NCBI RefSeq assembly: GCF_008838325.1
Contig: NZ_CP042829.1
Location: 1,116,001 to 1,180,000 of the forward strand
Direction: 5' to 3'
Origin: Tepidiforma bonchosmolovskayae
GTDB lineage: Bacteria > Chloroflexota > Dehalococcoidia > Tepidiformales > Tepidiformaceae
DNA length: 64,000 nucleotides
In this document: in pieces, positions 1 to 64,000 of the stretch
How positions within the stretch are numbered: position 1 is the stretch's first letter
Layout of the letters: each line of letters begins with the position of its first letter
The notes under the pieces: generated by a model
The model's input: the letters and a program-made list of their open reading frames with translations, nothing else
Told to the model about the DNA's origin: nothing
Database searches by the model: none
Made by a program: the position numbers and the translations under genes

Positions 1-1
1 G

Positions 2-577
2 ATGCCGAACGAAACGTTCGACCTCGACCTGTTCTGGGGGCACAGCGTGGCGGTCGCGGTCGCAGCCGAGGCGCTGGCGAAGAGGACGTTCACGGTGAAG
101 CCGGAGGACGCGTTTACGGCCGGCATCCTGCACGATATCGGCCGCCTCGTGATCCGGCAGGTGCTGCCGGCGGAGTTCGAGCTGGCGGTGCAGATCGCGA
201 AGCGGGGCGAGGCGCCGCTCCACGTGGCGGAGCTGATGACGACCGGCTACGCCCACGATGAGGTCGGGCGGGCGCTGGGCGAGCTGTGGAAGTTCCCGGG
301 GCACCTGGTCGAGGCGGTGGAGTGCCATCACAACGAGACGCTGACGCCGGAGAACGACGGGCTGGCGGGCGTGGTGGCGCAAGCGAACCGGCTGGTGCTG
401 CACTACGGGCTGTTCTGCGGGTACGACCTGGAGGGCGGCGAGGCGCCGCCGGTGCCGCCGGACCTCGCGGCGGTGGAGGACGCCTGCGGCGGGATCGAGC
501 GGGTGCTCAACCGGGCGTTCTCGTTCATCGAGGCGGCCTCGGGGACGCCCGACACCTGGTACGCGCGGGCGAGCTGA
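2..577 (+). CDS. HDOD-domain protein, 5' truncated
   Basis: This is the C-terminal part of an HDOD (HD-related output domain) protein. The visible 191 residues contain the HD-like stretch GHSVAVAVAAEALAK, the GILHDIGRL motif and the CHHN motif typical of HDOD/HDc helical bundles, which are usually signalling or cyclic-nucleotide-linked regulatory modules. An in-frame ATG lies at position 2, but the domain already appears to be under way there, so the real start is probably outside the window. The residues after the HDOD core show no recognisable extra domain. The next gene starts 33 nt downstream on the same strand but has its own promoter-like box. The family call is fairly sure; the specific role is unknown. 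Confidence 0.7.
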   Translation: MPNETFDLDLFWGHSVAVAVAAEALAKRTFTVKPEDAFTAGILHDIGRLVIRQVLPAEFELAVQIAKRGEAPLHVAELMTTGYAHDEVGRALGELWKFPGHLVEAVECHHNETLTPENDGLAGVVAQANRLVLHYGLFCGYDLEGGEAPPVPPDLAAVEDACGGIERVLNRAFSFIEAASGTPDTWYARAS

Positions 578-598
578 CACGCGGCTGCGGGAGGGCGC

Positions 599-604
599 TA
601 GGAT
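599..604 (+). promoter_or_regulatory. -10 box (TAGGAT), leaderless-type promoter
   Basis: TAGGAT ends 6 nt before the ATG of the CapA-like gene and there is no Shine-Dalgarno in between. This fits a transcript starting at or next to the start codon. The same arrangement recurs at several genes in this window. Confidence 0.5.
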
Positions 605-610
605 GCGCCC

Positions 611-2359
611 ATGGAGTATCCCGGGCCGGCGGGAGCGCGGAATCCGTGGCTGCCGTGGTTCGTCGCGAGCGTGGCCGCGTTCGGCCTGAGCCTGGGCGCG
701 CTCGCCTTCGTGCTGGTCGAAGCGGTGACCGATGGGAGCGGGGGCACGGCGACGGCGCAGCCGCAGCCCGCACCGACGCCCGAACCGCCGCTCCGCTACC
801 GGGGCGCACTCCCGGCCGCGGCGGCGGGGCTGGGGCTGGCGCCGGCGGGCCCGGGGGAGCCGGCCGACCTGGCGTTCGAACCGGCCGCACCGGGCGAGGG
901 CGTGCCGGTGCGGCTGTTCATCCCGGCAGCGGCGCCCGGCGCAGGGGTCGATGCGCTGACAGGGGAGCAGCTGGCTGCGGCGCTCCGGGGCGAGGCCGCG
1001 AGCTGGGCGGCCTTCGGCGGGTTCGACCGGCCGATCGAGCCGGCGTTCGCGGGGACGCCGGCCGAGGCGCAGGGGATCCTCGCCGGGCTCGAAGCGGGGC
1101 CGTTCGACCTGTCGCGCTTCCGGTTCTTCGCGACGGCGGAGGAGCTGCGGGCAGCGCTGGCGTTCGATTCGGGCATGCTGGCGATCGTCCCGTTCGAGGG
1201 GCTGCGGCCGCCGATGGTGGCGCTGGCCATCGATGGGATGGACCCGGCGCGCGGTTACGGCGAACCGGCCCGCTGGCCGCTTGCGGAGCGGGTGGCCGTC
1301 CGCGCGCTGACGCCGGCCGGCCAGTCTGCGCGGGCGCGGGCGGAGGCGGCGATCGCCGTGCAGCTGCCGCCGATCACGAGGGTGGTGGCGACGGGGGACA
1401 TCCTGATGTCGCGCTGCACCCTGGCGGCAATCCGGGCCACGGGGGACTGGACGAGCCCGCTCCGTTCGCCGGTGGGCGACTTCCTCGCAGCGGCCGATAT
1501 CGCGGCGGGTTCGCTCGACGGGTCAATCCAGGATTTCGCGGAGCCGTACGGCTGCATCCCGACGACGAACCTGACCTCGCCGCCGGAGGTGATTGCGGCG
1601 CTCACGCACGCCGGGTTCGACGTGCTGACGGTGGCGACGAACCACGTGTTCGACTGCGCCGACGGCGGCTGCGGGTCGCGTGCGATGCTGCGGACCATCG
1701 AGCTGCTGCGGGCGGCGGGCATCGCGACGGTGGGGGGCGGGGCGAACCTTGCGGAGGCGCTGGAACCGGCCATCATCGAGCGGAACGGCGTGCGGTTCGG
1801 ATTCCTCGGGTTCGACGATATTGCGGCCGAGGATATCGGCGCGACAGAGACGGAGCCCGGGACGGCGCCGCTCGATGATTCGTACGCGGACGAGCGGAGC
1901 ACACCGCCGCGGGAGCCGGCGTTCTACAAGCCTGCGGAGATGCTCTCGCTCAGCCGGTTCGAGGGGGCGATCCGCGACCTGAAGGCAAGGGCGGATGTCG
2001 TCATTGTGCTGGTGCAGTCCGGGTACGAAGACACCCATGAGGCGAGCCCGCGGAGCATCAAAGCAGCGCGGGCGGCGGCGGATGCGGGGGCCGACCTGTT
2101 CGTGGGGAACCAGGCCCACTGGGTACAGGGGGTGGAGATGCGGGGGGACACGTTCATCGCCTACGCGCTGGGGAACTTCATCTTCGACCAGCGGTGGACG
2201 CCGGAGCACACGCAGGGGTATCTGCTGGAGGCGACCTTCCACGGGGCGAAGCTGGCGACGATCCGCATGCTGCCGTACGTGATCGAGGGGCAGTACCGGC
2301 CGATGTTCGCGGAGGGCGGGACGCGGCTGAAGGTGGTCGCGGATGTGCTCGGGAAGTAA
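611..2359 (+). CDS. CapA-family metallophosphoesterase-like membrane-anchored protein
   Basis: The 582-residue product has one N-terminal membrane segment (about residues 14-40) followed by a Pro/Thr-rich linker. A region at about 60-240 resembles a degenerate substrate-binding-type domain, and the C-terminal CapA/PgsA-type domain spans about 255-560. CapA signatures visible are ATGDILMSR, TNHVFDC, GNQAHWVQGVE and YALGNFIFDQ, matching the calcineurin-like fold seen in poly-gamma-glutamate capsule proteins. The canonical partners CapB/CapC are not nearby, so polyglutamate synthesis cannot be inferred; an extracytoplasmic hydrolase is the safer reading. The start is chosen because ATG at 611 follows the TAGGAT box. 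A longer overlapping frame at 286-1878 is an Ala/Gly/Arg-rich shadow. Confidence 0.8.
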   Translation: MEYPGPAGARNPWLPWFVASVAAFGLSLGALAFVLVEAVTDGSGGTATAQPQPAPTPEPPLRYRGALPAAAAGLGLAPAGPGEPADLAFEPAAPGEGVPVRLFIPAAAPGAGVDALTGEQLAAALRGEAASWAAFGGFDRPIEPAFAGTPAEAQGILAGLEAGPFDLSRFRFFATAEELRAALAFDSGMLAIVPFEGLRPPMVALAIDGMDPARGYGEPARWPLAERVAVRALTPAGQSARARAEAAIAVQLPPITRVVATGDILMSRCTLAAIRATGDWTSPLRSPVGDFLAAADIAAGSLDGSIQDFAEPYGCIPTTNLTSPPEVIAALTHAGFDVLTVATNHVFDCADGGCGSRAMLRTIELLRAAGIATVGGGANLAEALEPAIIERNGVRFGFLGFDDIAAEDIGATETEPGTAPLDDSYADERSTPPREPAFYKPAEMLSLSRFEGAIRDLKARADVVIVLVQSGYEDTHEASPRSIKAARAAADAGADLFVGNQAHWVQGVEMRGDTFIAYALGNFIFDQRWTPEHTQGYLLEATFHGAKLATIRMLPYVIEGQYRPMFAEGGTRLKVVADVLGK

Positions 2360-2430
2360 GGGAGAGGGAGAGCCTCCCGGCCTCCGTACCTCCCCGAGGG
2401 AGCAGGGAGCGGGGAACGGGGAGCAGGGTT
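2360..2430. repeat. G-rich intergenic repeat relative
   Basis: Between the CapA-like gene and the next promoter lies purine-rich DNA with gggagagggag, ccgagggagcagggagc and ggggaacggggagc units. It resembles the dispersed G-rich element seen at 14.3, 20.8 and 25.0 kb, but is more degenerate. Confidence 0.4.
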
Positions 2431-2443
2431 TTCCCGACTGTTC

Positions 2444-2473
2444 TTGACGGGGGTTTGTGCCGTTCGCTACGGA
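2444..2473 (+). promoter_or_regulatory. sigma70-type promoter
   Basis: TTGACG (2444-2449) and TACGGA (2468-2473) are separated by 18 nt. They lie 31 nt before the ATG at 2505, which has its own Shine-Dalgarno (gggaggg). This is one of the few promoters here with a recognisable -35 box. Confidence 0.5.
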
Positions 2474-2504
2474 TAAGGGGAGAGTGCAGCAGGGAGGGAG
2501 GCAG

Positions 2505-3332
2505 ATGCCGGACCCGGAACTGTTGACGCAGGAGATTGCAGGGCTCCGCGAGACGATCCGCGCGCACGACGGGGCGAACGTGGCGACGAGCGCCTTCGTG
2601 CGGAAGGTCGACCAGCTGATCAGCGACTTCTACGACGATATCGATGAGCTGACGGCGCTGCGGCTGGGGGACATCCTCGACCTGTTCCTGATCAAGGCAC
2701 TGTACGTGAACCGGCGGAGCCGGGATGCGGAAACGCTGACCTACCTCGGGCGGCTGCTTGAGCGGTACCTGCAGGCGTCGGAGCTCTCGCTGGGGCCGGG
2801 GCGCGGCTTCCTGCCGTACCTGACGGACCTGATGGAGGAGACGGCGCACCCGAGCGGGGCGTACCAGAACGCGTTCGAGGCGTACCGGAAGTACGGAGAC
2901 AATGCGCTGTTCATCTCGGGGGTGTTCCCGGCCAGCCTCGGGCGGAAGCGGGGCGGCGGGCCGCTTGGCGGGGCGCCGCACGTGGACCGGCAGTATTTCA
3001 TCACGCTCGGGCGGCGGTACTACGAAATGGCGGCGCGCCACGACATGGCGGAGTGGGTGCGGCTGCGGGCGACGCTCGAGCGGCTGAGCCGGTTCTTCGA
3101 GATCTACGTGGAGGCGCTGAACGAGATCTCGGACCGGTACGTGATGGGCATCGACATGCAGCTGATTGCGGACAAGATGCTGGACGCGTTCAACCGGTAC
3201 CGGGAGACGCGGGACGAGCGGCACCTCGAACTGGCGCGGAAGTATGCTGCGCTGCTGCGGCTGGACGCGCGGAACTGGCCCGCGCTGGCGAAGCTGGAGG
3301 CGCAGGCCGTGGAGGGCCCAGCCTACTACTAG
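2505..3332 (+). CDS. hypothetical all-helical protein
   Basis: I do not recognise this 275-residue protein. It is rich in charged, helix-forming residues, with no signal peptide, membrane segment or Cys cluster. The segments VRKVDQLISDFYDDIDELTALRL near the N-terminus (described by its first and last residues only in part) and RRYYEMAARHDMAEWVRLRA in the middle look like paired amphipathic helices. An unusual Gly-rich patch RKRGGGPLGGAP sits near residue 150. The start at 2505 is preferred over an upstream in-frame ATG at 2457 because agggaggga lies just before it and the 2457 start would overlap the promoter -10 region. It ends about 80 nt before a strong bidirectional hairpin. Confidence 0.7.
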   Translation: MPDPELLTQEIAGLRETIRAHDGANVATSAFVRKVDQLISDFYDDIDELTALRLGDILDLFLIKALYVNRRSRDAETLTYLGRLLERYLQASELSLGPGRGFLPYLTDLMEETAHPSGAYQNAFEAYRKYGDNALFISGVFPASLGRKRGGGPLGGAPHVDRQYFITLGRRYYEMAARHDMAEWVRLRATLERLSRFFEIYVEALNEISDRYVMGIDMQLIADKMLDAFNRYRETRDERHLELARKYAALLRLDARNWPALAKLEAQAVEGPAYY

Positions 3333-3413
3333 TGCTGGTGGCTGCGGGCCGGGCTGCCGGCGGTGCGGCCCGGTGCCCGGGGACAGGTGAACGCCGGCGC
3401 CCGGACGGGAACA

Positions 3414-3444
3414 CAGGAGGCCGCCCGTTGCGGGCGGCCTCCTG
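3414..3444. terminator. bidirectional terminator hairpin
   Basis: A perfect 14-bp stem (caggaggccgcccg / cgggcggcctcctg) with a 3-nt loop lies between two convergent genes. There is no clear T-tract, which is common for terminators in GC-rich genomes. Confidence 0.7.
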
Positions 3445-3465
3445 AGCTTCGGCCGGAATGGCTGG

Positions 3466-5295
3466 CTAGGCCGGGCGGCCCTGCCAGGTCGGGTCCTTCT
3501 GGTCGAACCAGGATTCGGTGACGGCCTGGTGGCTGGTGACGAAGGGGACGATTTCGCCGGTCTTGAAGTAGTTCCAGCGCATGATGCGGGAGACGCCGAC
3601 GAGGGTGTAGGGGATGCCCGCGCCGTAGTTCTTGATGAGCTCGCGGACGATCTCCTTGTTCATCTCCTGCCGCTTGGCGATGTCGAACTCGAGCATGAGG
3701 GCGTCGGTGAGCTGGTCGACCTTGTCGATTTTGACGCCGAACTGCTTGAACTGCGGCTGCTTGGAGTTGTACTGGAGGTAGTTGAGGAGGGAGGGCTCGG
3801 GGTCGGTGATCTCGGTGATCCAGCCGAACCAGATGTTGTTCTTCCCGTTGCCGTACTCCTGCTTGACGATTTTGGTCGTGATGGTGGAGTAGGGCTCGAT
3901 CTTGGCGGTGAACTTATTGCCGAGCACCTTCTGGAGCTGGTTGGTGATGAGGGCGGCGCCGCCGGAGTAGAGGCCCTCCCAGATGTCGGGGATGTCGACG
4001 ATGATTTCGCCGAGTGCCGGGCCGCCGCCGGCTTCCCACATCTTCTTGGCCTCGGCCTCTTCCTTGGCGCGGTCCTCCAGGTAGCCGGGGAAGGTGATGA
4101 GCTCCTTCTCCGGGATGGTGAACGCGGCCTGGGTGGGCGGGACGTTGCCGGAGAGGACGGCGTTGCCCTGGAGGAGCGACTGGATGAGGGCGCGGCGGTC
4201 GAAGGCGCGGAAGATGGCGCCGATGAGGTTGGGGTTGTTCCACGGAGCCGCGCCGCCGTAGTAGGTGCCGGCCTGGGGGTTCGCCGAGAACTGCTTGAAC
4301 TCGGTGATCTTGCCCTGGTACCGCTTCAGGAGGTCGTCGGCGACGGCGTTCTGGGTCGGGGTGAAGGAGTCGAGCTGCTTCTGTTCGAAGGCGGCGAGCT
4401 GGGCCGACTGGTCGGTGAAGAGGTTGAGGTACTTCACGCCGTCCCAGTTGACCTGCTTGTAGAACTTCTCGTTGCGGACGAGTTCGAGCTCGCCTTCAGC
4501 CTTGAAGGACTTCAGGACCATGCCGCCGGTGCCGATGACGAGCTCGGGCTTCAGGTTGGCGTAGTCTTTTTCGAAGGCGTCGATCGCCTCGGGGGCCTGG
4601 ACCTTGGCGTAGGCGCCGGCGAGGGTGTTCAGGAAGAACGGGCTGGGCTGCTTGAGGGTGACTTTGACGGTCTTCTCGTCGACAACTTCGACCTTGTCGA
4701 CATTCTGGAAGGCGGACTTGCGGTAGAAGTTCGGGTCGTCGGTGCCGTCGCGGAGTTTGCCGGCGACGTTGCGCTGGATGAATTTGGCGATGTCGTCTGC
4801 CTTTGCAAGGCGGCCGTTGACGGGCGGCTTGTCGTGCCAGTAGACGTTGGGGCGGAGGGTGAAGACGATGGTCTGCTTGTCCGGCTGCTCCCACTTCTCG
4901 GCGAGCGCGCCGCCGATGACGCCCTTTGTGTAGCTGTCCCACTGGACAACGCCGAGGTTCGTCCAGCCGAAGAGGGTGGAGACCGGCGTGAAGCGGGAGC
5001 GGTCGATATCGAAGGTGTCCCAGGTGTTGCCGGCGGAGGTGAAGCGGACAACGCCGCCCTTCTGCTTTGCGGCTTCGGTGGGCGATGCAGCAGCGGTCGG
5101 CGAGCCTGCCGGCGGCTTCGTGGCGGTCGCCTGGCCGCCGCCGGTGTCATCGTCGTCGTCGCCGCAGCCGACGAGGCCGAGGGCGGCGACGCCGACGCCG
5201 GTGACGCCCGCGGTGCCGAGGAGCCGGCGGCGGGTGATGCCCTTGCGGGCGAGCTTACGGGTCCAGTAGTTGTCGGAATCAGGCACGGTGAGCAT
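3466..5295 (-). CDS. Tat-exported ABC transporter solute-binding lipoprotein (SBP_bac_5 type)
   Basis: The 609-residue product is an extracytoplasmic oligopeptide/dipeptide-binding protein of the SBP_bac_5 class. The N-terminus has a twin-arginine stretch TRRRLLG, a hydrophobic core and a lipobox GLVGC at about residue 44, followed by an Asp-rich and Thr/Ala/Pro linker. The mature part shows family features such as VFTLRPNVYWHDKPPVNG and VIGTGGMVLKSF. No permease or ATPase genes adjoin it, so it is an orphan that must work with components encoded elsewhere. The ATG is preceded by gaggggga. A sigma70-like promoter and a small inverted repeat lie in its 5' leader. The ligand cannot be read from sequence. 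Confidence 0.88.
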   Translation of the reverse strand: MLTVPDSDNYWTRKLARKGITRRRLLGTAGVTGVGVAALGLVGCGDDDDDTGGGQATATKPPAGSPTAAASPTEAAKQKGGVVRFTSAGNTWDTFDIDRSRFTPVSTLFGWTNLGVVQWDSYTKGVIGGALAEKWEQPDKQTIVFTLRPNVYWHDKPPVNGRLAKADDIAKFIQRNVAGKLRDGTDDPNFYRKSAFQNVDKVEVVDEKTVKVTLKQPSPFFLNTLAGAYAKVQAPEAIDAFEKDYANLKPELVIGTGGMVLKSFKAEGELELVRNEKFYKQVNWDGVKYLNLFTDQSAQLAAFEQKQLDSFTPTQNAVADDLLKRYQGKITEFKQFSANPQAGTYYGGAAPWNNPNLIGAIFRAFDRRALIQSLLQGNAVLSGNVPPTQAAFTIPEKELITFPGYLEDRAKEEAEAKKMWEAGGGPALGEIIVDIPDIWEGLYSGGAALITNQLQKVLGNKFTAKIEPYSTITTKIVKQEYGNGKNNIWFGWITEITDPEPSLLNYLQYNSKQPQFKQFGVKIDKVDQLTDALMLEFDIAKRQEMNKEIVRELIKNYGAGIPYTLVGVSRIMRWNYFKTGEIVPFVTSHQAVTESWFDQKDPTWQGRPA

Positions 5296-5318
5296 TCCCC
5301 CTCGTTCGTTCGGCAGGG

Positions 5319-5335
5319 TCTATAGCTGCCATAGA
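5319..5335 (-). promoter_or_regulatory. small inverted repeat in the SBP leader
   Basis: TCTAT-N7-ATAGA lies between the -10 box and the start codon of the solute-binding protein gene. It could be an operator or a 5' UTR hairpin. The arms are only 5 bp. Confidence 0.3.
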
Positions 5336-5349
5336 TCCTGCCGCCGCGG

Positions 5350-5377
5350 AGTATACGCATCATCGGCCGTTTGTCGA
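5350..5377 (-). promoter_or_regulatory. promoter of the solute-binding protein gene
   Basis: Read on the minus strand, TCGACA is followed after 16 nt by TATACT, a near-consensus sigma70 promoter. It is about 55 nt upstream of the start codon. Confidence 0.6.
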
Positions 5378-5401
5378 TGCATCCGCTTCGGGGGTGCCTA
5401 A

Positions 5402-6058
5402 CTATTCCGTTTCGATTGGCGGGAGCCAGCGGGCGAGGAAGGCGTTGGCGGCGCGCTGGATGTCGCGCACCTGCGCCTGCGGGGAGCCGGGCGGGTAGGG
5501 AGCGAGGTCGTCGTCGGCGGCCGAGCGGAAGAGGACGCCGGCGGCCTGGAGGCCGGCGAAGATGGCGGCCGCAGCGGCGCGGAGGAGGCGGTCTGCCTCC
5601 GGCCAGGCGGGCGCGGCGGCGATGCGGGCGAGGGGGTCGGCGAGGCCGCCCCCGCGGATGGCGGGGGAGTGGCCGCGGGCGAGGCCCCAGTGGAGGTGCG
5701 GGCCGGTGCTCAGCCCGGTGGAGCCGCAGAGGCCGAGGCCGTCGCCGGGGCGGACCGGCTGGCCGGGCAGGACATCGACGCGGGCGAGGTGGGCGTAGAG
5801 GGTTCGCCAGCCGCCCGGGTGGGCGAGTTCGACGGCCCGGCCGAAGACCGGGTCATCGGCGCGGACGTCGATGACGACGCCGGGTGCGGGCGCGCGGACG
5901 GGCGTGCCCTGCGGCGCGCCGATATCGACGCCGGTGTGGCCGCCGGCGTGCTGGGGGATGGAGGCGGACCCGAATGCCGCGGTAATGGTGCCGGAGATTG
6001 GAAGTCCGATATAGTGGCTGCCGTCGAGGAGGGCTGGTCCGAATTCGATGCTGTCCAT
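5402..6058 (-). CDS. M23-family (LytM) peptidase domain protein
   Basis: The 218-residue product carries the M23 zinc-peptidase fold. The H-x3-D motif (H41, D45 in GGHTGVDIGAP), the LYAH motif (H90) and the HLH motif (H121, H123 in GPHLHW) supply the expected metal and catalytic residues. This family normally cleaves peptidoglycan cross-links. No signal peptide is visible with the ATG at 6058. The frame stays open upstream to 6220, but that extension is Pro/Gly/Arg-rich and does not look like an export signal, so the start is uncertain. A C-terminal helical tail of about 80 residues follows the catalytic domain. The gene lies 25 nt past the SBP promoter and diverges from the giant kinase gene. 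Confidence 0.75.
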   Translation of the reverse strand: MDSIEFGPALLDGSHYIGLPISGTITAAFGSASIPQHAGGHTGVDIGAPQGTPVRAPAPGVVIDVRADDPVFGRAVELAHPGGWRTLYAHLARVDVLPGQPVRPGDGLGLCGSTGLSTGPHLHWGLARGHSPAIRGGGLADPLARIAAAPAWPEADRLLRAAAAAIFAGLQAAGVLFRSAADDDLAPYPPGSPQAQVRDIQRAANAFLARWLPPIETE

Positions 6059-6195
6059 GCCGGCAGCGTGGACCGGGCGGCAGCCGAGCTCCGAGGGGCG
6101 CGCGTCACCCGGGTTGTGGATATCGGGGATTCCCTGATGGGCCGTGGCCCGGCTGCAGCCGACACTTACGGGAAGGGGGACAGGGACACCGAAGG

Positions 6196-9100
6196 ATGGC
6201 TCCCGGCCAGAGCCTGACACCTGAAGACCGGGCGGTGCTGCACGAGCTCGCGCTCGCGGCTGCTGCCGCGGGGCCGCTCTCGCAGCGGTTCGGGACGTTC
6301 GCCGCGGCTCTGTGCGGGGCGGCAGGCGCGGACCTCCTCACCCTGTTCGTGGCCGAGGGCGACGGAGGGAGCGCCCGGGTGGCGGGTTCGTGGCCGGTTG
6401 AGCATCCGCCGGCGCTGGTGGGGCGGGTCCTGTCGGCGGAATCGGTCGGGCTCGAGCTCGGCGCGGCGCTGGCGAACGGGGAGGTGTTCCGGGCGGGGGC
6501 AGAGGAACACCCCGCGGCTGCAGTGCTGGAGGAGCTGGGCTACCGCGCGGGCTGGGTCTGCACGCTCGTTGACCGGGGCGAACCGGTCGGGCTGGTCGTG
6601 GCGGCGTTCCGGGCCGGCGAGCCGGATGCCCGGGCGCGGGCGCTGCTCCGGGCCGGGGCAGACCTGCTCGCAGCCGCCGCGGCGCGGGAGCGGGAGATTC
6701 GCCGGGCGATGACCGCTGCCGCCCGGGCGCGGGCTGCGGCGGAGCTGGCCGCGGGCCTGAGCCGGGGAGACACCTTCGAGACGCTGTTCGCGGCGCTGGC
6801 CGGGCTCCTGCCGGAGGCGCTGCCGGTCGACTACCTCGGGCTGGTGCTGCGCGGGCCGGGCGGCTTCGCGCTGGTGGGCGAGACGCCGGCGGGCGTGCAC
6901 CGGGGGCTGCCGCCGACGGCCGAGGGGAATGCGTTCATCGAGCAGCTGGCGGCGCAGGGCGACGTCCTGCAGTTCCGGCCGGAGGCAGGCGCGAGCCCGG
7001 ACGACGGGCTGGCGCTGGCGGGGTACGGCCGGGCCGCGGTAGGCGTCATCCGGGAAGATGGCGCGACGGCGGGGCTGCTCATCGTGGCGCGGCGCTCGCC
7101 GCGGCGGTTCGACGACGAGGAGCTGGCTTTCATCGGGCTGTTGCGCTCGCTGCTCTCGCAGGCGCTGACCGGCCAGCTCCGGCAGCGGCAGGCGCTGGCG
7201 GCGGCCTCGCGGGCGCGGGTGCTGAACGAGCTGGCGGTGCACCTCTCGGTTGGGACGCCGCTCGATGCAGTATTCCGGGAGCTGACGCAGCTCCTGCCGG
7301 AAGCGCTCGCGTACGACTGGGTCGCGCTTGCCGCAGTGGACCCCGCAGGGGCGGCGCTGGAGGTCGTCGGCGTTGAGCCCGAGGGAATGCTGCGGACGGG
7401 GATGACGTTCCCGCTGGGGACCGCACCGTCGGCGACGCTGCCCTTCGGACCGGACGGCATCTACGAGTATGACCCGGCGGAGGCCGTGACCGCGTTCGGG
7501 AAGGCTGTCGGCCGGGCCGGGTACCGGCGGGGGCTGATCGCGCGGCTGTTCGACGAGGGCCGGCTGGTGGGCTCGCTCAACCTCGCGCGGCGGGAGGCGG
7601 CGCCGTTCAGCGGCGAGGAGCGCGAATTCGTTGGGGCGCTGGCGCGGCTGCTCGCCGTGGCGGTCGGCAACCGGCGGCGGCTGTTCGAGGCGACCCGGCT
7701 GGCGGAACGGACGCGGATCCTGAACGAGCTGGCCCTCCTGCTGCACCGGGGCGAGGGGCCGGAGGCGTTCTTTGCGGCGCTGGCGGCGCGGCTGCAGGCG
7801 GTGCTCGACTTCGACGGGATGGGACTTTGGGTGACCAGCGGCGCCGACCACTTCCGTGCGGTTGACAGCATCCGACGGCGGACGGTGCGGCCCGGAGACA
7901 TCGCCAGCCGCGCGTCGTTCGGTTCGCTGTTCGAGCGGCTGGTCGAACGGACGGTCCTGGAGGCGCCGATCGCGGAGTTCGAGGGGCCGGTTGCCGAGCG
8001 AAGCCGGGCAGCGGGAGCGAAGCGAATAGCAGCCGTGGCGCTCCGCCACGAAGGGCGCGACGAAGGACTGCTGCTGATCTCGCGGACGAGCGAACGGCCG
8101 TACGACGCGGAGGAGCTGGCGCACCTGGAGACCGTGGGCGCGCTGCTCGGGCAGGCGCTGGCGAACCACCGGAAGGTCCGGGAGCAGCTGAGCGCTGCGG
8201 TCCGCAGGCAGGCGCTCTCCGAGATTACGGCGCTGCTCGAGGGCGGGGGCGACGTGCGGGAGCACTTCGACGCCCTGGCGCAGACGCTGCTCCAGGCAGT
8301 GGGGTTCGACCTGCTGTCGATCACGTACCGCGACCCGGCGACGGGCGAGTACCGGCCGATCCGGTCGCACCGGCTGGACATCGATGACGACCCGGCTTTC
8401 CGGGAGGAGAGCATCCCCGAGACGGCCGGCGCGGGGGGCGTCATCCAGTACCGGACGGAGCGGAATCCGCGGCGGGTGCCGCAGGCGCTCCACCGGGCGG
8501 GCTACCGGCGTGCCGCGACGGCAGTGCTGACCTCGGCGGAGGGGCTGGAGGGGCTGCTGACGATCGGGCGGCGGGAGGACGAACGGTTTACGGAGGAGGA
8601 GCTGGAGTTCATCCGCCTGGTGGCGGCGCTGCTGGGGCAGGCGGTGGCGAACCGGCGCGGGGCCGAAGCGCGGCGGCGCGAGGAGGAGGAGCAGCGGATT
8701 GTCGCGGCCGCAGCGGCCGCCGTGGCGCGGGAGCGGGACCCCCGGAAGCTGGCCGCGGCGCTGGTCGAGGCCGTCGCGGGGTTCATCCCGGAGCCGGAGG
8801 TGCGCATCGCCTTCCTGCGGGACGGCGAGCTGGCGGTTTTGCGTGAGCACGATGAGGTGCTGCGGGTGCCGGTCGGGCCGAACGTCGCGCGGGCCATCGC
8901 GGAGGGCGTGCCGGCGGTCTTCGGGCCCGGGGCACCGGCGGTATCGGAGATTGCGCGGCGGGAGATGGCGGAATCGGGCATCGTCTCGCGGATTGCCGCG
9001 CCGGCTCGCGCCGGCGGCGAGACAGTCGGGATGCTGCTGCTCTTCAGCAAGGCGCCGGCGTTCCGCCCGGGGGCCCGGGAGGCGCGGCTGGCGCAGCTCA

Positions 9101-12100
9101 TCGCCGACTTCCTCGGGCCGGCCATGGCGAACATGCTGACGCTGGAGCGCGAGCGGCAGGAGGCGGAGGACCAGGCGATCGTGGCGGCCGCGGCGGCCGC
9201 GGTCGCCCGGGAGGATGACGCCCTGGCGATTACGCACGCCCTGTCGGGGACGGTCCGGCGGTTCGTGCCGGCGCCGTTCGTGACGTTCGGGTTCCTCGAG
9301 GGCGAGGTGTGCGTCTTTCCCAACCGGGCGGGGCCTGCGACCGTCGTACCGGTCGGTGCGAACTTCCGCGAGGCGCTCGAACGGGGCTGCACGGTGGTGC
9401 CGCCGGCTGCGGAGCGGATTGTGCCGGGGGGCGCGCTGCCGGAGCTGGAGGCGCTGGGCATCCAGGCGCACATCATCGCGGCGGCGAACTCGGCCGGCGC
9501 GCCGGTCGGGCTGCTGGTCGTGGGCTCGCGCGATCCTGCCTTCGCACCGGGCGAGCGGGAGACGCGGCTGGTGCGGCTGATTGCGGATATTACGGGGCCG
9601 GCCATGGCGAATGCGCGGGCGGCGGAGCGGGCCCGGCTGGAGGCGGAGGACCAGCGGCTGCTGGCGGAGATTGCGGCGGTCGCGGCCCGGGAGTCGACAC
9701 CGGACGCGATCACGGTCGCGCTCCAGCGGCCGCTGCGGTCGCTGATTCCGCTGCCGATCATCGCCTTCGGGTTCCGGGAGGGCAACCGGCTCGTCTTCCC
9801 GCTGGGCGACGGCACGGTGTTCGAGTCGGACATCGATGCCTACGCACGGCTGGCTGAGGAAGCGGGGCAGACGCATGCGGACAGCCTCCCGGAGGACCTC
9901 GACCCGCGGAGCCCGCTCTGGCGGATGGGCGCAAAGGCCGCGTCGACGACGGCCGCGCGGGCCGGCGGGCGGACATTCGGCTTCCTGGTGGTGGCCTCGC
10001 GCGACCGGGAGTACCGGTTCGGCGAGCGGGAGCTCCGGCTGCTGCGGCTCATTGCGCAGATCGTCGGACCGGCGATGGAGAACGCGCGGGCGGCCCAGCG
10101 GGCGCGCGAGGATGCGGAGGAGCAGCGGTTCCTCGCAGAGGCGGCGCGGATTGCGGCGGCAGCGGCCGACGAGCGGGAGCTGGTGCGCGGACTGGGGCGG
10201 CACGTCCGAACGCTGGTGCCGGCGAGCCGGTTCGACCTGCTGGTGCGGCAGCCGAACGGCGACCTGGAGAGCGTGGCGGTGCCCGGCTTGCGGTTCCCGT
10301 TCGATGCGAACCTGGCACGAACCTCGTCGGAGGGGCAGGTGGTGGCCTCGCCGGCGGACCCGCGGGAGAGCGAGGAATCGCGCCAGCGGATGCAGGAGCT
10401 GGGGATCGTGACCTACGTGTCGACGCGGCTGGCGGCCGGGGGCCGGGAGATCGGCACGTTCTGGATTGGGAGCAGCGACCCGGACTACCGGCCGACCGAG
10501 CGGCACCTGCGCATCTTCCGGATGGCGGCCGACCTTGCCGGGCCGGCGCTCGCCAGCCTGCTCGAACTCCGGCGGAGGCAGGAGGAGGCCGAGGAGCAGC
10601 GGTTCCTCGCCGACGCCGCGGCTGCCGCCGCGCGGGCGACGACTGACGCGGAGTTCCTGCGGGGGCTGCAGGAGCTGTTCGGGCGGATGGTGCCGCAGGC
10701 GACCGCGGGCTTCTTCTACGTGGAGGGCGACGAGCTGGTGAACGCCGCCGATGGGTCGCGGTGGCCGATGGGGCCGGGCGTACGGCGGGCGATCGCAGCG
10801 GGGCTGTCGGTCGACTCGCTGGAGACCCCGGACATCCTGCCCGAGAACCGGGCAAGCATTGCAGCCGCCGGCCTGGTGCGGTGGGTGACGACGGCGGCAG
10901 CCTCGGAGGGCGAGTTCATCGGCGCGCTGATTGTTGGGACGGGGGACGCTGCGTACCGGTTCAGCGAGCGGGACCTGCGCCGCTGCCGGCTGGTGGCGGA
11001 CATCGCCGGCCCGGCGATGGCGAACTTCCGGGAACGGCGGCGCCGGCTGGAGGAGGCGGAGGACGAGCGGGTTGTGGCGAGCGTGGCGGCCGCGGCGGCC
11101 GCGGCGCGGACGATCGCCGAGGTGGTGAACTGCCTGCCGGCCGCGCTGGGGGCGCGCATCCCGGGGGCGTATGCGATGTACGGGTTCGTGGAGGGCGACA
11201 GCATCCGCTACCAAGTGACCGACCCGGAGGGGCTGCGGGTCATCGGGCAGGAGGAGCTGGTGATGCGGTTCTCGCCGGTGGGGCGGGCAGCGCTGGCCGC
11301 CGGCCAGGGCGTGGGGGACCTGGCGCCCTACCGGGATGCGGTCTCCGGGGGGCTCGGGCTGTGCGCCTATGCGCTGACGGCTTACCACGCAGCAGGGGGC
11401 GTCCCGGGGATGCTGATGGTCGCGAGCCGGGACCCGGCGTTCCGGTTCGGGCCGCGCGAGCTTGCGCTGCTGCGCCGGGTGACGGGCATCGTGGGGCCGG
11501 TGATCGAAACCGTGCGTGCGCAGGCGGAGCGTGACCGCCAGGCGGAAGAGGAGCGGATCCTCGCGGAGGCGAGCGCGGCAGCGGCGACTGCCCAGGGGCC
11601 GACCGCCATCCTGCGGGCGGTGCTCCCGGCACTGGAACGGTTCGTGCCGCGCGCATTTGCCGCGTTCGGGCGGTTCGACGGCGACGTGCTGGCCTGGCCC
11701 CATGTGCTGGGGGCCGAGCTGCGGCTGCCGGTCCTCCCGCACGAGGAGGAGGCGCGGCAGACCGGGCAGGCCGTGGTCCCGGGCGAGGCGCTGCCGGCCT
11801 CCCACTTCGGGCCGAACTTCGGCTTTTCGTCAGTGAGCTATACCGCCACCTACTCCGGCGGCGCGGTCACGGGGCTGCTCCTGGTGGCGAGCCGGGAGCC
11901 GGGCCACCGGTTTTCGGAGCGGGACCTTGCGCTCATCCGGCGGATCGCGCAGGTGGTCGGCCCGGCCGTGGAGGCGTCCATCGCGACGCAGGAGCGGGAG
12001 CGGCAGGCGGCGGTGTACGGGCTGATCCTCCGGTCCCTCTCGGAGGCGGTCATCCTCTCGGATGCGTCGGGCAGGACGGTGTTTGCGAACGCCCTCGGGC

Positions 12101-13506
12101 GGGAGGTCGTCCGCGCCATCGACCCTGAGGGGCGTGCGACGACGCTCGAGGAGGCAGCCGCGATGCTGCCGGACGACCTCCGGGAGGCGTTCCGGCTGGC
12201 AGTCGCGGAAGGGAAGGGCAGCCGCGGGCGGACCTCGCTCACCATCGGCGGCGAGACGCGATGGTTCGATTACGAGTACGTGCCGCTGGCCGACCCGCAG
12301 CTGCGGGTGCTGACGGTGGCCGCCGACGTGACCGAGGAGGTGCGGCGGCAGGAGGATGAGGAGCGGAACCGGGAGCGGATGGAGCGCGCCTCGCGGCTGG
12401 CGGCGCTTGGCGAGCTCATCAGCGGGGTCGCCCACGAGCTGAATAACCCGCTGACGGCGATCCTCGGCTTTGCGGAGGTGCTGGCGCTCTCGGACACGAC
12501 CGGGCAGATGGGCGAGGAGCTCGGCATCATCCAGAAGGAGGCGCTGCGGGCGCGGAACATCGTGCGGGACCTGCTCTTTATCGCGCGGCCGGGGACGGCA
12601 GAGCACGGCCCGGTGCGGCTGGCGGAGGTGGTCGGCCACGTGCAGCGGCTGCGCGAGCGGGCGTGGCAGCAGGGGGGCATCGACGTCGAGGTCAGGCTGG
12701 AGGAAGGGCTAACGGCCTGGGGGAACGAGCACCAGCTCACGCAGGTGGTCATCAACCTGGTGACGAACGCGGAGCATGCGCTGCAGGGCCGGCCGACGCG
12801 GCGGATTGTGATCGAAGGCGGCCGCGACGAGGGAGGCGGCGTGCGGCTGGCGGTGAGCGACACCGGCGCGGGGATGGACGAAGCGACCCGGGCGCGGATC
12901 TTCGAGCCGTTCTTTACGACGAAGCAGGGCTTCGGCACGGGCCTCGGGCTCTCGCTGAGCTACTCCATCATCCAGTCGCACGGGGGGACCATCGACGTCA
13001 TCTCGGCGCCGGGCGTGGGCACGACGTTCGTTATCACGCTTCCGGCGCCGCCGGAGGGAGCAGCGGAAGGGGGCGAGGGCGAAGCGCCGGTCCCTGCCCG
13101 GCAGGCGACGGTGCTCGTCATCGACGACGAGCCGAGCCTGCGGAAGGTCTGCCGGCGGCTGGTGGAGAGCCTCGGGCACCGCTGCCTCGATGCGGAGAAC
13201 AGCGCCCGGGCGCTGGAGCTGGCGGCCGAGGCAGACCCGGACGTCGTGCTCTGCGACTATCGGCTGGCGGCGGAGACGGCGGACGCGGTGTTCGCGGGGT
13301 TCGAGGCGCGGCTGCCGCACCTCATCCCGCGGACGATTCTCGCCACGGGTGCGACGACCGACGCCGGGGTGGTGGCGCTGGTGGAACGGTACGGGGTGGA
13401 GCTCCTGCCGAAGCCGTACGGCGTGGAGGAGATCGGCCGGATATTGCGGGAGCGGCTGGGCGAGGACGGCGCGGGGGAGCCGGCTCAGGCAGGCAGCTCC
13501 GGCTGA
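6196..13506 (+). CDS. giant multi-GAF hybrid histidine kinase
   Basis: This 2436-residue soluble sensor kinase has no membrane segment. I count about twelve tandem GAF-like modules of 150-160 residues (approximately residues 15-1938), then a PAS domain (about 1940-2048), HisKA (H2080 in GVAHELNNPL), HATPase_c (NLVTNAEHAL, DTGAGMD, GTGLGLSLS; about 2160-2290) and a C-terminal receiver with phospho-acceptor D2354 in LCDYRL. Modules 2-5 share an ending like DDEELxF...LLxQALxN. Modules 6-12 share IADIxGPAMAN-R followed by a charged LEAEDQ linker, indicating internal duplication. No cognate output gene adjoins it. The GAF ligands are unknown and no chromophore-binding Cys stands out. The start at 6196 is chosen over upstream in-frame codons because the earlier part is shadow-like. 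The 3' end overlaps mutM by 22 nt, tail to tail. Confidence 0.9.
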   Translation: MAPGQSLTPEDRAVLHELALAAAAAGPLSQRFGTFAAALCGAAGADLLTLFVAEGDGGSARVAGSWPVEHPPALVGRVLSAESVGLELGAALANGEVFRAGAEEHPAAAVLEELGYRAGWVCTLVDRGEPVGLVVAAFRAGEPDARARALLRAGADLLAAAAAREREIRRAMTAAARARAAAELAAGLSRGDTFETLFAALAGLLPEALPVDYLGLVLRGPGGFALVGETPAGVHRGLPPTAEGNAFIEQLAAQGDVLQFRPEAGASPDDGLALAGYGRAAVGVIREDGATAGLLIVARRSPRRFDDEELAFIGLLRSLLSQALTGQLRQRQALAAASRARVLNELAVHLSVGTPLDAVFRELTQLLPEALAYDWVALAAVDPAGAALEVVGVEPEGMLRTGMTFPLGTAPSATLPFGPDGIYEYDPAEAVTAFGKAVGRAGYRRGLIARLFDEGRLVGSLNLARREAAPFSGEEREFVGALARLLAVAVGNRRRLFEATRLAERTRILNELALLLHRGEGPEAFFAALAARLQAVLDFDGMGLWVTSGADHFRAVDSIRRRTVRPGDIASRASFGSLFERLVERTVLEAPIAEFEGPVAERSRAAGAKRIAAVALRHEGRDEGLLLISRTSERPYDAEELAHLETVGALLGQALANHRKVREQLSAAVRRQALSEITALLEGGGDVREHFDALAQTLLQAVGFDLLSITYRDPATGEYRPIRSHRLDIDDDPAFREESIPETAGAGGVIQYRTERNPRRVPQALHRAGYRRAATAVLTSAEGLEGLLTIGRREDERFTEEELEFIRLVAALLGQAVANRRGAEARRREEEEQRIVAAAAAAVARERDPRKLAAALVEAVAGFIPEPEVRIAFLRDGELAVLREHDEVLRVPVGPNVARAIAEGVPAVFGPGAPAVSEIARREMAESGIVSRIAAPARAGGETVGMLLLFSKAPAFRPGAREARLAQLIADFLGPAMANMLTLERERQEAEDQAIVAAAAAAVAREDDALAITHALSGTVRRFVPAPFVTFGFLEGEVCVFPNRAGPATVVPVGANFREALERGCTVVPPAAERIVPGGALPELEALGIQAHIIAAANSAGAPVGLLVVGSRDPAFAPGERETRLVRLIADITGPAMANARAAERARLEAEDQRLLAEIAAVAARESTPDAITVALQRPLRSLIPLPIIAFGFREGNRLVFPLGDGTVFESDIDAYARLAEEAGQTHADSLPEDLDPRSPLWRMGAKAASTTAARAGGRTFGFLVVASRDREYRFGERELRLLRLIAQIVGPAMENARAAQRAREDAEEQRFLAEAARIAAAAADERELVRGLGRHVRTLVPASRFDLLVRQPNGDLESVAVPGLRFPFDANLARTSSEGQVVASPADPRESEESRQRMQELGIVTYVSTRLAAGGREIGTFWIGSSDPDYRPTERHLRIFRMAADLAGPALASLLELRRRQEEAEEQRFLADAAAAAARATTDAEFLRGLQELFGRMVPQATAGFFYVEGDELVNAADGSRWPMGPGVRRAIAAGLSVDSLETPDILPENRASIAAAGLVRWVTTAAASEGEFIGALIVGTGDAAYRFSERDLRRCRLVADIAGPAMANFRERRRRLEEAEDERVVASVAAAAAAARTIAEVVNCLPAALGARIPGAYAMYGFVEGDSIRYQVTDPEGLRVIGQEELVMRFSPVGRAALAAGQGVGDLAPYRDAVSGGLGLCAYALTAYHAAGGVPGMLMVASRDPAFRFGPRELALLRRVTGIVGPVIETVRAQAERDRQAEEERILAEASAAAATAQGPTAILRAVLPALERFVPRAFAAFGRFDGDVLAWPHVLGAELRLPVLPHEEEARQTGQAVVPGEALPASHFGPNFGFSSVSYTATYSGGAVTGLLLVASREPGHRFSERDLALIRRIAQVVGPAVEASIATQERERQAAVYGLILRSLSEAVILSDASGRTVFANALGREVVRAIDPEGRATTLEEAAAMLPDDLREAFRLAVAEGKGSRGRTSLTIGGETRWFDYEYVPLADPQLRVLTVAADVTEEVRRQEDEERNRERMERASRLAALGELISGVAHELNNPLTAILGFAEVLALSDTTGQMGEELGIIQKEALRARNIVRDLLFIARPGTAEHGPVRLAEVVGHVQRLRERAWQQGGIDVEVRLEEGLTAWGNEHQLTQVVINLVTNAEHALQGRPTRRIVIEGGRDEGGGVRLAVSDTGAGMDEATRARIFEPFFTTKQGFGTGLGLSLSYSIIQSHGGTIDVISAPGVGTTFVITLPAPPEGAAEGGEGEAPVPARQATVLVIDDEPSLRKVCRRLVESLGHRCLDAENSARALELAAEADPDVVLCDYRLAAETADAVFAGFEARLPHLIPRTILATGATTDAGVVALVERYGVELLPKPYGVEEIGRILRERLGEDGAGEPAQAGSSG

Positions 13507-14312
13507 CACTGCCGGCAGAAGCTGGTGATGCGCTGGTTTGCGGTGATTTCGGTGATGGGCGTGCCGCAGCGGGGGCAGGGCTGGCCGCCGCGGCGGTGGA
13601 CGCGGAGGAAGTCGCGGCGCTCTTCGTAGTCGAGGGTGCCGTCGCGGACCATGGCGGCGCGGGCGAGGGGCGTGGCCCAGTCCATCACTTCGCGGGCGGC
13701 GCGGAAGAGGCGGCGGAGGTCGTCCGGGGCAAGTTTCGTGCGCGGGGTGTAGGGGTTGATGCGGGCTTCCCAGAGGATTTCGTCGGCGTAGGCGTTGCCG
13801 ATGCCCTGGACGAACTCGGCGTTCACGAGGATGTTCTTGATGCCGCCGCGGTACCTCGCGATGCGGGCCAGCCAGGCATCTTCGGTGAGGGCCGGGTCGA
13901 GGAGGTCGGGCCCGCCGGCGGTCCAGCCGGGGATGGATTCGAGGCCGTCGGCCGTGACGAGGTAGAGCTTGCCCATGAGGCGCTCGTCGGCGTACCGGAG
14001 GGAGCGGCCGCCTTCGATGTCGAGGACGAGGCAGGTCTTTGCGGGGAGCTTCACGGCGGGGTCGACGTACTGGAAGCGGCCGGTGAGCATCGGATTGACG
14101 GCGAGGACGCGGCCGGAGGCGAGGGAGAGGAGAAGGAATTTTCCGCGGCGGCCGAAGGCGGTGAAGGCATCGCCGGGGAGGGTTTCGCGGAACTCGCTGG
14201 CGGGCGTGCGGAAGACGACGGGGATGCGGACGGCGCTGGCGGCGATGCGGCGCCCGGTGAGCTGGTCGTCGAAGAAGCCGCGAATGGCTTCGAGCTCGGG
14301 GATTTCGGGCAT
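13485..14312 (-). CDS. mutM: formamidopyrimidine-DNA glycosylase family (Fpg/Nei)
   Basis: The 275-residue base-excision repair glycosylase starts MPEIPELE, with the catalytic Pro2 and Glu3. It also has the beta-hairpin lysine (K58 in GRRGKF), QGIGNAYADEILW of the H2TH region, and a C-terminal zinc finger with Cys246, Cys249, Cys266 and Cys269 and Arg261 in NQRITSFC. The usual HLGMTG segment reads NPMLTG, so substrate preference may differ from classical Fpg. The start at 14312 is fixed by the need for Pro2 and by a TATACT box 6 nt upstream. Longer frames run through the repeat array and should be ignored. The gene is convergent with the giant kinase. Confidence 0.9.
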   Translation of the reverse strand: MPEIPELEAIRGFFDDQLTGRRIAASAVRIPVVFRTPASEFRETLPGDAFTAFGRRGKFLLLSLASGRVLAVNPMLTGRFQYVDPAVKLPAKTCLVLDIEGGRSLRYADERLMGKLYLVTADGLESIPGWTAGGPDLLDPALTEDAWLARIARYRGGIKNILVNAEFVQGIGNAYADEILWEARINPYTPRTKLAPDDLRRLFRAAREVMDWATPLARAAMVRDGTLDYEERRDFLRVHRRGGQPCPRCGTPITEITANQRITSFCRQCQPELPA

Positions 14313-14318
14313 GGGTGG

Positions 14319-14324
14319 AGTATA
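14319..14324 (-). promoter_or_regulatory. -10 box (TATACT), leaderless-type
   Basis: On the minus strand TATACT lies exactly 6 nt before the mutM ATG, with no Shine-Dalgarno between them. Confidence 0.55.
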
Positions 14325-14333
14325 GGAGGGAGG

Positions 14334-14480
14334 AGGGAGCCCCGCCCCGGCACCGGCCCCCCGCCGAGGGAGGAGGGAGGAGGGAGCCCCGCCCCGGCAC
14401 CGGCCCCCCGCCGAGGGAGAAGGGAGGAGGGAGCCCCGCCCCGGCACCGGCCCCCCGCCGAGGGAGAAGGGAGGAGGGAG
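14334..14480. repeat. tandem repeat, three copies of 47 bp
   Basis: Three head-to-tail copies begin at 14334, 14381 and 14428. Each reads agggagccccgccccggcac, then ggccccccgccgagggag and a purine spacer. Copies differ at one or two bases (gggaggagg versus gggagaagg). This looks like a minisatellite grown from the dispersed G-rich element. Confidence 0.85.
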
Positions 14481-14500
14481 ATCGGAGAGCATCTCATCCC

Positions 14501-14562
14501 TCCTCCCCAGGGGCGGGGAGGTCAGGGGGCGGGGCCTCCCTCCTCCCCAGGGGAGGGGGACG
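14501..14562. repeat. inverted copy of the G-rich intergenic element
   Basis: The stretch with ctcctccccaggggcgggga and ggggcctccctcctcccc resembles the reverse complement of the 47-bp unit just upstream. Together the two could fold into a long imperfect hairpin downstream of the thioesterase gene. Confidence 0.5.
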
Positions 14563-14573
14563 GTGTGGCGGGG

Positions 14574-15242
14574 TCAGCGGACGAGGCGGCTGAAGTCGAC
14601 GGAGATGAAGATGCCCTCGGCCTCGGCGCAGAGGGTTTCGCCGGCGTGGAGGGTCCCGGCGGCGAAGATTTTGCGGCCTTCGACGCGGTCGACGCGGGCT
14701 TCGAAGACGACCTCGGTGTGGAGGGGCGTCGGCCGGCGGTAGCGGATGGTGAGGGTGCCGGTCATGCCGGGGCGGCCGGTGCGGGCCTGGGCCATGCCGA
14801 GCACCTCATCGAAGGCGGCGGCGATGATGCCGCCGTGGACGTGGCCGGGCGGGCCTTCGTACTGGGCGCCGAAGTTCGCGCGGCCGATGATCCGGTCGCC
14901 GTCGATCTCCATGCGGAGCGGCGGCGCGACGGGGTTGCCGAGGCCGATGACGGGGCTGCGGTCGAACATGGCGCGGGCATCGCCGGCGGGTGCGGATTCG
15001 GCGAAGCCCCACGGGCGGTGCCCGGTGCGGGTAGCTTCGAGGCGGGCGCCGAACTGCTCCATCGCCTCGGCGGCGGCGATGAGGTCGGCTTCGTCGGCCT
15101 GCATATCGGTGAGGGCCTCGGCGACAGCGCGCATGGCGGCGGCGAGGCGGTGGAGGGCGGCGCGCTGGCCGGTGGGCGGCTCATCGGGCGGCACCCAGTT
15201 CGCGAGGGAGGCGATGGACTGGCCGAACGGGTCGTCGCTCAT
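14574..15242 (-). CDS. hotdog-fold thioesterase (PaaI/THEM4-like)
   Basis: The 222-residue protein has a C-terminal hotdog domain. It shows GHVHGGIIAAAFDEVLGMA, the helix and catalytic-loop pattern of PaaI/THEM4-type acyl-CoA thioesterases, then the strands GTLTIRYRRPTPLHTEV and FAAGTLHAGETLCAEAEGIF. The N-terminal 80 residues are helical and Ala-rich with no recognised domain. The start at 15242 is set by a GATAAT box 6 nt upstream; an in-frame ATG at 15278 lies upstream of that box. It sits 57 nt downstream of a CoA transferase gene on the same strand, which would fit acyl-CoA metabolism. The substrate is unknown. Confidence 0.8.
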   Translation of the reverse strand: MSDDPFGQSIASLANWVPPDEPPTGQRAALHRLAAAMRAVAEALTDMQADEADLIAAAEAMEQFGARLEATRTGHRPWGFAESAPAGDARAMFDRSPVIGLGNPVAPPLRMEIDGDRIIGRANFGAQYEGPPGHVHGGIIAAAFDEVLGMAQARTGRPGMTGTLTIRYRRPTPLHTEVVFEARVDRVEGRKIFAAGTLHAGETLCAEAEGIFISVDFSRLVR

Positions 15243-15248
15243 GCGTGA

Positions 15249-15254
15249 ATTATC
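15249..15254 (-). promoter_or_regulatory. -10 box (GATAAT), leaderless-type
   Basis: GATAAT on the minus strand is followed by 6 nt and the thioesterase ATG. No Shine-Dalgarno is present. Confidence 0.5.
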
Positions 15255-15299
15255 GGCGCCGGTGGCGAGCCGGGCCACCGCGCAGGGGGCCGGCGCGGG

Positions 15300-16505
15300 T
15301 CAGCCGAAGACGCCGCGCTCGGCAAGGGCCGCGATGTCGTCGTCCGTGTAGCCGGCGGCGCGGAGGACGTCGAGAGTATCGGCGCCGGGCGCGGAGGCGG
15401 CGCCGCGGACGCGGACATCGGCGCCGCGGATGCGGAAGGGGGCAGCGACGGTTTCGAAGGTGCCGGCGGGCGTTTCGAGCGGCTGGAAGGCGTCGCGTCC
15501 CCGGAGCTGGGGGTCGGCGACAACCTCGGGGAGTTCGACCATGGGCGCCCAGATGAGCCCCTCGCGGTCGAGTTTTTCGGCGAGCGAGGCGAGGGATTCG
15601 GCGAGGAAGGCCTGTTCGATGCCGGCGGCGAGTTCGGCGCCGCGCTGGCGGCGGCCGGCCATGGTGGCGAGGTCGGGGTCGGCCGCCCAGTCCTCACGGC
15701 CGATGGCGCGGCAGAGGCGGGGCCAGTAGGGGTCGGGGGTCATGTGGACGAGCATGACCCAGTGGCCATCGCCGGTTGGGTAGGTGTTGAAGAGCGGGTT
15801 TTCGGGGGCCGTGCGGTCGAACCGGCGGGGCTGGCGGCCGTCGACGAGCGTCTTGGCGACGTCGGTGGCGATGGTGTAGAGGCCGGTCTGCTGGAGGGAG
15901 ATATCGACGACCTGCCCCTTGCCGGTAAGGTCGCGGAGGCGGAGCGCGGCGAGGGCGGCGGCGACGGCGGCCATGCCGGTGGTGTGGTCGCCCTGGGCAA
16001 TGCGGCTGATGACGGGCGGGCTGCCGGGGTGCCCGATGAGCGACATGATGCCGCTGCGCGTCCAGAAGGCGGAGAAGTCGAAGCCGGGGCGGTCGGCATC
16101 GGGGCCTTCGAGGCCGTAGCCGGTGATGGCGACGACAACGACGCCGGGGTTGCGGGCGTGGACCTCCTCCGGGGTGAGGCCGAACCGCCGGAGCCGCCGG
16201 GGGAGGAGGTTGGTGAGGAAGATATCGGCGCCGGCGAGCAGGCGGTGGACGACCTCCGGGCCGCCGGGGGCGTCGAGGTCGACGGTGACGGAGCGCTTGC
16301 CGCGGTTTTCGAGTTCGAAGAGGAAGTTGAAGGGGGCGGTGCCCGGGCCGGTGCCGGTGGGGACAACGCCGCGCATCACTTCGCCGCCGGGCGGTTCGAT
16401 TTTGATGACCTCGGCGCCGAGGTCGCGCAGGAGGCCGCCGGCGCTGGGGGCGGCGACGTAGTTGGCGAGTTCGATGACGCGGATGCCTTCGAGCGGTGCG
16501 GTCAT
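15300..16505 (-). CDS. CaiB/BaiF-type CoA transferase (family III)
   Basis: The 401-residue protein matches family III CoA transferases throughout. It begins PLEGIRVIELANYVAAP, continues LRDLGAEVIKIEPPGG, and has GPDADRPGFDFSAFWTRSG containing the region of the catalytic Asp. These enzymes move CoA between organic acids through an aspartyl-CoA thioester. Length is normal for the family (about 400). The thioesterase follows on the same strand. The substrate cannot be told; carnitine, formyl, bile-acid and racemase-like members share these motifs. Its TACCCT -10 box overlaps the divergent box of the nuclease gene. Confidence 0.88.
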   Translation of the reverse strand: MTAPLEGIRVIELANYVAAPSAGGLLRDLGAEVIKIEPPGGEVMRGVVPTGTGPGTAPFNFLFELENRGKRSVTVDLDAPGGPEVVHRLLAGADIFLTNLLPRRLRRFGLTPEEVHARNPGVVVVAITGYGLEGPDADRPGFDFSAFWTRSGIMSLIGHPGSPPVISRIAQGDHTTGMAAVAAALAALRLRDLTGKGQVVDISLQQTGLYTIATDVAKTLVDGRQPRRFDRTAPENPLFNTYPTGDGHWVMLVHMTPDPYWPRLCRAIGREDWAADPDLATMAGRRQRGAELAAGIEQAFLAESLASLAEKLDREGLIWAPMVELPEVVADPQLRGRDAFQPLETPAGTFETVAAPFRIRGADVRVRGAASAPGADTLDVLRAAGYTDDDIAALAERGVFG

Positions 16506-16528
16506 GGGTGACGGCGGGACGTGAGGAA

Positions 16529-16538
16529 AGGGTAGACT
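16529..16538. promoter_or_regulatory. overlapping divergent -10 boxes
   Basis: AGGGTAGACT contains TAGACT on the plus strand (16533-16538), 8 nt before the nuclease ATG. It also contains TACCCT on the minus strand (16529-16534), 23 nt before the CoA transferase ATG. The two boxes share a TA, so the two polymerases could not occupy both at once. Confidence 0.45.
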
Positions 16539-16546
16539 GCGCGGCG

Positions 16547-17353
16547 ATGTCGAGCGAGCTCTTCCGGCTGACGCACAGCAAGATCGAGACCTTCCGGCGG
16601 TGCCGGAAGCAGTACTGGTTCGCCTACGTCTCGGGGCTGCCGTGGCCGGAACAGGAGCAGACGGCGGCGCTGATTGTGGGAAACGCGGTGCACCGGGCGA
16701 TGCAGAAGCTGTGCGACACGGGCCACCCGGATGACGGCTACGCGGAACTGGACGCGTACCTCCGCATGCCGAAGCACGAGCTGGCGGGGCCGGGGACGGA
16801 GGGGTACGCGGAGGCGCTCGCCTGCTACGAAGCGGGGATCGCGGCGCACGAATCGATCGCCTCGGAGGCGCGCTGGGCGGAGCTGGAGAGCTGGGCGCCG
16901 TGGGAGCGCGCGGGGATTACCGTGCGGTCGCGGGCCGACCGGGTCGACCGGCTGGCGGCGAACCGGTGGCTGGTCATCGACTGGAAGACCGGGAAGTTCG
17001 AGGTCGAGGATGTGACGGACCGGCAGCTGGACCTCGCGCACGTGATTGTGCGGACGGTGCGGCGGCTGCCGGCGGAGGCGACGGTTCGGGCGGTGGCGTG
17101 GAACCTGCGGACGGGGCAGCAGCGGGTGCGGGAGCTGACGCGGCAGGACGCGCTGCACACCATGGCGTATGCCGCCCGGATGGCGGAACGGATGCAGGCG
17201 GAGGCGGAGTTCCTCGCGAACCCGGGGCCGCACTGCGGGTTCTGCGCGTGGCGGGGGCGGTGCGAGGCGGCGGCCCGGCTGGAGGCCGAGGGGCTGGAGT
17301 GGCTGCTGGCCGATGGGGAGGCGCTGCCCGAGGCAGATTTCGCGGAGGAATGA
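16547..17353 (+). CDS. RecB-like PD-(D/E)XK nuclease with probable Fe-S cluster
   Basis: The 268-residue protein is a single-domain RecB/Cas4/AddB-type nuclease. Motifs seen are the N-terminal LTHSKIETFRRCRKQYW with Cys19, the active-site His in GNAVHR (about H49), RADRVD, and DWKTGK (D145, K147). A C-terminal cluster CGFCAWRGRC supplies three more Cys (about 230, 233, 239). The one-plus-three Cys pattern is that of the 4Fe-4S staple in Cas4 and AddB nucleases. No helicase, CRISPR or recombination gene adjoins it, so the role (repair, RNA/DNA processing or defence) is open. The start at 16547 is supported by TAGACT 8 nt upstream. Confidence 0.85.
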   Translation: MSSELFRLTHSKIETFRRCRKQYWFAYVSGLPWPEQEQTAALIVGNAVHRAMQKLCDTGHPDDGYAELDAYLRMPKHELAGPGTEGYAEALACYEAGIAAHESIASEARWAELESWAPWERAGITVRSRADRVDRLAANRWLVIDWKTGKFEVEDVTDRQLDLAHVIVRTVRRLPAEATVRAVAWNLRTGQQRVRELTRQDALHTMAYAARMAERMQAEAEFLANPGPHCGFCAWRGRCEAAARLEAEGLEWLLADGEALPEADFAEE

Positions 17354-17375
17354 AGCCGGAACAGCCCGGTTTGCC

Positions 17376-17389
17376 AAATGTTCACATTT
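17376..17389. promoter_or_regulatory. palindromic operator candidate AAATGTTCACATTT
   Basis: Perfect 6-bp arms surround a TC centre. It lies about 100 nt before the small zinc-ribbon gene and about 40 nt upstream of a TATGCT -10-like box (17429-17434). It is AT-rich in a 70% GC genome, which makes a binding site plausible. Confidence 0.4.
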
Positions 17390-17479
17390 CGGGGGCCATT
17401 CGGCCCTTCACGGGCGGGCATATCGATCTATGCTATGGTTCCATCCGCGGGGTGCGGGTCGGGCTTCGGGGAGGCCGCC

Positions 17480-17677
17480 ATGAACATCGAGGTCATCGAG
17501 TTCGAAATCGAGTGCCCCGAACACGGGGTGTACCGGGTGCAGGTGCCGGCAGAGCTGCCGCGGCCGCGGGCGTGCGTGCACTGCTACCTGCCGGTGAAGC
17601 GGCGGGAGCTGCGGAGGTACGAGGCGCCGGCGCCGGTGCGGGGCGCGGTGGCGCCGGCGGAGGCGTTTTTCGGCTAG
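17480..17677 (+). CDS. small zinc-ribbon-like protein
   Basis: This is a 65-residue protein with an IECPEHG motif and, about 20 residues later, CVHC. The C-x2-H plus C-x2-C layout could bind one zinc ion. The N-terminal half is Glu-rich and the C-terminus is Pro/Ala-rich. ATG at 17480 is preceded by ggggaggccgcc, a plausible Shine-Dalgarno, and starts the conserved-looking part; an in-frame extension to 17378 crosses the operator region and is not favoured. No family name is recognised. Confidence 0.6.
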   Translation: MNIEVIEFEIECPEHGVYRVQVPAELPRPRACVHCYLPVKRRELRRYEAPAPVRGAVAPAEAFFG

Positions 17678-17704
17678 CAGGCGGCCGCCGGGCCGCCCGG
17701 CGCT

Positions 17705-18235
17705 TCACTGTCCTCCGGACGAACCTTCGCGGGCCCAGCGGAAGTGCATGCGGCCGTGGTCGGCGTTGGCGGCGAGGATGCCGCCGATGGTGCCGTCGGC
17801 CCAGGGTGCGCCGGGGATTTTCTCCTGGAGCTGCTCGTCGGTGAGTTCGGCGAGGAGGGCGAGGGTCTCGGCACGCACGGCGAGGCCGATGCGGACCAGT
17901 TCGCCGAACGGTTTGCCGCGGTGTTCATCGGCCCAGGCTTCGGTCCAGGCGTGGATGCCGGCCATCACCTCCTCGCGGGACTGCGGGGTGCCGTCCTCGC
18001 GGAGGCGGCGCGGGAGGGCAGGTTCGCCGCGGAGGTGGCGGCGGATCATGTCGTTCCAGTTCCGCTCGATGAGGGTGGTGTGGATGAAGTGGTCGGCGTA
18101 CGACCACCACTTCCCGGGTTCGTGCTCGGAGCGGGTCCGGGGCGCGTAGAGCTCCTCCGGGGGCATGGCGCTGAGCGTTTCGAGGAGCCAGGCGCGGTCG
18201 CGGTTGAGCTTGATTTCGATGTCGATGCGGTTCAT
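17705..18235 (-). CDS. DinB-superfamily protein
   Basis: The 176-residue protein looks like the four-helix DinB / maleylpyruvate-isomerase N-terminal fold. It has KWWSYADHFIHTTLIERNW (first metal His region) and AANADHGRMHFRW near the C-terminus (second His region). Members bind a divalent metal and often act as thiol-dependent transferases, but many are uncharacterised. It lies 23 nt after the PLP-enzyme gene on the same strand, yet has its own TACGAT box 8 nt before the ATG. Confidence 0.75.
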   Translation of the reverse strand: MNRIDIEIKLNRDRAWLLETLSAMPPEELYAPRTRSEHEPGKWWSYADHFIHTTLIERNWNDMIRRHLRGEPALPRRLREDGTPQSREEVMAGIHAWTEAWADEHRGKPFGELVRIGLAVRAETLALLAELTDEQLQEKIPGAPWADGTIGGILAANADHGRMHFRWAREGSSGGQ

Positions 18236-18243
18236 GGCGGGGA

Positions 18244-18249
18244 ATCGTA
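18244..18249 (-). promoter_or_regulatory. -10 box (TACGAT), leaderless-type
   Basis: TACGAT on the minus strand lies 8 nt before the DinB-like ATG, inside the 23-nt gap after the PLP-enzyme gene. Confidence 0.4.
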
Positions 18250-18258
18250 CGCGAACGG

Positions 18259-19494
18259 TCAGTTGTAGGCTGCCGGGCGTTCCAGGGCCGGGCCTGCTGC
18301 GGCGCGGGCCGCGGCGACGGCGCGGGCGGCTGCGGCGACGTACTCGTCGGCGTACCGCTCATGGATCGGCGTGGCCATGACGTGGATGCCGTCGGGCGAG
18401 GTGGTGCGGGCCGCGACCCAGCCCTCGCGGGCGAGGGCGGCGGCAACGCGGCCCATGCTGACCCCTTCGGCGGCCCAGGCGAAGGCGAAGAGCTGCGGCT
18501 CGCCGTGGATGCGGACGCCATCGATGGCGCGGAGCCCGGATTCGATGGCAGCGCGGGCGCGCATGCTCGCTCCGGCGAGTTCGCGGTAGCCTTCGCGGCC
18601 GAGGAACTGGAAGGCGGCCCACGCGGCGGCGATCGCCCCGCCGGGGCGCGTCCCGGTGAAGGTGAGGCTGGAGTAGGTTCCGCCGGGCCAGTCGCTGAAG
18701 GTGAAGCGGGCGAACTCGCGGTGGGCCTCGGTGCGGAAGAGGACGGTGGAGGCGGGCTTGGCCGCGAAGCCGGACTTGTGGAGGTCGGCCGAGACGGAGG
18801 TCACCCCCTCGACCTCGAAGGCGAAGGGCGGGACCGGGTAGCCGAGCTCGCGGACGAAGGGGCCGAGGATGCCGCCGACGCAGGCATCGACGTGGAGCCA
18901 GAGCCCGCGGGCGGCGGCGAGCTGGCCGAGTTCGGCGATGGGGTCGACCATGCCGAGAGCGTAGGAGGGAGCGGAGGCGTAGAGGCCGATGGTCTGGCCA
19001 TCAATCGCGGTCGCCATGGCTGCCGGGTCGGCGCGGAAGTCCGGGCCGACGGGCACGCGGCGGACTTCGAGCCCGAGGTAGTGGGCGGCCTTATCCAGCG
19101 CGGGATGGGCGGAGTGCGGCGCGACGACGCCGGGGCGCTGGAGGCCGGGGCGGGTTGCGCGGGCCCACTCCCGCATGGCGGCGACGGCAAGGAAGATGCT
19201 CTCGGTGCCGCCGCTGGTGAAGATGCCGGGAGCGCCGGGGCCGCCGAGGAGGTCGGCGACCGTTTCGAGGACCTCAGATTCCATGCGGGCGAGGCTGGGG
19301 AAGACGCGGATGCCGAGGCCGTTCTCGACGAGGAACATCCCGAAGGCTTCGCGGAGGACGTGTTCGAGGTCGTCGGAGGCGTACCAGACGTAGGCGCCGT
19401 GGCGGCCGCGCCGCCAGTCGAGGTCGCCGGCGCGCATGGCCTCCATTTCGGCGGCGAGTTCGGGCCACGGGCGGCCGCGTTCGGGCATGGGCAT
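18259..19494 (-). CDS. PLP-dependent lyase/decarboxylase, sphingosine-1-phosphate-lyase-like
   Basis: The 411-residue fold-type I PLP enzyme is closest in motif pattern to sphingosine-phosphate lyases and group II decarboxylases. Motifs are TSGGTESIFLAVAAMREWA, WLHVDACVGGILGP with the PLP-contacting Asp, and VSADLHKSGFAAKPAS with the Schiff-base Lys. The bacterial substrate may be a long-chain-base phosphate or an amino acid. Two adjacent ATGs exist (19494 and 19488), and neither has a clear Shine-Dalgarno. A TAGACT box lies about 30 nt upstream. The DinB-like gene follows closely. Confidence 0.82.
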   Translation of the reverse strand: MPMPERGRPWPELAAEMEAMRAGDLDWRRGRHGAYVWYASDDLEHVLREAFGMFLVENGLGIRVFPSLARMESEVLETVADLLGGPGAPGIFTSGGTESIFLAVAAMREWARATRPGLQRPGVVAPHSAHPALDKAAHYLGLEVRRVPVGPDFRADPAAMATAIDGQTIGLYASAPSYALGMVDPIAELGQLAAARGLWLHVDACVGGILGPFVRELGYPVPPFAFEVEGVTSVSADLHKSGFAAKPASTVLFRTEAHREFARFTFSDWPGGTYSSLTFTGTRPGGAIAAAWAAFQFLGREGYRELAGASMRARAAIESGLRAIDGVRIHGEPQLFAFAWAAEGVSMGRVAAALAREGWVAARTTSPDGIHVMATPIHERYADEYVAAAARAVAAARAAAGPALERPAAYN

Positions 19495-19549
19495 GGGGCA
19501 CCCCGGGCGGGAGGAGGTGGAGGGAGTCTAGCGGGCGCGGAGGCGGCCG

Positions 19550-20782
<1,233 letters not shown>

Positions 20783-20789
20783 ACGGCTA

Positions 20790-20795
20790 AGGGTA
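20790..20795 (-). promoter_or_regulatory. -10 box (TACCCT), leaderless-type
   Basis: TACCCT on the minus strand lies 7 nt before the lysC ATG. Confidence 0.45.
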
Positions 20796-20826
20796 GGGCG
20801 AACGGGGGATAGGATGAAGGAGGAAG

Positions 20827-20882
20827 GAGGGAGCCCCGCCCGGCCGCACCGGCCCCGCCGAGGGAGGAGGGAGGAGGGAGCC
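20827..20882. repeat. dispersed G-rich intergenic element
   Basis: One copy of the element has gagggagccccgcccggc, then accggccccgccgagggagg and a ggagggaggaggg tail. It is close to the 47-bp unit at 14.3 kb and to the copy at 25.0 kb. Confidence 0.7.
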
Positions 20883-20910
20883 CCACGCCCGCCCCGGCCC
20901 CACCCCGAGG

Positions 20911-20959
20911 GAGCGGGGAGCGGGGAGCGGGGAGCGGGGAGCGGGGAGCGGGGAGCGGG
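20911..20959. repeat. heptanucleotide tandem repeat (GAGCGGG)x7
   Basis: Seven perfect copies of GAGCGGG follow the dispersed element and decay into gagccgg/gggaagcgggg. The regularly spaced GGG/GGGG runs could form G-quadruplexes. The array ends about 35 nt before the stop codon of the MaoC-like gene. Confidence 0.85.
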
Positions 20960-20993
20960 GAGCCGGGGCCGGGAAGCGGGGAGCGGTTCGGCC

Positions 20994-21812
20994 TCAGGCG
21001 GGGCGGATGCGAAAGATGGTGGTGTGGCGGAGCCGCGCAACGGGCCGGCCGTCGGAGGCGAAGATGGCGCCATCAATGACGGCGACGTGGTGGCCGCGCT
21101 CGTCGCGGGCGTCCACGAACCGGCCGGCGACCACGAACGACTGGCCGGCGCGGGCCGGCGCGAGGTGCTGGACCCGGCTGCGCGTGTGGATGGACGGTCC
21201 GTAGCTGAAGGAGTGTTTCAGCAGCGGGGTCATCCGCGCGGCAAGCCAGGAGGGATGGGCCAGCGGGGCATCGCCGACCCAGCGGTCGTGGGCGTCACGC
21301 TGCTTTTCCAGCGCCCACGCGTGGGCCTCCTCCACGGAGAGCTCGACGGCCATGGGGTCGAGGTCGCGGCCGCGCGGGGCGGCGGCGAGGGTAAGTTCGG
21401 GGAGGTCGGCGCGGGGCGGGACCGGCTCGCGCCGCTCCGGCCAGGCGAGCTCGTCGAGCCAGGGCGCATCGCCGAGGCCGGCTTCGCCTTCGATGGCGGC
21501 AGCGCCATCGGCCTTCAGCATGCGGATGGCAACGATGCCGGGGGCAATCTCCTCAGCGGCCGCTTCGAGGTCGTCGCCGGGGTAGACGGGGCGGCGGAAC
21601 CGGACATCGGCCCAGCCGGATTCGAGCCATGCGTCGCCGAGGAGGTCGAGGATGGGAGGGACGAGCCAGCCGCAGACGGTGACGCCGCCGACGAGGGGGC
21701 CGGCGAAGCCGTACTGGCGGGCGACCCCGGTGGAGTGGATGGGATTCGGGATATCGGGCCGGTCTTCGCCGTCGAGGAAGGCGGTGATGGGGCGCGATGC
21801 CCGGCGGTTCAC
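20994..21812 (-). CDS. MaoC-like dehydratase (double hotdog)
   Basis: The 272-residue protein resembles MaoC/FAS1-dehydratase-like (R)-specific hydratases. The N-terminal half has FAGPLVGGVTVCGWLVPPIL, FRRPVYPGDDLEAAAEEI and a hotdog-like strand pattern. The C-terminal half has SYGPSIHTRSRVQHLAPAR and RLRHTTIFRIRPA. It starts with GTG at 21812, whose GTGA overlaps the stop codon of the upstream GNAT gene, so the two are translationally coupled. Function is probably hydration or dehydration of an acyl thioester; the substrate is not known. Confidence 0.65.
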   Translation of the reverse strand: MNRRASRPITAFLDGEDRPDIPNPIHSTGVARQYGFAGPLVGGVTVCGWLVPPILDLLGDAWLESGWADVRFRRPVYPGDDLEAAAEEIAPGIVAIRMLKADGAAAIEGEAGLGDAPWLDELAWPERREPVPPRADLPELTLAAAPRGRDLDPMAVELSVEEAHAWALEKQRDAHDRWVGDAPLAHPSWLAARMTPLLKHSFSYGPSIHTRSRVQHLAPARAGQSFVVAGRFVDARDERGHHVAVIDGAIFASDGRPVARLRHTTIFRIRPA

Positions 21813-22255
21813 GCCCGGGCCTGCCAGGCCATCTGGTAGTGAGTGTCGGTTTCGCCGACCTGGCGGAAGCCGAGCCGTTCGACGAGGGAGCGGGCGGGGT
21901 TCACCTTGAGGACCTGGAGGGTGACGGGGCGTTCGAGTTCGGCGGCACGGGCCTGGACGGCGCGGATGATGGCCGAACCGATGCCGTGCCGCTGCCAGCG
22001 CGGGGCCAGTTCGAGCGCGGCGATGTCGACGGAGTCGCCCTGTTCGTCGAGGTCGAGGAAGCCGGCGAGCTCGCCCTCGACTTCGATGGCGAGGCGGAGG
22101 TCGGGCCAGCTGCCGGCGAAGCGGTCCTGCTGCCAGGCGTCGTCCCAGGGGCCCCAGGTCTGGGTGACGTAGACCTCCATGGCCGCGCGGTGGATGGCGT
22201 AGAGGTCGGCCTCTTCGGCGGGCATGGCCGGGCGGATGACGAAACCGGAGGGCAT
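21809..22255 (-). CDS. GNAT-family N-acetyltransferase
   Basis: The 148-residue single-domain GNAT starts GFVIRPAMPAEEADLYAIH. It has the acetyl-CoA-binding motif A region LAPRWQRHGIGSAIIRAVQA and the C-terminal VNPARSLVERLGFRQVGE. The start at 22255 is supported by gaggag 6 nt upstream, and a TACCAT -10-like box lies at 22304-22309. It is coupled by a GTGA overlap to the MaoC-like gene. The acceptor substrate is unknown. Confidence 0.85.
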   Translation of the reverse strand: MPSGFVIRPAMPAEEADLYAIHRAAMEVYVTQTWGPWDDAWQQDRFAGSWPDLRLAIEVEGELAGFLDLDEQGDSVDIAALELAPRWQRHGIGSAIIRAVQARAAELERPVTLQVLKVNPARSLVERLGFRQVGETDTHYQMAWQARA

Positions 22256-22357
22256 GGCAGACTCCTCGGCCGGCGCGGGATGGGAGCGGGCGGCCTCCCG
22301 GCCATGGTAGCGGCTCCCGCCGGAGCCGGCGTGGGTGAAACCCCTGAGCAAACGGCG

Positions 22358-22363
22358 TAAGCT
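22358..22363 (+). promoter_or_regulatory. -10 box (TAAGCT), leaderless-type
   Basis: TAAGCT lies 7 nt before the P450 ATG, with no Shine-Dalgarno between. Confidence 0.45.
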
Positions 22364-22370
22364 CCCGGAC

Positions 22371-23570
22371 ATGGAGCTCGACCTCGGCTGCGAGGCCTCC
22401 ATCCGCGACCCGGCGGGGTACTTCGCCAGCGCCCGGGGAGGCGGCGATGTGCAGTGGAGCGACCGCCACCGCGCGTGGCTGCTGCTCTCGCATGCGGAGG
22501 TGGCCGGAGCGTTCCGCGACCACCAGCGCCTCTCGTCAGACCGGATGGATACGTTCGAGCGGGCAGCGCGGGGGCGTTCGGAGGCGTTCCACCGGGCGGT
22601 GGAAATGCTGCACGCCTGGCTGAACTTCCGCGACCCGCCGGCGCACACCCGGCTGCGGGAGCCGCTGGCCTCGGCGTTCACGCCGCGGGCCGTGAGCGGG
22701 CTGGAGGCGCGCATCCGGGCGATCGTGGCCGAGCGGCTGGATGCGCTGGCGGCGGCGCAGGGGCCGGTCGACCTCTCGGCGGAGTTCGCGCGGCCGCTGC
22801 CGGCGCTGGTCATCGCGGCGGTGCTGGGCGTCGAAGGCGAGGAGCGGGAGCGGTTCCAGGCGTGGTCGGACGACATCGCGAGCCTCGTGTTTTCGCTGCG
22901 GCCAGGTGCGGTGGAGGAGGAGCCGGTGGCCCGGGCGGCGCAGGAGTTCATTGCCTTCTTCGAGCGGCACATCGAACGGGAGCAGCGGGAGCCGGGCGAT
23001 TCGCTCCTTTCGTACGTGGTGCAGGCCGAAGGGGACCGGCTCTCGGCGATCGAGCTGGTGGGGCTGTGCACGCTGCTGCTGTTCGGCGGGCACGAAACGA
23101 CAACGACGCTGCTCATCAACACGCTGGCGACGCTGCTGGAGCGGCCCGACCTGCGGGCCTGGCTGCGGGAGCACCCGGGGGCGGACGAGACGGCGGTGGA
23201 GGAGTTCATGCGGGTGGGCGGCCCGGCGCGGACGATGCCGCGGAAGGTGCGGGAGGAGCACGAGCGCGGCGGGCTGCTGCTGCGGCCGGGACAGACGGTC
23301 TTCCTCTGCATTGCGGCGGCGAACCACGACCCCGCGGTCTCCGAGCGCCCGGGCGAGATTGACCTGCTGCGCGACCCGAACCCCCAGCTTGGGTTCGGGT
23401 GGGGGCTGCACTACTGCCTCGGGGCGAACCTCGCACGGCTGGAGGCGCGGATTGCCCTGCGGATGCTGCTCGATCGGTTCCCGGCGATGCGCCCGGCGGG
23501 CCCGATCCCGGCGGTGCGCGGCGGGGTGATGGGGTTCGGGCGGCGGCCGGTGCCGGCGCTCCTGCGCTAG
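22371..23570 (+). CDS. cytochrome P450
   Basis: The 399-residue soluble bacterial P450 is a haem-thiolate monooxygenase that needs external redox partners. Motifs: I-helix LLFGGHETTTTLL, a K-helix E-x2-R in EEFMR, and haem-binding FGWGLHYCLGANLAR with Cys349 as the iron ligand. Length matches class I bacterial P450s. No ferredoxin or ferredoxin reductase gene is adjacent and the substrate cannot be read from sequence. Its stop overlaps the stop of the convergent TrpF-like gene by 4 nt. Confidence 0.92.
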   Translation: MELDLGCEASIRDPAGYFASARGGGDVQWSDRHRAWLLLSHAEVAGAFRDHQRLSSDRMDTFERAARGRSEAFHRAVEMLHAWLNFRDPPAHTRLREPLASAFTPRAVSGLEARIRAIVAERLDALAAAQGPVDLSAEFARPLPALVIAAVLGVEGEERERFQAWSDDIASLVFSLRPGAVEEEPVARAAQEFIAFFERHIEREQREPGDSLLSYVVQAEGDRLSAIELVGLCTLLLFGGHETTTTLLINTLATLLERPDLRAWLREHPGADETAVEEFMRVGGPARTMPRKVREEHERGGLLLRPGQTVFLCIAAANHDPAVSERPGEIDLLRDPNPQLGFGWGLHYCLGANLARLEARIALRMLLDRFPAMRPAGPIPAVRGGVMGFGRRPVPALLR

Positions 23571-24247
23571 CCCCGGACGGGCACCGGGGTCGCATGGGCG
23601 ATAGCGGTGAACGCCCTGACGAGGTCGGGGTCGGTGGTGCCGTCGGGGCGCTCGACGCCGGTGTGGACATCGACGCCCCACGGGCGGACGCGGCGGATGG
23701 CGGCAGCGACGTTCTGCGGGGTGAGCCCGCCGGCGAGGATAACGGGCACATCGACGGTTTCGACGATGCGGGCGCTGATGGACCAGTCGTGGACGAGACC
23801 GGTGGCGCCGCGGCGGCCGGTGGCCGGGTCGAAGGTGTCGAGGATGAGCGCATCGGCGTAGCGGGCGCGTTCGCTGGCGAGGCCGATCGCTTCCGGGCCG
23901 GTGACGTTGACGGCAAGGATCACCTTGAGGCCGGGGAGCGCCGCGCGCATGCGCTGGATTTCAGCGGGTTCGGCCGGGGCGTGGAGCTGGACCTGGCTGA
24001 CGCCCATCTCCCGGCACATCGGGACCACCTCGGCGGCGGTGACGCGGTAGGTGATGAGGACCGGCGTGATGGAGGGCGGCAGGGCCCGGATGATGGCCGC
24101 GGCGCCGGCTTCGTCGAGGCCGTTGTGGGGGCCCGTCGGGAGGCCGATGGTGAAGCCGATGGCATCGACGCCGGCCGCCTCGCAGGCGAGCGCATCGGCG
24201 AGGGTGGAGATGCCGGCGATCTGCACGCGCGGGCGGCGGAGGATCAT
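23567..24247 (-). CDS. TrpF-like (phosphoribosylanthranilate isomerase family) protein lacking the usual Cys
   Basis: The 226-residue TIM-barrel protein matches the TrpF family: GVDAIGFTI, LLP-type loops, VQLHAPAEP, ADALILDTFDP with the catalytic-type Asp, VILAGGLTPQNVAAAI and VDVHTGVERPDGTTD. In classical TrpF the first strand reads KICGI and supplies the general-base Cys; here it reads VQIAGI, so that residue is missing. No trp biosynthesis genes adjoin it. It is coupled by an ATGA overlap to the upstream amidotransferase-like hydrolase. It may be a neofunctionalised isomerase rather than a tryptophan enzyme. Confidence 0.78.
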   Translation of the reverse strand: MILRRPRVQIAGISTLADALACEAAGVDAIGFTIGLPTGPHNGLDEAGAAAIIRALPPSITPVLITYRVTAAEVVPMCREMGVSQVQLHAPAEPAEIQRMRAALPGLKVILAVNVTGPEAIGLASERARYADALILDTFDPATGRRGATGLVHDWSISARIVETVDVPVILAGGLTPQNVAAAIRRVRPWGVDVHTGVERPDGTTDPDLVRAFTAIAHATPVPVRG

Positions 24248-24969
24248 CGGGCGGCGAACTCCCGGGCTGCGGCGGCGAAGGCGTCGAAGAGGGCGCGGGC
24301 CTGGTCGCGCATCGGCCCGGCGGGCCCGAGGGCGATATCTTCGGGGTGCCACTGGACGGCGAGGAGGAAGCGCTCGCCGGGGGCGTCGGGTTCGAGGGCT
24401 TCGATGACGCCGTCGTCGGCGCGGGCGGCGATGCGGAGGCCGCGCCCGATGCGGGCCGGGTCGGCCGCCTGGTGGTGGCGGGAGTTGACCTCGAACGGGC
24501 CGGGGCCGAGGAGGGCCCGGAGGGGACCGTCGGTTTCGACAGCGACGGTGTGCGCCGGGCGGTGCTTTTCGCCGGGCGGGGGCGCATCGGCGTGGTTCCC
24601 GTGGCCGACGAGGTCGGGGAGGTGCTGGATGAGACCGCCTCCGCGGGCGACATTCAGGAGCTGGAGGCCGCGGCAGATGGCGAGGAGGGGCATGCCGGCG
24701 GCGTCGGCGGCGGCGACGAGGTCGCGTTCGAGGGCGTCGCGCGCCGGCTCCGGGGGGTAGGCGGCGGGGTGGGGCGGCTCGCCGTAGCGGGCGGGGTCGA
24801 TGTCGGTGCCGCCCGCGAGGACGAGCCCGGCAGCGTGCCGGACCGGCGGCAGCGGCCGGCCGGGGCGGACGACCTCGACAGCGAGGCCGGCGGCTTCGAG
24901 GGCGCGGACGTAGGTTTCGTCGCTCTTGCGTTCGGCGGCGCCCAGGGGGAGGAGGACGATGGGGGGCAT
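24244..24969 (-). CDS. peptidase C26 / gamma-glutamyl-type hydrolase (class I amidotransferase fold)
   Basis: The 241-residue protein belongs to the C26 family (PuuD-like gamma-glutamyl hydrolases). It has LVLAGGTDIDPARYG, the nucleophile elbow LLAICRGLQLLNV with catalytic Cys, NSRHHQAA, and VQWHPED with the His and Glu of the triad. PuuD releases GABA from gamma-glutamyl-GABA, but other gamma-glutamyl or amide substrates are possible. It is first in a two-gene unit, with an ATGA overlap to the TrpF-like gene. A TACACT box lies 6 nt before the ATG. The pairing suggests a shared pathway. Confidence 0.85.
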   Translation of the reverse strand: MPPIVLLPLGAAERKSDETYVRALEAAGLAVEVVRPGRPLPPVRHAAGLVLAGGTDIDPARYGEPPHPAAYPPEPARDALERDLVAAADAAGMPLLAICRGLQLLNVARGGGLIQHLPDLVGHGNHADAPPPGEKHRPAHTVAVETDGPLRALLGPGPFEVNSRHHQAADPARIGRGLRIAARADDGVIEALEPDAPGERFLLAVQWHPEDIALGPAGPMRDQARALFDAFAAAAREFAAR

Positions 24970-24975
24970 GGGGAG

Positions 24976-24981
24976 AGTGTA
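24976..24981 (-). promoter_or_regulatory. -10 box (TACACT), leaderless-type
   Basis: TACACT on the minus strand lies exactly 6 nt before the C26 hydrolase ATG. Confidence 0.5.
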
Positions 24982-24982
24982 C

Positions 24983-25060
24983 GGGAGGAGGGAGGAGGGA
25001 GGAGGGAGGAGGGAGCCCCGCCCGGCCGCCAGACCCAGCCCCGAGGGAGGAGGGAGAAGG
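24983..25060. repeat. (GGGAGGA)x4 and dispersed G-rich element
   Basis: Four perfect GGGAGGA heptamers (24983-25010) run into gggagccccgcccggccgcc, then cccagccccgagggagg and a purine-rich tail. The layout parallels the locus at 20.8 kb. Confidence 0.7.
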
Positions 25061-25111
25061 GAGGAGAGAGGAGACGGGAGGTTGGAGGGTGGAGCCGGGT
25101 GGCGGCCTTCA

Positions 25112-25185
25112 TCCCTTATCCCTCCTCCCTCGGCGGGGAGGAAGGGAGAGGCGGGGCTCCCTCCTCCCCCTGGGGGGAGAGGGCC
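25112..25185. repeat. inverted copy of the G-rich element
   Basis: The stretch ccctcctccctcggcgggga followed by ggcggggctccctcctcccc is close to the reverse complement of the copy at 24.98-25.06 kb. The pair can fold into a long hairpin between two divergent leaderless-type promoters. Confidence 0.55.
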
Positions 25186-25207
25186 GAGGAGGGGCGGGCT
25201 CCTGTGG

Positions 25208-25213
25208 GATACT
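25208..25213 (+). promoter_or_regulatory. -10 box (GATACT), leaderless-type
   Basis: GATACT lies 6 nt before the ATG of the J-domain gene. Confidence 0.45.
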
Positions 25214-25219
25214 GGGGCT

Positions 25220-26362
25220 ATGGGCCCGGGGAAGGACTACTACGCGGAGCTGGAGGTTTCGGCGACGGCGTCGTTTGAGGAGGTGCGGGCGGCGTACCGG
25301 CGGCTGGCGCGGGCGCACCACCCGGATGTGAACCCCTCGGCGCAGGCGGCGGAGCGGATGCGCCGGATTAACGAGGCGTGGGAGGTGCTGCGCGACCCCG
25401 TGCGCCGGGCCGAGTACGACCGGACGCGCCCGGCTGGCGCGGCGCGGGCCTTCGCGGGGTCGCGGGCCGGCCGGGGCGGGGCAGCCCCGGGGCAGGGGCG
25501 CCCCCGGGCGCGTCCGACGGGAGCAGCACGGCCGGCATCGCGGCCCCGCCCGGCTGAGCCGCCGCCGCAGGACCGGCCGCCGGAGCCGGGGGCAGCGCCG
25601 AAGGTTGACGGTTCGGTGGACTGGTACGAGTTCCTCGGGGTGCCGCCCGGGGCCTCGCGGGAGGCGATCCGGAAGGCGATCGCGAGCCTGGCCGACGAGT
25701 TGCTCGGGGGTGCCATCTCCGGCGAACGGCTGACCTGCCAGCGGCAGCGGCTGCGGGAGGCCTGGGCGATTCTCAGCGATGCGCGGCTGCGGGCGGCCTA
25801 CGACCGGGCGCGGGCGGAGCACCTGGCCGCGGAGGGCGCGAACGGAAGCGGCCCCGCGGCACGCGACGACGGGCGGCGGATGCCGGCAGGCTATCGCACC
25901 GGGCCGGTCGCGGTCGGCGGGCTGGTGCTGGAGGCCGGGGCGAAGCTCGCCGGCGCCGACCTCCGGGGCGCCGACCTGCGGGGGCTCGACCTGGCCGGGG
26001 CAGACCTCTCGGGGGCGCAGCTCCAGGGGGCGAACCTGGAGGCGGCATCGCTCCGGCGGACGAACCTCCGCGGCGCGCGGCTCGACGGGGCCAACCTGCG
26101 CTGGGCCGACCTCTCGCACGCGGCCTGCGAGGGGGCGAGCTTCCGGCAGGCGGACCTGGGCGAGTCGGCGCTGGCGGGGACGGTATTCACGCGGGCAAGT
26201 CTTGCGGGGGCGGTGCTCGAAGGGGCGGTTGGGCCCGGCGTGAACTTCGAGTACGCCGACCTTGCGCGGGCCGATTTTACGGGTGCGCTGATCACGCCGG
26301 CGCTGATTGAGCGCGGGAAGCTGGCGGGCACGGTGCTGCCGGACGGGAGCGTGCGGGGTTAG
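25220..26362 (+). CDS. J-domain / pentapeptide-repeat fusion protein
   Basis: The 380-residue protein begins with a canonical J-domain (residues 5-70, DYYAELEVSA..., HPD in RAHHPDVN, REINEAW-type helix and LRDPVRRAEYD). A Pro/Arg/Gly-rich linker (about 75-130) follows. Next comes a second J-like module (about 134-195, DWYEFLGVPPGASREAIRKA and AWAILSDARLRAAYDRAR) without an HPD motif. The C-terminal third is a pentapeptide-repeat right-handed beta-helix (about 235-365, GADLRGADLRGLDLAGADLS pattern). The intact HPD implies it can stimulate an Hsp70; the repeat helix may target it. DnaK is not in this window. The start at 25220 follows a GATACT box, and the 3' end overlaps the vWA gene by 4 nt. 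Confidence 0.85.
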   Translation: MGPGKDYYAELEVSATASFEEVRAAYRRLARAHHPDVNPSAQAAERMRRINEAWEVLRDPVRRAEYDRTRPAGAARAFAGSRAGRGGAAPGQGRPRARPTGAARPASRPRPAEPPPQDRPPEPGAAPKVDGSVDWYEFLGVPPGASREAIRKAIASLADELLGGAISGERLTCQRQRLREAWAILSDARLRAAYDRARAEHLAAEGANGSGPAARDDGRRMPAGYRTGPVAVGGLVLEAGAKLAGADLRGADLRGLDLAGADLSGAQLQGANLEAASLRRTNLRGARLDGANLRWADLSHAACEGASFRQADLGESALAGTVFTRASLAGAVLEGAVGPGVNFEYADLARADFTGALITPALIERGKLAGTVLPDGSVRG

Positions 26363-27735
26363 CGGCGGGGGCGGAAGGTGACGGGGCCGGCGGGGGCAAG
26401 GCCGCCGGGGGCAGGGCGGCGCCGGGGGAACAGCTGCCGGCGGAGCCGGTGGAGGACTGCGGCGTACCGGCGGAGGAGCCGGCGGAGCGAGAACTGGAGC
26501 CCGAAGCCGGGCGCCCGCAGGAGCGGAGCCGGCGCGCGGTCGCCCTGGGCGGGCTGGCGCTCGGCCATCCGTTCGTAGGCGCGGAGGAGGGCGTTGCGCC
26601 GTTCGAGGCGGTCGCCGGGGCGCCGGCCGGCTTCGGCGGCTTCGGTATCGAGCGGGCCGAGGCGGCCATCCTGCTGGAGGAGCCAGCGCTCGCGGGTCAG
26701 CCCGGGCATGACGAGCCGGGTGGTATCGATCTCGGCGAAGGTGGTGCTCGCCTCGCGGATCTGTTCGAAGCCAGCGGCGTAGCTCTTCGCCATCGGCCCG
26801 CCCGAGAGGTGGATGGTGTGGAGGCGGATGCCGCGGGGGATGGAGGGCACGGCGTAGGACTCGCAGTCGGAGATGAGCAGCAGCTCGGTGGGCGACGTTT
26901 CGAAGGCGTCGCGGCCGCGGCCGACGCCGTCGAGGTCGGCAATATCGCCGACGGCGGCGGCGAGGGCGGCGCGGATATCCGTCGAGCCATCGGGGGTGAC
27001 CTGGAGGATGCGGCGGGCGAGGGCGGGGAAGGCCGCGGGCTCGAGGCAGTCGGTGCGCGGGTGGACACGGTTCGCGAAGGTCCGGAAGAAGAGCTGGGCA
27101 CGCTCTTCGCAGGCAGTGATGAGGTAGGCGAGGACGAGGGCCTTCGCGAAGAGGAGCTTGTTCGCCTCGCGCATGGAGTTGGAGACATCGAGCAGGACGT
27201 AGACCCGCTGGCGGCGTCGGCCGGCGGGCGGCGAGACGAGCACGCGCTCCTCGCGGATTTCGTCGTAATCCTCCTCGGCAGGGCCGGGGTCGACGTGGTA
27301 GAGGGCGTTGATATCGCCGGAGAGGAGGCGGAACTCGAAGATGGCCGGGTCGAGGTCGCGCATCAGCAGGTCGGGCATGGTGACCTGGGGGAGGTCTTCG
27401 ATGTGGCGGAGGGGCTGGATGCGGGTATCCGGCTGGACGGGGTAGACGATGCGGTGTTTCTGTTCGCGCCGCTCAATGACCTGGTACTCCGGCCGGGCGG
27501 GCTGGACGAGGCGGCGGGTCGGCTCGGGGAGGTCGACGCCGGGGAGGGGCAGCCCTTCGCGGAGCGTGCGGGCGATATTGAGGATGCGGAGCCACTCGGG
27601 CGGGAGGGTATCGACGGTTTCGCCGACCAGGTCGAGGATGCCCCAGGAGCGGTAGAGGGCCTCGAGGTCGGCCTGGAGGGCGGCGGCCCGGGCAGCGGGG
27701 GAGGCGCCGGCGAGGTCGGGGACGGGGTCAGCCAC
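26359..27735 (-). CDS. von Willebrand factor A domain protein
   Basis: The 458-residue cytosolic protein has a vWA domain from about residue 165 to 330. The MIDAS motif D-x-S-x-S is present in YVLLDVSNSMREANK, with downstream TPDGSTDIRAAL and LLLISDCESYAVP. The N-terminal 160 residues and a basic Arg/Pro-rich C-terminus have no recognised domain. Proteins of this kind commonly act as adaptors for MoxR/RavA AAA+ ATPases, and a MoxR-type gene lies immediately upstream, overlapping by 8 nt. The pair is therefore a likely MoxR-vWA chaperone or remodelling unit. Its target is unknown. Confidence 0.82.
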   Translation of the reverse strand: MADPVPDLAGASPAARAAALQADLEALYRSWGILDLVGETVDTLPPEWLRILNIARTLREGLPLPGVDLPEPTRRLVQPARPEYQVIERREQKHRIVYPVQPDTRIQPLRHIEDLPQVTMPDLLMRDLDPAIFEFRLLSGDINALYHVDPGPAEEDYDEIREERVLVSPPAGRRRQRVYVLLDVSNSMREANKLLFAKALVLAYLITACEERAQLFFRTFANRVHPRTDCLEPAAFPALARRILQVTPDGSTDIRAALAAAVGDIADLDGVGRGRDAFETSPTELLLISDCESYAVPSIPRGIRLHTIHLSGGPMAKSYAAGFEQIREASTTFAEIDTTRLVMPGLTRERWLLQQDGRLGPLDTEAAEAGRRPGDRLERRNALLRAYERMAERQPAQGDRAPAPLLRAPGFGLQFSLRRLLRRYAAVLHRLRRQLFPRRRPAPGGLAPAGPVTFRPRR

Positions 27736-29044
27736 CGGCGTACTCCTGGACTTCTTCGAGGATCTCCTCGCGGAGGGCGTTGACGCGCGGATTGGCGATG
27801 GTGCGGCCGCGGAGCGCTTCGAGGAAGGTTTCGGCGGTGACGTCGTGCCAGCTGCTCTTGCCGATGAGGGCGAGGACGAAGCGGATGAGGCCGCGGTGGG
27901 CGGGCTGGGCCTCGATGGGGATGCCGTGGAGGTAGAGGTGGAACGACTCGGCGATGGCGGTCAGTTCGCGGACGGTTTCGAGGTCGGCCTCGGTGTAGCC
28001 CTGCAGGGTGGAGTGGAGCGCCTCGGCGAAGATGTCCTGGCCGGGGTCGTGGAGGGCGCGGTCGTTGCCGGGGATGATGGTGAGGACGAAGCGGAGGGCG
28101 GCCAGGTCGGACTTTTCGACGTGGTCGCGGTGGTGGAGGAGCGCCGAGGCGTTGAGGACGTCGCGGCAGGCGGCCTTGGTGCGCGGCGAGACGTAGCCGT
28201 CGGTGGCCGGGCGGGCGCCGGGGGCGGCGGCCTGGTGCCGGGCGGCATGGCGTGCGACGTACGCATCGATGACTTCGTTCTTGAGGAAGAGGATGTCGTG
28301 AGCGGCCTCGATGCGGCGGTCGGGGTGGTCGCCGAGGACGATGGCGGCGAGTTCGCGGAGGGCGGCGAGCGGGATGCGGTGCTGCGGCGGCTGTGCGCGG
28401 CCGTGATGGCGCGCGTAGGCGAGGTCGATGAGGATGTCGTTGAGGGCATCGCCGGCCGGGTCGATCGAGGCTTTGAACATGAAGCGGTCGAGGATCGGCT
28501 CGGAGATGGCGGAGAACTTCAGGTGGTTGGTCATGGCGAGCGCGGTGTGGAGGCGGGCCTCCTCTTGCTGTTCGCCCTGCTGGAAGCGGCGCTCGTTGAG
28601 GATGCCGAGGATCGCCTCGAGGACGACGTCGTTCGCGTTCATGAACTCGTCGAGGTAGGCGAAGTCGGCGGTGACGAGGGAGTGGGCGGTGTTGTGCCAG
28701 AGGCGGCCTTCGTGGAACTGTTTGAGGTCGAGGCCCCCGAGGATGGTTTCGAGGCGGGTGCCCTGGCTGAACTGGGCCTTGAAGACGTCGCCTTCGAACT
28801 GGCTGAAGACGCTGTCGCCGTAGAGGGATTTGCCGGTGCCGGCGCGGGAGATGAGGAGCTGGTGGCGGCGGGTGAGGAGGGCGAGGGCCGTCTGCTGGAG
28901 GAGCTGGGTGCGGCCGGGGAGCGCTTCGGAGACGTGGAGGAGGGCGCCCTTGAGGGCTTCGATGGCGCGGGGCACGTCGAGCGGTTCGCCGTGGTAGACG
29001 TAGGGCCGCCCATCGGCGGGGGCGAGCAGGCTGACGTCGCGCAT
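27728..29044 (-). CDS. MoxR-type AAA+ ATPase
   Basis: The product of about 438 residues is an AAA+ ATPase of the MoxR/RavA class. It has Walker A in ISRAGTGKSLYGD, Walker B-like DFAYLDEFMNAND, sensor-like MTNHLKFSAISEPILDRFMF, and a helical lid domain after about residue 250. It overlaps the downstream vWA gene by 8 nt, the usual MoxR-vWA arrangement. The start is taken at 29044, where gggtga precedes the ATG by 8 nt; in-frame ATGs at 29083 and 29092 are alternatives. It is divergent from the acyl-CoA dehydrogenase gene. Confidence 0.82.
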   Translation of the reverse strand: MRDVSLLAPADGRPYVYHGEPLDVPRAIEALKGALLHVSEALPGRTQLLQQTALALLTRRHQLLISRAGTGKSLYGDSVFSQFEGDVFKAQFSQGTRLETILGGLDLKQFHEGRLWHNTAHSLVTADFAYLDEFMNANDVVLEAILGILNERRFQQGEQQEEARLHTALAMTNHLKFSAISEPILDRFMFKASIDPAGDALNDILIDLAYARHHGRAQPPQHRIPLAALRELAAIVLGDHPDRRIEAAHDILFLKNEVIDAYVARHAARHQAAAPGARPATDGYVSPRTKAACRDVLNASALLHHRDHVEKSDLAALRFVLTIIPGNDRALHDPGQDIFAEALHSTLQGYTEADLETVRELTAIAESFHLYLHGIPIEAQPAHRGLIRFVLALIGKSSWHDVTAETFLEALRGRTIANPRVNALREEILEEVQEYAGG

Positions 29045-29202
29045 CGAACGGTTCACCCGGGGGCGGTTCGCCCTGCGGTGCATACGATACACCAGATAGG
29101 AAGCGTCTATCGTACGCGGCAGGCGTGCTGCGTGGCGCTGACAGCCGGATTCGATATGCTTCGGCTACTCTTTCGCTGAAAGCGAAGTATCCGGAGCAGC
29201 GC

Positions 29203-30444
29203 ATGGACGCGTGGGAGCTTGAGCTCATCGAGAAGGTCCGCGGACTGGCGCGGGGGCCGTGGCAGGAGCGGGCGGCGGTATACGACCGGGAGGGCAGGTT
29301 CCCGCGGGAGAACATCGATGAGCTGCTGGAGCTGCGGGTGCCCTCGATGGCGCTCGCGCCGGAGCTGGGCGGGCTGGGCATCAGCGCCGAGGGGCAGATG
29401 CGGGTGATGGAGGAGGTGGCCTACGGCGACGGCTCGACAGCGGTTGCGCTGAACATGCACGTGCTGGTGGCGAGCTTCCTCGAGACGATGCCGCCGTTCG
29501 AACGGCGGAACCGGGTCCTGGCGGACATCGGGAAGAACGGCGCGCTCATCTGCGGTCCGGGGTCGATCCCGACCGGGCAGCTCGACAACCGGCAGGCCGG
29601 CTTCCGCTTCCGCGACGAGGGCGACTGCGTGGTGATGAACGGGCGCGCCGGCTTCGCGAGCATGAGCGACGGGGCGAAGTACGCGCTGATGGGCGGCCAG
29701 ATGGAGAAGCCCGACGGGCAGGAGCCGGATATCGTCATTGCGATCCCGGAGCTGGCGACGCCGGGCATCCGGGTGCTGGGCAACTGGGACGCGATGGGCC
29801 TGCGGGGCACGGCAAGCCACGACATCGTGGCGGAAGAGGTGCGGCTGCCGAAGTCGGAGGTGCTGATCATCCCGGCGATGATGCTGCGGATGGTGCTGGA
29901 GGCGCAGGCGAAGGTGGTGAACGTGCAGACCCAGATGCGGGCGCGGGGTGCGCTCGGCATCCTCGCCATCTGGCTGGGGCTGGCGCAGGCGGCCTTCGAC
30001 TTTACGGTGGCGTACGTGAAGGAGCGGCACGGCTACCTCGCCGGGCCGATGGCGGCCATCGGGGCGACGCAGCCGGGCTACCGGGCCGACCAGCCATGGG
30101 CGCAGTTCGCCATCGGGAATATGGACTACTGGCTGGAGACAGGGCGGACCGTGCTGTACGAGGCCGTGCGGCGGCTGGAGACGCCCTTCGAATCGCAGCA
30201 GGCGTTCACGCGCTACCTCGTGCGGACCGTCTACCACCTGCGGCGGATGAGCGAAGAGGTTTCGGCGGGGGCGATGCGGGTGTGCGGGGCGCACGCGTAC
30301 GTCCGCGCCCGCCCGCTGGAGCGGATCTTCCGCGACATGGTGGGCGGGAACGTGATGGCATGGAAGACCGACGAGCTGCAGCACTCGCTCGGGCTGGCGG
30401 CGCTCGGGCGGGAGATCACGTTTGTGGGGCCGGCCGGCACCTGA
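29203..30444 (+). CDS. acyl-CoA dehydrogenase family protein
   Basis: The 413-residue flavoprotein has the acyl-CoA dehydrogenase layout. There is an N-terminal helical domain (ELIEKVRGLARG...), a middle beta-domain (GRAGFASMSDGAKYALMGGQ, GIRVLGNWDAMGLRGTASHD) and a C-terminal helical bundle (VCGAHAYVRARPLERIFRDM). It would use FAD to oxidise an acyl-CoA and pass electrons to ETF. The ATG at 29203 is preceded by ggag; an in-frame ATG at 29125 is rejected as its extension has no family features. A 6-bp hairpin (29172-29186) lies just upstream. The substrate is not determinable. Confidence 0.85.
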   Translation: MDAWELELIEKVRGLARGPWQERAAVYDREGRFPRENIDELLELRVPSMALAPELGGLGISAEGQMRVMEEVAYGDGSTAVALNMHVLVASFLETMPPFERRNRVLADIGKNGALICGPGSIPTGQLDNRQAGFRFRDEGDCVVMNGRAGFASMSDGAKYALMGGQMEKPDGQEPDIVIAIPELATPGIRVLGNWDAMGLRGTASHDIVAEEVRLPKSEVLIIPAMMLRMVLEAQAKVVNVQTQMRARGALGILAIWLGLAQAAFDFTVAYVKERHGYLAGPMAAIGATQPGYRADQPWAQFAIGNMDYWLETGRTVLYEAVRRLETPFESQQAFTRYLVRTVYHLRRMSEEVSAGAMRVCGAHAYVRARPLERIFRDMVGGNVMAWKTDELQHSLGLAALGREITFVGPAGT

Positions 30445-30606
30445 ACGGGCCGTTTTCCTCCGTCCTCGCCCCGCGCTGCCGGCCGGCCCCCGGCTGCCCA
30501 GCGCGGGGCGCACTGTTTCCGCGCGCCCGGGAGGCTGGGGCGGCGCGGATCCCCGCGATAGACTGGTGCCGGCTGCAGGACCGGCGGCCGCGAAGGAGGA
30601 GGACCA

Positions 30607-31377
30607 GTGGATACCGCGCTCGAGACGACCATCCAGCAGGTGGCCGGCTGGCTGCGCGACAGCCGTTCGACCGTGGTGCTGACGGGGGCCGGCATCAGCA
30701 CCGAATCGGGCATCCCGGATTTCCGGGGCCCGAACGGGCTGTGGACGAAGAACCCCGGCGCAGAGAAGGCGGCGACGCTGCAGAACTACCTCGCCGACCG
30801 GGAGGTGCGCGTGCGGGCGTGGCGGAACCGGGTCGAGGGCGGGCTCTGGACCGACGCCGAGCCGAACGCGGGGCACCTCGCGCTGGCGGAGCTGGAGCGG
30901 AAGGGGAAGCTGGACCTGCTGATTACGCAGAACATCGACAGCCTCCACCTGAAGGCGGGGAACTCGATGGAGCGGATGGTGGAGATCCACGGGAACCTGC
31001 GCGAGTTCGTCTGCATGGGGTGCGGCGAGCGCGGGCCGATCGAGCGGGTGCTGGAGCGCGTCCGGGCCGGGGAGGATGACCCGCCCTGTCGGCGGTGCGG
31101 CGGCATCCTGAAATCGGCGACGATTTCGTTCGGGCAGAACCTCGTGGCCGAGGACTACGCGCGGTCGGAGCGGGCAGCGAGCCGGTGCGAGCTGTTTCTC
31201 GCGATCGGGACGTCGCTGACGGTGTACCCGGTGGCCTACCTGCCCGAGGTGGCGCTCCGGAACGGGGCGCGGCTCGTGATCATCAACGCGCAGGAGACTC
31301 CGTACGACGAACTGGCGCACGCGGTGATCCGGGAGCCGATTGGGCAGGTGCTGCCGCGGATCGTGGCTGCGGTCTAA
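30607..31377 (+). CDS. Sir2-family NAD-dependent protein deacylase
   Basis: The 256-residue sirtuin uses NAD+ to remove acyl groups from lysines. Seen motifs: GAGISTESGIPDFRG (NAD binding), TQNIDSLH, the catalytic His in EIHGN, zinc Cys pairs CMGC and CRRC, and GTSLTVYPVA. The start is GTG at 30607, set by a strong Shine-Dalgarno (gaaggagga). A TAGACT box sits at 30559-30564, so this gene is leadered, unlike many neighbours. Its position between acyl-CoA dehydrogenase and a serine hydrolase hints at acyl metabolism only by proximity. Confidence 0.92.
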   Translation: MDTALETTIQQVAGWLRDSRSTVVLTGAGISTESGIPDFRGPNGLWTKNPGAEKAATLQNYLADREVRVRAWRNRVEGGLWTDAEPNAGHLALAELERKGKLDLLITQNIDSLHLKAGNSMERMVEIHGNLREFVCMGCGERGPIERVLERVRAGEDDPPCRRCGGILKSATISFGQNLVAEDYARSERAASRCELFLAIGTSLTVYPVAYLPEVALRNGARLVIINAQETPYDELAHAVIREPIGQVLPRIVAAV

Positions 31378-31437
31378 CCTTCGTTCGGCGAGGTCTGGTA
31401 GGCTTCGCCGGAAACGTTTTCTGCGGGGGTCTCCGCC

Positions 31438-32664
31438 ATGGCCGTCCTCGAAACATCGTCGCCGACCGACCTCGGGCTCGACCCGGAACGGCTGGGCTAC
31501 CTCGATGAGCACCTTCGCCGGTACGTCGACTCGGGGCGGCTGGCCGGGACGCTCGTCCTCGTGGCGCGCGGCGGAGAGGTCGGCCACCTCGCAGCGTACG
31601 GCATGGCGGACCGCGAGCGGAACGTGCCGATGCGGGAGGACACGCTCTTCCGCATCTATTCGATGACGAAGCCGCTCACCTCGGTGGCGCTGATGCAGCT
31701 GTACGAGCGGGGGCTGGTGCAGCTCGACGACCCGGTTGCGAAGTACATCCCGGAGTGGGCGAACCTGCGGGTCTATGTGATGGGCATGGGGCCGACGCTG
31801 GTGACGAAGCCGGCCAGCCGGCCGATGACGGTGCGCGACCTGCTGACCCACCAGAGCGGGCTGACCTACGGCTTCCTCGAGCGGACGAACGTGGATGCGA
31901 TGTACCGGGAGCGGAAGATTGGGATGGCGGAGGTCAGCGGCACGCTCCGCGGGATGGTGGAGCAGCTGGCTGAGCTGCCGCTGGAGTTTTCGCCGGGCGA
32001 GCACTGGAACTACTCGGTTTCGACCGATGTCTGCGGCTACCTCGTGGAGGTGATCAGCGGGGAGCGGTTCGACCGGTACCTGGAGCGGCACATCCTCGCG
32101 CCGCTGGGCATGCGCGACACGGCGTTCTGGGTGCCGCCGGAGAAGCGGGAGCGGTTCGCGGCCTGCTACGGCCTGGGGGCGAAGGGGATCCGGCTGATCG
32201 ACGACCCGGCGGAGAGCGCCTACCTGCGGGAGCCGACCTTCTTCTCGGGCGGGGGCGGCTTGGTCTCGACGATCGGCGACTACTTCCGCTTCTGCCAGGC
32301 ACTGCTGAACGACGGCGAGCTCGACGGCGTGCGCATCATCGGGCGGAAGACGCTCGAGCTGATGACGCAGAATCACCTGCCGGACGGGAAGGACCTGGCG
32401 AGCCATGCGCTCGGGCGGTGGGCCGAGACCACGTTTGCCGGCATCGGGTTCGGGCTCGGCTTTTCGGTGACGCTCGACCCGGCAAAGGCGCAGATCTCGG
32501 GCACCCCGGGCGAATACTCGTGGGGCGGCGCGGCCAGCACCACGTTCTGGGTCGACCCGCTGGAGGACCTCATCGTCATCTTCATGACGCAGCTGATGCC
32601 CTCGAACGCGTACAACATCCGGCGGGAGCTGCGCGCGATCGTGTACTCGGCGCTGACGGAGTAG
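31438..32664 (+). CDS. serine hydrolase, beta-lactamase/esterase family (class C-like)
   Basis: The 408-residue protein has the S-x-x-K nucleophile motif in YSMTKPLTSVALMQL (Ser near residue 72). The second active-site Tyr region is WNYSVSTDVCGYLVEVISG, with SGGGGLVSTIGDYFRFCQAL and a C-terminal GGAASTTFWVDP segment. These fit EstB-type esterases and penicillin-binding-like hydrolases rather than true beta-lactamases. No signal peptide is visible, so it is probably cytoplasmic. It ends 3 nt before the convergent helicase gene. Confidence 0.87.
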   Translation: MAVLETSSPTDLGLDPERLGYLDEHLRRYVDSGRLAGTLVLVARGGEVGHLAAYGMADRERNVPMREDTLFRIYSMTKPLTSVALMQLYERGLVQLDDPVAKYIPEWANLRVYVMGMGPTLVTKPASRPMTVRDLLTHQSGLTYGFLERTNVDAMYRERKIGMAEVSGTLRGMVEQLAELPLEFSPGEHWNYSVSTDVCGYLVEVISGERFDRYLERHILAPLGMRDTAFWVPPEKRERFAACYGLGAKGIRLIDDPAESAYLREPTFFSGGGGLVSTIGDYFRFCQALLNDGELDGVRIIGRKTLELMTQNHLPDGKDLASHALGRWAETTFAGIGFGLGFSVTLDPAKAQISGTPGEYSWGGAASTTFWVDPLEDLIVIFMTQLMPSNAYNIRRELRAIVYSALTE

Positions 32665-32667
32665 CGG

Positions 32668-35600
32668 TCAGGGGCGGAGCGCCGCGCGGTACGCCTCGAG
32701 GATGCGGGCGAGCTCGGTCTCGGGGTCGCGGAACCAGGCCGCGGCGAGGACGCGGTGGATGTTCCAGCCCATGCGGCGGAGGACGGCGGCGTTGCCGAGT
32801 TCGCGGTCGCGGCAGGCCGGCGCGCCCCAGTAGCCGGGGCCGTCGCAGAGGATGCCGAGGACGTACCGCTCGGGGTCGTCCGGGTGGGCGAGGGCGAGGT
32901 CGACGGTGTAGCCGCCGGCGCCGACGGCCGGGACGACGCGGAGGCCCTCGGCTTCGAGCCTGGCGCCCAGGGCCTGTTCGAAGGGGGCAGGCTGGCGCGG
33001 GGCGAAGCGGCCGCTGGTTTCGAGGGCGGGGAGGCCGCGTTCGGCGTAGTCGAGGTAGTCGCGGAGGCGGAGGGTGCCGGTCGCGCTCGTGCGGGCAGGG
33101 TCGATGTCGGCGGCGCGCAGGGAGGAGACGACAACCGTCTTCCAGCGGGCGCGGGTGATGGCGACGTTCAGCCGGCGCTCGCCCTTCTCCTGCCCGAGCG
33201 GGCCGAAGTTGAGGATGAGCCGGCCGTCTTCGTCGCGGCCGTAGCCGACGCTGAGAATCATGACGTCGGATTCGTCGCCCTGGACGGTTTCGAGGTTGCG
33301 GACGAGACCGCCTTCATCGACCCAGCGGCGGATGACGGGGTCGACGGCGGCTGCAATCTCGACCTGGCGGAGGATCTCCTGCTGCTGGGCGATCGACATG
33401 GAGGTGATGGAGACCTGGCGGGTGAAGTTCGAGGCCTCGAGTTCGCGGCGGAGGAGGGCGACGCAGCGGGCCGCCTCGGCGGGGTTGGCGCGCGTGCCGC
33501 CGCGGCCGTAGGCGCCGTCGGCCACGTATTCGAAGTGGACGCCGGATTCGGGGCGGACGCCCCAGGCGTCGGGGTAGGCGATGAGGCGGCCGTCATAGAA
33601 GTGAACGTTGGAGAAGGCGATGAGGGTCTCATCGCGGCTGCGGTAGTGGGCGCGGAGCATGGTGGACGGAAGCACGGGTGCGGCTTCATCGAGGATGCTT
33701 TCGAAGCCGACGTCGTCGTCCTCGCCGGGGCCGTTCTCGGCCTCGAGGTCGCGGGTGAAGAAGCTGGTCGGGGGCATCTGCTTCGAGTCGCCGACGACGA
33801 TCGCCTGGGGCGCGAGGGAGAGGGCGACGGCCATGTCGGCGGTGGGGACCATGGATGCTTCGTCGACGATGACGCAGTCGAAGCGGTAGGTGGCGTCGTC
33901 GCTTTCGTGGCAGAGGTACTGTGCGGCGGCGAGCGGGCTCATGAGGAGGCAGGGTTTGAGGGCCTGGACCGCCTGGCGGGTGCGGGCCAGCATGACGCGG
34001 AGGGCCGGGCGGCGCTTCGCCCGGTGGTACTTCGCGAGCTGGTGCATGGCGACAGAAGGCGTTCGGGTGAGCCGCCTCCGTGAGGTCCGGAGGCGGGCGA
34101 GGAGGTCCTGGCGCGCGGCGCCGATGAGCTCCTGGTCGAGGCGGGCAAGGGCGTCGACGAGGCGCTGGTGTTCGCCGGGAGTGAGGACAGGCGCGGCCTC
34201 GATGGCGGACTGCGCCCAGGCGGCGAGGACGGAGGCGCGGACGATCGGCTCGAGGCGGCCCCGGGCGGAGGGGTCGCGGAGGAGGGCGACCACGGGGCCG
34301 CGCATGCCGCGCGCTTCGAGGTCGGCGAGGGCGCGGGCCGCCTCGTCGAGGGCAGGCCAGGACGCAAGGCCGGGGAGGAGGGCCTCGGCCCAGGCGGCGG
34401 CCTGCTCGAGCGGGCCGCCGAGGGGGTGTTCGCTGCCGAAGCAGGGGGCGAGGAGCGCCACATCTTCGCCGTAGCGGACGGCGAGGCTGCGGAGGTCGGC
34501 GGCCCGGCGGGCGGCATCGCCGGGGTCGCGGCAGCCGGCTTCCCGGGCCCGGGCAGCGGCGGAGCGGGCGCGGTAGAACCCGGGAGCGAGGAAGCGGAGG
34601 ACGGACGCGGAGCGGCGACGGAGCTCTTCGAAGGCGTCGAAGTGGCCGGCGGCGGCGGCGAGGTCGGCCGGGGTCATGGCGCCGGGCGCCGGGTGCGGGG
34701 GCTCGATTGCGCCGTCGAGCGCGGCGGCAGCGGCGGCCGGGGCAGCGGCCACCCGTTCGAGGGCGGCGCGGACGGCGGCCGGGAGGGCGCCGCCGGGGCC
34801 GCGGAAGGCGGACCATGGCCCGGCGAGCGCTTCGACGGCCGGGGCCGGGAGGGCATCGAGGCGGGCGCAGGCGGCCGCGACGTCGTCGAGCCAGAAGCGG
34901 TCGCAGTCGGCGAGCGGCGGGAGGCCGGCGAGTTCGCGGCGGTCGGCGCGGGTTGCCTCCGCGTGACCGATGAGGTCGTAGGCGGTCGTCCAGCCGCCCT
35001 GCCCGAGGGGCGCGGACATGGCCCGGGCATGGGTGTTGAGCCGGTCGCGGATGTCGCGGGCGCGGGCGGCGATATCGCCCGGCGGCGCCGCCGGCGGCGG
35101 GCCGGCGTCGAGGGTGTCCATGATCGCTTTGATGACGGCCGCCTTGGTATCGGCGCGGGCCCCGGCGCCGGCGTTGATGGCAAGGTGGAGGCAGGCTTCA
35201 CCGAGGCCGGCTTTCTGGAGGTTCTCGAGGACGACTTCGCGGGCGACGCGCTTCTCGGCGACGAAGAGGACGGTTTTCCCGGCCGCGAGCAGCTCGGCGA
35301 CGATGTTCGTAATGGTCTGGGACTTGCCGGTGCCGGGCGGCCCTTCGATGACGAAGCTCCGGCCGGCGGCGGCCATTGCGACGGCTTCGAGCTGGAAGGC
35401 GTCGGCATCGATGACGACGTGGAGGGCGCCGGGGGCGATCCGCTCGTCGAGGGGCGGGCGGGGCGCGTCGGCGTCGGCATCGTCGCCACCGGCCGCGATG
35501 CCCTCGGACGGGAGGGTTTCGCCGATCAGGCGGGCAACGACCGGGTTGGCGGCGAGGCGGGCGGCGGCGCGGTCGAGCTCTTCGACCATGGCCAGCTTGG

Positions 35601-36306
35601 CGAAGGCGAAGACGTCGACGACAGGGCCGTCGGCTTCGACGGACCAGCCGTCCTGCGCGGCGACAGCGCTGCGGACAGCGGCGAGGTAGCCCTCGATGCC
35701 GTCGAAGGCGGGCTGGCCCTCCTCGTCTTCGAAGGCCGGCAGGCGGATGCCGTACTGGGCGCGGAGGACGTAGGCGAGGGAGGGGTTGACCTCGGGCGCG
35801 TCGTCGTCGGCCGGGGAGAGGCGGATGACCCGGGCGGCGCGGTCGAGGGCGAGGTCGACCGGCACGAGGATGAGCGGGGACCGGAGGCGGTGGCGGTCGC
35901 GGTCGACCCATTCGAGCCAGCCGAGGGCGAGGAAGAGGACGCGGATGCCCTGCTCGCGGTCGGCGGTGCGGGCGCGGTCGATGAGCCGGCGGGCGGCGTC
36001 GAAGGCGGCGCGGGCGCGCTCGTCGTCGGCGGGGATGGGGGCATCGGGGGCGAAATCGCGGGCGGCGAATTCGTCGGCGGCCTCATCGGCGATGAAGGTC
36101 TGCCAGAGCTCGGCCGGGGTGCGGGGGAGGAGGAGGGTGGAGCGGGCGGGGCGGAAGTTGATGCCGCGGTTGCGGCGGGTGACATCGAGGAGCTGCTGTT
36201 TCCAGCGTTCGATGCGCTGGCGGAGGCGGTCGCTCACGGGCGGGGGCTGCGGCTGCCGGGCTGCTTCGCCGCGGAAGCCGAAGTTCACGACCGGTTCACT
36301 GCCCAC
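32668..36306 (-). CDS. SF1 helicase with DUF4011-like N-terminus and C-terminal Vsr/REase-fold nuclease
   Basis: The 1212-residue protein starts with a DUF4011-like region (RIERWKQQLLDVTRRNRGIN). It has the helicase Walker A IEGPPGTGKSQTI near residue 320, Walker B CVIVDEASMVP, later helicase motifs (GDESDVMILSVGYGRDEDG, RRLNVAITRAR), and a C-terminal endonuclease-like domain. In that last domain VDLALAHPDDPERYVLGILC, DGPGYWG and RDRELGNAAVLRRMGWNIHRV match the MTES_1575-type restriction-endonuclease fold. Comparable helicase-nuclease proteins occur in defence contexts, but none of the neighbours here is a defence gene. The GTG start at 36306 is chosen because TATAAT ends 6 nt upstream; the open frame beyond it to 36648 contains that promoter. 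Confidence 0.82.
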   Translation of the reverse strand: MGSEPVVNFGFRGEAARQPQPPPVSDRLRQRIERWKQQLLDVTRRNRGINFRPARSTLLLPRTPAELWQTFIADEAADEFAARDFAPDAPIPADDERARAAFDAARRLIDRARTADREQGIRVLFLALGWLEWVDRDRHRLRSPLILVPVDLALDRAARVIRLSPADDDAPEVNPSLAYVLRAQYGIRLPAFEDEEGQPAFDGIEGYLAAVRSAVAAQDGWSVEADGPVVDVFAFAKLAMVEELDRAAARLAANPVVARLIGETLPSEGIAAGGDDADADAPRPPLDERIAPGALHVVIDADAFQLEAVAMAAAGRSFVIEGPPGTGKSQTITNIVAELLAAGKTVLFVAEKRVAREVVLENLQKAGLGEACLHLAINAGAGARADTKAAVIKAIMDTLDAGPPPAAPPGDIAARARDIRDRLNTHARAMSAPLGQGGWTTAYDLIGHAEATRADRRELAGLPPLADCDRFWLDDVAAACARLDALPAPAVEALAGPWSAFRGPGGALPAAVRAALERVAAAPAAAAAALDGAIEPPHPAPGAMTPADLAAAAGHFDAFEELRRRSASVLRFLAPGFYRARSAAARAREAGCRDPGDAARRAADLRSLAVRYGEDVALLAPCFGSEHPLGGPLEQAAAWAEALLPGLASWPALDEAARALADLEARGMRGPVVALLRDPSARGRLEPIVRASVLAAWAQSAIEAAPVLTPGEHQRLVDALARLDQELIGAARQDLLARLRTSRRRLTRTPSVAMHQLAKYHRAKRRPALRVMLARTRQAVQALKPCLLMSPLAAAQYLCHESDDATYRFDCVIVDEASMVPTADMAVALSLAPQAIVVGDSKQMPPTSFFTRDLEAENGPGEDDDVGFESILDEAAPVLPSTMLRAHYRSRDETLIAFSNVHFYDGRLIAYPDAWGVRPESGVHFEYVADGAYGRGGTRANPAEAARCVALLRRELEASNFTRQVSITSMSIAQQQEILRQVEIAAAVDPVIRRWVDEGGLVRNLETVQGDESDVMILSVGYGRDEDGRLILNFGPLGQEKGERRLNVAITRARWKTVVVSSLRAADIDPARTSATGTLRLRDYLDYAERGLPALETSGRFAPRQPAPFEQALGARLEAEGLRVVPAVGAGGYTVDLALAHPDDPERYVLGILCDGPGYWGAPACRDRELGNAAVLRRMGWNIHRVLAAAWFRDPETELARILEAYRAALRP

Positions 36307-36312
36307 GGGGGG

Positions 36313-36318
36313 ATTATA
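36313..36318 (-). promoter_or_regulatory. consensus -10 box (TATAAT), leaderless GTG
   Basis: TATAAT on the minus strand is followed by 6 nt and then GTG at 36306. No Shine-Dalgarno and no clear -35 box are seen. Confidence 0.6.
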
Positions 36319-36451
36319 GGCGAGGCTGCCGGGACGGCCGGGCGGACGCGAGATGGGGGCCGCCCGGGCGGGACGGGCAGCGGCGGCGCCGTGTAGGCTG
36401 CAGCGGAGAACCGGATTGGGGAAGTCTAAGACACGTTCCCGGTCGGCAGGT

Positions 36452-37747
36452 ATGGCATGGCTGGCGGCGTACGCCCTCTTCATCGGGGCGATGCCGTTCA
36501 TCGCGGCGGTGGACCACGACCGGCGCGGGCGGGAGTTCCTGCTCGAGTTTTCGGTGGCGCTGGGATTCATCGGGCTGGCTATGCTGTGGCTGCAGTTCGC
36601 CCTGACGGCGCGGTTCCGCTGGGTCGCGCCGGGGTCGGGGCTCGACACGCTGATGCAGGTTCACCGGCAGGCGGGAATTTCGGCGTTTGCGCTGGTGCTC
36701 GCCCACCCGGTGCTGGCAATTGCAGCGAACGACCGGTTCGTCCACTTTCTCAACCCGGGCCACGGCGTCGCGCGGGCGGTGGCGCTCTGGGTGATGCTCA
36801 TCGCGCTCGTCGCGATCCTCGGGAGCAGCCTCTGGCGGAAGAAGCTCGGCCTCCGGTACGAATGGTGGCGGCTGGCGCACGCGGTGCTGGCGACGGGCAT
36901 CGTCTTCATCGGGCTCGTCCACGTGCTGCGGGTCGGGTTTTACATCGATGACCCGTGGAAGCAGGCGCTCTGGAGCGGGCTCACCGCCGCGGCCATCGGA
37001 CTCCTCGGCTACACGCGGGTGGTGCGGCCGCTGCGGATGTGGCGGAAACCGTACCGGGTGACGGAGGTCCGGCGGGAGCCGGGCAGCTCGTGGACCGTGG
37101 TCCTTGAGCCGGTCGGCCACCCGGGGATGCGGTTCGCGCCGGGGCAGTTCGCGTGGGTGACGATCCGCGCGAGCCCGTTTTCGCTGGAGCAGCACCCGTT
37201 CTCGTTCGCTTCGAGCGCGGAGGCAGCCGGGCGGCTGGAGTTCACCATCAAGGAGCTCGGAGACTGGACGGCGAAGGTGGGGCAGGTGCCGGTGGGGACG
37301 ACGGCGTACCTGGACGGGCCGTACGGGGCGTTCACCGTATCCGAGACGGCGGAGCGGATCGTGGGGATCGCCGGGGGCGTGGGGATTACGCCGATCATGA
37401 GCATCCTGCGGACGTGGCGGGACCGGGGCGACCGGCGCCCGGCGGCGCTGCTGTATGCCGCGGGCACGCTCGAGGGGATGGTCTACCGGGAGGAGCTGGA
37501 GGCGATGGCGCGGGAGCGGGGCCTGGAGCTGACGCTGCTGCCGCGGGAGGCTCCGCCGGGCTGGACCGGCCCGGCGGGCCTGCCGGACGAGGGGCTGATC
37601 CGCGGGCTGGTCGAACGGCAAGGGACGCAGGGGACGCAGTACCTGGTCTGCGGCCCGCCGCCGCTGATGGACCTGGCAGAGCGGACGCTGCTCGCCGCCG
37701 GGGTGCCGGCCAGTGCGATCCGGGCGGAACGATTCGATATCGCGTAA
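36452..37747 (+). CDS. ferric reductase-like membrane oxidoreductase (FAD/NAD domain)
   Basis: The 431-residue protein has six predicted membrane segments in the first 215 residues with paired haem-ligand His candidates (QVHRQAG, LAHPVL, RLAHAVL, GLVHVLR). A ferredoxin-reductase-type domain follows: FAD motif EQHPFSFAS, DGPYGAF, NAD motif GIAGGVGITPIMSIL and the C-terminal CGPPPLMDLAE. This is the NADPH oxidase/ferric reductase architecture, moving electrons from NAD(P)H across the membrane to an external acceptor. The ATG at 36452 is preferred because the first membrane helix starts at once after it. The acceptor (iron, oxygen or a protein) is not known. Confidence 0.85.
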   Translation: MAWLAAYALFIGAMPFIAAVDHDRRGREFLLEFSVALGFIGLAMLWLQFALTARFRWVAPGSGLDTLMQVHRQAGISAFALVLAHPVLAIAANDRFVHFLNPGHGVARAVALWVMLIALVAILGSSLWRKKLGLRYEWWRLAHAVLATGIVFIGLVHVLRVGFYIDDPWKQALWSGLTAAAIGLLGYTRVVRPLRMWRKPYRVTEVRREPGSSWTVVLEPVGHPGMRFAPGQFAWVTIRASPFSLEQHPFSFASSAEAAGRLEFTIKELGDWTAKVGQVPVGTTAYLDGPYGAFTVSETAERIVGIAGGVGITPIMSILRTWRDRGDRRPAALLYAAGTLEGMVYREELEAMARERGLELTLLPREAPPGWTGPAGLPDEGLIRGLVERQGTQGTQYLVCGPPPLMDLAERTLLAAGVPASAIRAERFDIA

Positions 37748-37774
37748 GGGCAGCGGTGCCCGGGAGGGATGCAG

Positions 37775-38137
37775 ATGCCGCACTACCTCAGGATGAGACG
37801 GCTGGTCATCGGGCTGACGGTGCTGCTGGTGGCCGTCGCGGCGGCCTTCGGCTGGTGGCGTTCGGAAGACGACTCAGGACGGGGGCGCGGGCCGGGTCCG
37901 CGGGCGGGCTTCGAACTCTCCCGCGAGGCCGCGGCGCTCCTGCCACCAGAGCAGGACAGCGATGAGGAACGCCCCGGCGGTGTCGCTCACGAGGTCGTTG
38001 AGGGTGTCCCAGCGGCCCTGGCTGCGGGTGGTGTGGAAGACGACATCGCCGAGGTATTCGTACACCTCCCAGCCGATGCCGGCCGCGACACCGATGGCGA
38101 CGGCGAGGAGGAAGCGGTCGCGCGGGGGGCGGGTTGA
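37775..38137 (+). CDS. possible small membrane protein, overlaps PAP2 gene
   Basis: A 120-residue frame begins with ATG 6 nt after gggaggg, a good Shine-Dalgarno. It encodes a single membrane helix (residues 8-24, LVIGLTVLLVAVAAAFGWW) followed by an acidic tail. From 37874 it lies antisense to the 3' end of the PAP2/YjdF-like gene, so at most the first 33 codons are free of overlap. It may be a real small protein, or only its start may be functional. The long overlap lowers confidence. Confidence 0.3.
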   Translation: MPHYLRMRRLVIGLTVLLVAVAAAFGWWRSEDDSGRGRGPGPRAGFELSREAAALLPPEQDSDEERPGGVAHEVVEGVPAALAAGGVEDDIAEVFVHLPADAGRDTDGDGEEEAVARGAG

Positions 38138-39442
38138 GCCGGTGCGGCGGGCGGCGGCGCGCAGCACTTCCCAGGCGGCGGCCGTGACGGCTGCCGTGCC
38201 CATGGCGTGCGTGAGCTTGTCGTACTCGTCGATGCGGGCGTAGAGGTCGCCGTCGGTGCCGAGGACGTCGGCCCAGCTGCAGGCGATGGCGATGCCGTGG
38301 GTGAGCCAGGAGAGGCCGCCCTCGCGGGCGAGGAACGCCTCGGCGGCGAGCAGCAGGAGGAGCGTGGCGCCGACCTGGAAGAAGAGGTAGCCCCAGAAGT
38401 CCGTGAAGCCGGGGTTGATGAGCTGGCCGGCGCCGAGGTAGAGGAAGAGGCCGCCGAGCGCGACCGTGCTGACCCGGCCGCGGGGGCTGGCGGCGGCGGC
38501 CGGGATGCGCGGCAGGGCGGCCAGGCCTTCGCGCAGGAAGTCGGTGATGGCCGCGCGGTGGAGCAGGATGATGGCGGGGCCGATGGTCACGGCCACGCCG
38601 GCGACACCGTCGAACCAGTAGTGGTTGCCGGTGACCATGACGACGAGCAGCATGCCGAGCCCGGGGCCGAACATGACCGCGGCCCGCCGCCAGCCGCGCA
38701 GGGGGCGGGCGAAAACCCAGCCGGTGAGCGCGAGCCACCCGACGTGGAGGCTGGGGATGGCGGCGTACTCGTTGGCGAACCTGTGGGCATTGCCGGCGGC
38801 GACGACCGTATCTTCGATGCCGAGCCCGGGCACGAGCCGCGGCGGGGCGACCGGGTACCACGCGATCAGGATGATGGCGAGGACCGTGGAGATGCCGAGC
38901 GCGTTCCGGAAGAGGCGGTAGCGGGGCGGGTCGGCGACGACGAGCCAGAGGAGGGCGCTGATAACGACGGCGAGGAACGCGTGGGAGTAGAGGAGGTTCC
39001 AGGCGGCGGTGACGGGGCCCGGGCCGGCAAGGAGCTGCTGGAGTTCGCGCTCACGGAAGAGGCCGAAGGCGGCCTCGAGGTCGACGATGCGCCGGGCGTT
39101 GCGGATGGCCGGTTCGGGCTCGGAGACGACCTGGAAGCGGGCTGCTTCGTAGGCAAGGAAGCCGGCCAGGACGATGGCGGTTTCGCGGGCGAAGGCGCCG
39201 GGGGCGATGCGCCGGCCGCGGCGGGCATGGAGGACGCCCACCCCGGCGATGGCGAGGGGGATGGCCGGGTGGCCGACCTGGACGAACGCCCCTGCGGCCC
39301 CGGCAGCAGCGAGCCCGGCGGCGGCCGGCCCGCCCACGCGGCGCCAGGCCCCCGCGGCGACAATGAGCGCGGCGAGCGTCACCGCTCCCTCGAGCGGGTG
39401 CGAGGGCAGGTGGAAGGCGAACGCATCGAGCAGTCCGCGCAT
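37874..39442 (-). CDS. PAP2-superfamily / YjdF (DUF2238)-like fused membrane protein
   Basis: The 522-residue polytopic protein has an N-terminal PAP2/inositol-phosphotransferase-like half. Its catalytic motifs are NEYAAIPSLHVGW and GNHYWFDGVAG. The C-terminal half (about 330-510) resembles YjdF/DUF2238 membrane proteins: DEYDKLTHAMGTAAV, GIGWEVYEYLGDVVFH and WDTLNDLVSDTAGAFL. The PAP2 part probably handles a lipid phosphate or phospholipid headgroup at the membrane surface. The second half has no established reaction. ATG 39442 has ggagggg just upstream. The fusion is uncommon in my experience of these families. Confidence 0.78.
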   Translation of the reverse strand: MRGLLDAFAFHLPSHPLEGAVTLAALIVAAGAWRRVGGPAAAGLAAAGAAGAFVQVGHPAIPLAIAGVGVLHARRGRRIAPGAFARETAIVLAGFLAYEAARFQVVSEPEPAIRNARRIVDLEAAFGLFRERELQQLLAGPGPVTAAWNLLYSHAFLAVVISALLWLVVADPPRYRLFRNALGISTVLAIILIAWYPVAPPRLVPGLGIEDTVVAAGNAHRFANEYAAIPSLHVGWLALTGWVFARPLRGWRRAAVMFGPGLGMLLVVMVTGNHYWFDGVAGVAVTIGPAIILLHRAAITDFLREGLAALPRIPAAAASPRGRVSTVALGGLFLYLGAGQLINPGFTDFWGYLFFQVGATLLLLLAAEAFLAREGGLSWLTHGIAIACSWADVLGTDGDLYARIDEYDKLTHAMGTAAVTAAAWEVLRAAARRTGSTRPPRDRFLLAVAIGVAAGIGWEVYEYLGDVVFHTTRSQGRWDTLNDLVSDTAGAFLIAVLLWWQERRGLAGEFEARPRTRPAPPS

Positions 39443-39557
39443 GGCCCCTCCGCACCGGGCTGCCGACGGGCGCAGGGCCCGGCTGCCTTTACCTTAACCG
39501 ATTGTTCACAAGCTGTGGTGGCCGGTATGGACGAACGGCGGCGGCAGGAACCGCCCG

Positions 39558-40190
39558 TCAGCGATTGTAGGAAAGGCCGGCCCGGGCGAGGAACGCCGGC
39601 AGGTCCTCTTCGCGCAGTTCGCCGGCGCGCATGGCGAGGAGGGTGCCATCGGCGCCGATGAGGAAGGTGGTCGGCATGCCGGGGATGCGGTAGTGGCTGG
39701 CCACCGATCCGTCGGCGTCGAGGAGGGCGGGGTAGTCGGCGCCGAGCTGCTGGAGGATGCCCACGGCCTTCTCCGGGGGTTCGAGGTAGTCGATGCCGAG
39801 GACTTCGAGCTGGCCGGCGAGGGCTGCGCGGGCGGCGACGAACGCGGGGATTTCGCGCTTGCAGGGGTCGCACCAGCTGGCATACCAGTTGAGGAGGACG
39901 ACCTTGCCGCGGAAGTCGGAAAGGCGGCGGATGGTGGCGGTGTCGCGGGCATCGACGAGGGCGAAGTCGGGCGCCGGCCTGCCGATTTCGGGCCGGTCGG
40001 GAACGAGCGGGCCGGTGTTCGGGTAGACGGACGGCAGGACCGGGCCTGCGGGCGTTCCGGCATCGCCTTCGGAGCCGGCGAAGACGAAGAAGTAGAGGGC
40101 AGCGCCGACGGCGACGGCGATGGCGAGCCCGAGGGCGGCGTAGCCGGCGCGCTGGCGGGCGGGCGAAGGTGCGGCGGTCGATTCTGCCAT
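39558..40190 (-). CDS. TlpA/ResA-like membrane-anchored thioredoxin
   Basis: The 210-residue protein has one N-terminal membrane anchor (about 16-38). A TlpA/AhpC-type redoxin domain follows with NWYASWCDPCKREIPAF (Cys107, Cys110) and the cis-Pro loop GMPTTFLIG. It is an extracytoplasmic thiol-disulfide reductase, often tied to cytochrome c maturation or general redox repair. No ccm/res genes adjoin it. ATG 40190 follows a TACACT box by 9 nt; the longer in-frame extension covers that promoter and is rejected. Confidence 0.88.
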   Translation of the reverse strand: MAESTAAPSPARQRAGYAALGLAIAVAVGAALYFFVFAGSEGDAGTPAGPVLPSVYPNTGPLVPDRPEIGRPAPDFALVDARDTATIRRLSDFRGKVVLLNWYASWCDPCKREIPAFVAARAALAGQLEVLGIDYLEPPEKAVGILQQLGADYPALLDADGSVASHYRIPGMPTTFLIGADGTLLAMRAGELREEDLPAFLARAGLSYNR

Positions 40191-40199
40191 GGTGATCTG

Positions 40200-40205
40200 A
40201 GTGTA
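40200..40205 (-). promoter_or_regulatory. -10 box (TACACT)
   Basis: TACACT on the minus strand ends 9 nt before the TlpA-like ATG, again without a Shine-Dalgarno. It lies about 60 nt from the divergent response-regulator promoter box. Confidence 0.4.
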
Positions 40206-40266
40206 CCCCCCGGGAGTCCGAAGCCGCCGGTTCTTCTTCCGTTCCCTTTCCGTTAACAGGACGGCG

Positions 40267-40272
40267 TACGAT
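40267..40272 (+). promoter_or_regulatory. -10 box (TACGAT)
   Basis: TACGAT ends 11 nt before the ATG of the response-regulator gene. This allows a very short or absent 5' leader. Confidence 0.4.
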
Positions 40273-40283
40273 TGAAGTACGCA

Positions 40284-40991
40284 ATGGTTGCCGCGAGCGA
40301 ACGCCACCCGAAGGTGCTGGTCGTCGAAGACGAGGAGTCGCTGCTGTTCACCCTCGCCCACAATTTGAAGCGCGAAGGGTACCAGGTGCTGACCGCGGCG
40401 CGCGGCGACGACGGCCTGCGGCTGGCGCGTGAGAAGCAGCCGGACCTGATCGTGCTGGACGTGATGCTGCCGGGGATCGACGGCATCCAGGTGTGCCGGA
40501 TGCTGCGGCGGGATTCGGACGTGCCGATCATCATGCTCACGGCGCTGGGCGGCGAAGGCGACCGGGTCGCCGGGCTCGATACGGGCGCGGACGACTACAT
40601 GGCGAAGCCGTTCGGCATGCGGGAGCTGATGGCGCGGGTGCGGGCCCTGCTCCGGCGCTCGGGGCCGCGGGCCCAGCCGGACCTGGGGCCGAGCGTCATC
40701 GTCTCGGGCGACCTTGCGCTCGACCGCGAGCGGCGGGAGGTGACGCGCAACGGGCGCGTCCTGCGGATGAAACCGAAAGAGTTCGAACTCCTGCTATTCT
40801 TCGCGCAGCACCCGGGAAAGGTGTTCACGCGGGAGCAGATCCTCGATGAAGTGTGGGGCTACGACTTCTACGGCGGGCCGCGGACGGTGGACGTCCACGT
40901 GCGCTGGCTGCGCCAGAAGATCGAGGATGACCCGGCGAACCCGGCCCGGCTGCGCACCATCCGGGGGAGCGGCTACCTCTTCGAAGGCTAG
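40284..40991 (+). CDS. OmpR/PhoB-family response regulator
   Basis: The 235-residue protein has an N-terminal receiver domain (VLVVEDEES acidic pocket, phospho-acceptor D59 in IVLDVMLPG, signalling Thr in IIMLTALG, Lys in MAKPFG). Its C-terminal winged-helix DNA-binding domain includes KEFELLLFFAQHPGKVFTRE and VDVHVRWLRQKIEDDP. It is the regulator half of a two-component system with the kinase 3 nt downstream. The start is taken at ATG 40284; a TTG at 40272 overlaps the -10 box. PhoB-like by layout, but the regulon is unknown. Confidence 0.92.
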   Translation: MVAASERHPKVLVVEDEESLLFTLAHNLKREGYQVLTAARGDDGLRLAREKQPDLIVLDVMLPGIDGIQVCRMLRRDSDVPIIMLTALGGEGDRVAGLDTGADDYMAKPFGMRELMARVRALLRRSGPRAQPDLGPSVIVSGDLALDRERREVTRNGRVLRMKPKEFELLLFFAQHPGKVFTREQILDEVWGYDFYGGPRTVDVHVRWLRQKIEDDPANPARLRTIRGSGYLFEG

Positions 40992-40994
40992 GCC

Positions 40995-42353
40995 ATGAGC
41001 CGGGACCTGGCGGCCCGGGGGGCGGCGATTGCGCTCGTCGCGGCGGTGGTCGGTTTCCTCCTCGGGCTGATCAGCGACGGCCCGGGCTGGCGCGAAGTTG
41101 CCGCTTTTGCGCTGACGGCAGCAGCCGGTGCGGCGGCCGGGTACGTGGCGTTCTGGCGGCCGTCGCGGGCGGTGCGGACGGTGGTCGAGGCGGCGGAGCG
41201 GATCGCGGAAGGCGAGCTGGCCCAGCGGGTGCCGGATGAGCCGGGGCCGGCGGGCGACCTGACCCGGGCCTTTAATGTGATGGCCGGCAGGGTGGCGACG
41301 CTCTTCGAAAGCGTGGCGTTCGAGCATGCGCGGCTGGAGGCCGTCTTCGATGCGTCGTCGGACCCGATGGCGGCGCTGAGCGCCGACACCACGGTGCGGT
41401 TCCTGAACCCGGCGGCGGCGCAGCTCTTCGGCACGTCGATGGCGGACGCCATCGGCCGGCGGCTGATTGAAGTGGCGCGGGACTACGAACTGGAGGCGCT
41501 TGTCGAGCGGGCCGCGGCCGAGGGCCGGGGGCAGACGGCGATCACCCGCTTCGGGCCGCGGCGGGTCCCGCTCCGGGCGGCGGCCCTGCCGATCCGCGAA
41601 GGCGGCGACTGGGCGGTCCTCCTCATCCTCACCGACCTGACGGAGGTGCAGCGGCTGGACCAGGTGCGGCGCGACTTCGTGAGCAATGTGTCGCACGAGC
41701 TGCGGACGCCGCTGGCCTCCATCCGGGCGATGGTCGAGACGCTGGCCGACGGGGTGGAGCCCGAGGAGGCGCCGGAGTTTTACGCACGCATCCTCCGGCA
41801 GGTGGACCGGCTGACGACGCTGGTGAACGAGCTGCTCGACCTGTCGCGGATCGAATCGGGCGCGCTGCAGCTGAAACCGGAGCCGGTTTCGGTTGGGGAA
41901 GTGCTGGCCGAGGCCGCGAGCCTGCTCCAGACCCGGGCCGAGGCGGGCGATGTGACGATCATCGTCGAGGGGACGGACCTGGAGGTGGAGGCCGACCGGG
42001 CAGCGCTCCTGCGGGTGGCGACCAACCTGCTGGATAACGCCGTGAAGTGGTCGCCGCCGGGCGGGCGGGTGTGGGCCCGCGCAGCAGACGAAGGGGAGCT
42101 GGTCGCGATTTCGGTGAAGGACGAGGGCCCGGGCATCCCGGAGCAGGACCTGCCGCGGGTCTTCGAGCGCTTCTTCAAGTCGGATGCGTCGCGGGCGAAC
42201 GCGGGGGTGGGGCTGGGGCTGGCGATTGTGAAGCACCTGGTGCGGGCGCACGGCGGGACCGCCACGGTGGAGAGCAAGCCGGGGCACGGGGCGCTCTTTA
42301 CGGTGCGGCTGCCGAAGCGGTTCATCGGGCGGCGGCGCGACACCGCGGGCTGA
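40995..42353 (+). CDS. PhoR-like sensor histidine kinase
   Basis: The 452-residue membrane kinase has two N-terminal membrane segments (about 8-27 and 33-53) with almost no external loop. A HAMP-like region (about 55-105), a PAS domain (about 115-220), HisKA with H234 in NVSHELRTPLASIR, and HATPase_c with NLLDNAVKWSPPGG, DEGPGIP and GVGLGLAIVKHLV follow. The minimal extracytoplasmic loop and PAS domain are typical of PhoR-type kinases. It is co-transcribed with the response regulator (3-nt gap). The stimulus is unknown; phosphate limitation is only one option. Confidence 0.92.
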   Translation: MSRDLAARGAAIALVAAVVGFLLGLISDGPGWREVAAFALTAAAGAAAGYVAFWRPSRAVRTVVEAAERIAEGELAQRVPDEPGPAGDLTRAFNVMAGRVATLFESVAFEHARLEAVFDASSDPMAALSADTTVRFLNPAAAQLFGTSMADAIGRRLIEVARDYELEALVERAAAEGRGQTAITRFGPRRVPLRAAALPIREGGDWAVLLILTDLTEVQRLDQVRRDFVSNVSHELRTPLASIRAMVETLADGVEPEEAPEFYARILRQVDRLTTLVNELLDLSRIESGALQLKPEPVSVGEVLAEAASLLQTRAEAGDVTIIVEGTDLEVEADRAALLRVATNLLDNAVKWSPPGGRVWARAADEGELVAISVKDEGPGIPEQDLPRVFERFFKSDASRANAGVGLGLAIVKHLVRAHGGTATVESKPGHGALFTVRLPKRFIGRRRDTAG

Positions 42354-42397
42354 GCGGAGGGAACATTCCGGGCCTCCCGGGCGTCACCATCAGCAGG

Positions 42398-42413
42398 AGC
42401 AGCAAATGCTGCT
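42398..42413. other. short hairpin AGCAGCA-AA-TGCTGCT
   Basis: A perfect 7-bp inverted repeat with a 2-nt loop lies between the kinase stop and the start of the secreted protein gene. It could be an operator or a 5' UTR structure. It is too short for confident terminator assignment. Confidence 0.3.
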
Positions 42414-42428
42414 GCAGGGGTGCCGACC

Positions 42429-43880
42429 ATGATGCCCACGACGATTCGCGGAAAGATCCGGGCAGGGGTGCTCGCCGGGGCCGTCACGGCGGGGCTGGCC
42501 GCGGCTGCGCTGGCGGCCGGGACGCGGGCGGAGGGCCCGGGGGCCGAGGGAACGGCGACGCCGACCGTCACGCAGAGCGTCACGGCGACGCCGACTCCGT
42601 TCATTCCCGAGCCGACGCCGACACCCTGGACGCCGCCGCCGCCGCTTCCGCGTCCAGCCGGCCCGCCCGCGCACGACTGGGCCGGGTTCGGCCCGGTCGA
42701 TGCCGAGCCGGTCCGGGTGCACACCGGCGACGGGGACTGCCTCAACCTCCGCTGGCTGCCAGGCACCAGCCAGCAGCCGGAGCCGCGGTCATGCGCCCCG
42801 GAGGGAACGCTGCTGTGGCTGAGCGGCGCAGCGGTTGAGGCAGACGGCGAAACGTGGCGGTATGCGCTCGGGATGGGCTGGGTGGCCGCCCGGTACACGG
42901 TGCCCGCACCCGAGGCGCCGCGCGGGTTCGGACCGTTTCGCGCGGCGACGGTGCTCGGCACCGACGACGGGAGCTGGACACAGGCCGCGGAGGTGACGCC
43001 CGACGGCAGGGTGCAGGTGCGCGGGGGCGGCTGGCTGCCCTTCAACGCGGCATGGGCCGCGGTGCGGCCGTCGCCGCTGGCGCCCTCCGGGCGATACATC
43101 GCCTTCCAGGACCATTTCGCAGGGCCGGCGGGAGGTGAGGTGGTCGACCTCGCGACGGGCGGGCGGGTCCCGCTCGGGAAGGCTATGCCGCTGCTCTGGG
43201 GGCCCGGCGACCGGCTGGCGGTGCGGCTGCCGGATGCCTGCGACGCCTGCCCGGGTGCGATCGGCTGGACAGCGCCGCCCTTCGACCGGGTGACGCCCAT
43301 CCCTGCGGCGGTTGCGTGGAACCTGGCGTGGCTGCCGGACGGGAGCGGATTCGTAAGCTGGTCGGCGGAGCTGGGGCTGCGGGTGGTCGGCCTCGACGGC
43401 TCGGAGCGCGCGATTGCCCTCGCCCTCGGCAGCGATGAATGGCCGGGCGAACTGTCGGTGTCGCCCTCGGGCCGCAGGGTGCTGGCCGTGCCGTTCGCGG
43501 GCCCGGTCCGGGTGATCGACCTGCAGACGGGCGAGGTCCGGCGCATCGAGCGGCCGCAGCCGGCGATCGTCGGCGGCCGCTGCGGCGGGGCCCCGGGGCC
43601 GACCTCGACCTGGATTGATGACGAGACCATCGCCTGGCACGAGGAGGGGCTGGGCCGCCAGCGGAACGGCATTTGGGTGGTCAACCTGCGGACGGGCGCA
43701 GCGCGGGTCTATCCGTTCATGGCAGTGCTCGAGATGCGGCCGGCCGGGGGCGGGCTGCTGGCGTTCACGGTGCAGGGGTACGCGCCGAAGGAGGGACTGG
43801 GGCCGGTGAGCTGGCTGCTGGACCCCGGGCGGGGCCTGGCGTGGCCGGCGGCGGGCGGGATGTTCGCGGCCTGGCGCTGA
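42429..43880 (+). CDS. secreted hypothetical protein with SH3-like and beta-propeller-like parts
   Basis: The 483-residue protein has a signal-peptide-like N-terminus (about residues 8-32) and a Thr/Pro-rich low-complexity linker (about 40-80). It then has a domain with PVRVHTGDGDCLNLRW and LWLSGAAVEADGETWRYA, resembling bacterial SH3 repeats. The C-terminal half has repeating strand patterns such as GEVVDLATGGRVPLG and GPVRVIDLQTGEVRRIE, in the style of a TolB/WD-type propeller. It has no catalytic motif I recognise. ATG 42429 or 42432 starts the signal peptide; GTG 42420 is a less likely alternative. It lies 75 nt downstream of the two-component operon and may be a target of it. Confidence 0.65.
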   Translation: MMPTTIRGKIRAGVLAGAVTAGLAAAALAAGTRAEGPGAEGTATPTVTQSVTATPTPFIPEPTPTPWTPPPPLPRPAGPPAHDWAGFGPVDAEPVRVHTGDGDCLNLRWLPGTSQQPEPRSCAPEGTLLWLSGAAVEADGETWRYALGMGWVAARYTVPAPEAPRGFGPFRAATVLGTDDGSWTQAAEVTPDGRVQVRGGGWLPFNAAWAAVRPSPLAPSGRYIAFQDHFAGPAGGEVVDLATGGRVPLGKAMPLLWGPGDRLAVRLPDACDACPGAIGWTAPPFDRVTPIPAAVAWNLAWLPDGSGFVSWSAELGLRVVGLDGSERAIALALGSDEWPGELSVSPSGRRVLAVPFAGPVRVIDLQTGEVRRIERPQPAIVGGRCGGAPGPTSTWIDDETIAWHEEGLGRQRNGIWVVNLRTGAARVYPFMAVLEMRPAGGGLLAFTVQGYAPKEGLGPVSWLLDPGRGLAWPAAGGMFAAWR

Positions 43881-43911
43881 TCGGCGGGGCAGTGGAGCGC
43901 GTACCTGCTGA

Positions 43912-43964
43912 TGCGGGGCCGGCGGCGGGCCGCCCGGCCGACCTCCAGCGCTGCCGGCCCCGCA
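43912..43964 (+). terminator. possible terminator hairpin
   Basis: The 12-bp arms tgcggggccggc and gccggccccgca enclose a GC-rich 29-nt loop, 31 nt after the stop of the secreted protein gene. There is no T-tract. A TTGACG box starting at 43980 beyond it may serve the mscL promoter, but its -10 is weak. Confidence 0.45.
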
Positions 43965-44052
43965 ATCGCCGTTCACATCTTGACGCCGCCGGGCCGGGCC
44001 GCGAACAATCCGCCAGCCGGCCGACAACCGCAGTGCGCCGGCGGGAGGCACC

Positions 44053-44445
44053 ATGTCCGGCATCTTCAAGGAGTTCCGCGATTTCGTTCTGCGGGGGAAT
44101 GTGCTCGACCTCGCGGTGGCGGTCGTCATCGGGGCGGCGTTCACGACGGTCGTCAACTCGCTCGTCGCGAACGTGCTGACGCCGTTCATCGCGGCGGTTT
44201 TCGGCCAGCCGAGCTTCGCCGACATCAACTTCGATATCGGCGATGCCACGATCGAGGTCGGGCTGTTCTTCGAAGCCGTCGTGAACTTCCTGATCGTGGC
44301 GGCGGTCATCTTCTTCTTCGTGGTAAAGCCGGTGAACGTGCTGCTGGAGCGGCGGAAGCGGGGCGAGGCGCCAGCCGACCTGCCGACGCCGGAGGACGTC
44401 CAGCTCCTGCGCGAAATCCGCGACCTGCTGAAGCAGCGGCCGTAG
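44053..44445 (+). CDS. mscL: large-conductance mechanosensitive channel
   Basis: The 130-residue protein is MscL. It starts IFKEFRDFVLRGNVLDLAVA and has first transmembrane helix VVIGAAFTTVVNSLVANVL with the pore-lining pattern, TPFIAAVFGQ, a second helix VVNFLIVAAVIFFFVVKP and the charged C-terminal bundle RDLLKQ. It forms a homopentameric channel that opens under membrane tension to release solutes in hypo-osmotic shock. Length is usual. The ATG is preceded by gggaggcacc. Confidence 0.95.
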   Translation: MSGIFKEFRDFVLRGNVLDLAVAVVIGAAFTTVVNSLVANVLTPFIAAVFGQPSFADINFDIGDATIEVGLFFEAVVNFLIVAAVIFFFVVKPVNVLLERRKRGEAPADLPTPEDVQLLREIRDLLKQRP

Positions 44446-44521
44446 CCGTTCGCCACGGGGCCATGGGAATGGAGTAGACTCCGCGCGCCGATTCGGCAGC
44501 AGGAGAAGGAGGACTCTGCCC

Positions 44522-45604
44522 ATGAAAGCCGCCGTGTTCCACGGGGCGCATCAGCCGCTCACCATCGAAGACGTCGAGATCGACCGGCCGCGGGGCCGGG
44601 AGGTGATCGTCCGGACGGTCGCGTCGGGCGTCTGCCACAGCGACCTGCATTTCGTCGACGGGCTCTACCCGCTGCAGGCGCCGGCCATCCTCGGGCACGA
44701 GGCCGCGGGCATCGTGGAGGAGGTCGGCGATCAGGTGACCTACGTGAAGCCCGGCGACCACGTGATCTGCTGCCTGAGCGTGTTCTGCGGGCACTGCGAG
44801 ATGTGCGTGAGCGGGCGGCCGAACCTGTGCCGGGCCCCGAGCCGGCAGCGGAGCGCGGACATGCCGCCGAAGCTGACCTGGCGGGGGACTCCGGTGGTGC
44901 AGTTTGCGAACCTCGGCGCCTACGCGGAGAAGATGCTCGTCCACGAGAACGCCGTGGTGAAGATCCGGGAGGACATGCCGCTGGCGGCGGCAGCGCTCAT
45001 CGGCTGCGGGGTGACGACGGGCGTGGGGGCCGTGCTGAACACGGCGAAGATGGAGCCGGGGGCGTCGGTGGCGGTGTTCGGGTGCGGCGGCGTGGGGCTG
45101 GCGGCGATCCAGGGGGCGCGCATCGGCGGCGCCCGGATGATCATCGCGGTCGACACGGTGGAATCGAAGCTGGCGAAGGCGAAGGAGCTTGGCGCGACCC
45201 ACGTGGTCGACGCTTCGAGCCGGGACCCGGTCGAAGCGATCCGGGAGATCTCGGGCGGGGGCGTGGAGTACTCGTTCGAGGCGATCGGACTGAAGCGGGC
45301 CGCGGAGCAGGCGTTCGAGTGCCTGGCCATCGGCGGCACGGCGACGATCATCGGGATGATCCCGGTGGGCCAGAAGGTCGAGCTGGACGGTCCGAGCTTC
45401 CTGCAGGAGAAGAAGATCCAAGGCTCAGCGATGGGCTCGAACCGGTTCCTGCGGGACATGCCGCGGTATGTGGAGTTCTACATGCAGGGGCGGCTGAAGC
45501 TGGACGAGATGATTACCCGCACGGGCCGGCTGGAGGACGTGAACGACGCCTTCCGGGCGATGAAGGCCGGTGAGGTTGCGCGCACGGTGCTGCTCTTCGA
45601 CTGA
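44522..45604 (+). CDS. zinc-dependent alcohol dehydrogenase (MDR family)
   Basis: The 360-residue medium-chain dehydrogenase has catalytic zinc ligands in GVCHSDLH and GHEAAGIVEEVG. A structural-zinc Cys loop reads CGHCEMCVSGRPNLC. The Rossmann motif is VFGCGGVGLAAIQGA, followed by IIAVDTVESKLAKAKELGA. The loop pattern fits class III/aryl alcohol dehydrogenase relatives using NAD(H). The ATG is set by gaaggagga, and a TAGACT box lies at 44475-44480. It is convergent with groEL across a strong terminator. The natural alcohol is unknown. Confidence 0.9.
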   Translation: MKAAVFHGAHQPLTIEDVEIDRPRGREVIVRTVASGVCHSDLHFVDGLYPLQAPAILGHEAAGIVEEVGDQVTYVKPGDHVICCLSVFCGHCEMCVSGRPNLCRAPSRQRSADMPPKLTWRGTPVVQFANLGAYAEKMLVHENAVVKIREDMPLAAAALIGCGVTTGVGAVLNTAKMEPGASVAVFGCGGVGLAAIQGARIGGARMIIAVDTVESKLAKAKELGATHVVDASSRDPVEAIREISGGGVEYSFEAIGLKRAAEQAFECLAIGGTATIIGMIPVGQKVELDGPSFLQEKKIQGSAMGSNRFLRDMPRYVEFYMQGRLKLDEMITRTGRLEDVNDAFRAMKAGEVARTVLLFD

Positions 45605-45630
45605 GCGGCGGCGCACGGCGGAGACAACAC

Positions 45631-45660
45631 GCCGGCCCCGGTCGCACGACCGGGGCCGGC
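45631..45660. terminator. bidirectional terminator hairpin
   Basis: A perfect 14-bp stem gccggccccggtcg / cgaccggggccggc with a 2-nt loop lies between the convergent alcohol dehydrogenase and groEL genes. Confidence 0.75.
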
Positions 45661-45688
45661 TCGTGGTCCCCCTCCGGGGGCGGCGGTG

Positions 45689-47344
<1,656 letters not shown>

Positions 47345-47394
47345 TCAGCGGCAGGCGAATGCCTGTGCTGCGCGCCCCTGGCGGTGTCGAACGA

Positions 47395-47721
47395 CTAGTA
47401 TTCGACCTTGCAGAGGATGTCCTTCTCGTTGAGGACGATGTAATCCTGGCCGTCGATTTTCACGTCGGTGCCGGTGTACTTGGCGTAGAGGATGCGGTCG
47501 CCGACGGCGATGTCCATGGGGACGCGCTTGCCGTTCTCATCGAGGCGGCCGGGGCCGACGGCGACGACTTCGCCCTGCTGCGGCTTCTCCTTGGCGGTAT
47601 CGGGGATGACGAGGCCGCTGGCGGTGATCTCCTCCTGCTTGAGGGGGACGATGACGACGCGGTCAGCGAGGGGGATGAGCTTGGACTTGGTCTCCGTCTT
47701 GGTCGCGGTCTTGGCAGCCAT
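47395..47721 (-). CDS. groES: co-chaperonin GroES
   Basis: The 108-residue GroES caps the GroEL chamber. It has the family pattern [16 protein letters not shown], the mobile loop [24 protein letters not shown], and [24 protein letters not shown] basic, Lys/Thr-rich N-terminal extension of about 14 residues precedes the usual start. A Shine-Dalgarno (aggagga) lies about 12 nt upstream of the ATG. It is the first gene of the groES-groEL operon. Confidence 0.97.
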
Positions 47722-47759
47722 GGGGTATGCGTTTCCTCCTATGGGTTGCTGCTGGTGTG

Positions 47760-47789
47760 AGGGTAGCGAGCGCATATTAGCACTCGCAA
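47760..47789 (-). promoter_or_regulatory. groESL promoter
   Basis: On the minus strand TTGCGA (47784-47789) and TACCCT (47760-47765) are separated by 18 nt. The -35 box lies inside the CIRCE element. Confidence 0.65.
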
Positions 47790-47803
47790 CGGGAGAGTGC
47801 TAG
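47777..47803. promoter_or_regulatory. CIRCE element (HrcA operator)
   Basis: TTAGCACTC-N9-GAGTGCTAG matches the CIRCE consensus except for the last base of the second arm. It overlaps the -35 region of groESL, so bound HrcA would block transcription. The hrcA gene is not in this window. Confidence 0.95.
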
Positions 47804-47878
47804 AGGGGTGCGGTCGACGGGCCGTCCGGGAGCGGCGGCCCCGGTGGGGCTTTGCGGCTGGTCGGGTCAGGTCGGAGA

Positions 47879-47907
47879 TTGCAAATCGCGAATACTTCTG
47901 TTACGGT
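47879..47907 (+). promoter_or_regulatory. sigma70-type promoter of secreted-protein cluster
   Basis: TTGCAA (47879-47884), a 17-nt spacer and TACGGT (47902-47907) lie 64 nt before the ATG at 47972. Confidence 0.5.
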
Positions 47908-47971
47908 TCGAGCAGCCTGGAGCAGAGGCCATGCAGCGGAAGCTCCAGGACTCTTCAAAGGACCTGGATCG

Positions 47972-48613
47972 ATGCGAGTCTCAAGAACTGTTCTGCTACG
48001 GAGCACCCTGGCGGCGGGTGGCGGCCTGGCGGCCCTGGGCGGGATTGCGGCGGTGCTCGGCATTGGTGGCCCCGGCACAGGCTCGGCTGCCTGCCCACCT
48101 GCGCCAGCGGGGGTCACGGTGGCAGCCTCGGGCGCGGTGGAATCGCTCGGTCTCCTGCCGGAGCTGGCCGACGCGGCGGCTGCCGAACGCCCCGGGGCCA
48201 TCGATGCGGCGAGCCTGCCGCTGCGGCTGGAGGGCCTGGAGCCGGTGCCGGGATTTTCGGTGCGGTCGGTGGAGGTGCGAACGGCGGCCGGGGCGACGCA
48301 CGTGCGTGCATTCCTTGAGGACCCGGTCCAGCGCCGGGGGCTGCGCATTGCCGCATGGACCCAGTGCGGCGGGGTGACGCTGGTCCGGCCGGCATCGAGC
48401 CCGGTGGTACGGGAGCTCGACCTCGATATCCACGGCTGGGCGTTCCGGGCATTCGTGCCATCGGAGCGCGTGGCGGGCGGGTTCGGCCCGCGGGAGGCGT
48501 GGGCCGCGTCCGGGCAATGGGTCGTGGCGGCGGAGGGGACGGGGTTCACCTCGGATGGCGCGTTCATCGCGGCACTGGAGGCGGTGGTCCGTGGCACGGG
48601 GTGGGAGGGCTGA
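47972..48613 (+). CDS. hypothetical secreted protein
   Basis: The 213-residue protein has an N-terminal export signal (residues 1-32, SRTVLLRSTLAAGGGLAALG) and no lipobox. The mature part contains only two clear Cys (one near the mature N-terminus and one in WTQCGGVTL). I do not recognise a family. The start at 47972 is chosen because caaagga precedes it and the signal peptide begins there. It ends 1 nt before the next gene and probably forms an operon with it. Confidence 0.6.
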   Translation: MRVSRTVLLRSTLAAGGGLAALGGIAAVLGIGGPGTGSAACPPAPAGVTVAASGAVESLGLLPELADAAAAERPGAIDAASLPLRLEGLEPVPGFSVRSVEVRTAAGATHVRAFLEDPVQRRGLRIAAWTQCGGVTLVRPASSPVVRELDLDIHGWAFRAFVPSERVAGGFGPREAWAASGQWVVAAEGTGFTSDGAFIAALEAVVRGTGWEG

Positions 48614-48614
48614 C

Positions 48615-49220
48615 ATGGTTCCCGTATGGAAACGCCTGGCGCGGCGTGCTGGTTGGTTCGTCCAGTCCGGATGTGCCAGATTTTCGATCGCGATTGCGGC
48701 TGCCGTGCTCGGCGCGCTCACCGCATCCACCGTCGCGGCCCATTACGGGTATGTACGGGCTCCGCTGGCAGCTAGCGCGACCGTCACCTCCGAGTGGAGT
48801 CACGGGAGCAGCTACGGCGAGCGGGCGCTCGACCTTTCCGCGAGCGGGGTGAGCGTCTATTCGAACCTGCAGAACCCAAGCTCTTCAGATTACCTCTATT
48901 ATGAGGTGTACAACTACCAGGGAACCAGTTCATGCCCGGGCAGCAAATTTCACCTGTACCGCCATACAGGAAACACGTACTATTACTACGGAACGGTGAA
49001 TTACGTTCATCTCGGCGATCATTCCTCTCTCTGGGGACGGTCGGTCGACATTGCTCCCGGGCAGTCTGAAACGTGGTTGTACGTTGGTTACACCGTGGCG
49101 AGCTGCGGAAGTCCAGCGCATTTGCACTTCGGCCACCTCGCGAATGACGGGATCATTGAATACATCAATCCGCCTCAAGGTTCTACGGTCTCGCCTTCGC
49201 AGCTGATCCTGTACTATTAG
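48615..49220 (+). CDS. secreted divergent M23/LytM-like protein, AT-rich gene
   Basis: The 201-residue protein has a signal peptide (cleavage near Ala41). The remaining domain shows traces of the M23 fold: SHGSSYGERALDLSA and GSPAHLHFGHL (H169, H171). In the usual H-x3-D motif, the position four before D73 is Glu69 rather than His, so zinc binding may be lost or altered. The domain is rich in Tyr, Ser and Asn. Base composition from about 48.8 to 49.2 kb falls to near 50% GC, far below neighbours, suggesting recent transfer. It is probably a cell-wall or surface protein. Confidence 0.6.
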   Translation: MVPVWKRLARRAGWFVQSGCARFSIAIAAAVLGALTASTVAAHYGYVRAPLAASATVTSEWSHGSSYGERALDLSASGVSVYSNLQNPSSSDYLYYEVYNYQGTSSCPGSKFHLYRHTGNTYYYYGTVNYVHLGDHSSLWGRSVDIAPGQSETWLYVGYTVASCGSPAHLHFGHLANDGIIEYINPPQGSTVSPSQLILYY

Positions 49221-49302
49221 AGCTGGTACGGTATTGATGATCCCGTGACTGGGCGGAGTCAACGACCGCAGCACGCCAGGAATTTAAGGAGGAACGGAGC
49301 GG

Positions 49303-49956
49303 ATGATGCGAATTCATCGATGGATGCTGCGCGTACCGCTGGTGCTGCTGGCGGCACTTGTCGCTGCCGGGGCCGCGGGCTGCTCGGGCGATGACGAGGA
49401 CGCACCAACGCCGACGGCGACGCCGCCGGCGACGCCAACCGCAGGGGCGACAGCGACGGCCGGGCCCGGGGGAAGTGCGACGGTGGAACCCTCGCTGCAG
49501 CCCGTGATCGACGCCCTCGTCTCCCGGGATTGGGCGCGGATTGCGCCGCTGCTGGCCCGGCGGGATGAGCCGTGCATCACCGAGGTGCGGATCGATACGG
49601 AGGCGCCGCCGTGCCCGGCGGGTGCGGCAGCGGGGACGCACGTGCCGGTATTCCCCGCCGCGACCTGCCACAACTTCGTGTACGAGCACGAGCTCGAAGG
49701 GCTGTTCGTGCGGCGCCCGGAAGGGTACCCGGCGCCGCAGGTGTACGGCATCTTCCGGCCGGGTGAGAAGCACCCGCGGGTCGAGCGGCTCCCGGTTGGG
49801 ACACTCGGTGTCGTGTTATCGGATGGTTCGCTCGCGTTCATGGTGATGGTGCGGGACGGGAAAGTGGTGAGCGCCGACTTCGGTTGCGGGGCGTCGGCGA
49901 GCGAGATGGCGGCGCTGGTGCCGGCCGACGCGTGGCTGATGGCGCCCCCCCGTTGA
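49303..49956 (+). CDS. hypothetical lipoprotein
   Basis: The 217-residue protein has a lipoprotein signal with lipobox AAGC (Cys near residue 27), an Asp-rich start and a Thr/Pro/Ala linker to about residue 60. The globular domain has four further Cys spread along it and no family I recognise. It is preceded by aaggagg. A hairpin with 11-bp arms follows the stop. It may act with the two secreted proteins just upstream. Confidence 0.65.
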   Translation: MMRIHRWMLRVPLVLLAALVAAGAAGCSGDDEDAPTPTATPPATPTAGATATAGPGGSATVEPSLQPVIDALVSRDWARIAPLLARRDEPCITEVRIDTEAPPCPAGAAAGTHVPVFPAATCHNFVYEHELEGLFVRRPEGYPAPQVYGIFRPGEKHPRVERLPVGTLGVVLSDGSLAFMVMVRDGKVVSADFGCGASASEMAALVPADAWLMAPPR

Positions 49957-49987
49957 CGCGGACGGTTTCGCGAGCGCGCGCGTTCGC

Positions 49988-50030
49988 GCAGAATCGGCGT
50001 GGCCGGCCGGTCCCGGCGGGCCGATTCTGC
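49988..50030. other. 11-bp inverted repeat before enoyl-CoA hydratase
   Basis: GCAGAATCGGC (49988-49998) and GCCGATTCTGC (50020-50030) form perfect arms around a GC-rich 21-nt spacer. The structure ends just before aaagga, the Shine-Dalgarno of the next gene. It could terminate the lipoprotein transcript or regulate the enoyl-CoA hydratase leader. Confidence 0.5.
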
Positions 50031-50051
50031 CTGTGAAAGGAAGCCCCTGCG

Positions 50052-50846
50052 ATGCCTGATTGCCTGGTCGAACGGGACGGTCCCGTGATGGTCGTCACCT
50101 TCAACCGCCCGGAGCGGATGAACTCGATGGGCGGGACGCTGCTCGCCGAGTTCCTCGCCGCGCTCGAAGAAGGGCGCCGGGACGACCGGGTGAAAGCGTT
50201 CGTCGTGACCGGCGCCGGGCGGGCCTGGTGCGCCGGGGCCGACCTGCAGGCGATCGGCGCGGCGGGCGCGGACGAGCACGGGCGCCGGTTCGCGGCGGTC
50301 GACGACATCGGCGATGTGGGGCGGGTGGTGCTCGCGCTCCACCACTGCGACAAGCCGCTGATTGCGGCGGTGAACGGGGTGGCGGTGGGCGGGGGCTTCG
50401 GCCTCTGCTCGGCGTTCGATATCCGGATTGCGAGCGAGGAGGCGCGGTTCGCGACGGTGTTCATCAAGCGGGCGCTGGCGCCGGACTGCGGGCTTTCGTA
50501 CTTCCTGCCGCGGCTGGTTGGTCCGGAGCGGGCGGCCGAGCTGTTCTACTCGGGCCGGATGATCGATGCGCGGGAGGCGCTGGCGCTGGGGATTGTGTCG
50601 AAGGTGGTGCCGGCGGAGGAGCTCCTGCCGGCGGCCCTGGCGGCGGCGCGGGAGTATGCGGCGATGCCGCCCTCGGCGATGACGTACACGCGGCGGGCGA
50701 TCCGGCGTTCGCTGGACGGCGTATCGCTGGCGGACCAGCTGGCGTTTGAGTGGGCGCAGCAGAAGGCGTGCCTTGGGAGCCCGGAGTTCCGGGAGGGGGT
50801 GCAGGCGTTCCTGGAGAAGCGGGAGCCGGATTACTCGAAGTTCTGA
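50052..50846 (+). CDS. enoyl-CoA hydratase/isomerase family protein
   Basis: The 264-residue crotonase-fold enzyme acts on acyl-CoA thioesters. Features are VVTFNRPERMNSMGGTLL, the first oxyanion-hole strand GAGRAWCAGADLQAI, GGFGLCSAFDIRIASEEARF, and the C-terminal PEFREGVQAFLEKREPDYSKF typical of the family. The ATG follows aaagga. The last 150 nt of this gene recur as a direct-repeat copy about 2.9 kb downstream. The precise reaction (beta-oxidation hydratase, isomerase or other) is not fixed by sequence. Confidence 0.9.
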   Translation: MPDCLVERDGPVMVVTFNRPERMNSMGGTLLAEFLAALEEGRRDDRVKAFVVTGAGRAWCAGADLQAIGAAGADEHGRRFAAVDDIGDVGRVVLALHHCDKPLIAAVNGVAVGGGFGLCSAFDIRIASEEARFATVFIKRALAPDCGLSYFLPRLVGPERAAELFYSGRMIDAREALALGIVSKVVPAEELLPAALAAAREYAAMPPSAMTYTRRAIRRSLDGVSLADQLAFEWAQQKACLGSPEFREGVQAFLEKREPDYSKF

Positions 50847-50887
50847 GGGGAGGGGGGCGCTGCGGGCGGTTAGCTGAGGGCCCAGCC
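50693..50887. repeat. 195-bp direct repeat, left copy
   Basis: This segment holds the 3' end of the enoyl-CoA hydratase gene, its stop codon and 41 nt beyond. It recurs at 53636-53830 with 7 mismatches (about 96% identity). The last part (ttagctgagggcccagcc) corresponds on the minus strand to the last codons and stop of the DUF4010 gene, although that gene is 2.9 kb away. Confidence 0.95.
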
Positions 50888-50914
50888 TGCCCGGCGCACG
50901 GTGCGCCGGGCAGG
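50886..50914. terminator. terminator hairpin of mgtA
   Basis: A 13-bp perfect stem around cctgcccggcgca / tgcgccgggcagg with a 3-nt loop lies between the convergent enoyl-CoA hydratase and mgtA genes. It begins exactly at the inner edge of the left 195-bp repeat. Confidence 0.7.
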
Positions 50915-50921
50915 GCGGCGG

Positions 50922-53504
50922 TCAGGCGGCGGGGGTGGGAGCCGGGGGCGCGGGAGCGGGCGCAGGCGGGGGCGCGCCGGCCTGCGCGAAGACGATGCGC
51001 TTGGCGAGTTCGACGAGCGCCAGGTAGGTGACCACCATCCCCGAGAGTGCGAGGAGGAACCCGGCCGGCAGGGGCTCGAAGTTCAGCAGGCCCGCTGCCG
51101 GCGAATAGGGGATGAACGCCGCGAGGGCGACGCAGGCCAGGGTCGTCGCGAGCAGCGGCAGCGAGGGCCGGCTCCGCCAGAACGGGACCCGATGGGTCCG
51201 GAGCACGAAGATGACGAGCGTCTGCGTGCAAAGCGATTCGACGAACCAGCCGGACTGGAAGCGCGATTCGCCGGCATCGAACACCCTGAGCATCAGGGCG
51301 AAGGTCAGGAAGTCGAAGAGGGAGCTGGCGGGGCCGAAGACAACCATGGCCCGGCTGATGGTGCGCAGGTCCCAGTGGGCAGGCCGGCGGGTGAGCTCCT
51401 CGTCGACGGCATCGGTCGGGATGGTCAGCTCGGAGACGTCGTAGAGGAAGTTGTTCAGCAGGATCTGGGTGGGGCGCATCGGCAGGAAGCTGAGGAAGAG
51501 GGAGGCGCCCGCGGCGCTGAACATGTTGCCGAAGTTCGAGCTCGTGGCCATGAGGATGTACTTCACGGTGTTGGCGAAGGTGCGGCGGCCTTCGAGGACG
51601 CCGTCGGCGAGCACGCCGAGGTCTTTCTCGAGCAGGACGACATCGGCGGCGGCCTTGGCGACGTCGGTGGCGGTATCGACGGAGATGCCGATATCGGCCT
51701 GGCGGATGGCCGGGGCGTCGTTGACGCCGTCGCCGAGGAAGCCGACGTCGCGCCCGCCGGCCTGCGCGGCCTGGACCAGCAGCTTCTTCTGCTCGGGGCT
51801 GACGCGGGCGAAGACGGTCGTGCGGGCGACGGCTTCGCGGAGTTCGCCCGGGCTGAGCCCCTCGAGGTCGGCCCCGGTGAGCAGGCCGCGGACGGTGATG
51901 CCGACCCGTTCGCAAACGTGGCGGGCGACGGCCGGATGGTCGCCGGTGAGGATTTTGACCTCGATGCCGAGGCCGGCGAGCCGTTCGACAGCGGCCTTCG
52001 CTTCGGGCCGGGGCGGGTCGCTGAAGCCGAGGAAGCCGACGAGGCGGAGCTCTCCGGCGGCCTGCGCGGCGAGTTCGCGGCCATCGTCGGGGCGGATGGC
52101 GACGGCGATGACACGAAGGCCGTCATCGGCCAGGCGGGCGAGAGCCGCGGCGGCGGCAGCCTGCCACTCCTCGCCCCAGCCGGGGGCAGCCGTACACCGT
52201 GCGAGCAGCTCCTCGGCGGCGCCTTTGACGACGACCCACCGTTCGCCGGACGGGGATTCGACGGCCACGGCGGCGTAGCGGAGCTGGTAGGAGAAGGGGA
52301 ACTCATCGCGCAGGGTCCAGCCGGCGCGCGCGGCCGCCGCCCGCTGGATGCGCTCGTCGGCGGCGAGGACGGCATCGAGGGCGTTGCCGGACGTTTCGTG
52401 GATGCCGGCGAGCAGCCAGCTGGCCGTCCATCCGAGGAGCGTATCTTCGGCGCCGGGCGGGCAGCCGAGGGCTTCGAGGACGATGGAGCCTTCGGTGAGG
52501 GTGCCGGTTTTATCGGAAAAGAGGACCTCGAGGTTGCCGAGGTCTTCGATGGCGACGAGGCGGCGGACGATGACTTTCCGCCGGGCCAGCCGCCGGCCGC
52601 CGGTGGCGAGGCTGACCGTGACGATTGCGGGGAGGAGCTGCGGAGTGAGCCCGACGGCGATGGCGAGGGCGAAGAGGAGCGATTCGAGGAGGCCGCGGCC
52701 GAGGACGGCGTTGGCGGCGAGGATGAACGCCGTGAGCGCCGCAGTGACGTTGACGAGGAGGAGGGAGAAGCGGCGGAGGCCGCGTTCGAATTCGGTGGGT
52801 CGGCCGGCTGCGAGCAGGTCCGCGGAGACGGCCCCGACCATCGTCCGCGGACCGGTGGCCACGACCACGGCGCGCCCGCGTCCGCTGCGCACCACCGTGC
52901 CGGAGAGGAGCATGGTGGCGAGGCCGGGTTCGCCGCCGGCTTCGGCGCGCTTCTCGGCGGGGAGCGACTCGCCGGTCGCGATCGACTCATCGACGGCGAG
53001 GTCGTTCGTTTCGAGGACGCGGGCGTCGGCGGCGATGATGTCGCCGACTTCGACGACGAGGATGTCGCCGGGGACCAGCGATTCGGCGTCGACGCGCTGG
53101 ATTTCGCCGTCGCGGAGGACGCGGGCCGTGCGCGTGAGCCGCGCTTCGAGCATGCGGGCCGAGCGGTCGGCGCGGAATTCGTCGACGAAGCCGAGGACGA
53201 CGGAGAGGAGGAGGATGCCGACGATGATGGCCGCATCGAGGCGCTGGCCGACGACGAAGGAGACGGAGACGGCGGCGAGGAGGAGGCCGAGGAGGGGGTT
53301 CTTGAGCTGGCGAAGGAAGATGGCGAGCGCGGGGTGGCCGCCGCGCGGCAGGGAGTTGGGGCCGTGGACGGCGAGGCGGCGTGCGGCTTCGGCGCTGGAG
53401 AGGCCGCCGGGGCCGGTCCCGAGACGTTCGAGCACGTCGGCGGCGTCGCGCACGGCCCATTCGGCGAGCGCGGGCGCCGGGCCGCGCCGGCGCGGCTGGT
53501 TCAT
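50922..53504 (-). CDS. mgtA: magnesium-translocating P-type ATPase (class IIIB)
   Basis: The 860-residue P-type ATPase belongs to the Mg2+ importer class. It has the N-terminal cation-ATPase domain, the actuator motif TGES, the phosphorylation motif DKTGTLTEG with D331, KGAAEELLARC, TGDHPAVA, and the hinge GDGVNDAPAIRQADIGISVD, plus about ten membrane segments. Neighbours are an MgtC/DUF4010-like protein and CorA, which supports Mg2+ as the ion. The ATG lacks a Shine-Dalgarno. It overlaps (ATGA) the stop of a 19-codon upstream ORF and probably relies on coupled translation. The whole unit is bracketed by a 195-bp direct repeat. Confidence 0.88.
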   Translation of the reverse strand: MNQPRRRGPAPALAEWAVRDAADVLERLGTGPGGLSSAEAARRLAVHGPNSLPRGGHPALAIFLRQLKNPLLGLLLAAVSVSFVVGQRLDAAIIVGILLLSVVLGFVDEFRADRSARMLEARLTRTARVLRDGEIQRVDAESLVPGDILVVEVGDIIAADARVLETNDLAVDESIATGESLPAEKRAEAGGEPGLATMLLSGTVVRSGRGRAVVVATGPRTMVGAVSADLLAAGRPTEFERGLRRFSLLLVNVTAALTAFILAANAVLGRGLLESLLFALAIAVGLTPQLLPAIVTVSLATGGRRLARRKVIVRRLVAIEDLGNLEVLFSDKTGTLTEGSIVLEALGCPPGAEDTLLGWTASWLLAGIHETSGNALDAVLAADERIQRAAAARAGWTLRDEFPFSYQLRYAAVAVESPSGERWVVVKGAAEELLARCTAAPGWGEEWQAAAAAALARLADDGLRVIAVAIRPDDGRELAAQAAGELRLVGFLGFSDPPRPEAKAAVERLAGLGIEVKILTGDHPAVARHVCERVGITVRGLLTGADLEGLSPGELREAVARTTVFARVSPEQKKLLVQAAQAGGRDVGFLGDGVNDAPAIRQADIGISVDTATDVAKAAADVVLLEKDLGVLADGVLEGRRTFANTVKYILMATSSNFGNMFSAAGASLFLSFLPMRPTQILLNNFLYDVSELTIPTDAVDEELTRRPAHWDLRTISRAMVVFGPASSLFDFLTFALMLRVFDAGESRFQSGWFVESLCTQTLVIFVLRTHRVPFWRSRPSLPLLATTLACVALAAFIPYSPAAGLLNFEPLPAGFLLALSGMVVTYLALVELAKRIVFAQAGAPPPAPAPAPPAPTPAA

Positions 53505-53560
53505 CGCGGGGCGGCCGGCGCGGGCCGGGTGCGGCGCCGGGCCGGGGAAGCGCTGTTCAT
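53501..53560 (-). CDS. candidate Pro/Arg-rich leader peptide of mgtA
   Basis: A 19-codon ORF (MNSASPARRRTRPAPAAPR) starts 8 nt after a TACCCT -10 box. Its TGA overlaps the mgtA ATG as ATGA. In Salmonella and E. coli, mgtA is preceded by the Pro-rich MgtL leader, which senses Mg2+ and proline. The resemblance in position and composition is seen here, but any frame in this GC-rich DNA tends to be Pro/Arg-rich, so homology is not claimed. The absence of any ribosome-binding site for mgtA itself favours coupled translation from this ORF. Confidence 0.5.
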   Translation of the reverse strand: MNSASPARRRTRPAPAAPR

Positions 53561-53568
53561 GCCGTCCA

Positions 53569-53574
53569 AGGGTA
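53569..53574 (-). promoter_or_regulatory. -10 box (TACCCT) of the mgtA unit
   Basis: TACCCT on the minus strand lies 8 nt before the leader-ORF ATG. A TTGACA is present further upstream but only 9 nt from this box, so it cannot act as its -35. Confidence 0.45.
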
Positions 53575-53635
53575 GCGGGTTGCTGTCAACGGATGGGAGG
53601 GGGCCGTGCGTGCCCGTGGAGGCCGCCCGGCCGCT

Positions 53636-53789
53636 GCGGGCGATCCGGCGGTCGCTGGACGGCGTATCGCTGGCGGACCAGCTGGCGTTTGAGTGGGCGC
53701 AGCAGAAGGCGTGCCGTGGGAGCCCGGAGTTCCGGGAGGGGGTGCAGGCATTCCTGGAGAAGCGGGAGCCGGATTCCTCGAAGTTCTGA
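53636..53789 (+). pseudogene. 3' fragment of an enoyl-CoA hydratase gene
   Basis: The last 51 codons of the enoyl-CoA hydratase, including the stop, are repeated here without any 5' part. Differences from the intact copy are few (for example AYSKF-type end reading DSSKF instead of DYSKF). There is no plausible start or promoter in frame. The 53505-53812 gap otherwise holds only the mgtA leader region. Confidence 0.9.
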
Positions 53790-53830
53790 GGGGAGGGGGC
53801 CGCTGGGGGCGGTTAGGTGAGGGCCCAGCC
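53636..53830. repeat. 195-bp direct repeat, right copy
   Basis: This is the partner of 50693-50887, offset by 2943 bp. It covers the enoyl-CoA hydratase 3' fragment and runs through the stop and last five codons of the DUF4010 gene, so it preserves what looks like the ancestral convergent junction of the two genes. Confidence 0.95.
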
Positions 53831-55072
53831 GGCCCACGCGAGGGCGGCGGTGGCGATGACGCCGGGCCAGACTTCGAGGGCGAAGCGGCGCCCGCCGGAA
53901 GCGGCCGCGAGGACCATCTTCGTGACCGAGTTGGTGGTGAAGGCGGCGAGGATCGGCACCACAGCGTCGGCGGGCTCGATGCGGCCGCCGGCGGCGAGCC
54001 CCGCGACGGCGATTGCCGCGGCGTGGGTATCGGCGAAACCCGCCACCGCGGCCGAGAGGAGGACGCCGCGGTTGCCGAGCCAGTCGCCGAGGACGGCGGA
54101 GACGAGAAGGACAGCCGTGACGGTGGCGGCAAAGAGGACCGCGGTCTTCAGGTCGAAGGCGCGCCCGCCGGGGTGGTGGGCGTCGGCAGCCGCATCGCGC
54201 AGGGCGCGCAGGGCGAAGACGGCGCCGTAGCCGACGGCAGCAACACCGGCGAACGCCATCGCGGGCCAGAGCCGGGCGAGGGTCCGGCTATCGGTGGCGC
54301 CGACGATGATGACCATCTGGACGACGGTCGCGACGGTGGAGAGCACGGCGGCAGCCACGGCGGGGGTGCGCAGGGCAGGGGTTTCGCGGGCGCGGGCGCC
54401 CATGGCGGCGATGGTGGCGGAGCTCGAGACGAAGCCGGCGGCGAGCCCGGAGAGGGGAAGGCCGACCCGTGCCCCGAGGAGCCGGACCGCGGCGTAGCCC
54501 GCGCCGCCGATCGCCATCACGATGACGACGAGCCGCCAGATGGCGAACGGGTTGAAGACGCCGTACGGCCCGATCCGCTCGTTGGGCGCGAGCGGGAGGA
54601 TGACGAGCGCGGCCCCGGCGAAGAGGAGGGCGTCGTGCACCTCCTGCTCGGTGAGTGCGCGGGAGACGAGGCGGTGGAGCTGCTCCCGGGCAGCGAGGAG
54701 GATGGTGACCACGACGGCGATGCCGGCGGCAAGCTGCGGCTCCTGCTGGGCGAGGGCGCCGAGCAGGAAGGCGACAACGACGGCCACCTCGGTGGTGAGG
54801 CCGGGGTCGGTGCGGTCGCCGAGGACGTAGGCGGCCAGGACGGCAAGGGCAACGAAGCCGAGCGCGACGGCGAGGACGAGCCCGCCGCCGACGGCCATGG
54901 CGATGCCGCCGGCAAGGGCGACGAGGGCGAAGGTGCGGATGCCGGCGGCGCCGCGGGCGGGCCCTTCGCCTTTGCGGCGCTCCCGTTCGGCGCCGAGGAG
55001 GAGGCCGATGCCGAGCGCGACGGCGAGCCGCACGCCCTGCTCATCGAGCCGGATGCCTGCGACGTCCATCAC
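53813..55072 (-). CDS. MgtC/DUF4010-family membrane protein
   Basis: The 419-residue protein has an MgtC/SapB-like N-terminus (RLAVALGIGLLLGAERERRKGEG, GIRTFALVALAGGIA) and a DUF4010 C-terminal half (GLPLSGLAAGFVSSSATIAAMG, AGFADTHAAAIAVAGLAA, FTTNSVTKMVLAA). About 11-12 membrane helices are predicted. MgtC proteins are tied to Mg2+ limitation and modulate membrane energetics. It lies 19 nt after corA on the same strand. The start is GTG 55072 or ATG 55069, with no strong Shine-Dalgarno. Its 3' end is inside the right 195-bp repeat. Confidence 0.85.
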   Translation of the reverse strand: MMDVAGIRLDEQGVRLAVALGIGLLLGAERERRKGEGPARGAAGIRTFALVALAGGIAMAVGGGLVLAVALGFVALAVLAAYVLGDRTDPGLTTEVAVVVAFLLGALAQQEPQLAAGIAVVVTILLAAREQLHRLVSRALTEQEVHDALLFAGAALVILPLAPNERIGPYGVFNPFAIWRLVVIVMAIGGAGYAAVRLLGARVGLPLSGLAAGFVSSSATIAAMGARARETPALRTPAVAAAVLSTVATVVQMVIIVGATDSRTLARLWPAMAFAGVAAVGYGAVFALRALRDAAADAHHPGGRAFDLKTAVLFAATVTAVLLVSAVLGDWLGNRGVLLSAAVAGFADTHAAAIAVAGLAAGGRIEPADAVVPILAAFTTNSVTKMVLAAASGGRRFALEVWPGVIATAALAWAGWALT

Positions 55073-55091
55073 GCGGGCCCCGCGCAGGACA

Positions 55092-56045
55092 TCAGAACCA
55101 CCCGCGGCGGTGGAAGAAGTAGGCCATCGAGGCGGCCATGGCGACCATCGCGGTCACCATGACGGCGAAGCCGTAGTTGCTATGGAGGCCGGGTATTTCG
55201 TCGAAGTTGGTGCCGAAGATGCCGGTGATGACCGTTGCGGGGAGGGCGAGCGCGCCGACGACCGCGAGCACCTTCATCACTTCGTTCATCTTGTTGTTGA
55301 GGGTGCTGAGGTAGGTGTTGAGGGCGACCTCGGCATCGTCGCGCAGCTCTTCGAGCGCGAGGTCGACCCGGAGGAGGTGGTCGTAGACATCGCGGAAGTA
55401 GATGACGTTGGAGGGCTGGACGAGGGAGAGTTCGCCGCGGCCGAAGCGGAGGACGACGCCGAGGAGGGGCGCCATGGTGCGGCGCACGGAGCCGGCGGTC
55501 CGCCGCATTTCGAGGACGCGCTGGCTGAGGCCGCCGTCGCGGTCGCCTTCGAGCACGAGGTCGGCGAGGGCATCGAGCTGCTCGCTCATCGCGGAGACGC
55601 GGGGGAGAAAGCTGTCGACGACACGGTCGAGGACTTCGTAGAAGAGGCCGTCGGTGCCGGGGCGGACGGCGAGGCCCTGTTCCAGGGCGCGGACCACGCC
55701 GTCGATTTCGGGCGCGGTCGCCGGGTCGTCGCGGTAGGTAATGAGGAAGCCGGGGCCGAGGAAGACGTCGAGCTCTTCGAGGATGGGCTCGACGGTGCCG
55801 GGCTTCATGGCGAGGACGACGATGAAAAGGTAGCTGCCGAAGTCGTCGATTTTCGGGGTGTGGAGGTAGGGGGAGAGGCAGTCTTCGATGGCGAGGGGGT
55901 GGAGGCCGTAGCGGGAGGCGAGTTCGAGGAGGCCGTCGCGGTCGGCGCCGGAGAGGTCGTACCAGCGGGGGCCGCCGTCGAGCTCGCCGGGGCGCCAGGT
56001 GCCATCGATGCAGGTCCAGGTGCGCACGTGCGCATCGTAGGGCAC
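55092..56045 (-). CDS. corA: CorA-family magnesium transporter
   Basis: The 317-residue CorA-type channel has the N-terminal alpha/beta domain (LHPLAIEDCLSPYLHTPKIDDFG), the long stalk helix (EVALNTYLSTLNNKMNEVMK) and two C-terminal membrane helices. The signature loop, normally G-M-N, reads GIFGTNFDEIPGLHSNYGF, so Met is replaced by Thr. The start is GTG 56045, following ggaaa. It is flanked by a small membrane protein gene upstream and the DUF4010 gene downstream, all on one strand. It probably transports Mg2+ or a related divalent ion. Confidence 0.88.
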   Translation of the reverse strand: MPYDAHVRTWTCIDGTWRPGELDGGPRWYDLSGADRDGLLELASRYGLHPLAIEDCLSPYLHTPKIDDFGSYLFIVVLAMKPGTVEPILEELDVFLGPGFLITYRDDPATAPEIDGVVRALEQGLAVRPGTDGLFYEVLDRVVDSFLPRVSAMSEQLDALADLVLEGDRDGGLSQRVLEMRRTAGSVRRTMAPLLGVVLRFGRGELSLVQPSNVIYFRDVYDHLLRVDLALEELRDDAEVALNTYLSTLNNKMNEVMKVLAVVGALALPATVITGIFGTNFDEIPGLHSNYGFAVMVTAMVAMAASMAYFFHRRGWF

Positions 56046-56060
56046 GGCGCGGCGTTTCCG

Positions 56061-56273
56061 TCAGGGCCCGGGGCCGGAAGCGTCCTGCTCCTGCCGGCGG
56101 CGGCGCTCCTCTTCGGCCTGGCGTTCCCGTTCGCGGTACCAGTCGTCGAGGGAGTCATCGCGCCAGGCGGGACGGGTGTCGTCATCGCGGCCGCGGGAGA
56201 GCCAGACGGCAAGGCCGCCGGCAGCCATGAAGAGCGGCATCGCGATTGCGGAGATAAGGGCCGGGTTGACCAT
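56061..56273 (-). CDS. small single-span membrane protein
   Basis: This 70-residue protein has one N-terminal membrane helix (about 5-26, LISAIAMPLFMAAGGLAVWL) and a strongly charged tail rich in Arg, Glu and Asp that likely forms a coiled or extended helix. No family is recognised. It ends 15 nt before corA and may be a co-transcribed partner. Confidence 0.65.
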   Translation of the reverse strand: MVNPALISAIAMPLFMAAGGLAVWLSRGRDDDTRPAWRDDSLDDWYRERERQAEEERRRRQEQDASGPGP

Positions 56274-56328
56274 GCCCCCAGTGTCGCGCAGGCGGGGCGC
56301 GCCGTCACCCCGGGGGGCGCGTGCGCCA

Positions 56329-56357
56329 TTAACCTTCGGGAGCCGCCAGCGTTATCT
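56329..56357 (+). promoter_or_regulatory. promoter-like boxes before the ECF sigma gene
   Basis: TTAACC and TTATCT are separated by 17 nt, about 80 nt before the sigma-factor ATG. The AACC core of the -35 is compatible with an ECF-type, possibly autoregulated, promoter. An AAAGGAGG at 56391 is 40 nt from the ATG and has no standard start codon within range. Confidence 0.35.
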
Positions 56358-56438
56358 CTAGTGCACGGGCCAATCGCCTGAGTATGCTCGAAAGGAGGAC
56401 GCTCGGTATTCCGAACCCGGCGCGGCCCAGGGGGCTGG

Positions 56439-57008
56439 ATGGCAGAGACGGCAACCGACGAACTGGCACCCGACTTCGACGAACAGGCTGTTGTCGAAGC
56501 CGCCCAGAACGGGGACCGTGAGGCGCTGTCGCTCCTCTACGATCACTACTTTCCCCGCGTGTACCGGTACGTCGCCAGCCGGCTCTCCAGCACCGAAGAC
56601 GCCGAGGACGTGACGACGGAGATCTTTCTCCGGGTCATCGAAAACCTCCGCAGCTTCACCTTCCGGGGCCTGCCCTTCGGCGCATGGGTGTTCCGCATCG
56701 CCCGCAACGAAGTGGTCAGCTTCGTCCGCCGCCGGAAGGTCCGCTCCCAGGTAGCGCCGCTCACGGAAACGATCCCGGACCCTGCGCCGGACCACACCGA
56801 GGAAGTGCACACCGCGCTGACGATGGAGGTGGTCCGCGCAGCCACCGCGAAGCTCCCCGAAGCCCAGCGGCAGGTGATCGAACTCCGGTTCGGGGCGGGG
56901 CTCTCCGTTGCGGAGACCGCCCGGGTGCTCGGCAAAACCGAGAACAACGTGAAAGTCCTCCAGCACAAGGCGATTGCCAAACTCCAAACGATGGTGCCCT
57001 TCCAATGA
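56439..57008 (+). CDS. ECF-family RNA polymerase sigma factor
   Basis: The 189-residue sigma factor has region 2 (LLYDHYFPRVYRYVASRLSS, TEDAEDVTTEIFLRVIENL; about 30-85) and region 4 with a helix-turn-helix (LPEAQRQVIELRFGAGLSVA, TARVLGKTENNVKVLQHKA; about 138-183). The downstream gene overlaps by 4 nt (ATGA) and encodes a membrane DUF5667-like protein, a common pairing in which the second protein may act as anti-sigma or as an extracytoplasmic sensor. The regulon is unknown. Confidence 0.93.
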   Translation: MAETATDELAPDFDEQAVVEAAQNGDREALSLLYDHYFPRVYRYVASRLSSTEDAEDVTTEIFLRVIENLRSFTFRGLPFGAWVFRIARNEVVSFVRRRKVRSQVAPLTETIPDPAPDHTEEVHTALTMEVVRAATAKLPEAQRQVIELRFGAGLSVAETARVLGKTENNVKVLQHKAIAKLQTMVPFQ

Positions 57009-57991
57009 TCCGCCGGCTGTTCGACCGCAAGGCTGGCCGCCGGGCCGACATCCTCGCCGAGGCGCAGGCCCTCGTTGACGACGGGCTGGAGCCGGACTTC
57101 GTCCTCTCGCTCTTCCCGGAGGATGCGGACTGGCTGGCCGGCATGCTGCGGGTGACGGCGGCGGTGACGGATGCCTACGCCTCCGAGCCGGCGAGCTACT
57201 TCTTCGAAGCGTCGCTCAAGGCGAAGGTGCTCGCCCGGGCCACAGAGCCGACGACCCCGGCCGAGCCGCTCTTCCTGCCGGTGCCGGGCTATTCGCCGGT
57301 GCGGACTGCGGTGGCGAGCATGGCCGTGCTCTCCGGGGCGGCGGCAGTCGGCGTGCTCGCGCTCGGCTTCGTGACGGCCGGCGATGCCGTGCCGGGCGAC
57401 TGGAACTACGCGTTCAAGCTGGCGAACGAACGGCTGGAGTACACGCTCTCGCGCGGGGACGGGCGGGTCGACGTCCAGCTCCGGCAGGCGGAAGCGCGAG
57501 TCTACGAACTGCAGCAGCTCGCGGCCCGGGACACCGACCTCGCGGCCTCGCTCGACGGGCTGCAGCGGGAGCTCCGGGCGATTGCGGAGCTGGCCGAAAA
57601 GCAGGGCGGTCTGACCGACATCCAGAAGGCGCGGGTGAAGAGCCTCGCGGAGCAGAGTTCGACGGTGCTCTCGCAGGCGCGCAACCGGCCGGATGTCGAC
57701 CCGGAGAAGGTGGCGGCCGCAGCGGCCGCCATCGACGACGCCGTTTCGGCGGCGCTCGGCGGGGTGACGCCGCTGGCAACCCCCGAACCGACCGCGACGC
57801 CGACGCGCACGCCGGAGCCGGCCGCGACGGCCACGCCGGAGGCGGCCACGCCGAAGCCGGCCGAGACCGCAACCCCGCTGCCGGCGGGCAGCGCCACCCC
57901 CTCGGCGACGGCCGAGGCCGCGCCCTCAGCGACGGTGCAGCCTGCGGAAGCCGGTGAGACGCCGGCGGCGCAGCCCTCGCCGAAGCCCTAA
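57005..57991 (+). CDS. DUF5667-like membrane protein, sigma-factor partner
   Basis: The 328-residue protein has a cytoplasmic helical N-terminus (LVDDGLEPDFVLSLFPEDAD), one membrane segment (about 100-125), and an extracytoplasmic DUF5667-type helical domain (PGDWNYAFKLANERLEYTLS, about 128-250). A long Thr/Pro/Ala/Glu low-complexity tail follows. Its start ATG overlaps the sigma-factor stop. The layout suits a regulator tethering or sensing for the sigma factor, but anti-sigma activity is inferred from context only. Confidence 0.8.
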   Translation: MIRRLFDRKAGRRADILAEAQALVDDGLEPDFVLSLFPEDADWLAGMLRVTAAVTDAYASEPASYFFEASLKAKVLARATEPTTPAEPLFLPVPGYSPVRTAVASMAVLSGAAAVGVLALGFVTAGDAVPGDWNYAFKLANERLEYTLSRGDGRVDVQLRQAEARVYELQQLAARDTDLAASLDGLQRELRAIAELAEKQGGLTDIQKARVKSLAEQSSTVLSQARNRPDVDPEKVAAAAAAIDDAVSAALGGVTPLATPEPTATPTRTPEPAATATPEAATPKPAETATPLPAGSATPSATAEAAPSATVQPAEAGETPAAQPSPKP

Positions 57992-58010
57992 CCCCTGCTT
58001 GACCTCGCCG

Positions 58011-58039
58011 TTGCCGCAGGCGGGAGCGGTGCCTACCCT
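58011..58039 (+). promoter_or_regulatory. sigma70-type promoter
   Basis: TTGCCG (58011-58016), a 17-nt spacer and TACCCT (58034-58039) lie 35 nt before the lipoprotein ATG, which has ggag upstream. Confidence 0.5.
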
Positions 58040-58073
58040 GCAATCAGCCCCCAGGACCCGATGGAGTGTGCCC

Positions 58074-58631
58074 ATGCTTCGACTGCGCTTCGCCGCAGCC
58101 CTCCTCCTTCTCGTGCCCGCCGCGGCCGCTGCCTGCGGCGGCGATGACGACGCGCCGGCGGGCGATGCCGGCGCGAGCGCGACCGTGAGCGAGGCCGACG
58201 CCCGCCGCACCGAGGTGGCGCAGGGGCTCGAGCAGCCGGTGGCGCCGGACCGGCCGATGCCGACGCCGACACCGCTCCCGGACGGCCTGCCGGTTCTCCA
58301 GGTGGTGGCCCCGGGCGGCACGGCGTACACCCCGACCCGCGACGAATTCAAGGCGCTGCCCGCGACGACCCTGAAGATTGGCGGCAAGGAGTACACCGGC
58401 GTGACGCTGGCGGCGGTCGCGGCGAAGGCGGGCGCCCCGGCGGGCAGCACGGCGACCATCCAGGGGACGCGGATGGACAACCTGCGGTACGGGGCCATCC
58501 GGTACCCGCTGGCCGAGGTGGGCGAGACAACGCTGCTGGTGCTCAACGAGGCGGGCTACCTCGACCTCGTTTCGTCGAGCATCCCGCAGGAGCAGTGGCT
58601 CCACACGCTGACGGGGATCGCGTTCCAGTAG
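58074..58631 (+). CDS. hypothetical lipoprotein with molybdopterin-binding-like domain
   Basis: The 185-residue protein has a lipoprotein signal (AAAAAC, Cys near residue 21) and an Asp/Ala-rich linker. Its compact C-terminal domain has TRDEFKALPATTLKIGGKEY and TGVTLAAVAAKAG. The wording of that domain resembles the oxidoreductase molybdopterin-binding / SUOX-like fold (a first-strand statement, then L-x-D-L-type loop), although no cofactor Cys is present. It may be a small surface-anchored sensor or adaptor. The family assignment is tentative. Confidence 0.6.
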   Translation: MLRLRFAAALLLLVPAAAAACGGDDDAPAGDAGASATVSEADARRTEVAQGLEQPVAPDRPMPTPTPLPDGLPVLQVVAPGGTAYTPTRDEFKALPATTLKIGGKEYTGVTLAAVAAKAGAPAGSTATIQGTRMDNLRYGAIRYPLAEVGETTLLVLNEAGYLDLVSSSIPQEQWLHTLTGIAFQ

Positions 58632-58638
58632 GGAGCGG

Positions 58639-59928
58639 TCAGCGGCCGCCGGCCACGGCCCGCGTTTCGCGGCGGAGCTCAGCGGCAGCGACGGCGAGCC
58701 GGCGGTCTTCGGCGACCCGCTCGGAGCGGCCGAGCAGCTGGAGCAGGGCCACGCTGGCGATGACGACGGCGCCCATGAGCATGAGCGTCTCGCGGATGCC
58801 GATGTGGTCGGCGACGATGCCGATGGGGAGCGCGAAGAGGCCGAAGAGGCTCCAGCTGAGCATCGAGATCGACTGGACCCGGCCGTGGTACTCGTGGTCG
58901 GTGTTCGACATGGTGAGGGCGTTGTTCAGGCCCTGGAAGCCGCTGGCGAGCCCGCCGACGGCGACCATGACGGCGAGGCCGACGACGAGGTTCGACGTTG
59001 CGCCCAGGGCGATGAGCGAGGCGCCGAAGGCCATCGCCAGGACGGGCTGCCAGAACCAGGCGCGGCGGCTTTCGGCGAACGTTGCGACGAGCACCGTGGC
59101 CCCGACCGCACCGATGGCGGCGAACGACTGGAGCAGGCCCAGGCCGCCCGAGCCGGCGTTGTAGACATCGACGGCGACCGACGGAAGGAACGACTGGTAG
59201 GGGAAGCCGACCATGATGACGGCAAAGCCGGTGAGGATGAGGAGGGCGAGCGAGGGGCGCCGGCGGACGTAGCGGAGGCCGTCGGCGAGGTCGCGCAGGG
59301 GCGAGACCGGGTTGGCGCGCGGCTTCGGATTGCCGGGCGGGAGGCGGAGCATCGTTGCCATCGCGATGAAGAAGCCGATGGTGGTCAGCAGGTAGACGCC
59401 GCCGGTGCCGATGAACGCGATGGCGATGAAGGCGCCGGCGATCGACGGCCCGATGACGCGGGTGCTGTTCATGCTGAGCTGCTGGAGGACGACGGCGTTG
59501 CCGATCGCATCGCGGCCGACGAGGTCACCGATGAAGGCCTGGCGGGCCGGGCCGATGAAGGCGAACCCGGCACCCTGGACGACGCCGGCGACGATGAGCA
59601 TCCAGTACTCGATGTGGCCGGTCTTGATCATGACGGCCACCCAGAGGGAATTGAGGGCGATGATGCCCTGGCAGACGACGAGCAGGTTCCGCTTGGGGAG
59701 CCGGTCGGCGAGGACGCCGCCCCAGAGGCCGAGGAGGAGCTGGGGGACGCCGAAGGCGATCATGACGCCGCCGAGGGCGGTGTTCTTGCCGGTCAGGTCG
59801 TAGGCGAGGTAGCCCCGCGCCACGACCTGCATCTGCATGCCGAGGAAGGAGAAGAGCGTGCCGATCCACAGCAGGCGGAACTGCGTGTTTTCGAGCGCGT
59901 AGAAGGTCCGGCGGAGCCACCCTGCCAG
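58639..59928 (-). CDS. major facilitator superfamily transporter (non-ATG start)
   Basis: The protein is an MFS permease with about 12 membrane helices. It has the motif-A loop GGVLADRLPKRN after helix 2, a central loop GNPKPRANPVSPLRD, and HEYHGRVQSISMLSWSLFG. The first ATG (59838) would cut helix 1 in half. The frame is open upstream and encodes YALENTQFRLLWIGTLFSFL, typical MFS helix-1 sequence, but contains no ATG, GTG or TTG before the stop at 59965-59967. A CTG at 59928, 8 nt after aggg, is proposed as the start (429 codons). The substrate is unknown. It ends 7 nt from the convergent lipoprotein gene. Confidence 0.8.
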   Translation of the reverse strand: MAGWLRRTFYALENTQFRLLWIGTLFSFLGMQMQVVARGYLAYDLTGKNTALGGVMIAFGVPQLLLGLWGGVLADRLPKRNLLVVCQGIIALNSLWVAVMIKTGHIEYWMLIVAGVVQGAGFAFIGPARQAFIGDLVGRDAIGNAVVLQQLSMNSTRVIGPSIAGAFIAIAFIGTGGVYLLTTIGFFIAMATMLRLPPGNPKPRANPVSPLRDLADGLRYVRRRPSLALLILTGFAVIMVGFPYQSFLPSVAVDVYNAGSGGLGLLQSFAAIGAVGATVLVATFAESRRAWFWQPVLAMAFGASLIALGATSNLVVGLAVMVAVGGLASGFQGLNNALTMSNTDHEYHGRVQSISMLSWSLFGLFALPIGIVADHIGIRETLMLMGAVVIASVALLQLLGRSERVAEDRRLAVAAAELRRETRAVAGGR

Positions 59929-60004
59929 CGCTTTACCCTCACGTGAAGGTTTGAGGCTCTTACGCTACCACAGGATGGCGCAGGAGGCGAAGCTCCGCGG
60001 AGAC

Positions 60005-60499
60005 TCAGCCGGTGACCGTGAAGCTGGCGACCATCCCTTTCGTATAGTGCGAGATGGTCGTTCCTCCGACCTCCTCGACCACGTTGCAGGAGAGCTCGTA
60101 CTCGCCGGGCTGGAGTTCGAGCGTGAGCGCCTTAGCCTCGCCCATCTTCAGGCCCTGCACCTGGCCGATGAGCTCCATTTCGCCGGAGGGAAGCTTCTTC
60201 ATGACCTGGAGGTCGTGGACGGCGCCGCCCTCGTTCTGCCCGTGCATGTGCTCCATGTCGTGGACTGCCCAGAAGGTGACTTTGCCTGCCGGCGCGGAGG
60301 CGACTTCGGGGACCACGGCCCAGTTGCGGAGGCCGACGCGGATGGAGCCGGCCGGCTGCGACGCCATCATCCCCCCGCCGGCCATGTGGTCCGCGGTGGA
60401 AACCGTGTCATCGCCGCCGCAGGCTGCAGCCAGCACTGCGGCCGCGGCCGCCAGGATTGCGAGCGCGCGCCCTGGCCGAATGGCGGGCCATCCGTTCAT
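60005..60499 (-). CDS. cupredoxin-like lipoprotein
   Basis: The 164-residue protein has a lipoprotein signal (LAAAC, Cys near residue 27). The following single-domain beta-sandwich has a type-1 copper-site pattern: ELSCNVVEE with Cys, then SHYTKGM giving His and Met. An extra Met/His-rich loop HDMEHMHGQ might bind copper or serve as a soft metal site. It is probably an extracytoplasmic copper or electron-transfer protein. ATG 60499 is preceded by gggaggttcgcg. A longer frame to 60640 has no signal-like features. Confidence 0.75.
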   Translation of the reverse strand: MNGWPAIRPGRALAILAAAAAVLAAACGGDDTVSTADHMAGGGMMASQPAGSIRVGLRNWAVVPEVASAPAGKVTFWAVHDMEHMHGQNEGGAVHDLQVMKKLPSGEMELIGQVQGLKMGEAKALTLELQPGEYELSCNVVEEVGGTTISHYTKGMVASFTVTG

Positions 60500-60629
60500 C
60501 GCGAACCTCCCGGGGAACAGTCTGTCCTGAGTGTATCCATCCCCCCCGCACCCGTCGACGCGCGGGGAAATTCGTCTTACCTGCCGGGGCGTAGAATGCC
60601 GCCTCGACGCTGCCCCAGGAGCCTGCCCC

Positions 60630-61916
60630 ATGCCCGACATCCGCGACCTTGCCGAACGCCTGTGGAACGGCGAGCTTTCGACCGCCGAGCTGCACCCGGT
60701 CGCGTGGCGCCAGCCCGAAGGCCAGGAGATCGCCGACGGCGTGCTTTTTTATAAAGGAATTGCGAGCGCCAACACGATCGATACGGGCGACGGCCTGGTC
60801 ATGCTCGATACGGGTGCGGTGAACGACACGCGCCCGCTCTACGGGGAGGTTCGGCGCTGGCGCCCGGAGGCGCCGCTCCGGGCGGCCGTCTTTTCGCACC
60901 ACCATGTGGACCACATCTTCGGCGTGGGCCCGTTCGAGCAGGAGGCCGCCGAGCGGCGGTGGCCGCGGCCGCTGGTCTACGGCCACGAGCTGCTGGAGTG
61001 GCACTTCGCGCGGTACCAACGGACGCTCGGGTGGAACACGGCGATCAACCGGCGCCAGTTCGCCATCGACGCGCCCCAGTTCCGCTGGCCGGAGCAGTAC
61101 CGGCTGCCCGACGTGACCTACACGCGTCGGCTGACCTTCCGGACCGGGGAGCTGACCTTTGAACTGCACCATACGCGGGGCGAGACGGAGGACGCGACCT
61201 GGACGTGGGTGCCCGAGCGGAAGCTGCTGGCGCCGGGCGACCTCTTCATCTGGGCGGTGCCGAACGCCGGCAACCCGCAGAAGGTGCAGCGGTACTGCTC
61301 GGAGTGGGCCGCCGGCCTGCGGGAGATGGCGGCGCTGGGCGCCGAGCTGCTCCTGCCGGGCCACGGGCTGCCGATCTTCGGGGCCGAACGGATCCGGCAG
61401 GCGCTGCTGGATACGGCCGAGCTGCTGGAGAGCATCGAGGCCCAGGTGCTGGCGCTGATGAACACCGGCTGCACGCTCGACCGGGTCCTGCACGAGGTGG
61501 AGGTGCCGGCCCACCTGCTCGAAAAGCCGTACCTGCGGCCGGTGTACGACGACCCCCAGTTCCTTATCCGGAATGTGTGGCGGCTGTACGGGGGCTGGTA
61601 CGACGGCGAGCCGGACAACTTGCTGCCGGCGCCGCGGGCTGAGCAGGCGCGGGAGTGGGTCGCGCTGGCAGGGGGCATCGACCGGGTGCTGGAGCGGGCG
61701 GCGGCGCTCCGGGCGGAGGGGAATCTCCGGCTGGCGTGCCACCTTGTTGAGTTCGCCGTGATTGCGGAGCCGGGTTCGCGCGCGGCGCACGACCTGCGGG
61801 CGGAGATCTACGCGGCGCGGGCGGCGCTCCAGCCGTCGTCGATGGCGCGGAACATCCTGAACCATGCGGCGCTGGCGAGCCGCCAGGGGAAGCGCGACCT
61901 CGCGGGCGGGTTCTAG
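60630..61916 (+). CDS. metallo-beta-lactamase-fold hydrolase with alkylsulfatase-like C-terminus
   Basis: The 428-residue cytoplasmic protein has the MBL metal motif in FSHHHVDHIFGVG, further ligands in HTRGETEDATW and LLPGHGLPIFG. A helical C-terminal part includes RLYGGWYDGEPDNLLP and HLVEFAVIAEPGS, matching the dimerisation domain of SdsA1-type alkylsulfatases. It has no signal peptide, unlike secreted SDS hydrolases. The ATG is preceded by ccaggag. The substrate may be an alkyl sulfate, but MBL enzymes diversify widely. Confidence 0.83.
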   Translation: MPDIRDLAERLWNGELSTAELHPVAWRQPEGQEIADGVLFYKGIASANTIDTGDGLVMLDTGAVNDTRPLYGEVRRWRPEAPLRAAVFSHHHVDHIFGVGPFEQEAAERRWPRPLVYGHELLEWHFARYQRTLGWNTAINRRQFAIDAPQFRWPEQYRLPDVTYTRRLTFRTGELTFELHHTRGETEDATWTWVPERKLLAPGDLFIWAVPNAGNPQKVQRYCSEWAAGLREMAALGAELLLPGHGLPIFGAERIRQALLDTAELLESIEAQVLALMNTGCTLDRVLHEVEVPAHLLEKPYLRPVYDDPQFLIRNVWRLYGGWYDGEPDNLLPAPRAEQAREWVALAGGIDRVLERAAALRAEGNLRLACHLVEFAVIAEPGSRAAHDLRAEIYAARAALQPSSMARNILNHAALASRQGKRDLAGGF

Positions 61917-61960
61917 GCGCGGCCCGGGCTGCCCCCTCAGCGCAGCGGGCGCGCGGCCGA

Positions 61961-61966
61961 TATACT
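61961..61966 (+). promoter_or_regulatory. -10 box (TATACT) of purF
   Basis: TATACT is 35 nt before the TTG start of purF. A strong Shine-Dalgarno (aaggagg, 61985-61991) lies between, so this is a leadered transcript. Confidence 0.5.
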
Positions 61967-62001
61967 GAAAGCAGCCGTCACCGCAAGGAGGCCGGAGGGG
62001 A

Positions 62002-63468
62002 TTGCTCCCGGAAAGCGATAATCCGCGCGAGGCCTGCGGCGTCTTCGGGGTGTTCAGCCCCGGCGACGACGTCGCAAGGCTGACGTTCTATGGGCTGTAT
62101 GCCCTCCAGCACCGGGGCCAGGAAAGCGCCGGCATCGCCACCAGCAACGGGGAAGACTTCAGCCTCCGCACGGGCATGGGCCTCGTCGCGCAGGTGTTCG
62201 ACGAGGAAGACCTCGCCTACCTGAAGGGCCACATCGCCATCGGCCACACGCGCTACAGCACGGCGGGCGGTTCGCTCGCCTGCAACGCGCAGCCGATCGT
62301 GGTGCACGACCTGGAGACGGGCGACCCGATCGCCCTCGCCCACAACGGCAACCTGACGAACGTGGATGTGCTGCGCGAGGACCTCGAAGCGCAGGGCATC
62401 GTCTTTGAATCGACGGCCGACTCGGAAGTCATCGCCCACCTGTTCGCGATTGCGCCGGGGCGCACCTACGAGGAGCGGTTCCACTACGTGATGCGCCGGA
62501 TCGAGGGCGCCTACAGCGTAGTGATGATGACGAAGGACCGGCTGTTTGCGATGCGCGACCCGATGGGCGTGCGGCCGCTCTGCCTGGGGCGGCTCGACGG
62601 CGGCTGGGTCGTGGCCTCGGAATCGTGCGCGCTGGAGCACCTCGGCGTGCCGATGGAGCGCGAGGTCCAGCCAGGCGAGGTGATCGTGATCGACGAGCAC
62701 GGCCCGGCGAGCTTCTTCCCGGTGGCGCCGGCCCGGAAGCGCGCGATCTGCACCTTCGAGTACACCTACTTTGCCCGCCCCGATTCCCGGATTGGCGGGC
62801 AACTGATTTACCCGGCCCGCGAGGAGATGGGCGCCACGCTGGCGCGCGAGCACCCGGTGGAGGCCGACATCGTCATCGGCGTGCCCGACTCGGCGACGCC
62901 GGCGGCGATCGGGTATGCGCGGGCCTCGGGCATCCCCTACCGCGAAGGCCTGGTGAAGAACCGGTACGTCGGGCGGACGTTCATCCAGCCCGACCAGCGG
63001 ATCCGCGAGGCGGGCGTCAGCCTGAAGTTCAACGCGCTCAGCGACGTGCTCGCCGGCAAGCGGGTGGTGCTCGTCGACGACAGCATCGTGCGCGGGACGA
63101 CGACGCCGCGGGTCATCCAGCTCCTGCGGCGGGCGGGCGCGAAGGAAGTGCACATGCGGATCACGACGCCGCCGATCGTCTCGCCGTGCTTCCTCGGTGT
63201 GGACATGGCGACGAAGGCGGAGCTGATCGCGGCGAACCATTCGATTGAGGAGATCCGCCAGCACATCGGCGCGGACTCGCTCGGCTTCCTGAGCCTCGAG
63301 GGGCTGAACCGGGCGACCGGGCAGAACCCGGAGGACCTCTGCAACGCCTGCTTCACCGGCATCTACCCGCTGAACGTGCAGATGCAGATGGAGCGGCTCG
63401 AAGCGGAGCGCGGGCGGGAGCCGGCGCTGGCGGCAGCCGAGAGCCTCCACCGGGCCGGGCGGCCGTAG
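62002..63468 (+). CDS. purF: amidophosphoribosyltransferase
   Basis: The 488-residue enzyme makes 5-phosphoribosylamine from PRPP and glutamine, the first committed purine step. After an 11-residue propeptide comes the nucleophile Cys12 (ACGVFGVF), then GHTRYSTAGG and HNGNLTN of the glutaminase domain, and the PRPP site VVLVDDSIVRGTTTPR. Cys in CTFEYTYFARPDS, PCFLGVD and CNACFTGIYPL suit the 4Fe-4S form of the enzyme. The start is TTG at 62002, 10 nt after aaggagg. No other pur gene lies before it. Confidence 0.95.
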   Translation: MLPESDNPREACGVFGVFSPGDDVARLTFYGLYALQHRGQESAGIATSNGEDFSLRTGMGLVAQVFDEEDLAYLKGHIAIGHTRYSTAGGSLACNAQPIVVHDLETGDPIALAHNGNLTNVDVLREDLEAQGIVFESTADSEVIAHLFAIAPGRTYEERFHYVMRRIEGAYSVVMMTKDRLFAMRDPMGVRPLCLGRLDGGWVVASESCALEHLGVPMEREVQPGEVIVIDEHGPASFFPVAPARKRAICTFEYTYFARPDSRIGGQLIYPAREEMGATLAREHPVEADIVIGVPDSATPAAIGYARASGIPYREGLVKNRYVGRTFIQPDQRIREAGVSLKFNALSDVLAGKRVVLVDDSIVRGTTTPRVIQLLRRAGAKEVHMRITTPPIVSPCFLGVDMATKAELIAANHSIEEIRQHIGADSLGFLSLEGLNRATGQNPEDLCNACFTGIYPLNVQMQMERLEAERGREPALAAAESLHRAGRP

Positions 63469-63521
63469 CCGGGCCCCTGCGCCGGGCCGAGGGCGGGTAG
63501 CAGGGCCGGCGGCTGCTCGCG

Positions 63522-63527
63522 TAAGGT
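63522..63527 (+). promoter_or_regulatory. -10 box (TAAGGT), leaderless-type
   Basis: TAAGGT ends 7 nt before the cysE ATG. The intervening ggaaggg could also act as a weak Shine-Dalgarno. Confidence 0.35.
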
Positions 63528-63534
63528 GGAAGGG

Positions 63535-64000
63535 ATGGGCATCCTTGCCGAAATCCGGGAGGACATCCGCGCGGCCATGGCGCGCGACCCTGCGGCGCGC
63601 TCGGCGCTGGAGGTTGTGCTCTTCTACCCCGGCTTCCACGCACGGCTGGCGCACCGCCTGGCGCACGCCCTGCACCGGCGGGGCGTGCCGCTCATCCCGC
63701 GCGGCATCATGCACCTCGCGCGGTTCTTCACCGGCATCGAAATCCACCCCGGGGCGCGGATCGGGCGGCGGTTCTTCATCGACCACGGCATGGGGGTCGT
63801 CATCGGCGAGACAGCCGAAATCGGCGACGACGTGACGCTTTACCAGGGCGTGACCCTCGGCGGCACGAGCACGCGCCGGGTGAAGCGCCACCCCACGCTG
63901 CGCGACCGGGTGACCGTCGGCGCCGGCGCGAAGGTGATCGGCGCAGTCGAGATCGGCGAAAACGTGCGGATCGGCGCCGGCAGCGTGGTGGTCACCAACG
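63535..64000 (+). CDS. cysE: serine O-acetyltransferase, 3' truncated by window end
   Basis: The visible 155 residues match CysE. They include the helical N-terminal domain ([20 protein letters not shown]), [19 protein letters not shown], the catalytic-site [20 protein letters not shown], and left-handed beta-helix hexapeptides ([20 protein letters not shown] and onward). The enzyme acetylates serine with acetyl-CoA for cysteine synthesis. The frame runs off the window with no stop. The ATG at 63535 follows a TAAGGT box and ggaaggg. Confidence 0.92.

Follow-up and report, generated by a model that had tools for sequence, protein, structure and literature searches.

A candidate leaderless small open reading frame coupled to the start of an mgtA-type gene in Tepidiforma bonchosmolovskayae

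Introduction

In the 64,000-nucleotide stretch of Tepidiforma bonchosmolovskayae DNA analysed here (the window), an upstream open reading frame (uORF) of 19 codons runs directly into the start codon of a gene for an Mg2+-translocating P-type ATPase, mgtA. An earlier note had read this uORF as a possible MgtL-like leader peptide that, if real, would form a translational Mg2+/proline switch, and the question that the locus raises is whether the uORF is such a sensor, whether it brings ribosomes to mgtA irrespective of its peptide, or whether it is a chance ORF. In the enterobacterial mgtA leader, the acidic EPDP motif close to the MgtL N-terminus leads to ribosome drop-off in low Mg2+, whereby the leader RNA is rearranged and Rho termination is prevented (PMC11282234), while the Salmonella peptide MgtQ needs the acidic residues Asp2 and Glu5 as well as alternative stem-loops (PMC8092293). 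Of 220 leaderless small ORFs in mycobacteria, 23 are linked to the following gene through RTGA, a number above random expectation, and the linkage of these coupled small ORFs is sometimes conserved when the peptide is not (PMC4633059).

Results

The locus contains the following features, given in window coordinates.

53569..53574, minus strand: candidate -10 box TACCCT of a leaderless promoter, 8 nt 5' of the uORF ATG
53561..53597, minus strand: conserved promoter-proximal block CCCATCCGTTGACAGCAACCCGCTACCCTTGGACGGC, from the alignment with a second genome of the genus (G004, locus L012), with an identical 18-nt core CAACCCGCTACCCTTGGA
53501..53560, minus strand: 19-codon uORF encoding MNSASPARRRTRPAPAAPR followed by the stop, with its ATG at 53560; the G004 counterpart encodes MTSAPPARRGTRPAPAAPR and likewise ends in a stop
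53501..53504, minus strand: ATGA coupling tetramer, in which the uORF stop codon (TGA) overlaps the mgtA start codon, read from the sequence and kept in G004
50922..53504, minus strand: mgtA, Mg2+-translocating P-type ATPase of 860 aa, without a Shine-Dalgarno (SD) sequence (TIGR01524; duplex energy)

Each element that the earlier note had described (TACCCT, the 8-nt spacing, the 19-codon ORF and the TGA/ATG overlap as ATGA) was found in the sequence, and its statement that a uORF with well-placed signals is coupled directly to an mgtA-type gene agrees with the ATGA overlap seen there. The identity of the gene as a P-type Mg2+ ATPase was also upheld, the product being a true MgtA-type ATPase that scores 739.5 bits against the TIGR01524 equivalog, above the cut-off of 610.75. 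The mgtA frame stays open for 27 codons 5' of the ATG at 53504 (887 vs 860 aa), and this extension holds no ATG, GTG or TTG; the first possible start is 53504, as the note had implied in stating that mgtA has neither an SD nor an in-frame upstream start. Of the neighbours of mgtA, one encodes a DUF4010 protein that carries an MgtC domain, and another a protein of the CorA family. Just 3' of the mgtA stop lies a GC-rich inverted repeat, TGCCCGGCGCACCGTGCGCCGGGCA (minus strand, 50878-50910), which is absent from that position in G004.

The duplex energy with the anti-SD sequence was -1.7 kcal/mol upstream of mgtA and -3.0 upstream of the uORF, which also has no SD. The median was -7.9 for genes that overlap an upstream gene, a strong SD being usual among them, compared with -3.3 for random DNA and -2.4 kcal/mol for leaderless genes, which are without SD. 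Outside the leaderless genes, a start without an SD, such as that of mgtA, is unusual here.

Genome statistics were drawn from a 464-kb sample, consisting of the window and 400 kb of the same genome (L117-L136), in which a simple purpose-made codon-usage caller gave 408 genes, and TANNNT was counted upstream of their starts. Among 294 ATG starts, TANNNT stood 6, 7 or 8 nt 5' of the ATG in 25, 14 and 10 cases, respectively (49/294 in total), against a background of about 2 per spacing elsewhere. GTG starts peaked similarly, and about 14% of the called ATG/GTG starts in the sample have TANNNT 6-8 nt upstream. At 6-8 nt from an ATG, TANNNT genuinely marks leaderless starts in this genome; it corresponds to the signature reported for leaderless genes of high-GC bacteria, a TANNNT some 12 bp 5' of the start (PMC3160421). 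The TANNNT-N8-ATG of the uORF fits the signature of this genome, with a C in TACCCT where the true boxes favour A or G. In intergenic DNA, the spacings 6-8 gave a combined 15 box-ATG pairs without a called gene, where a single control spacing gave about 3, and several of the 15 resemble missed genes. Box plus ATG in non-gene intergenic DNA is near background frequency, so the box alone is no proof of a start, and the start signal on its own is only suggestive. It is strengthened because the 136 nt preceding mgtA hold no TANNNT other than TACCCT, in the window as in G004, and because it is conserved in this second genome, which carries other DNA beyond about 135 nt. A sigma-70 promoter scan gave no match. 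A TTGACA was rejected as a -35 element, as it lies just 9 nt from the -10 box and reads TTTACC in G004, and the leaderless promoters of this genome show no visible -35 consensus.

Of 394 gene starts, roughly a dozen have an ATG uORF with an ATGA- or TGATG-type overlap, and mgtA is the only one of these loci at which the overlapping uORF is combined with TANNNT at 6-8 nt. By arithmetic from the sample rates, we estimate about one such coincidence of box and coupled uORF per genome by chance, and the arrangement therefore needs conservation to be credible. This estimate favours the alternative that the uORF is a chance ORF whose translation would have no effect on mgtA, an alternative that we hold to be unlikely but well worth weighing. 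The mgtA mRNA would then have a 5' UTR of about 56 nt, or a longer one by read-through from the corA-DUF4010 genes of the window, ribosomes would start with low efficiency at the mgtA ATG itself or reach it in some unrecognised way, and the conserved nucleotides would reflect promoter constraint or recent exchange. The lack of an SD at mgtA, unusual here unless a gene is leaderless, argues against it.

At the E-value used, mgtA is patchily distributed, with two carriers among six genomes of the genus and 11 among 393 of the class. The protein of the second genome, G004, is 92% identical to that of the window, and the cassette in common corresponds to 50874-53640 of the window, so that mgtA travels with its own upstream region; the DNA of G004 diverges beyond the first ~135 nt upstream of mgtA. 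Within this cassette, G004 has an identical TACCCT at the same 8-nt distance, an indel-free uORF frame and the ATGA. The earlier note had named loss of the ATG or frame in close relatives as telling against the uORF, and both are intact in the only close relative with mgtA. The upstream alignment that it proposed thus came out in its favour as regards ATG and frame, but not as regards the substitutions, which show no synonymous bias.

Between the window and G004, the uORF is identical at 57 of 60 nt (95%), whereas the fourfold sites of mgtA are 81% identical and the intergenic region upstream of corA 83%; the uORF exceeds both the fourfold-site level (p 0.002) and this single intergenic comparison (p 0.005), which, together with the intact frame and ATGA in both genomes, argues against a chance ORF. 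Points in favour of a chance ORF are that two genomes only carry the arrangement, that the first 40 mgtA codons are about as conserved as the uORF, and that all three differences (N2T, S5P and R10G) are replacements, with 0 synonymous changes and 0 of 14 fourfold sites changed. Three replacements out of three have a probability of 0.04 at the replacement fraction of mgtA and of about 0.42 without constraint. The constraint is not specific to the uORF, because the early mgtA codons share it. The nucleotide stretch of the uORF appears to be either constrained or recently exchanged, not in the manner of a selected peptide, and across the two genomes compared the uORF does not look selected at the peptide level. 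The Arg run of the peptide is broken in G004; all four Pro are kept and one is gained there, in a comparison of two sequences with 0 synonymous changes.

Further copies of the uORF in the genus were also considered, but the short matches examined in G001, G003 and G022 were spanned by long open frames and were rejected as probable GC-rich chance matches. A 204-bp direct repeat (96%) flanks mgtA at 50689-50892 and 53632-53835, and the 3' ends of two genes, that for enoyl-CoA hydratase (50052-50846) and the DUF4010 gene, are both found in each copy. This repeat looks like the scar of an mgtA insertion between the enoyl-CoA hydratase and DUF4010 genes. In G004, a copy of the DUF4010 tail also follows mgtA, but other DNA (~5.6 kb) lies upstream. 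The locus has recombined, yet the uORF travels with the cassette, and the insertion was set aside as an explanation of the uORF.

Beyond this pair of genomes, 89 other homologous ATPase loci were compared, of which the nearest are 64-67% identical and most about 50%. None of the 89 has an ATGA-type uORF with a leaderless box, so that relatives at ~67% identity or below are without the arrangement. Overlapping uORFs without a box occur in roughly a fifth of the 89 loci, a proportion inflated by uncertain starts, and most of their peptides are unlike that of the window. Two mgtA-type loci of Streptomyces (L052 and L056) have similar short uORFs, MRQPSGSDFGGRSW and MHHPSSAGFGGRSW, which form a GTGA overlap with a candidate GTG start and have no leaderless box.

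Five of the 89 loci (L016, L018, L038, L039 and L053) carry a leaderless box directly at the candidate ATPase start and have no uORF. These loci lend some weight to the alternative that the uORF belongs to an N-terminal extension of MgtA, either as the indel-split remnant of an ancestral leaderless mgtA start or by way of a -1 frameshift near the uORF end. The N-terminal tails of the family are too variable to show homology, however, and the same frame relation in two genomes argues against a sequencing error, though not against an old event; we consider this explanation improbable.

The peptide itself contains 4 Pro and 5 Arg (9 of 19), a content reached by 11% of random open 18-codon windows of the genome, and high Pro/Arg content is expected at 70% GC; the earlier note had itself called composition weak evidence at this GC content. 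Pro, Ala and Arg together make up 14 of 18 residues, which 1.8% of random windows reach, but this excess is compositional and does not point to Mg2+. Neither peptide (window or G004) contains D or E or an EPDP-like motif, and Pro-Pro is absent from the window copy. No leader RNA lies between the uORF and mgtA, as the stop overlaps the start. Rfam covariance models, including the M-box, gave no match at E up to 5 across 53200-53900 on both strands, and an M-box or other known RNA element was rejected on this ground. A conserved RNA structure was rejected as well, since neither the window leader nor that of G004 folds more stably than its shuffles, and the two folds are unlike.

These results bear on the leader-peptide explanation, in which stalling or drop-off at Pro/Arg codons would sense Mg2+ or charged tRNA and switch mgtA. 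The position before an mgtA gene, the 4 Pro and 5 Arg in 19 codons, the Pro+Ala+Arg content and the known enterobacterial precedents speak for it. It is nevertheless very improbable, given the missing acidic residues and EPDP-like motif, the lack of any RNA between uORF and mgtA that could serve as an attenuator, a Pro+Arg content ordinary at this GC, the broken Arg run and the lack of a synonymous bias among the changes in G004, the lack of an Rfam match or of folds better than shuffles, and the absence of the arrangement from homologues outside the genus pair. With direct coupling, moreover, drop-off in low Mg2+ would be expected to lower, not raise, mgtA translation. The designation MgtL-like in the earlier note is not supported by the peptide, which has no acidic residue and, in the window copy, no Pro-Pro, or by the RNA, which folds ordinarily and leaves no gap between the uORF and mgtA, and its Mg2+/proline switch found no support, as 11% of random windows match the Pro+Arg content and all three changes are replacements.

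Discussion

We think it probable that the uORF is a leaderless coupled small ORF that acts as a sequence-independent ribosome loader for mgtA. RNA polymerase would start on the uORF ATG or no more than a base or two away from it, by way of TACCCT, and produce a leaderless mRNA, ribosomes would initiate at its 5'-terminal AUG and translate the 19 codons, and termination at the TGA within ATGA would lead to reinitiation at the overlapping SD-less mgtA AUG in this GC-rich RNA. The uORF would serve as a loading platform in which the frame and the end point matter and the peptide sequence is largely immaterial. Any change in leaderless initiation or reinitiation may shift mgtA output, and the data support no specific signal. 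The sequence and its architecture, the genome-wide leaderless signature, the SD-less mgtA, the preservation of the arrangement in one relative, the identity of the uORF above that of fourfold sites and of the intergenic comparison, and the mycobacterial precedent all favour the loader, and changes that are all replacements are expected under it, because only the architecture is kept. Against it are the restriction of the arrangement to two genomes, the similar conservation of early mgtA codons, the near-background frequency of intergenic boxes before non-gene ATGs, the C in TACCCT and the 0 of 89 homologous loci. A real weakness is that reinitiation, though it can take place in the absence of an SD, is often inefficient (PMC6728339).

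Among known systems, the mycobacterial RTGA class (Shell et al. 2015, PMC4633059) resembles the locus in its -10 box by the ATG, its short unannotated first ORF (5-50 aa), its RTGA overlap with the next gene and a linkage that is kept while the peptide drifts. The uORF matches a 5-50 aa ORF with RTGA overlap in having 19 codons and ATGA at 53504-53501, as it does in G004; it differs in belonging to another lineage and in preceding an SD-less mgtA-type ATPase gene. Termination-reinitiation at overlapping genes shares the use of ATGA as a coupling device, but the known pairs usually consist of two annotated genes and usually have an SD before the second start (PMC6728339), unlike here. The enterobacterial MgtL (PMC11282234, PMC3641672) is likewise a short Pro/Arg-containing ORF upstream of an mgtA-type gene. 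MgtL requires EPDP together with a Rho terminator and a leader RNA that can adopt alternative structures, whereas the uORF has no acidic residue and no following leader and is joined directly by ATGA. A closer analogue than MgtL is MgtQ (8 aa, Salmonella mgtC-mgtB; PMC8092293), likewise a short ORF between an MgtC-domain gene and a Mg2+ P-type ATPase gene; its translation promotes that of its ATPase gene, as is proposed for the uORF. Unlike the uORF, MgtQ is preceded by an SD, carries acidic residues at positions 2 and 5, sits in a 219-nt spacer and unmasks the mgtB ribosome-binding site; the upstream gene here encodes a DUF4010 protein and is not adjacent in G004.

A Mg2+ response might conceivably arise from the architecture and not from the peptide, if initiation at the 5'-terminal AUG requires intact 70S ribosomes, which are stable only with sufficient Mg2+; the leaderless uORF would then be an obligatory SD-free gate that ties mgtA output to the Mg2+-dependent state of the ribosome, a proposal that we regard as highly improbable.

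The locus warns against taking short Pro/Arg-rich peptides for MgtL-like sensors in DNA of 70% GC. If the uORF is translated, the coupling of leaderless small ORFs known from mycobacteria would have an example in another lineage, in front of a Mg2+ pump gene, and the locus would provide a clean natural case of Shine-Dalgarno-free reinitiation.
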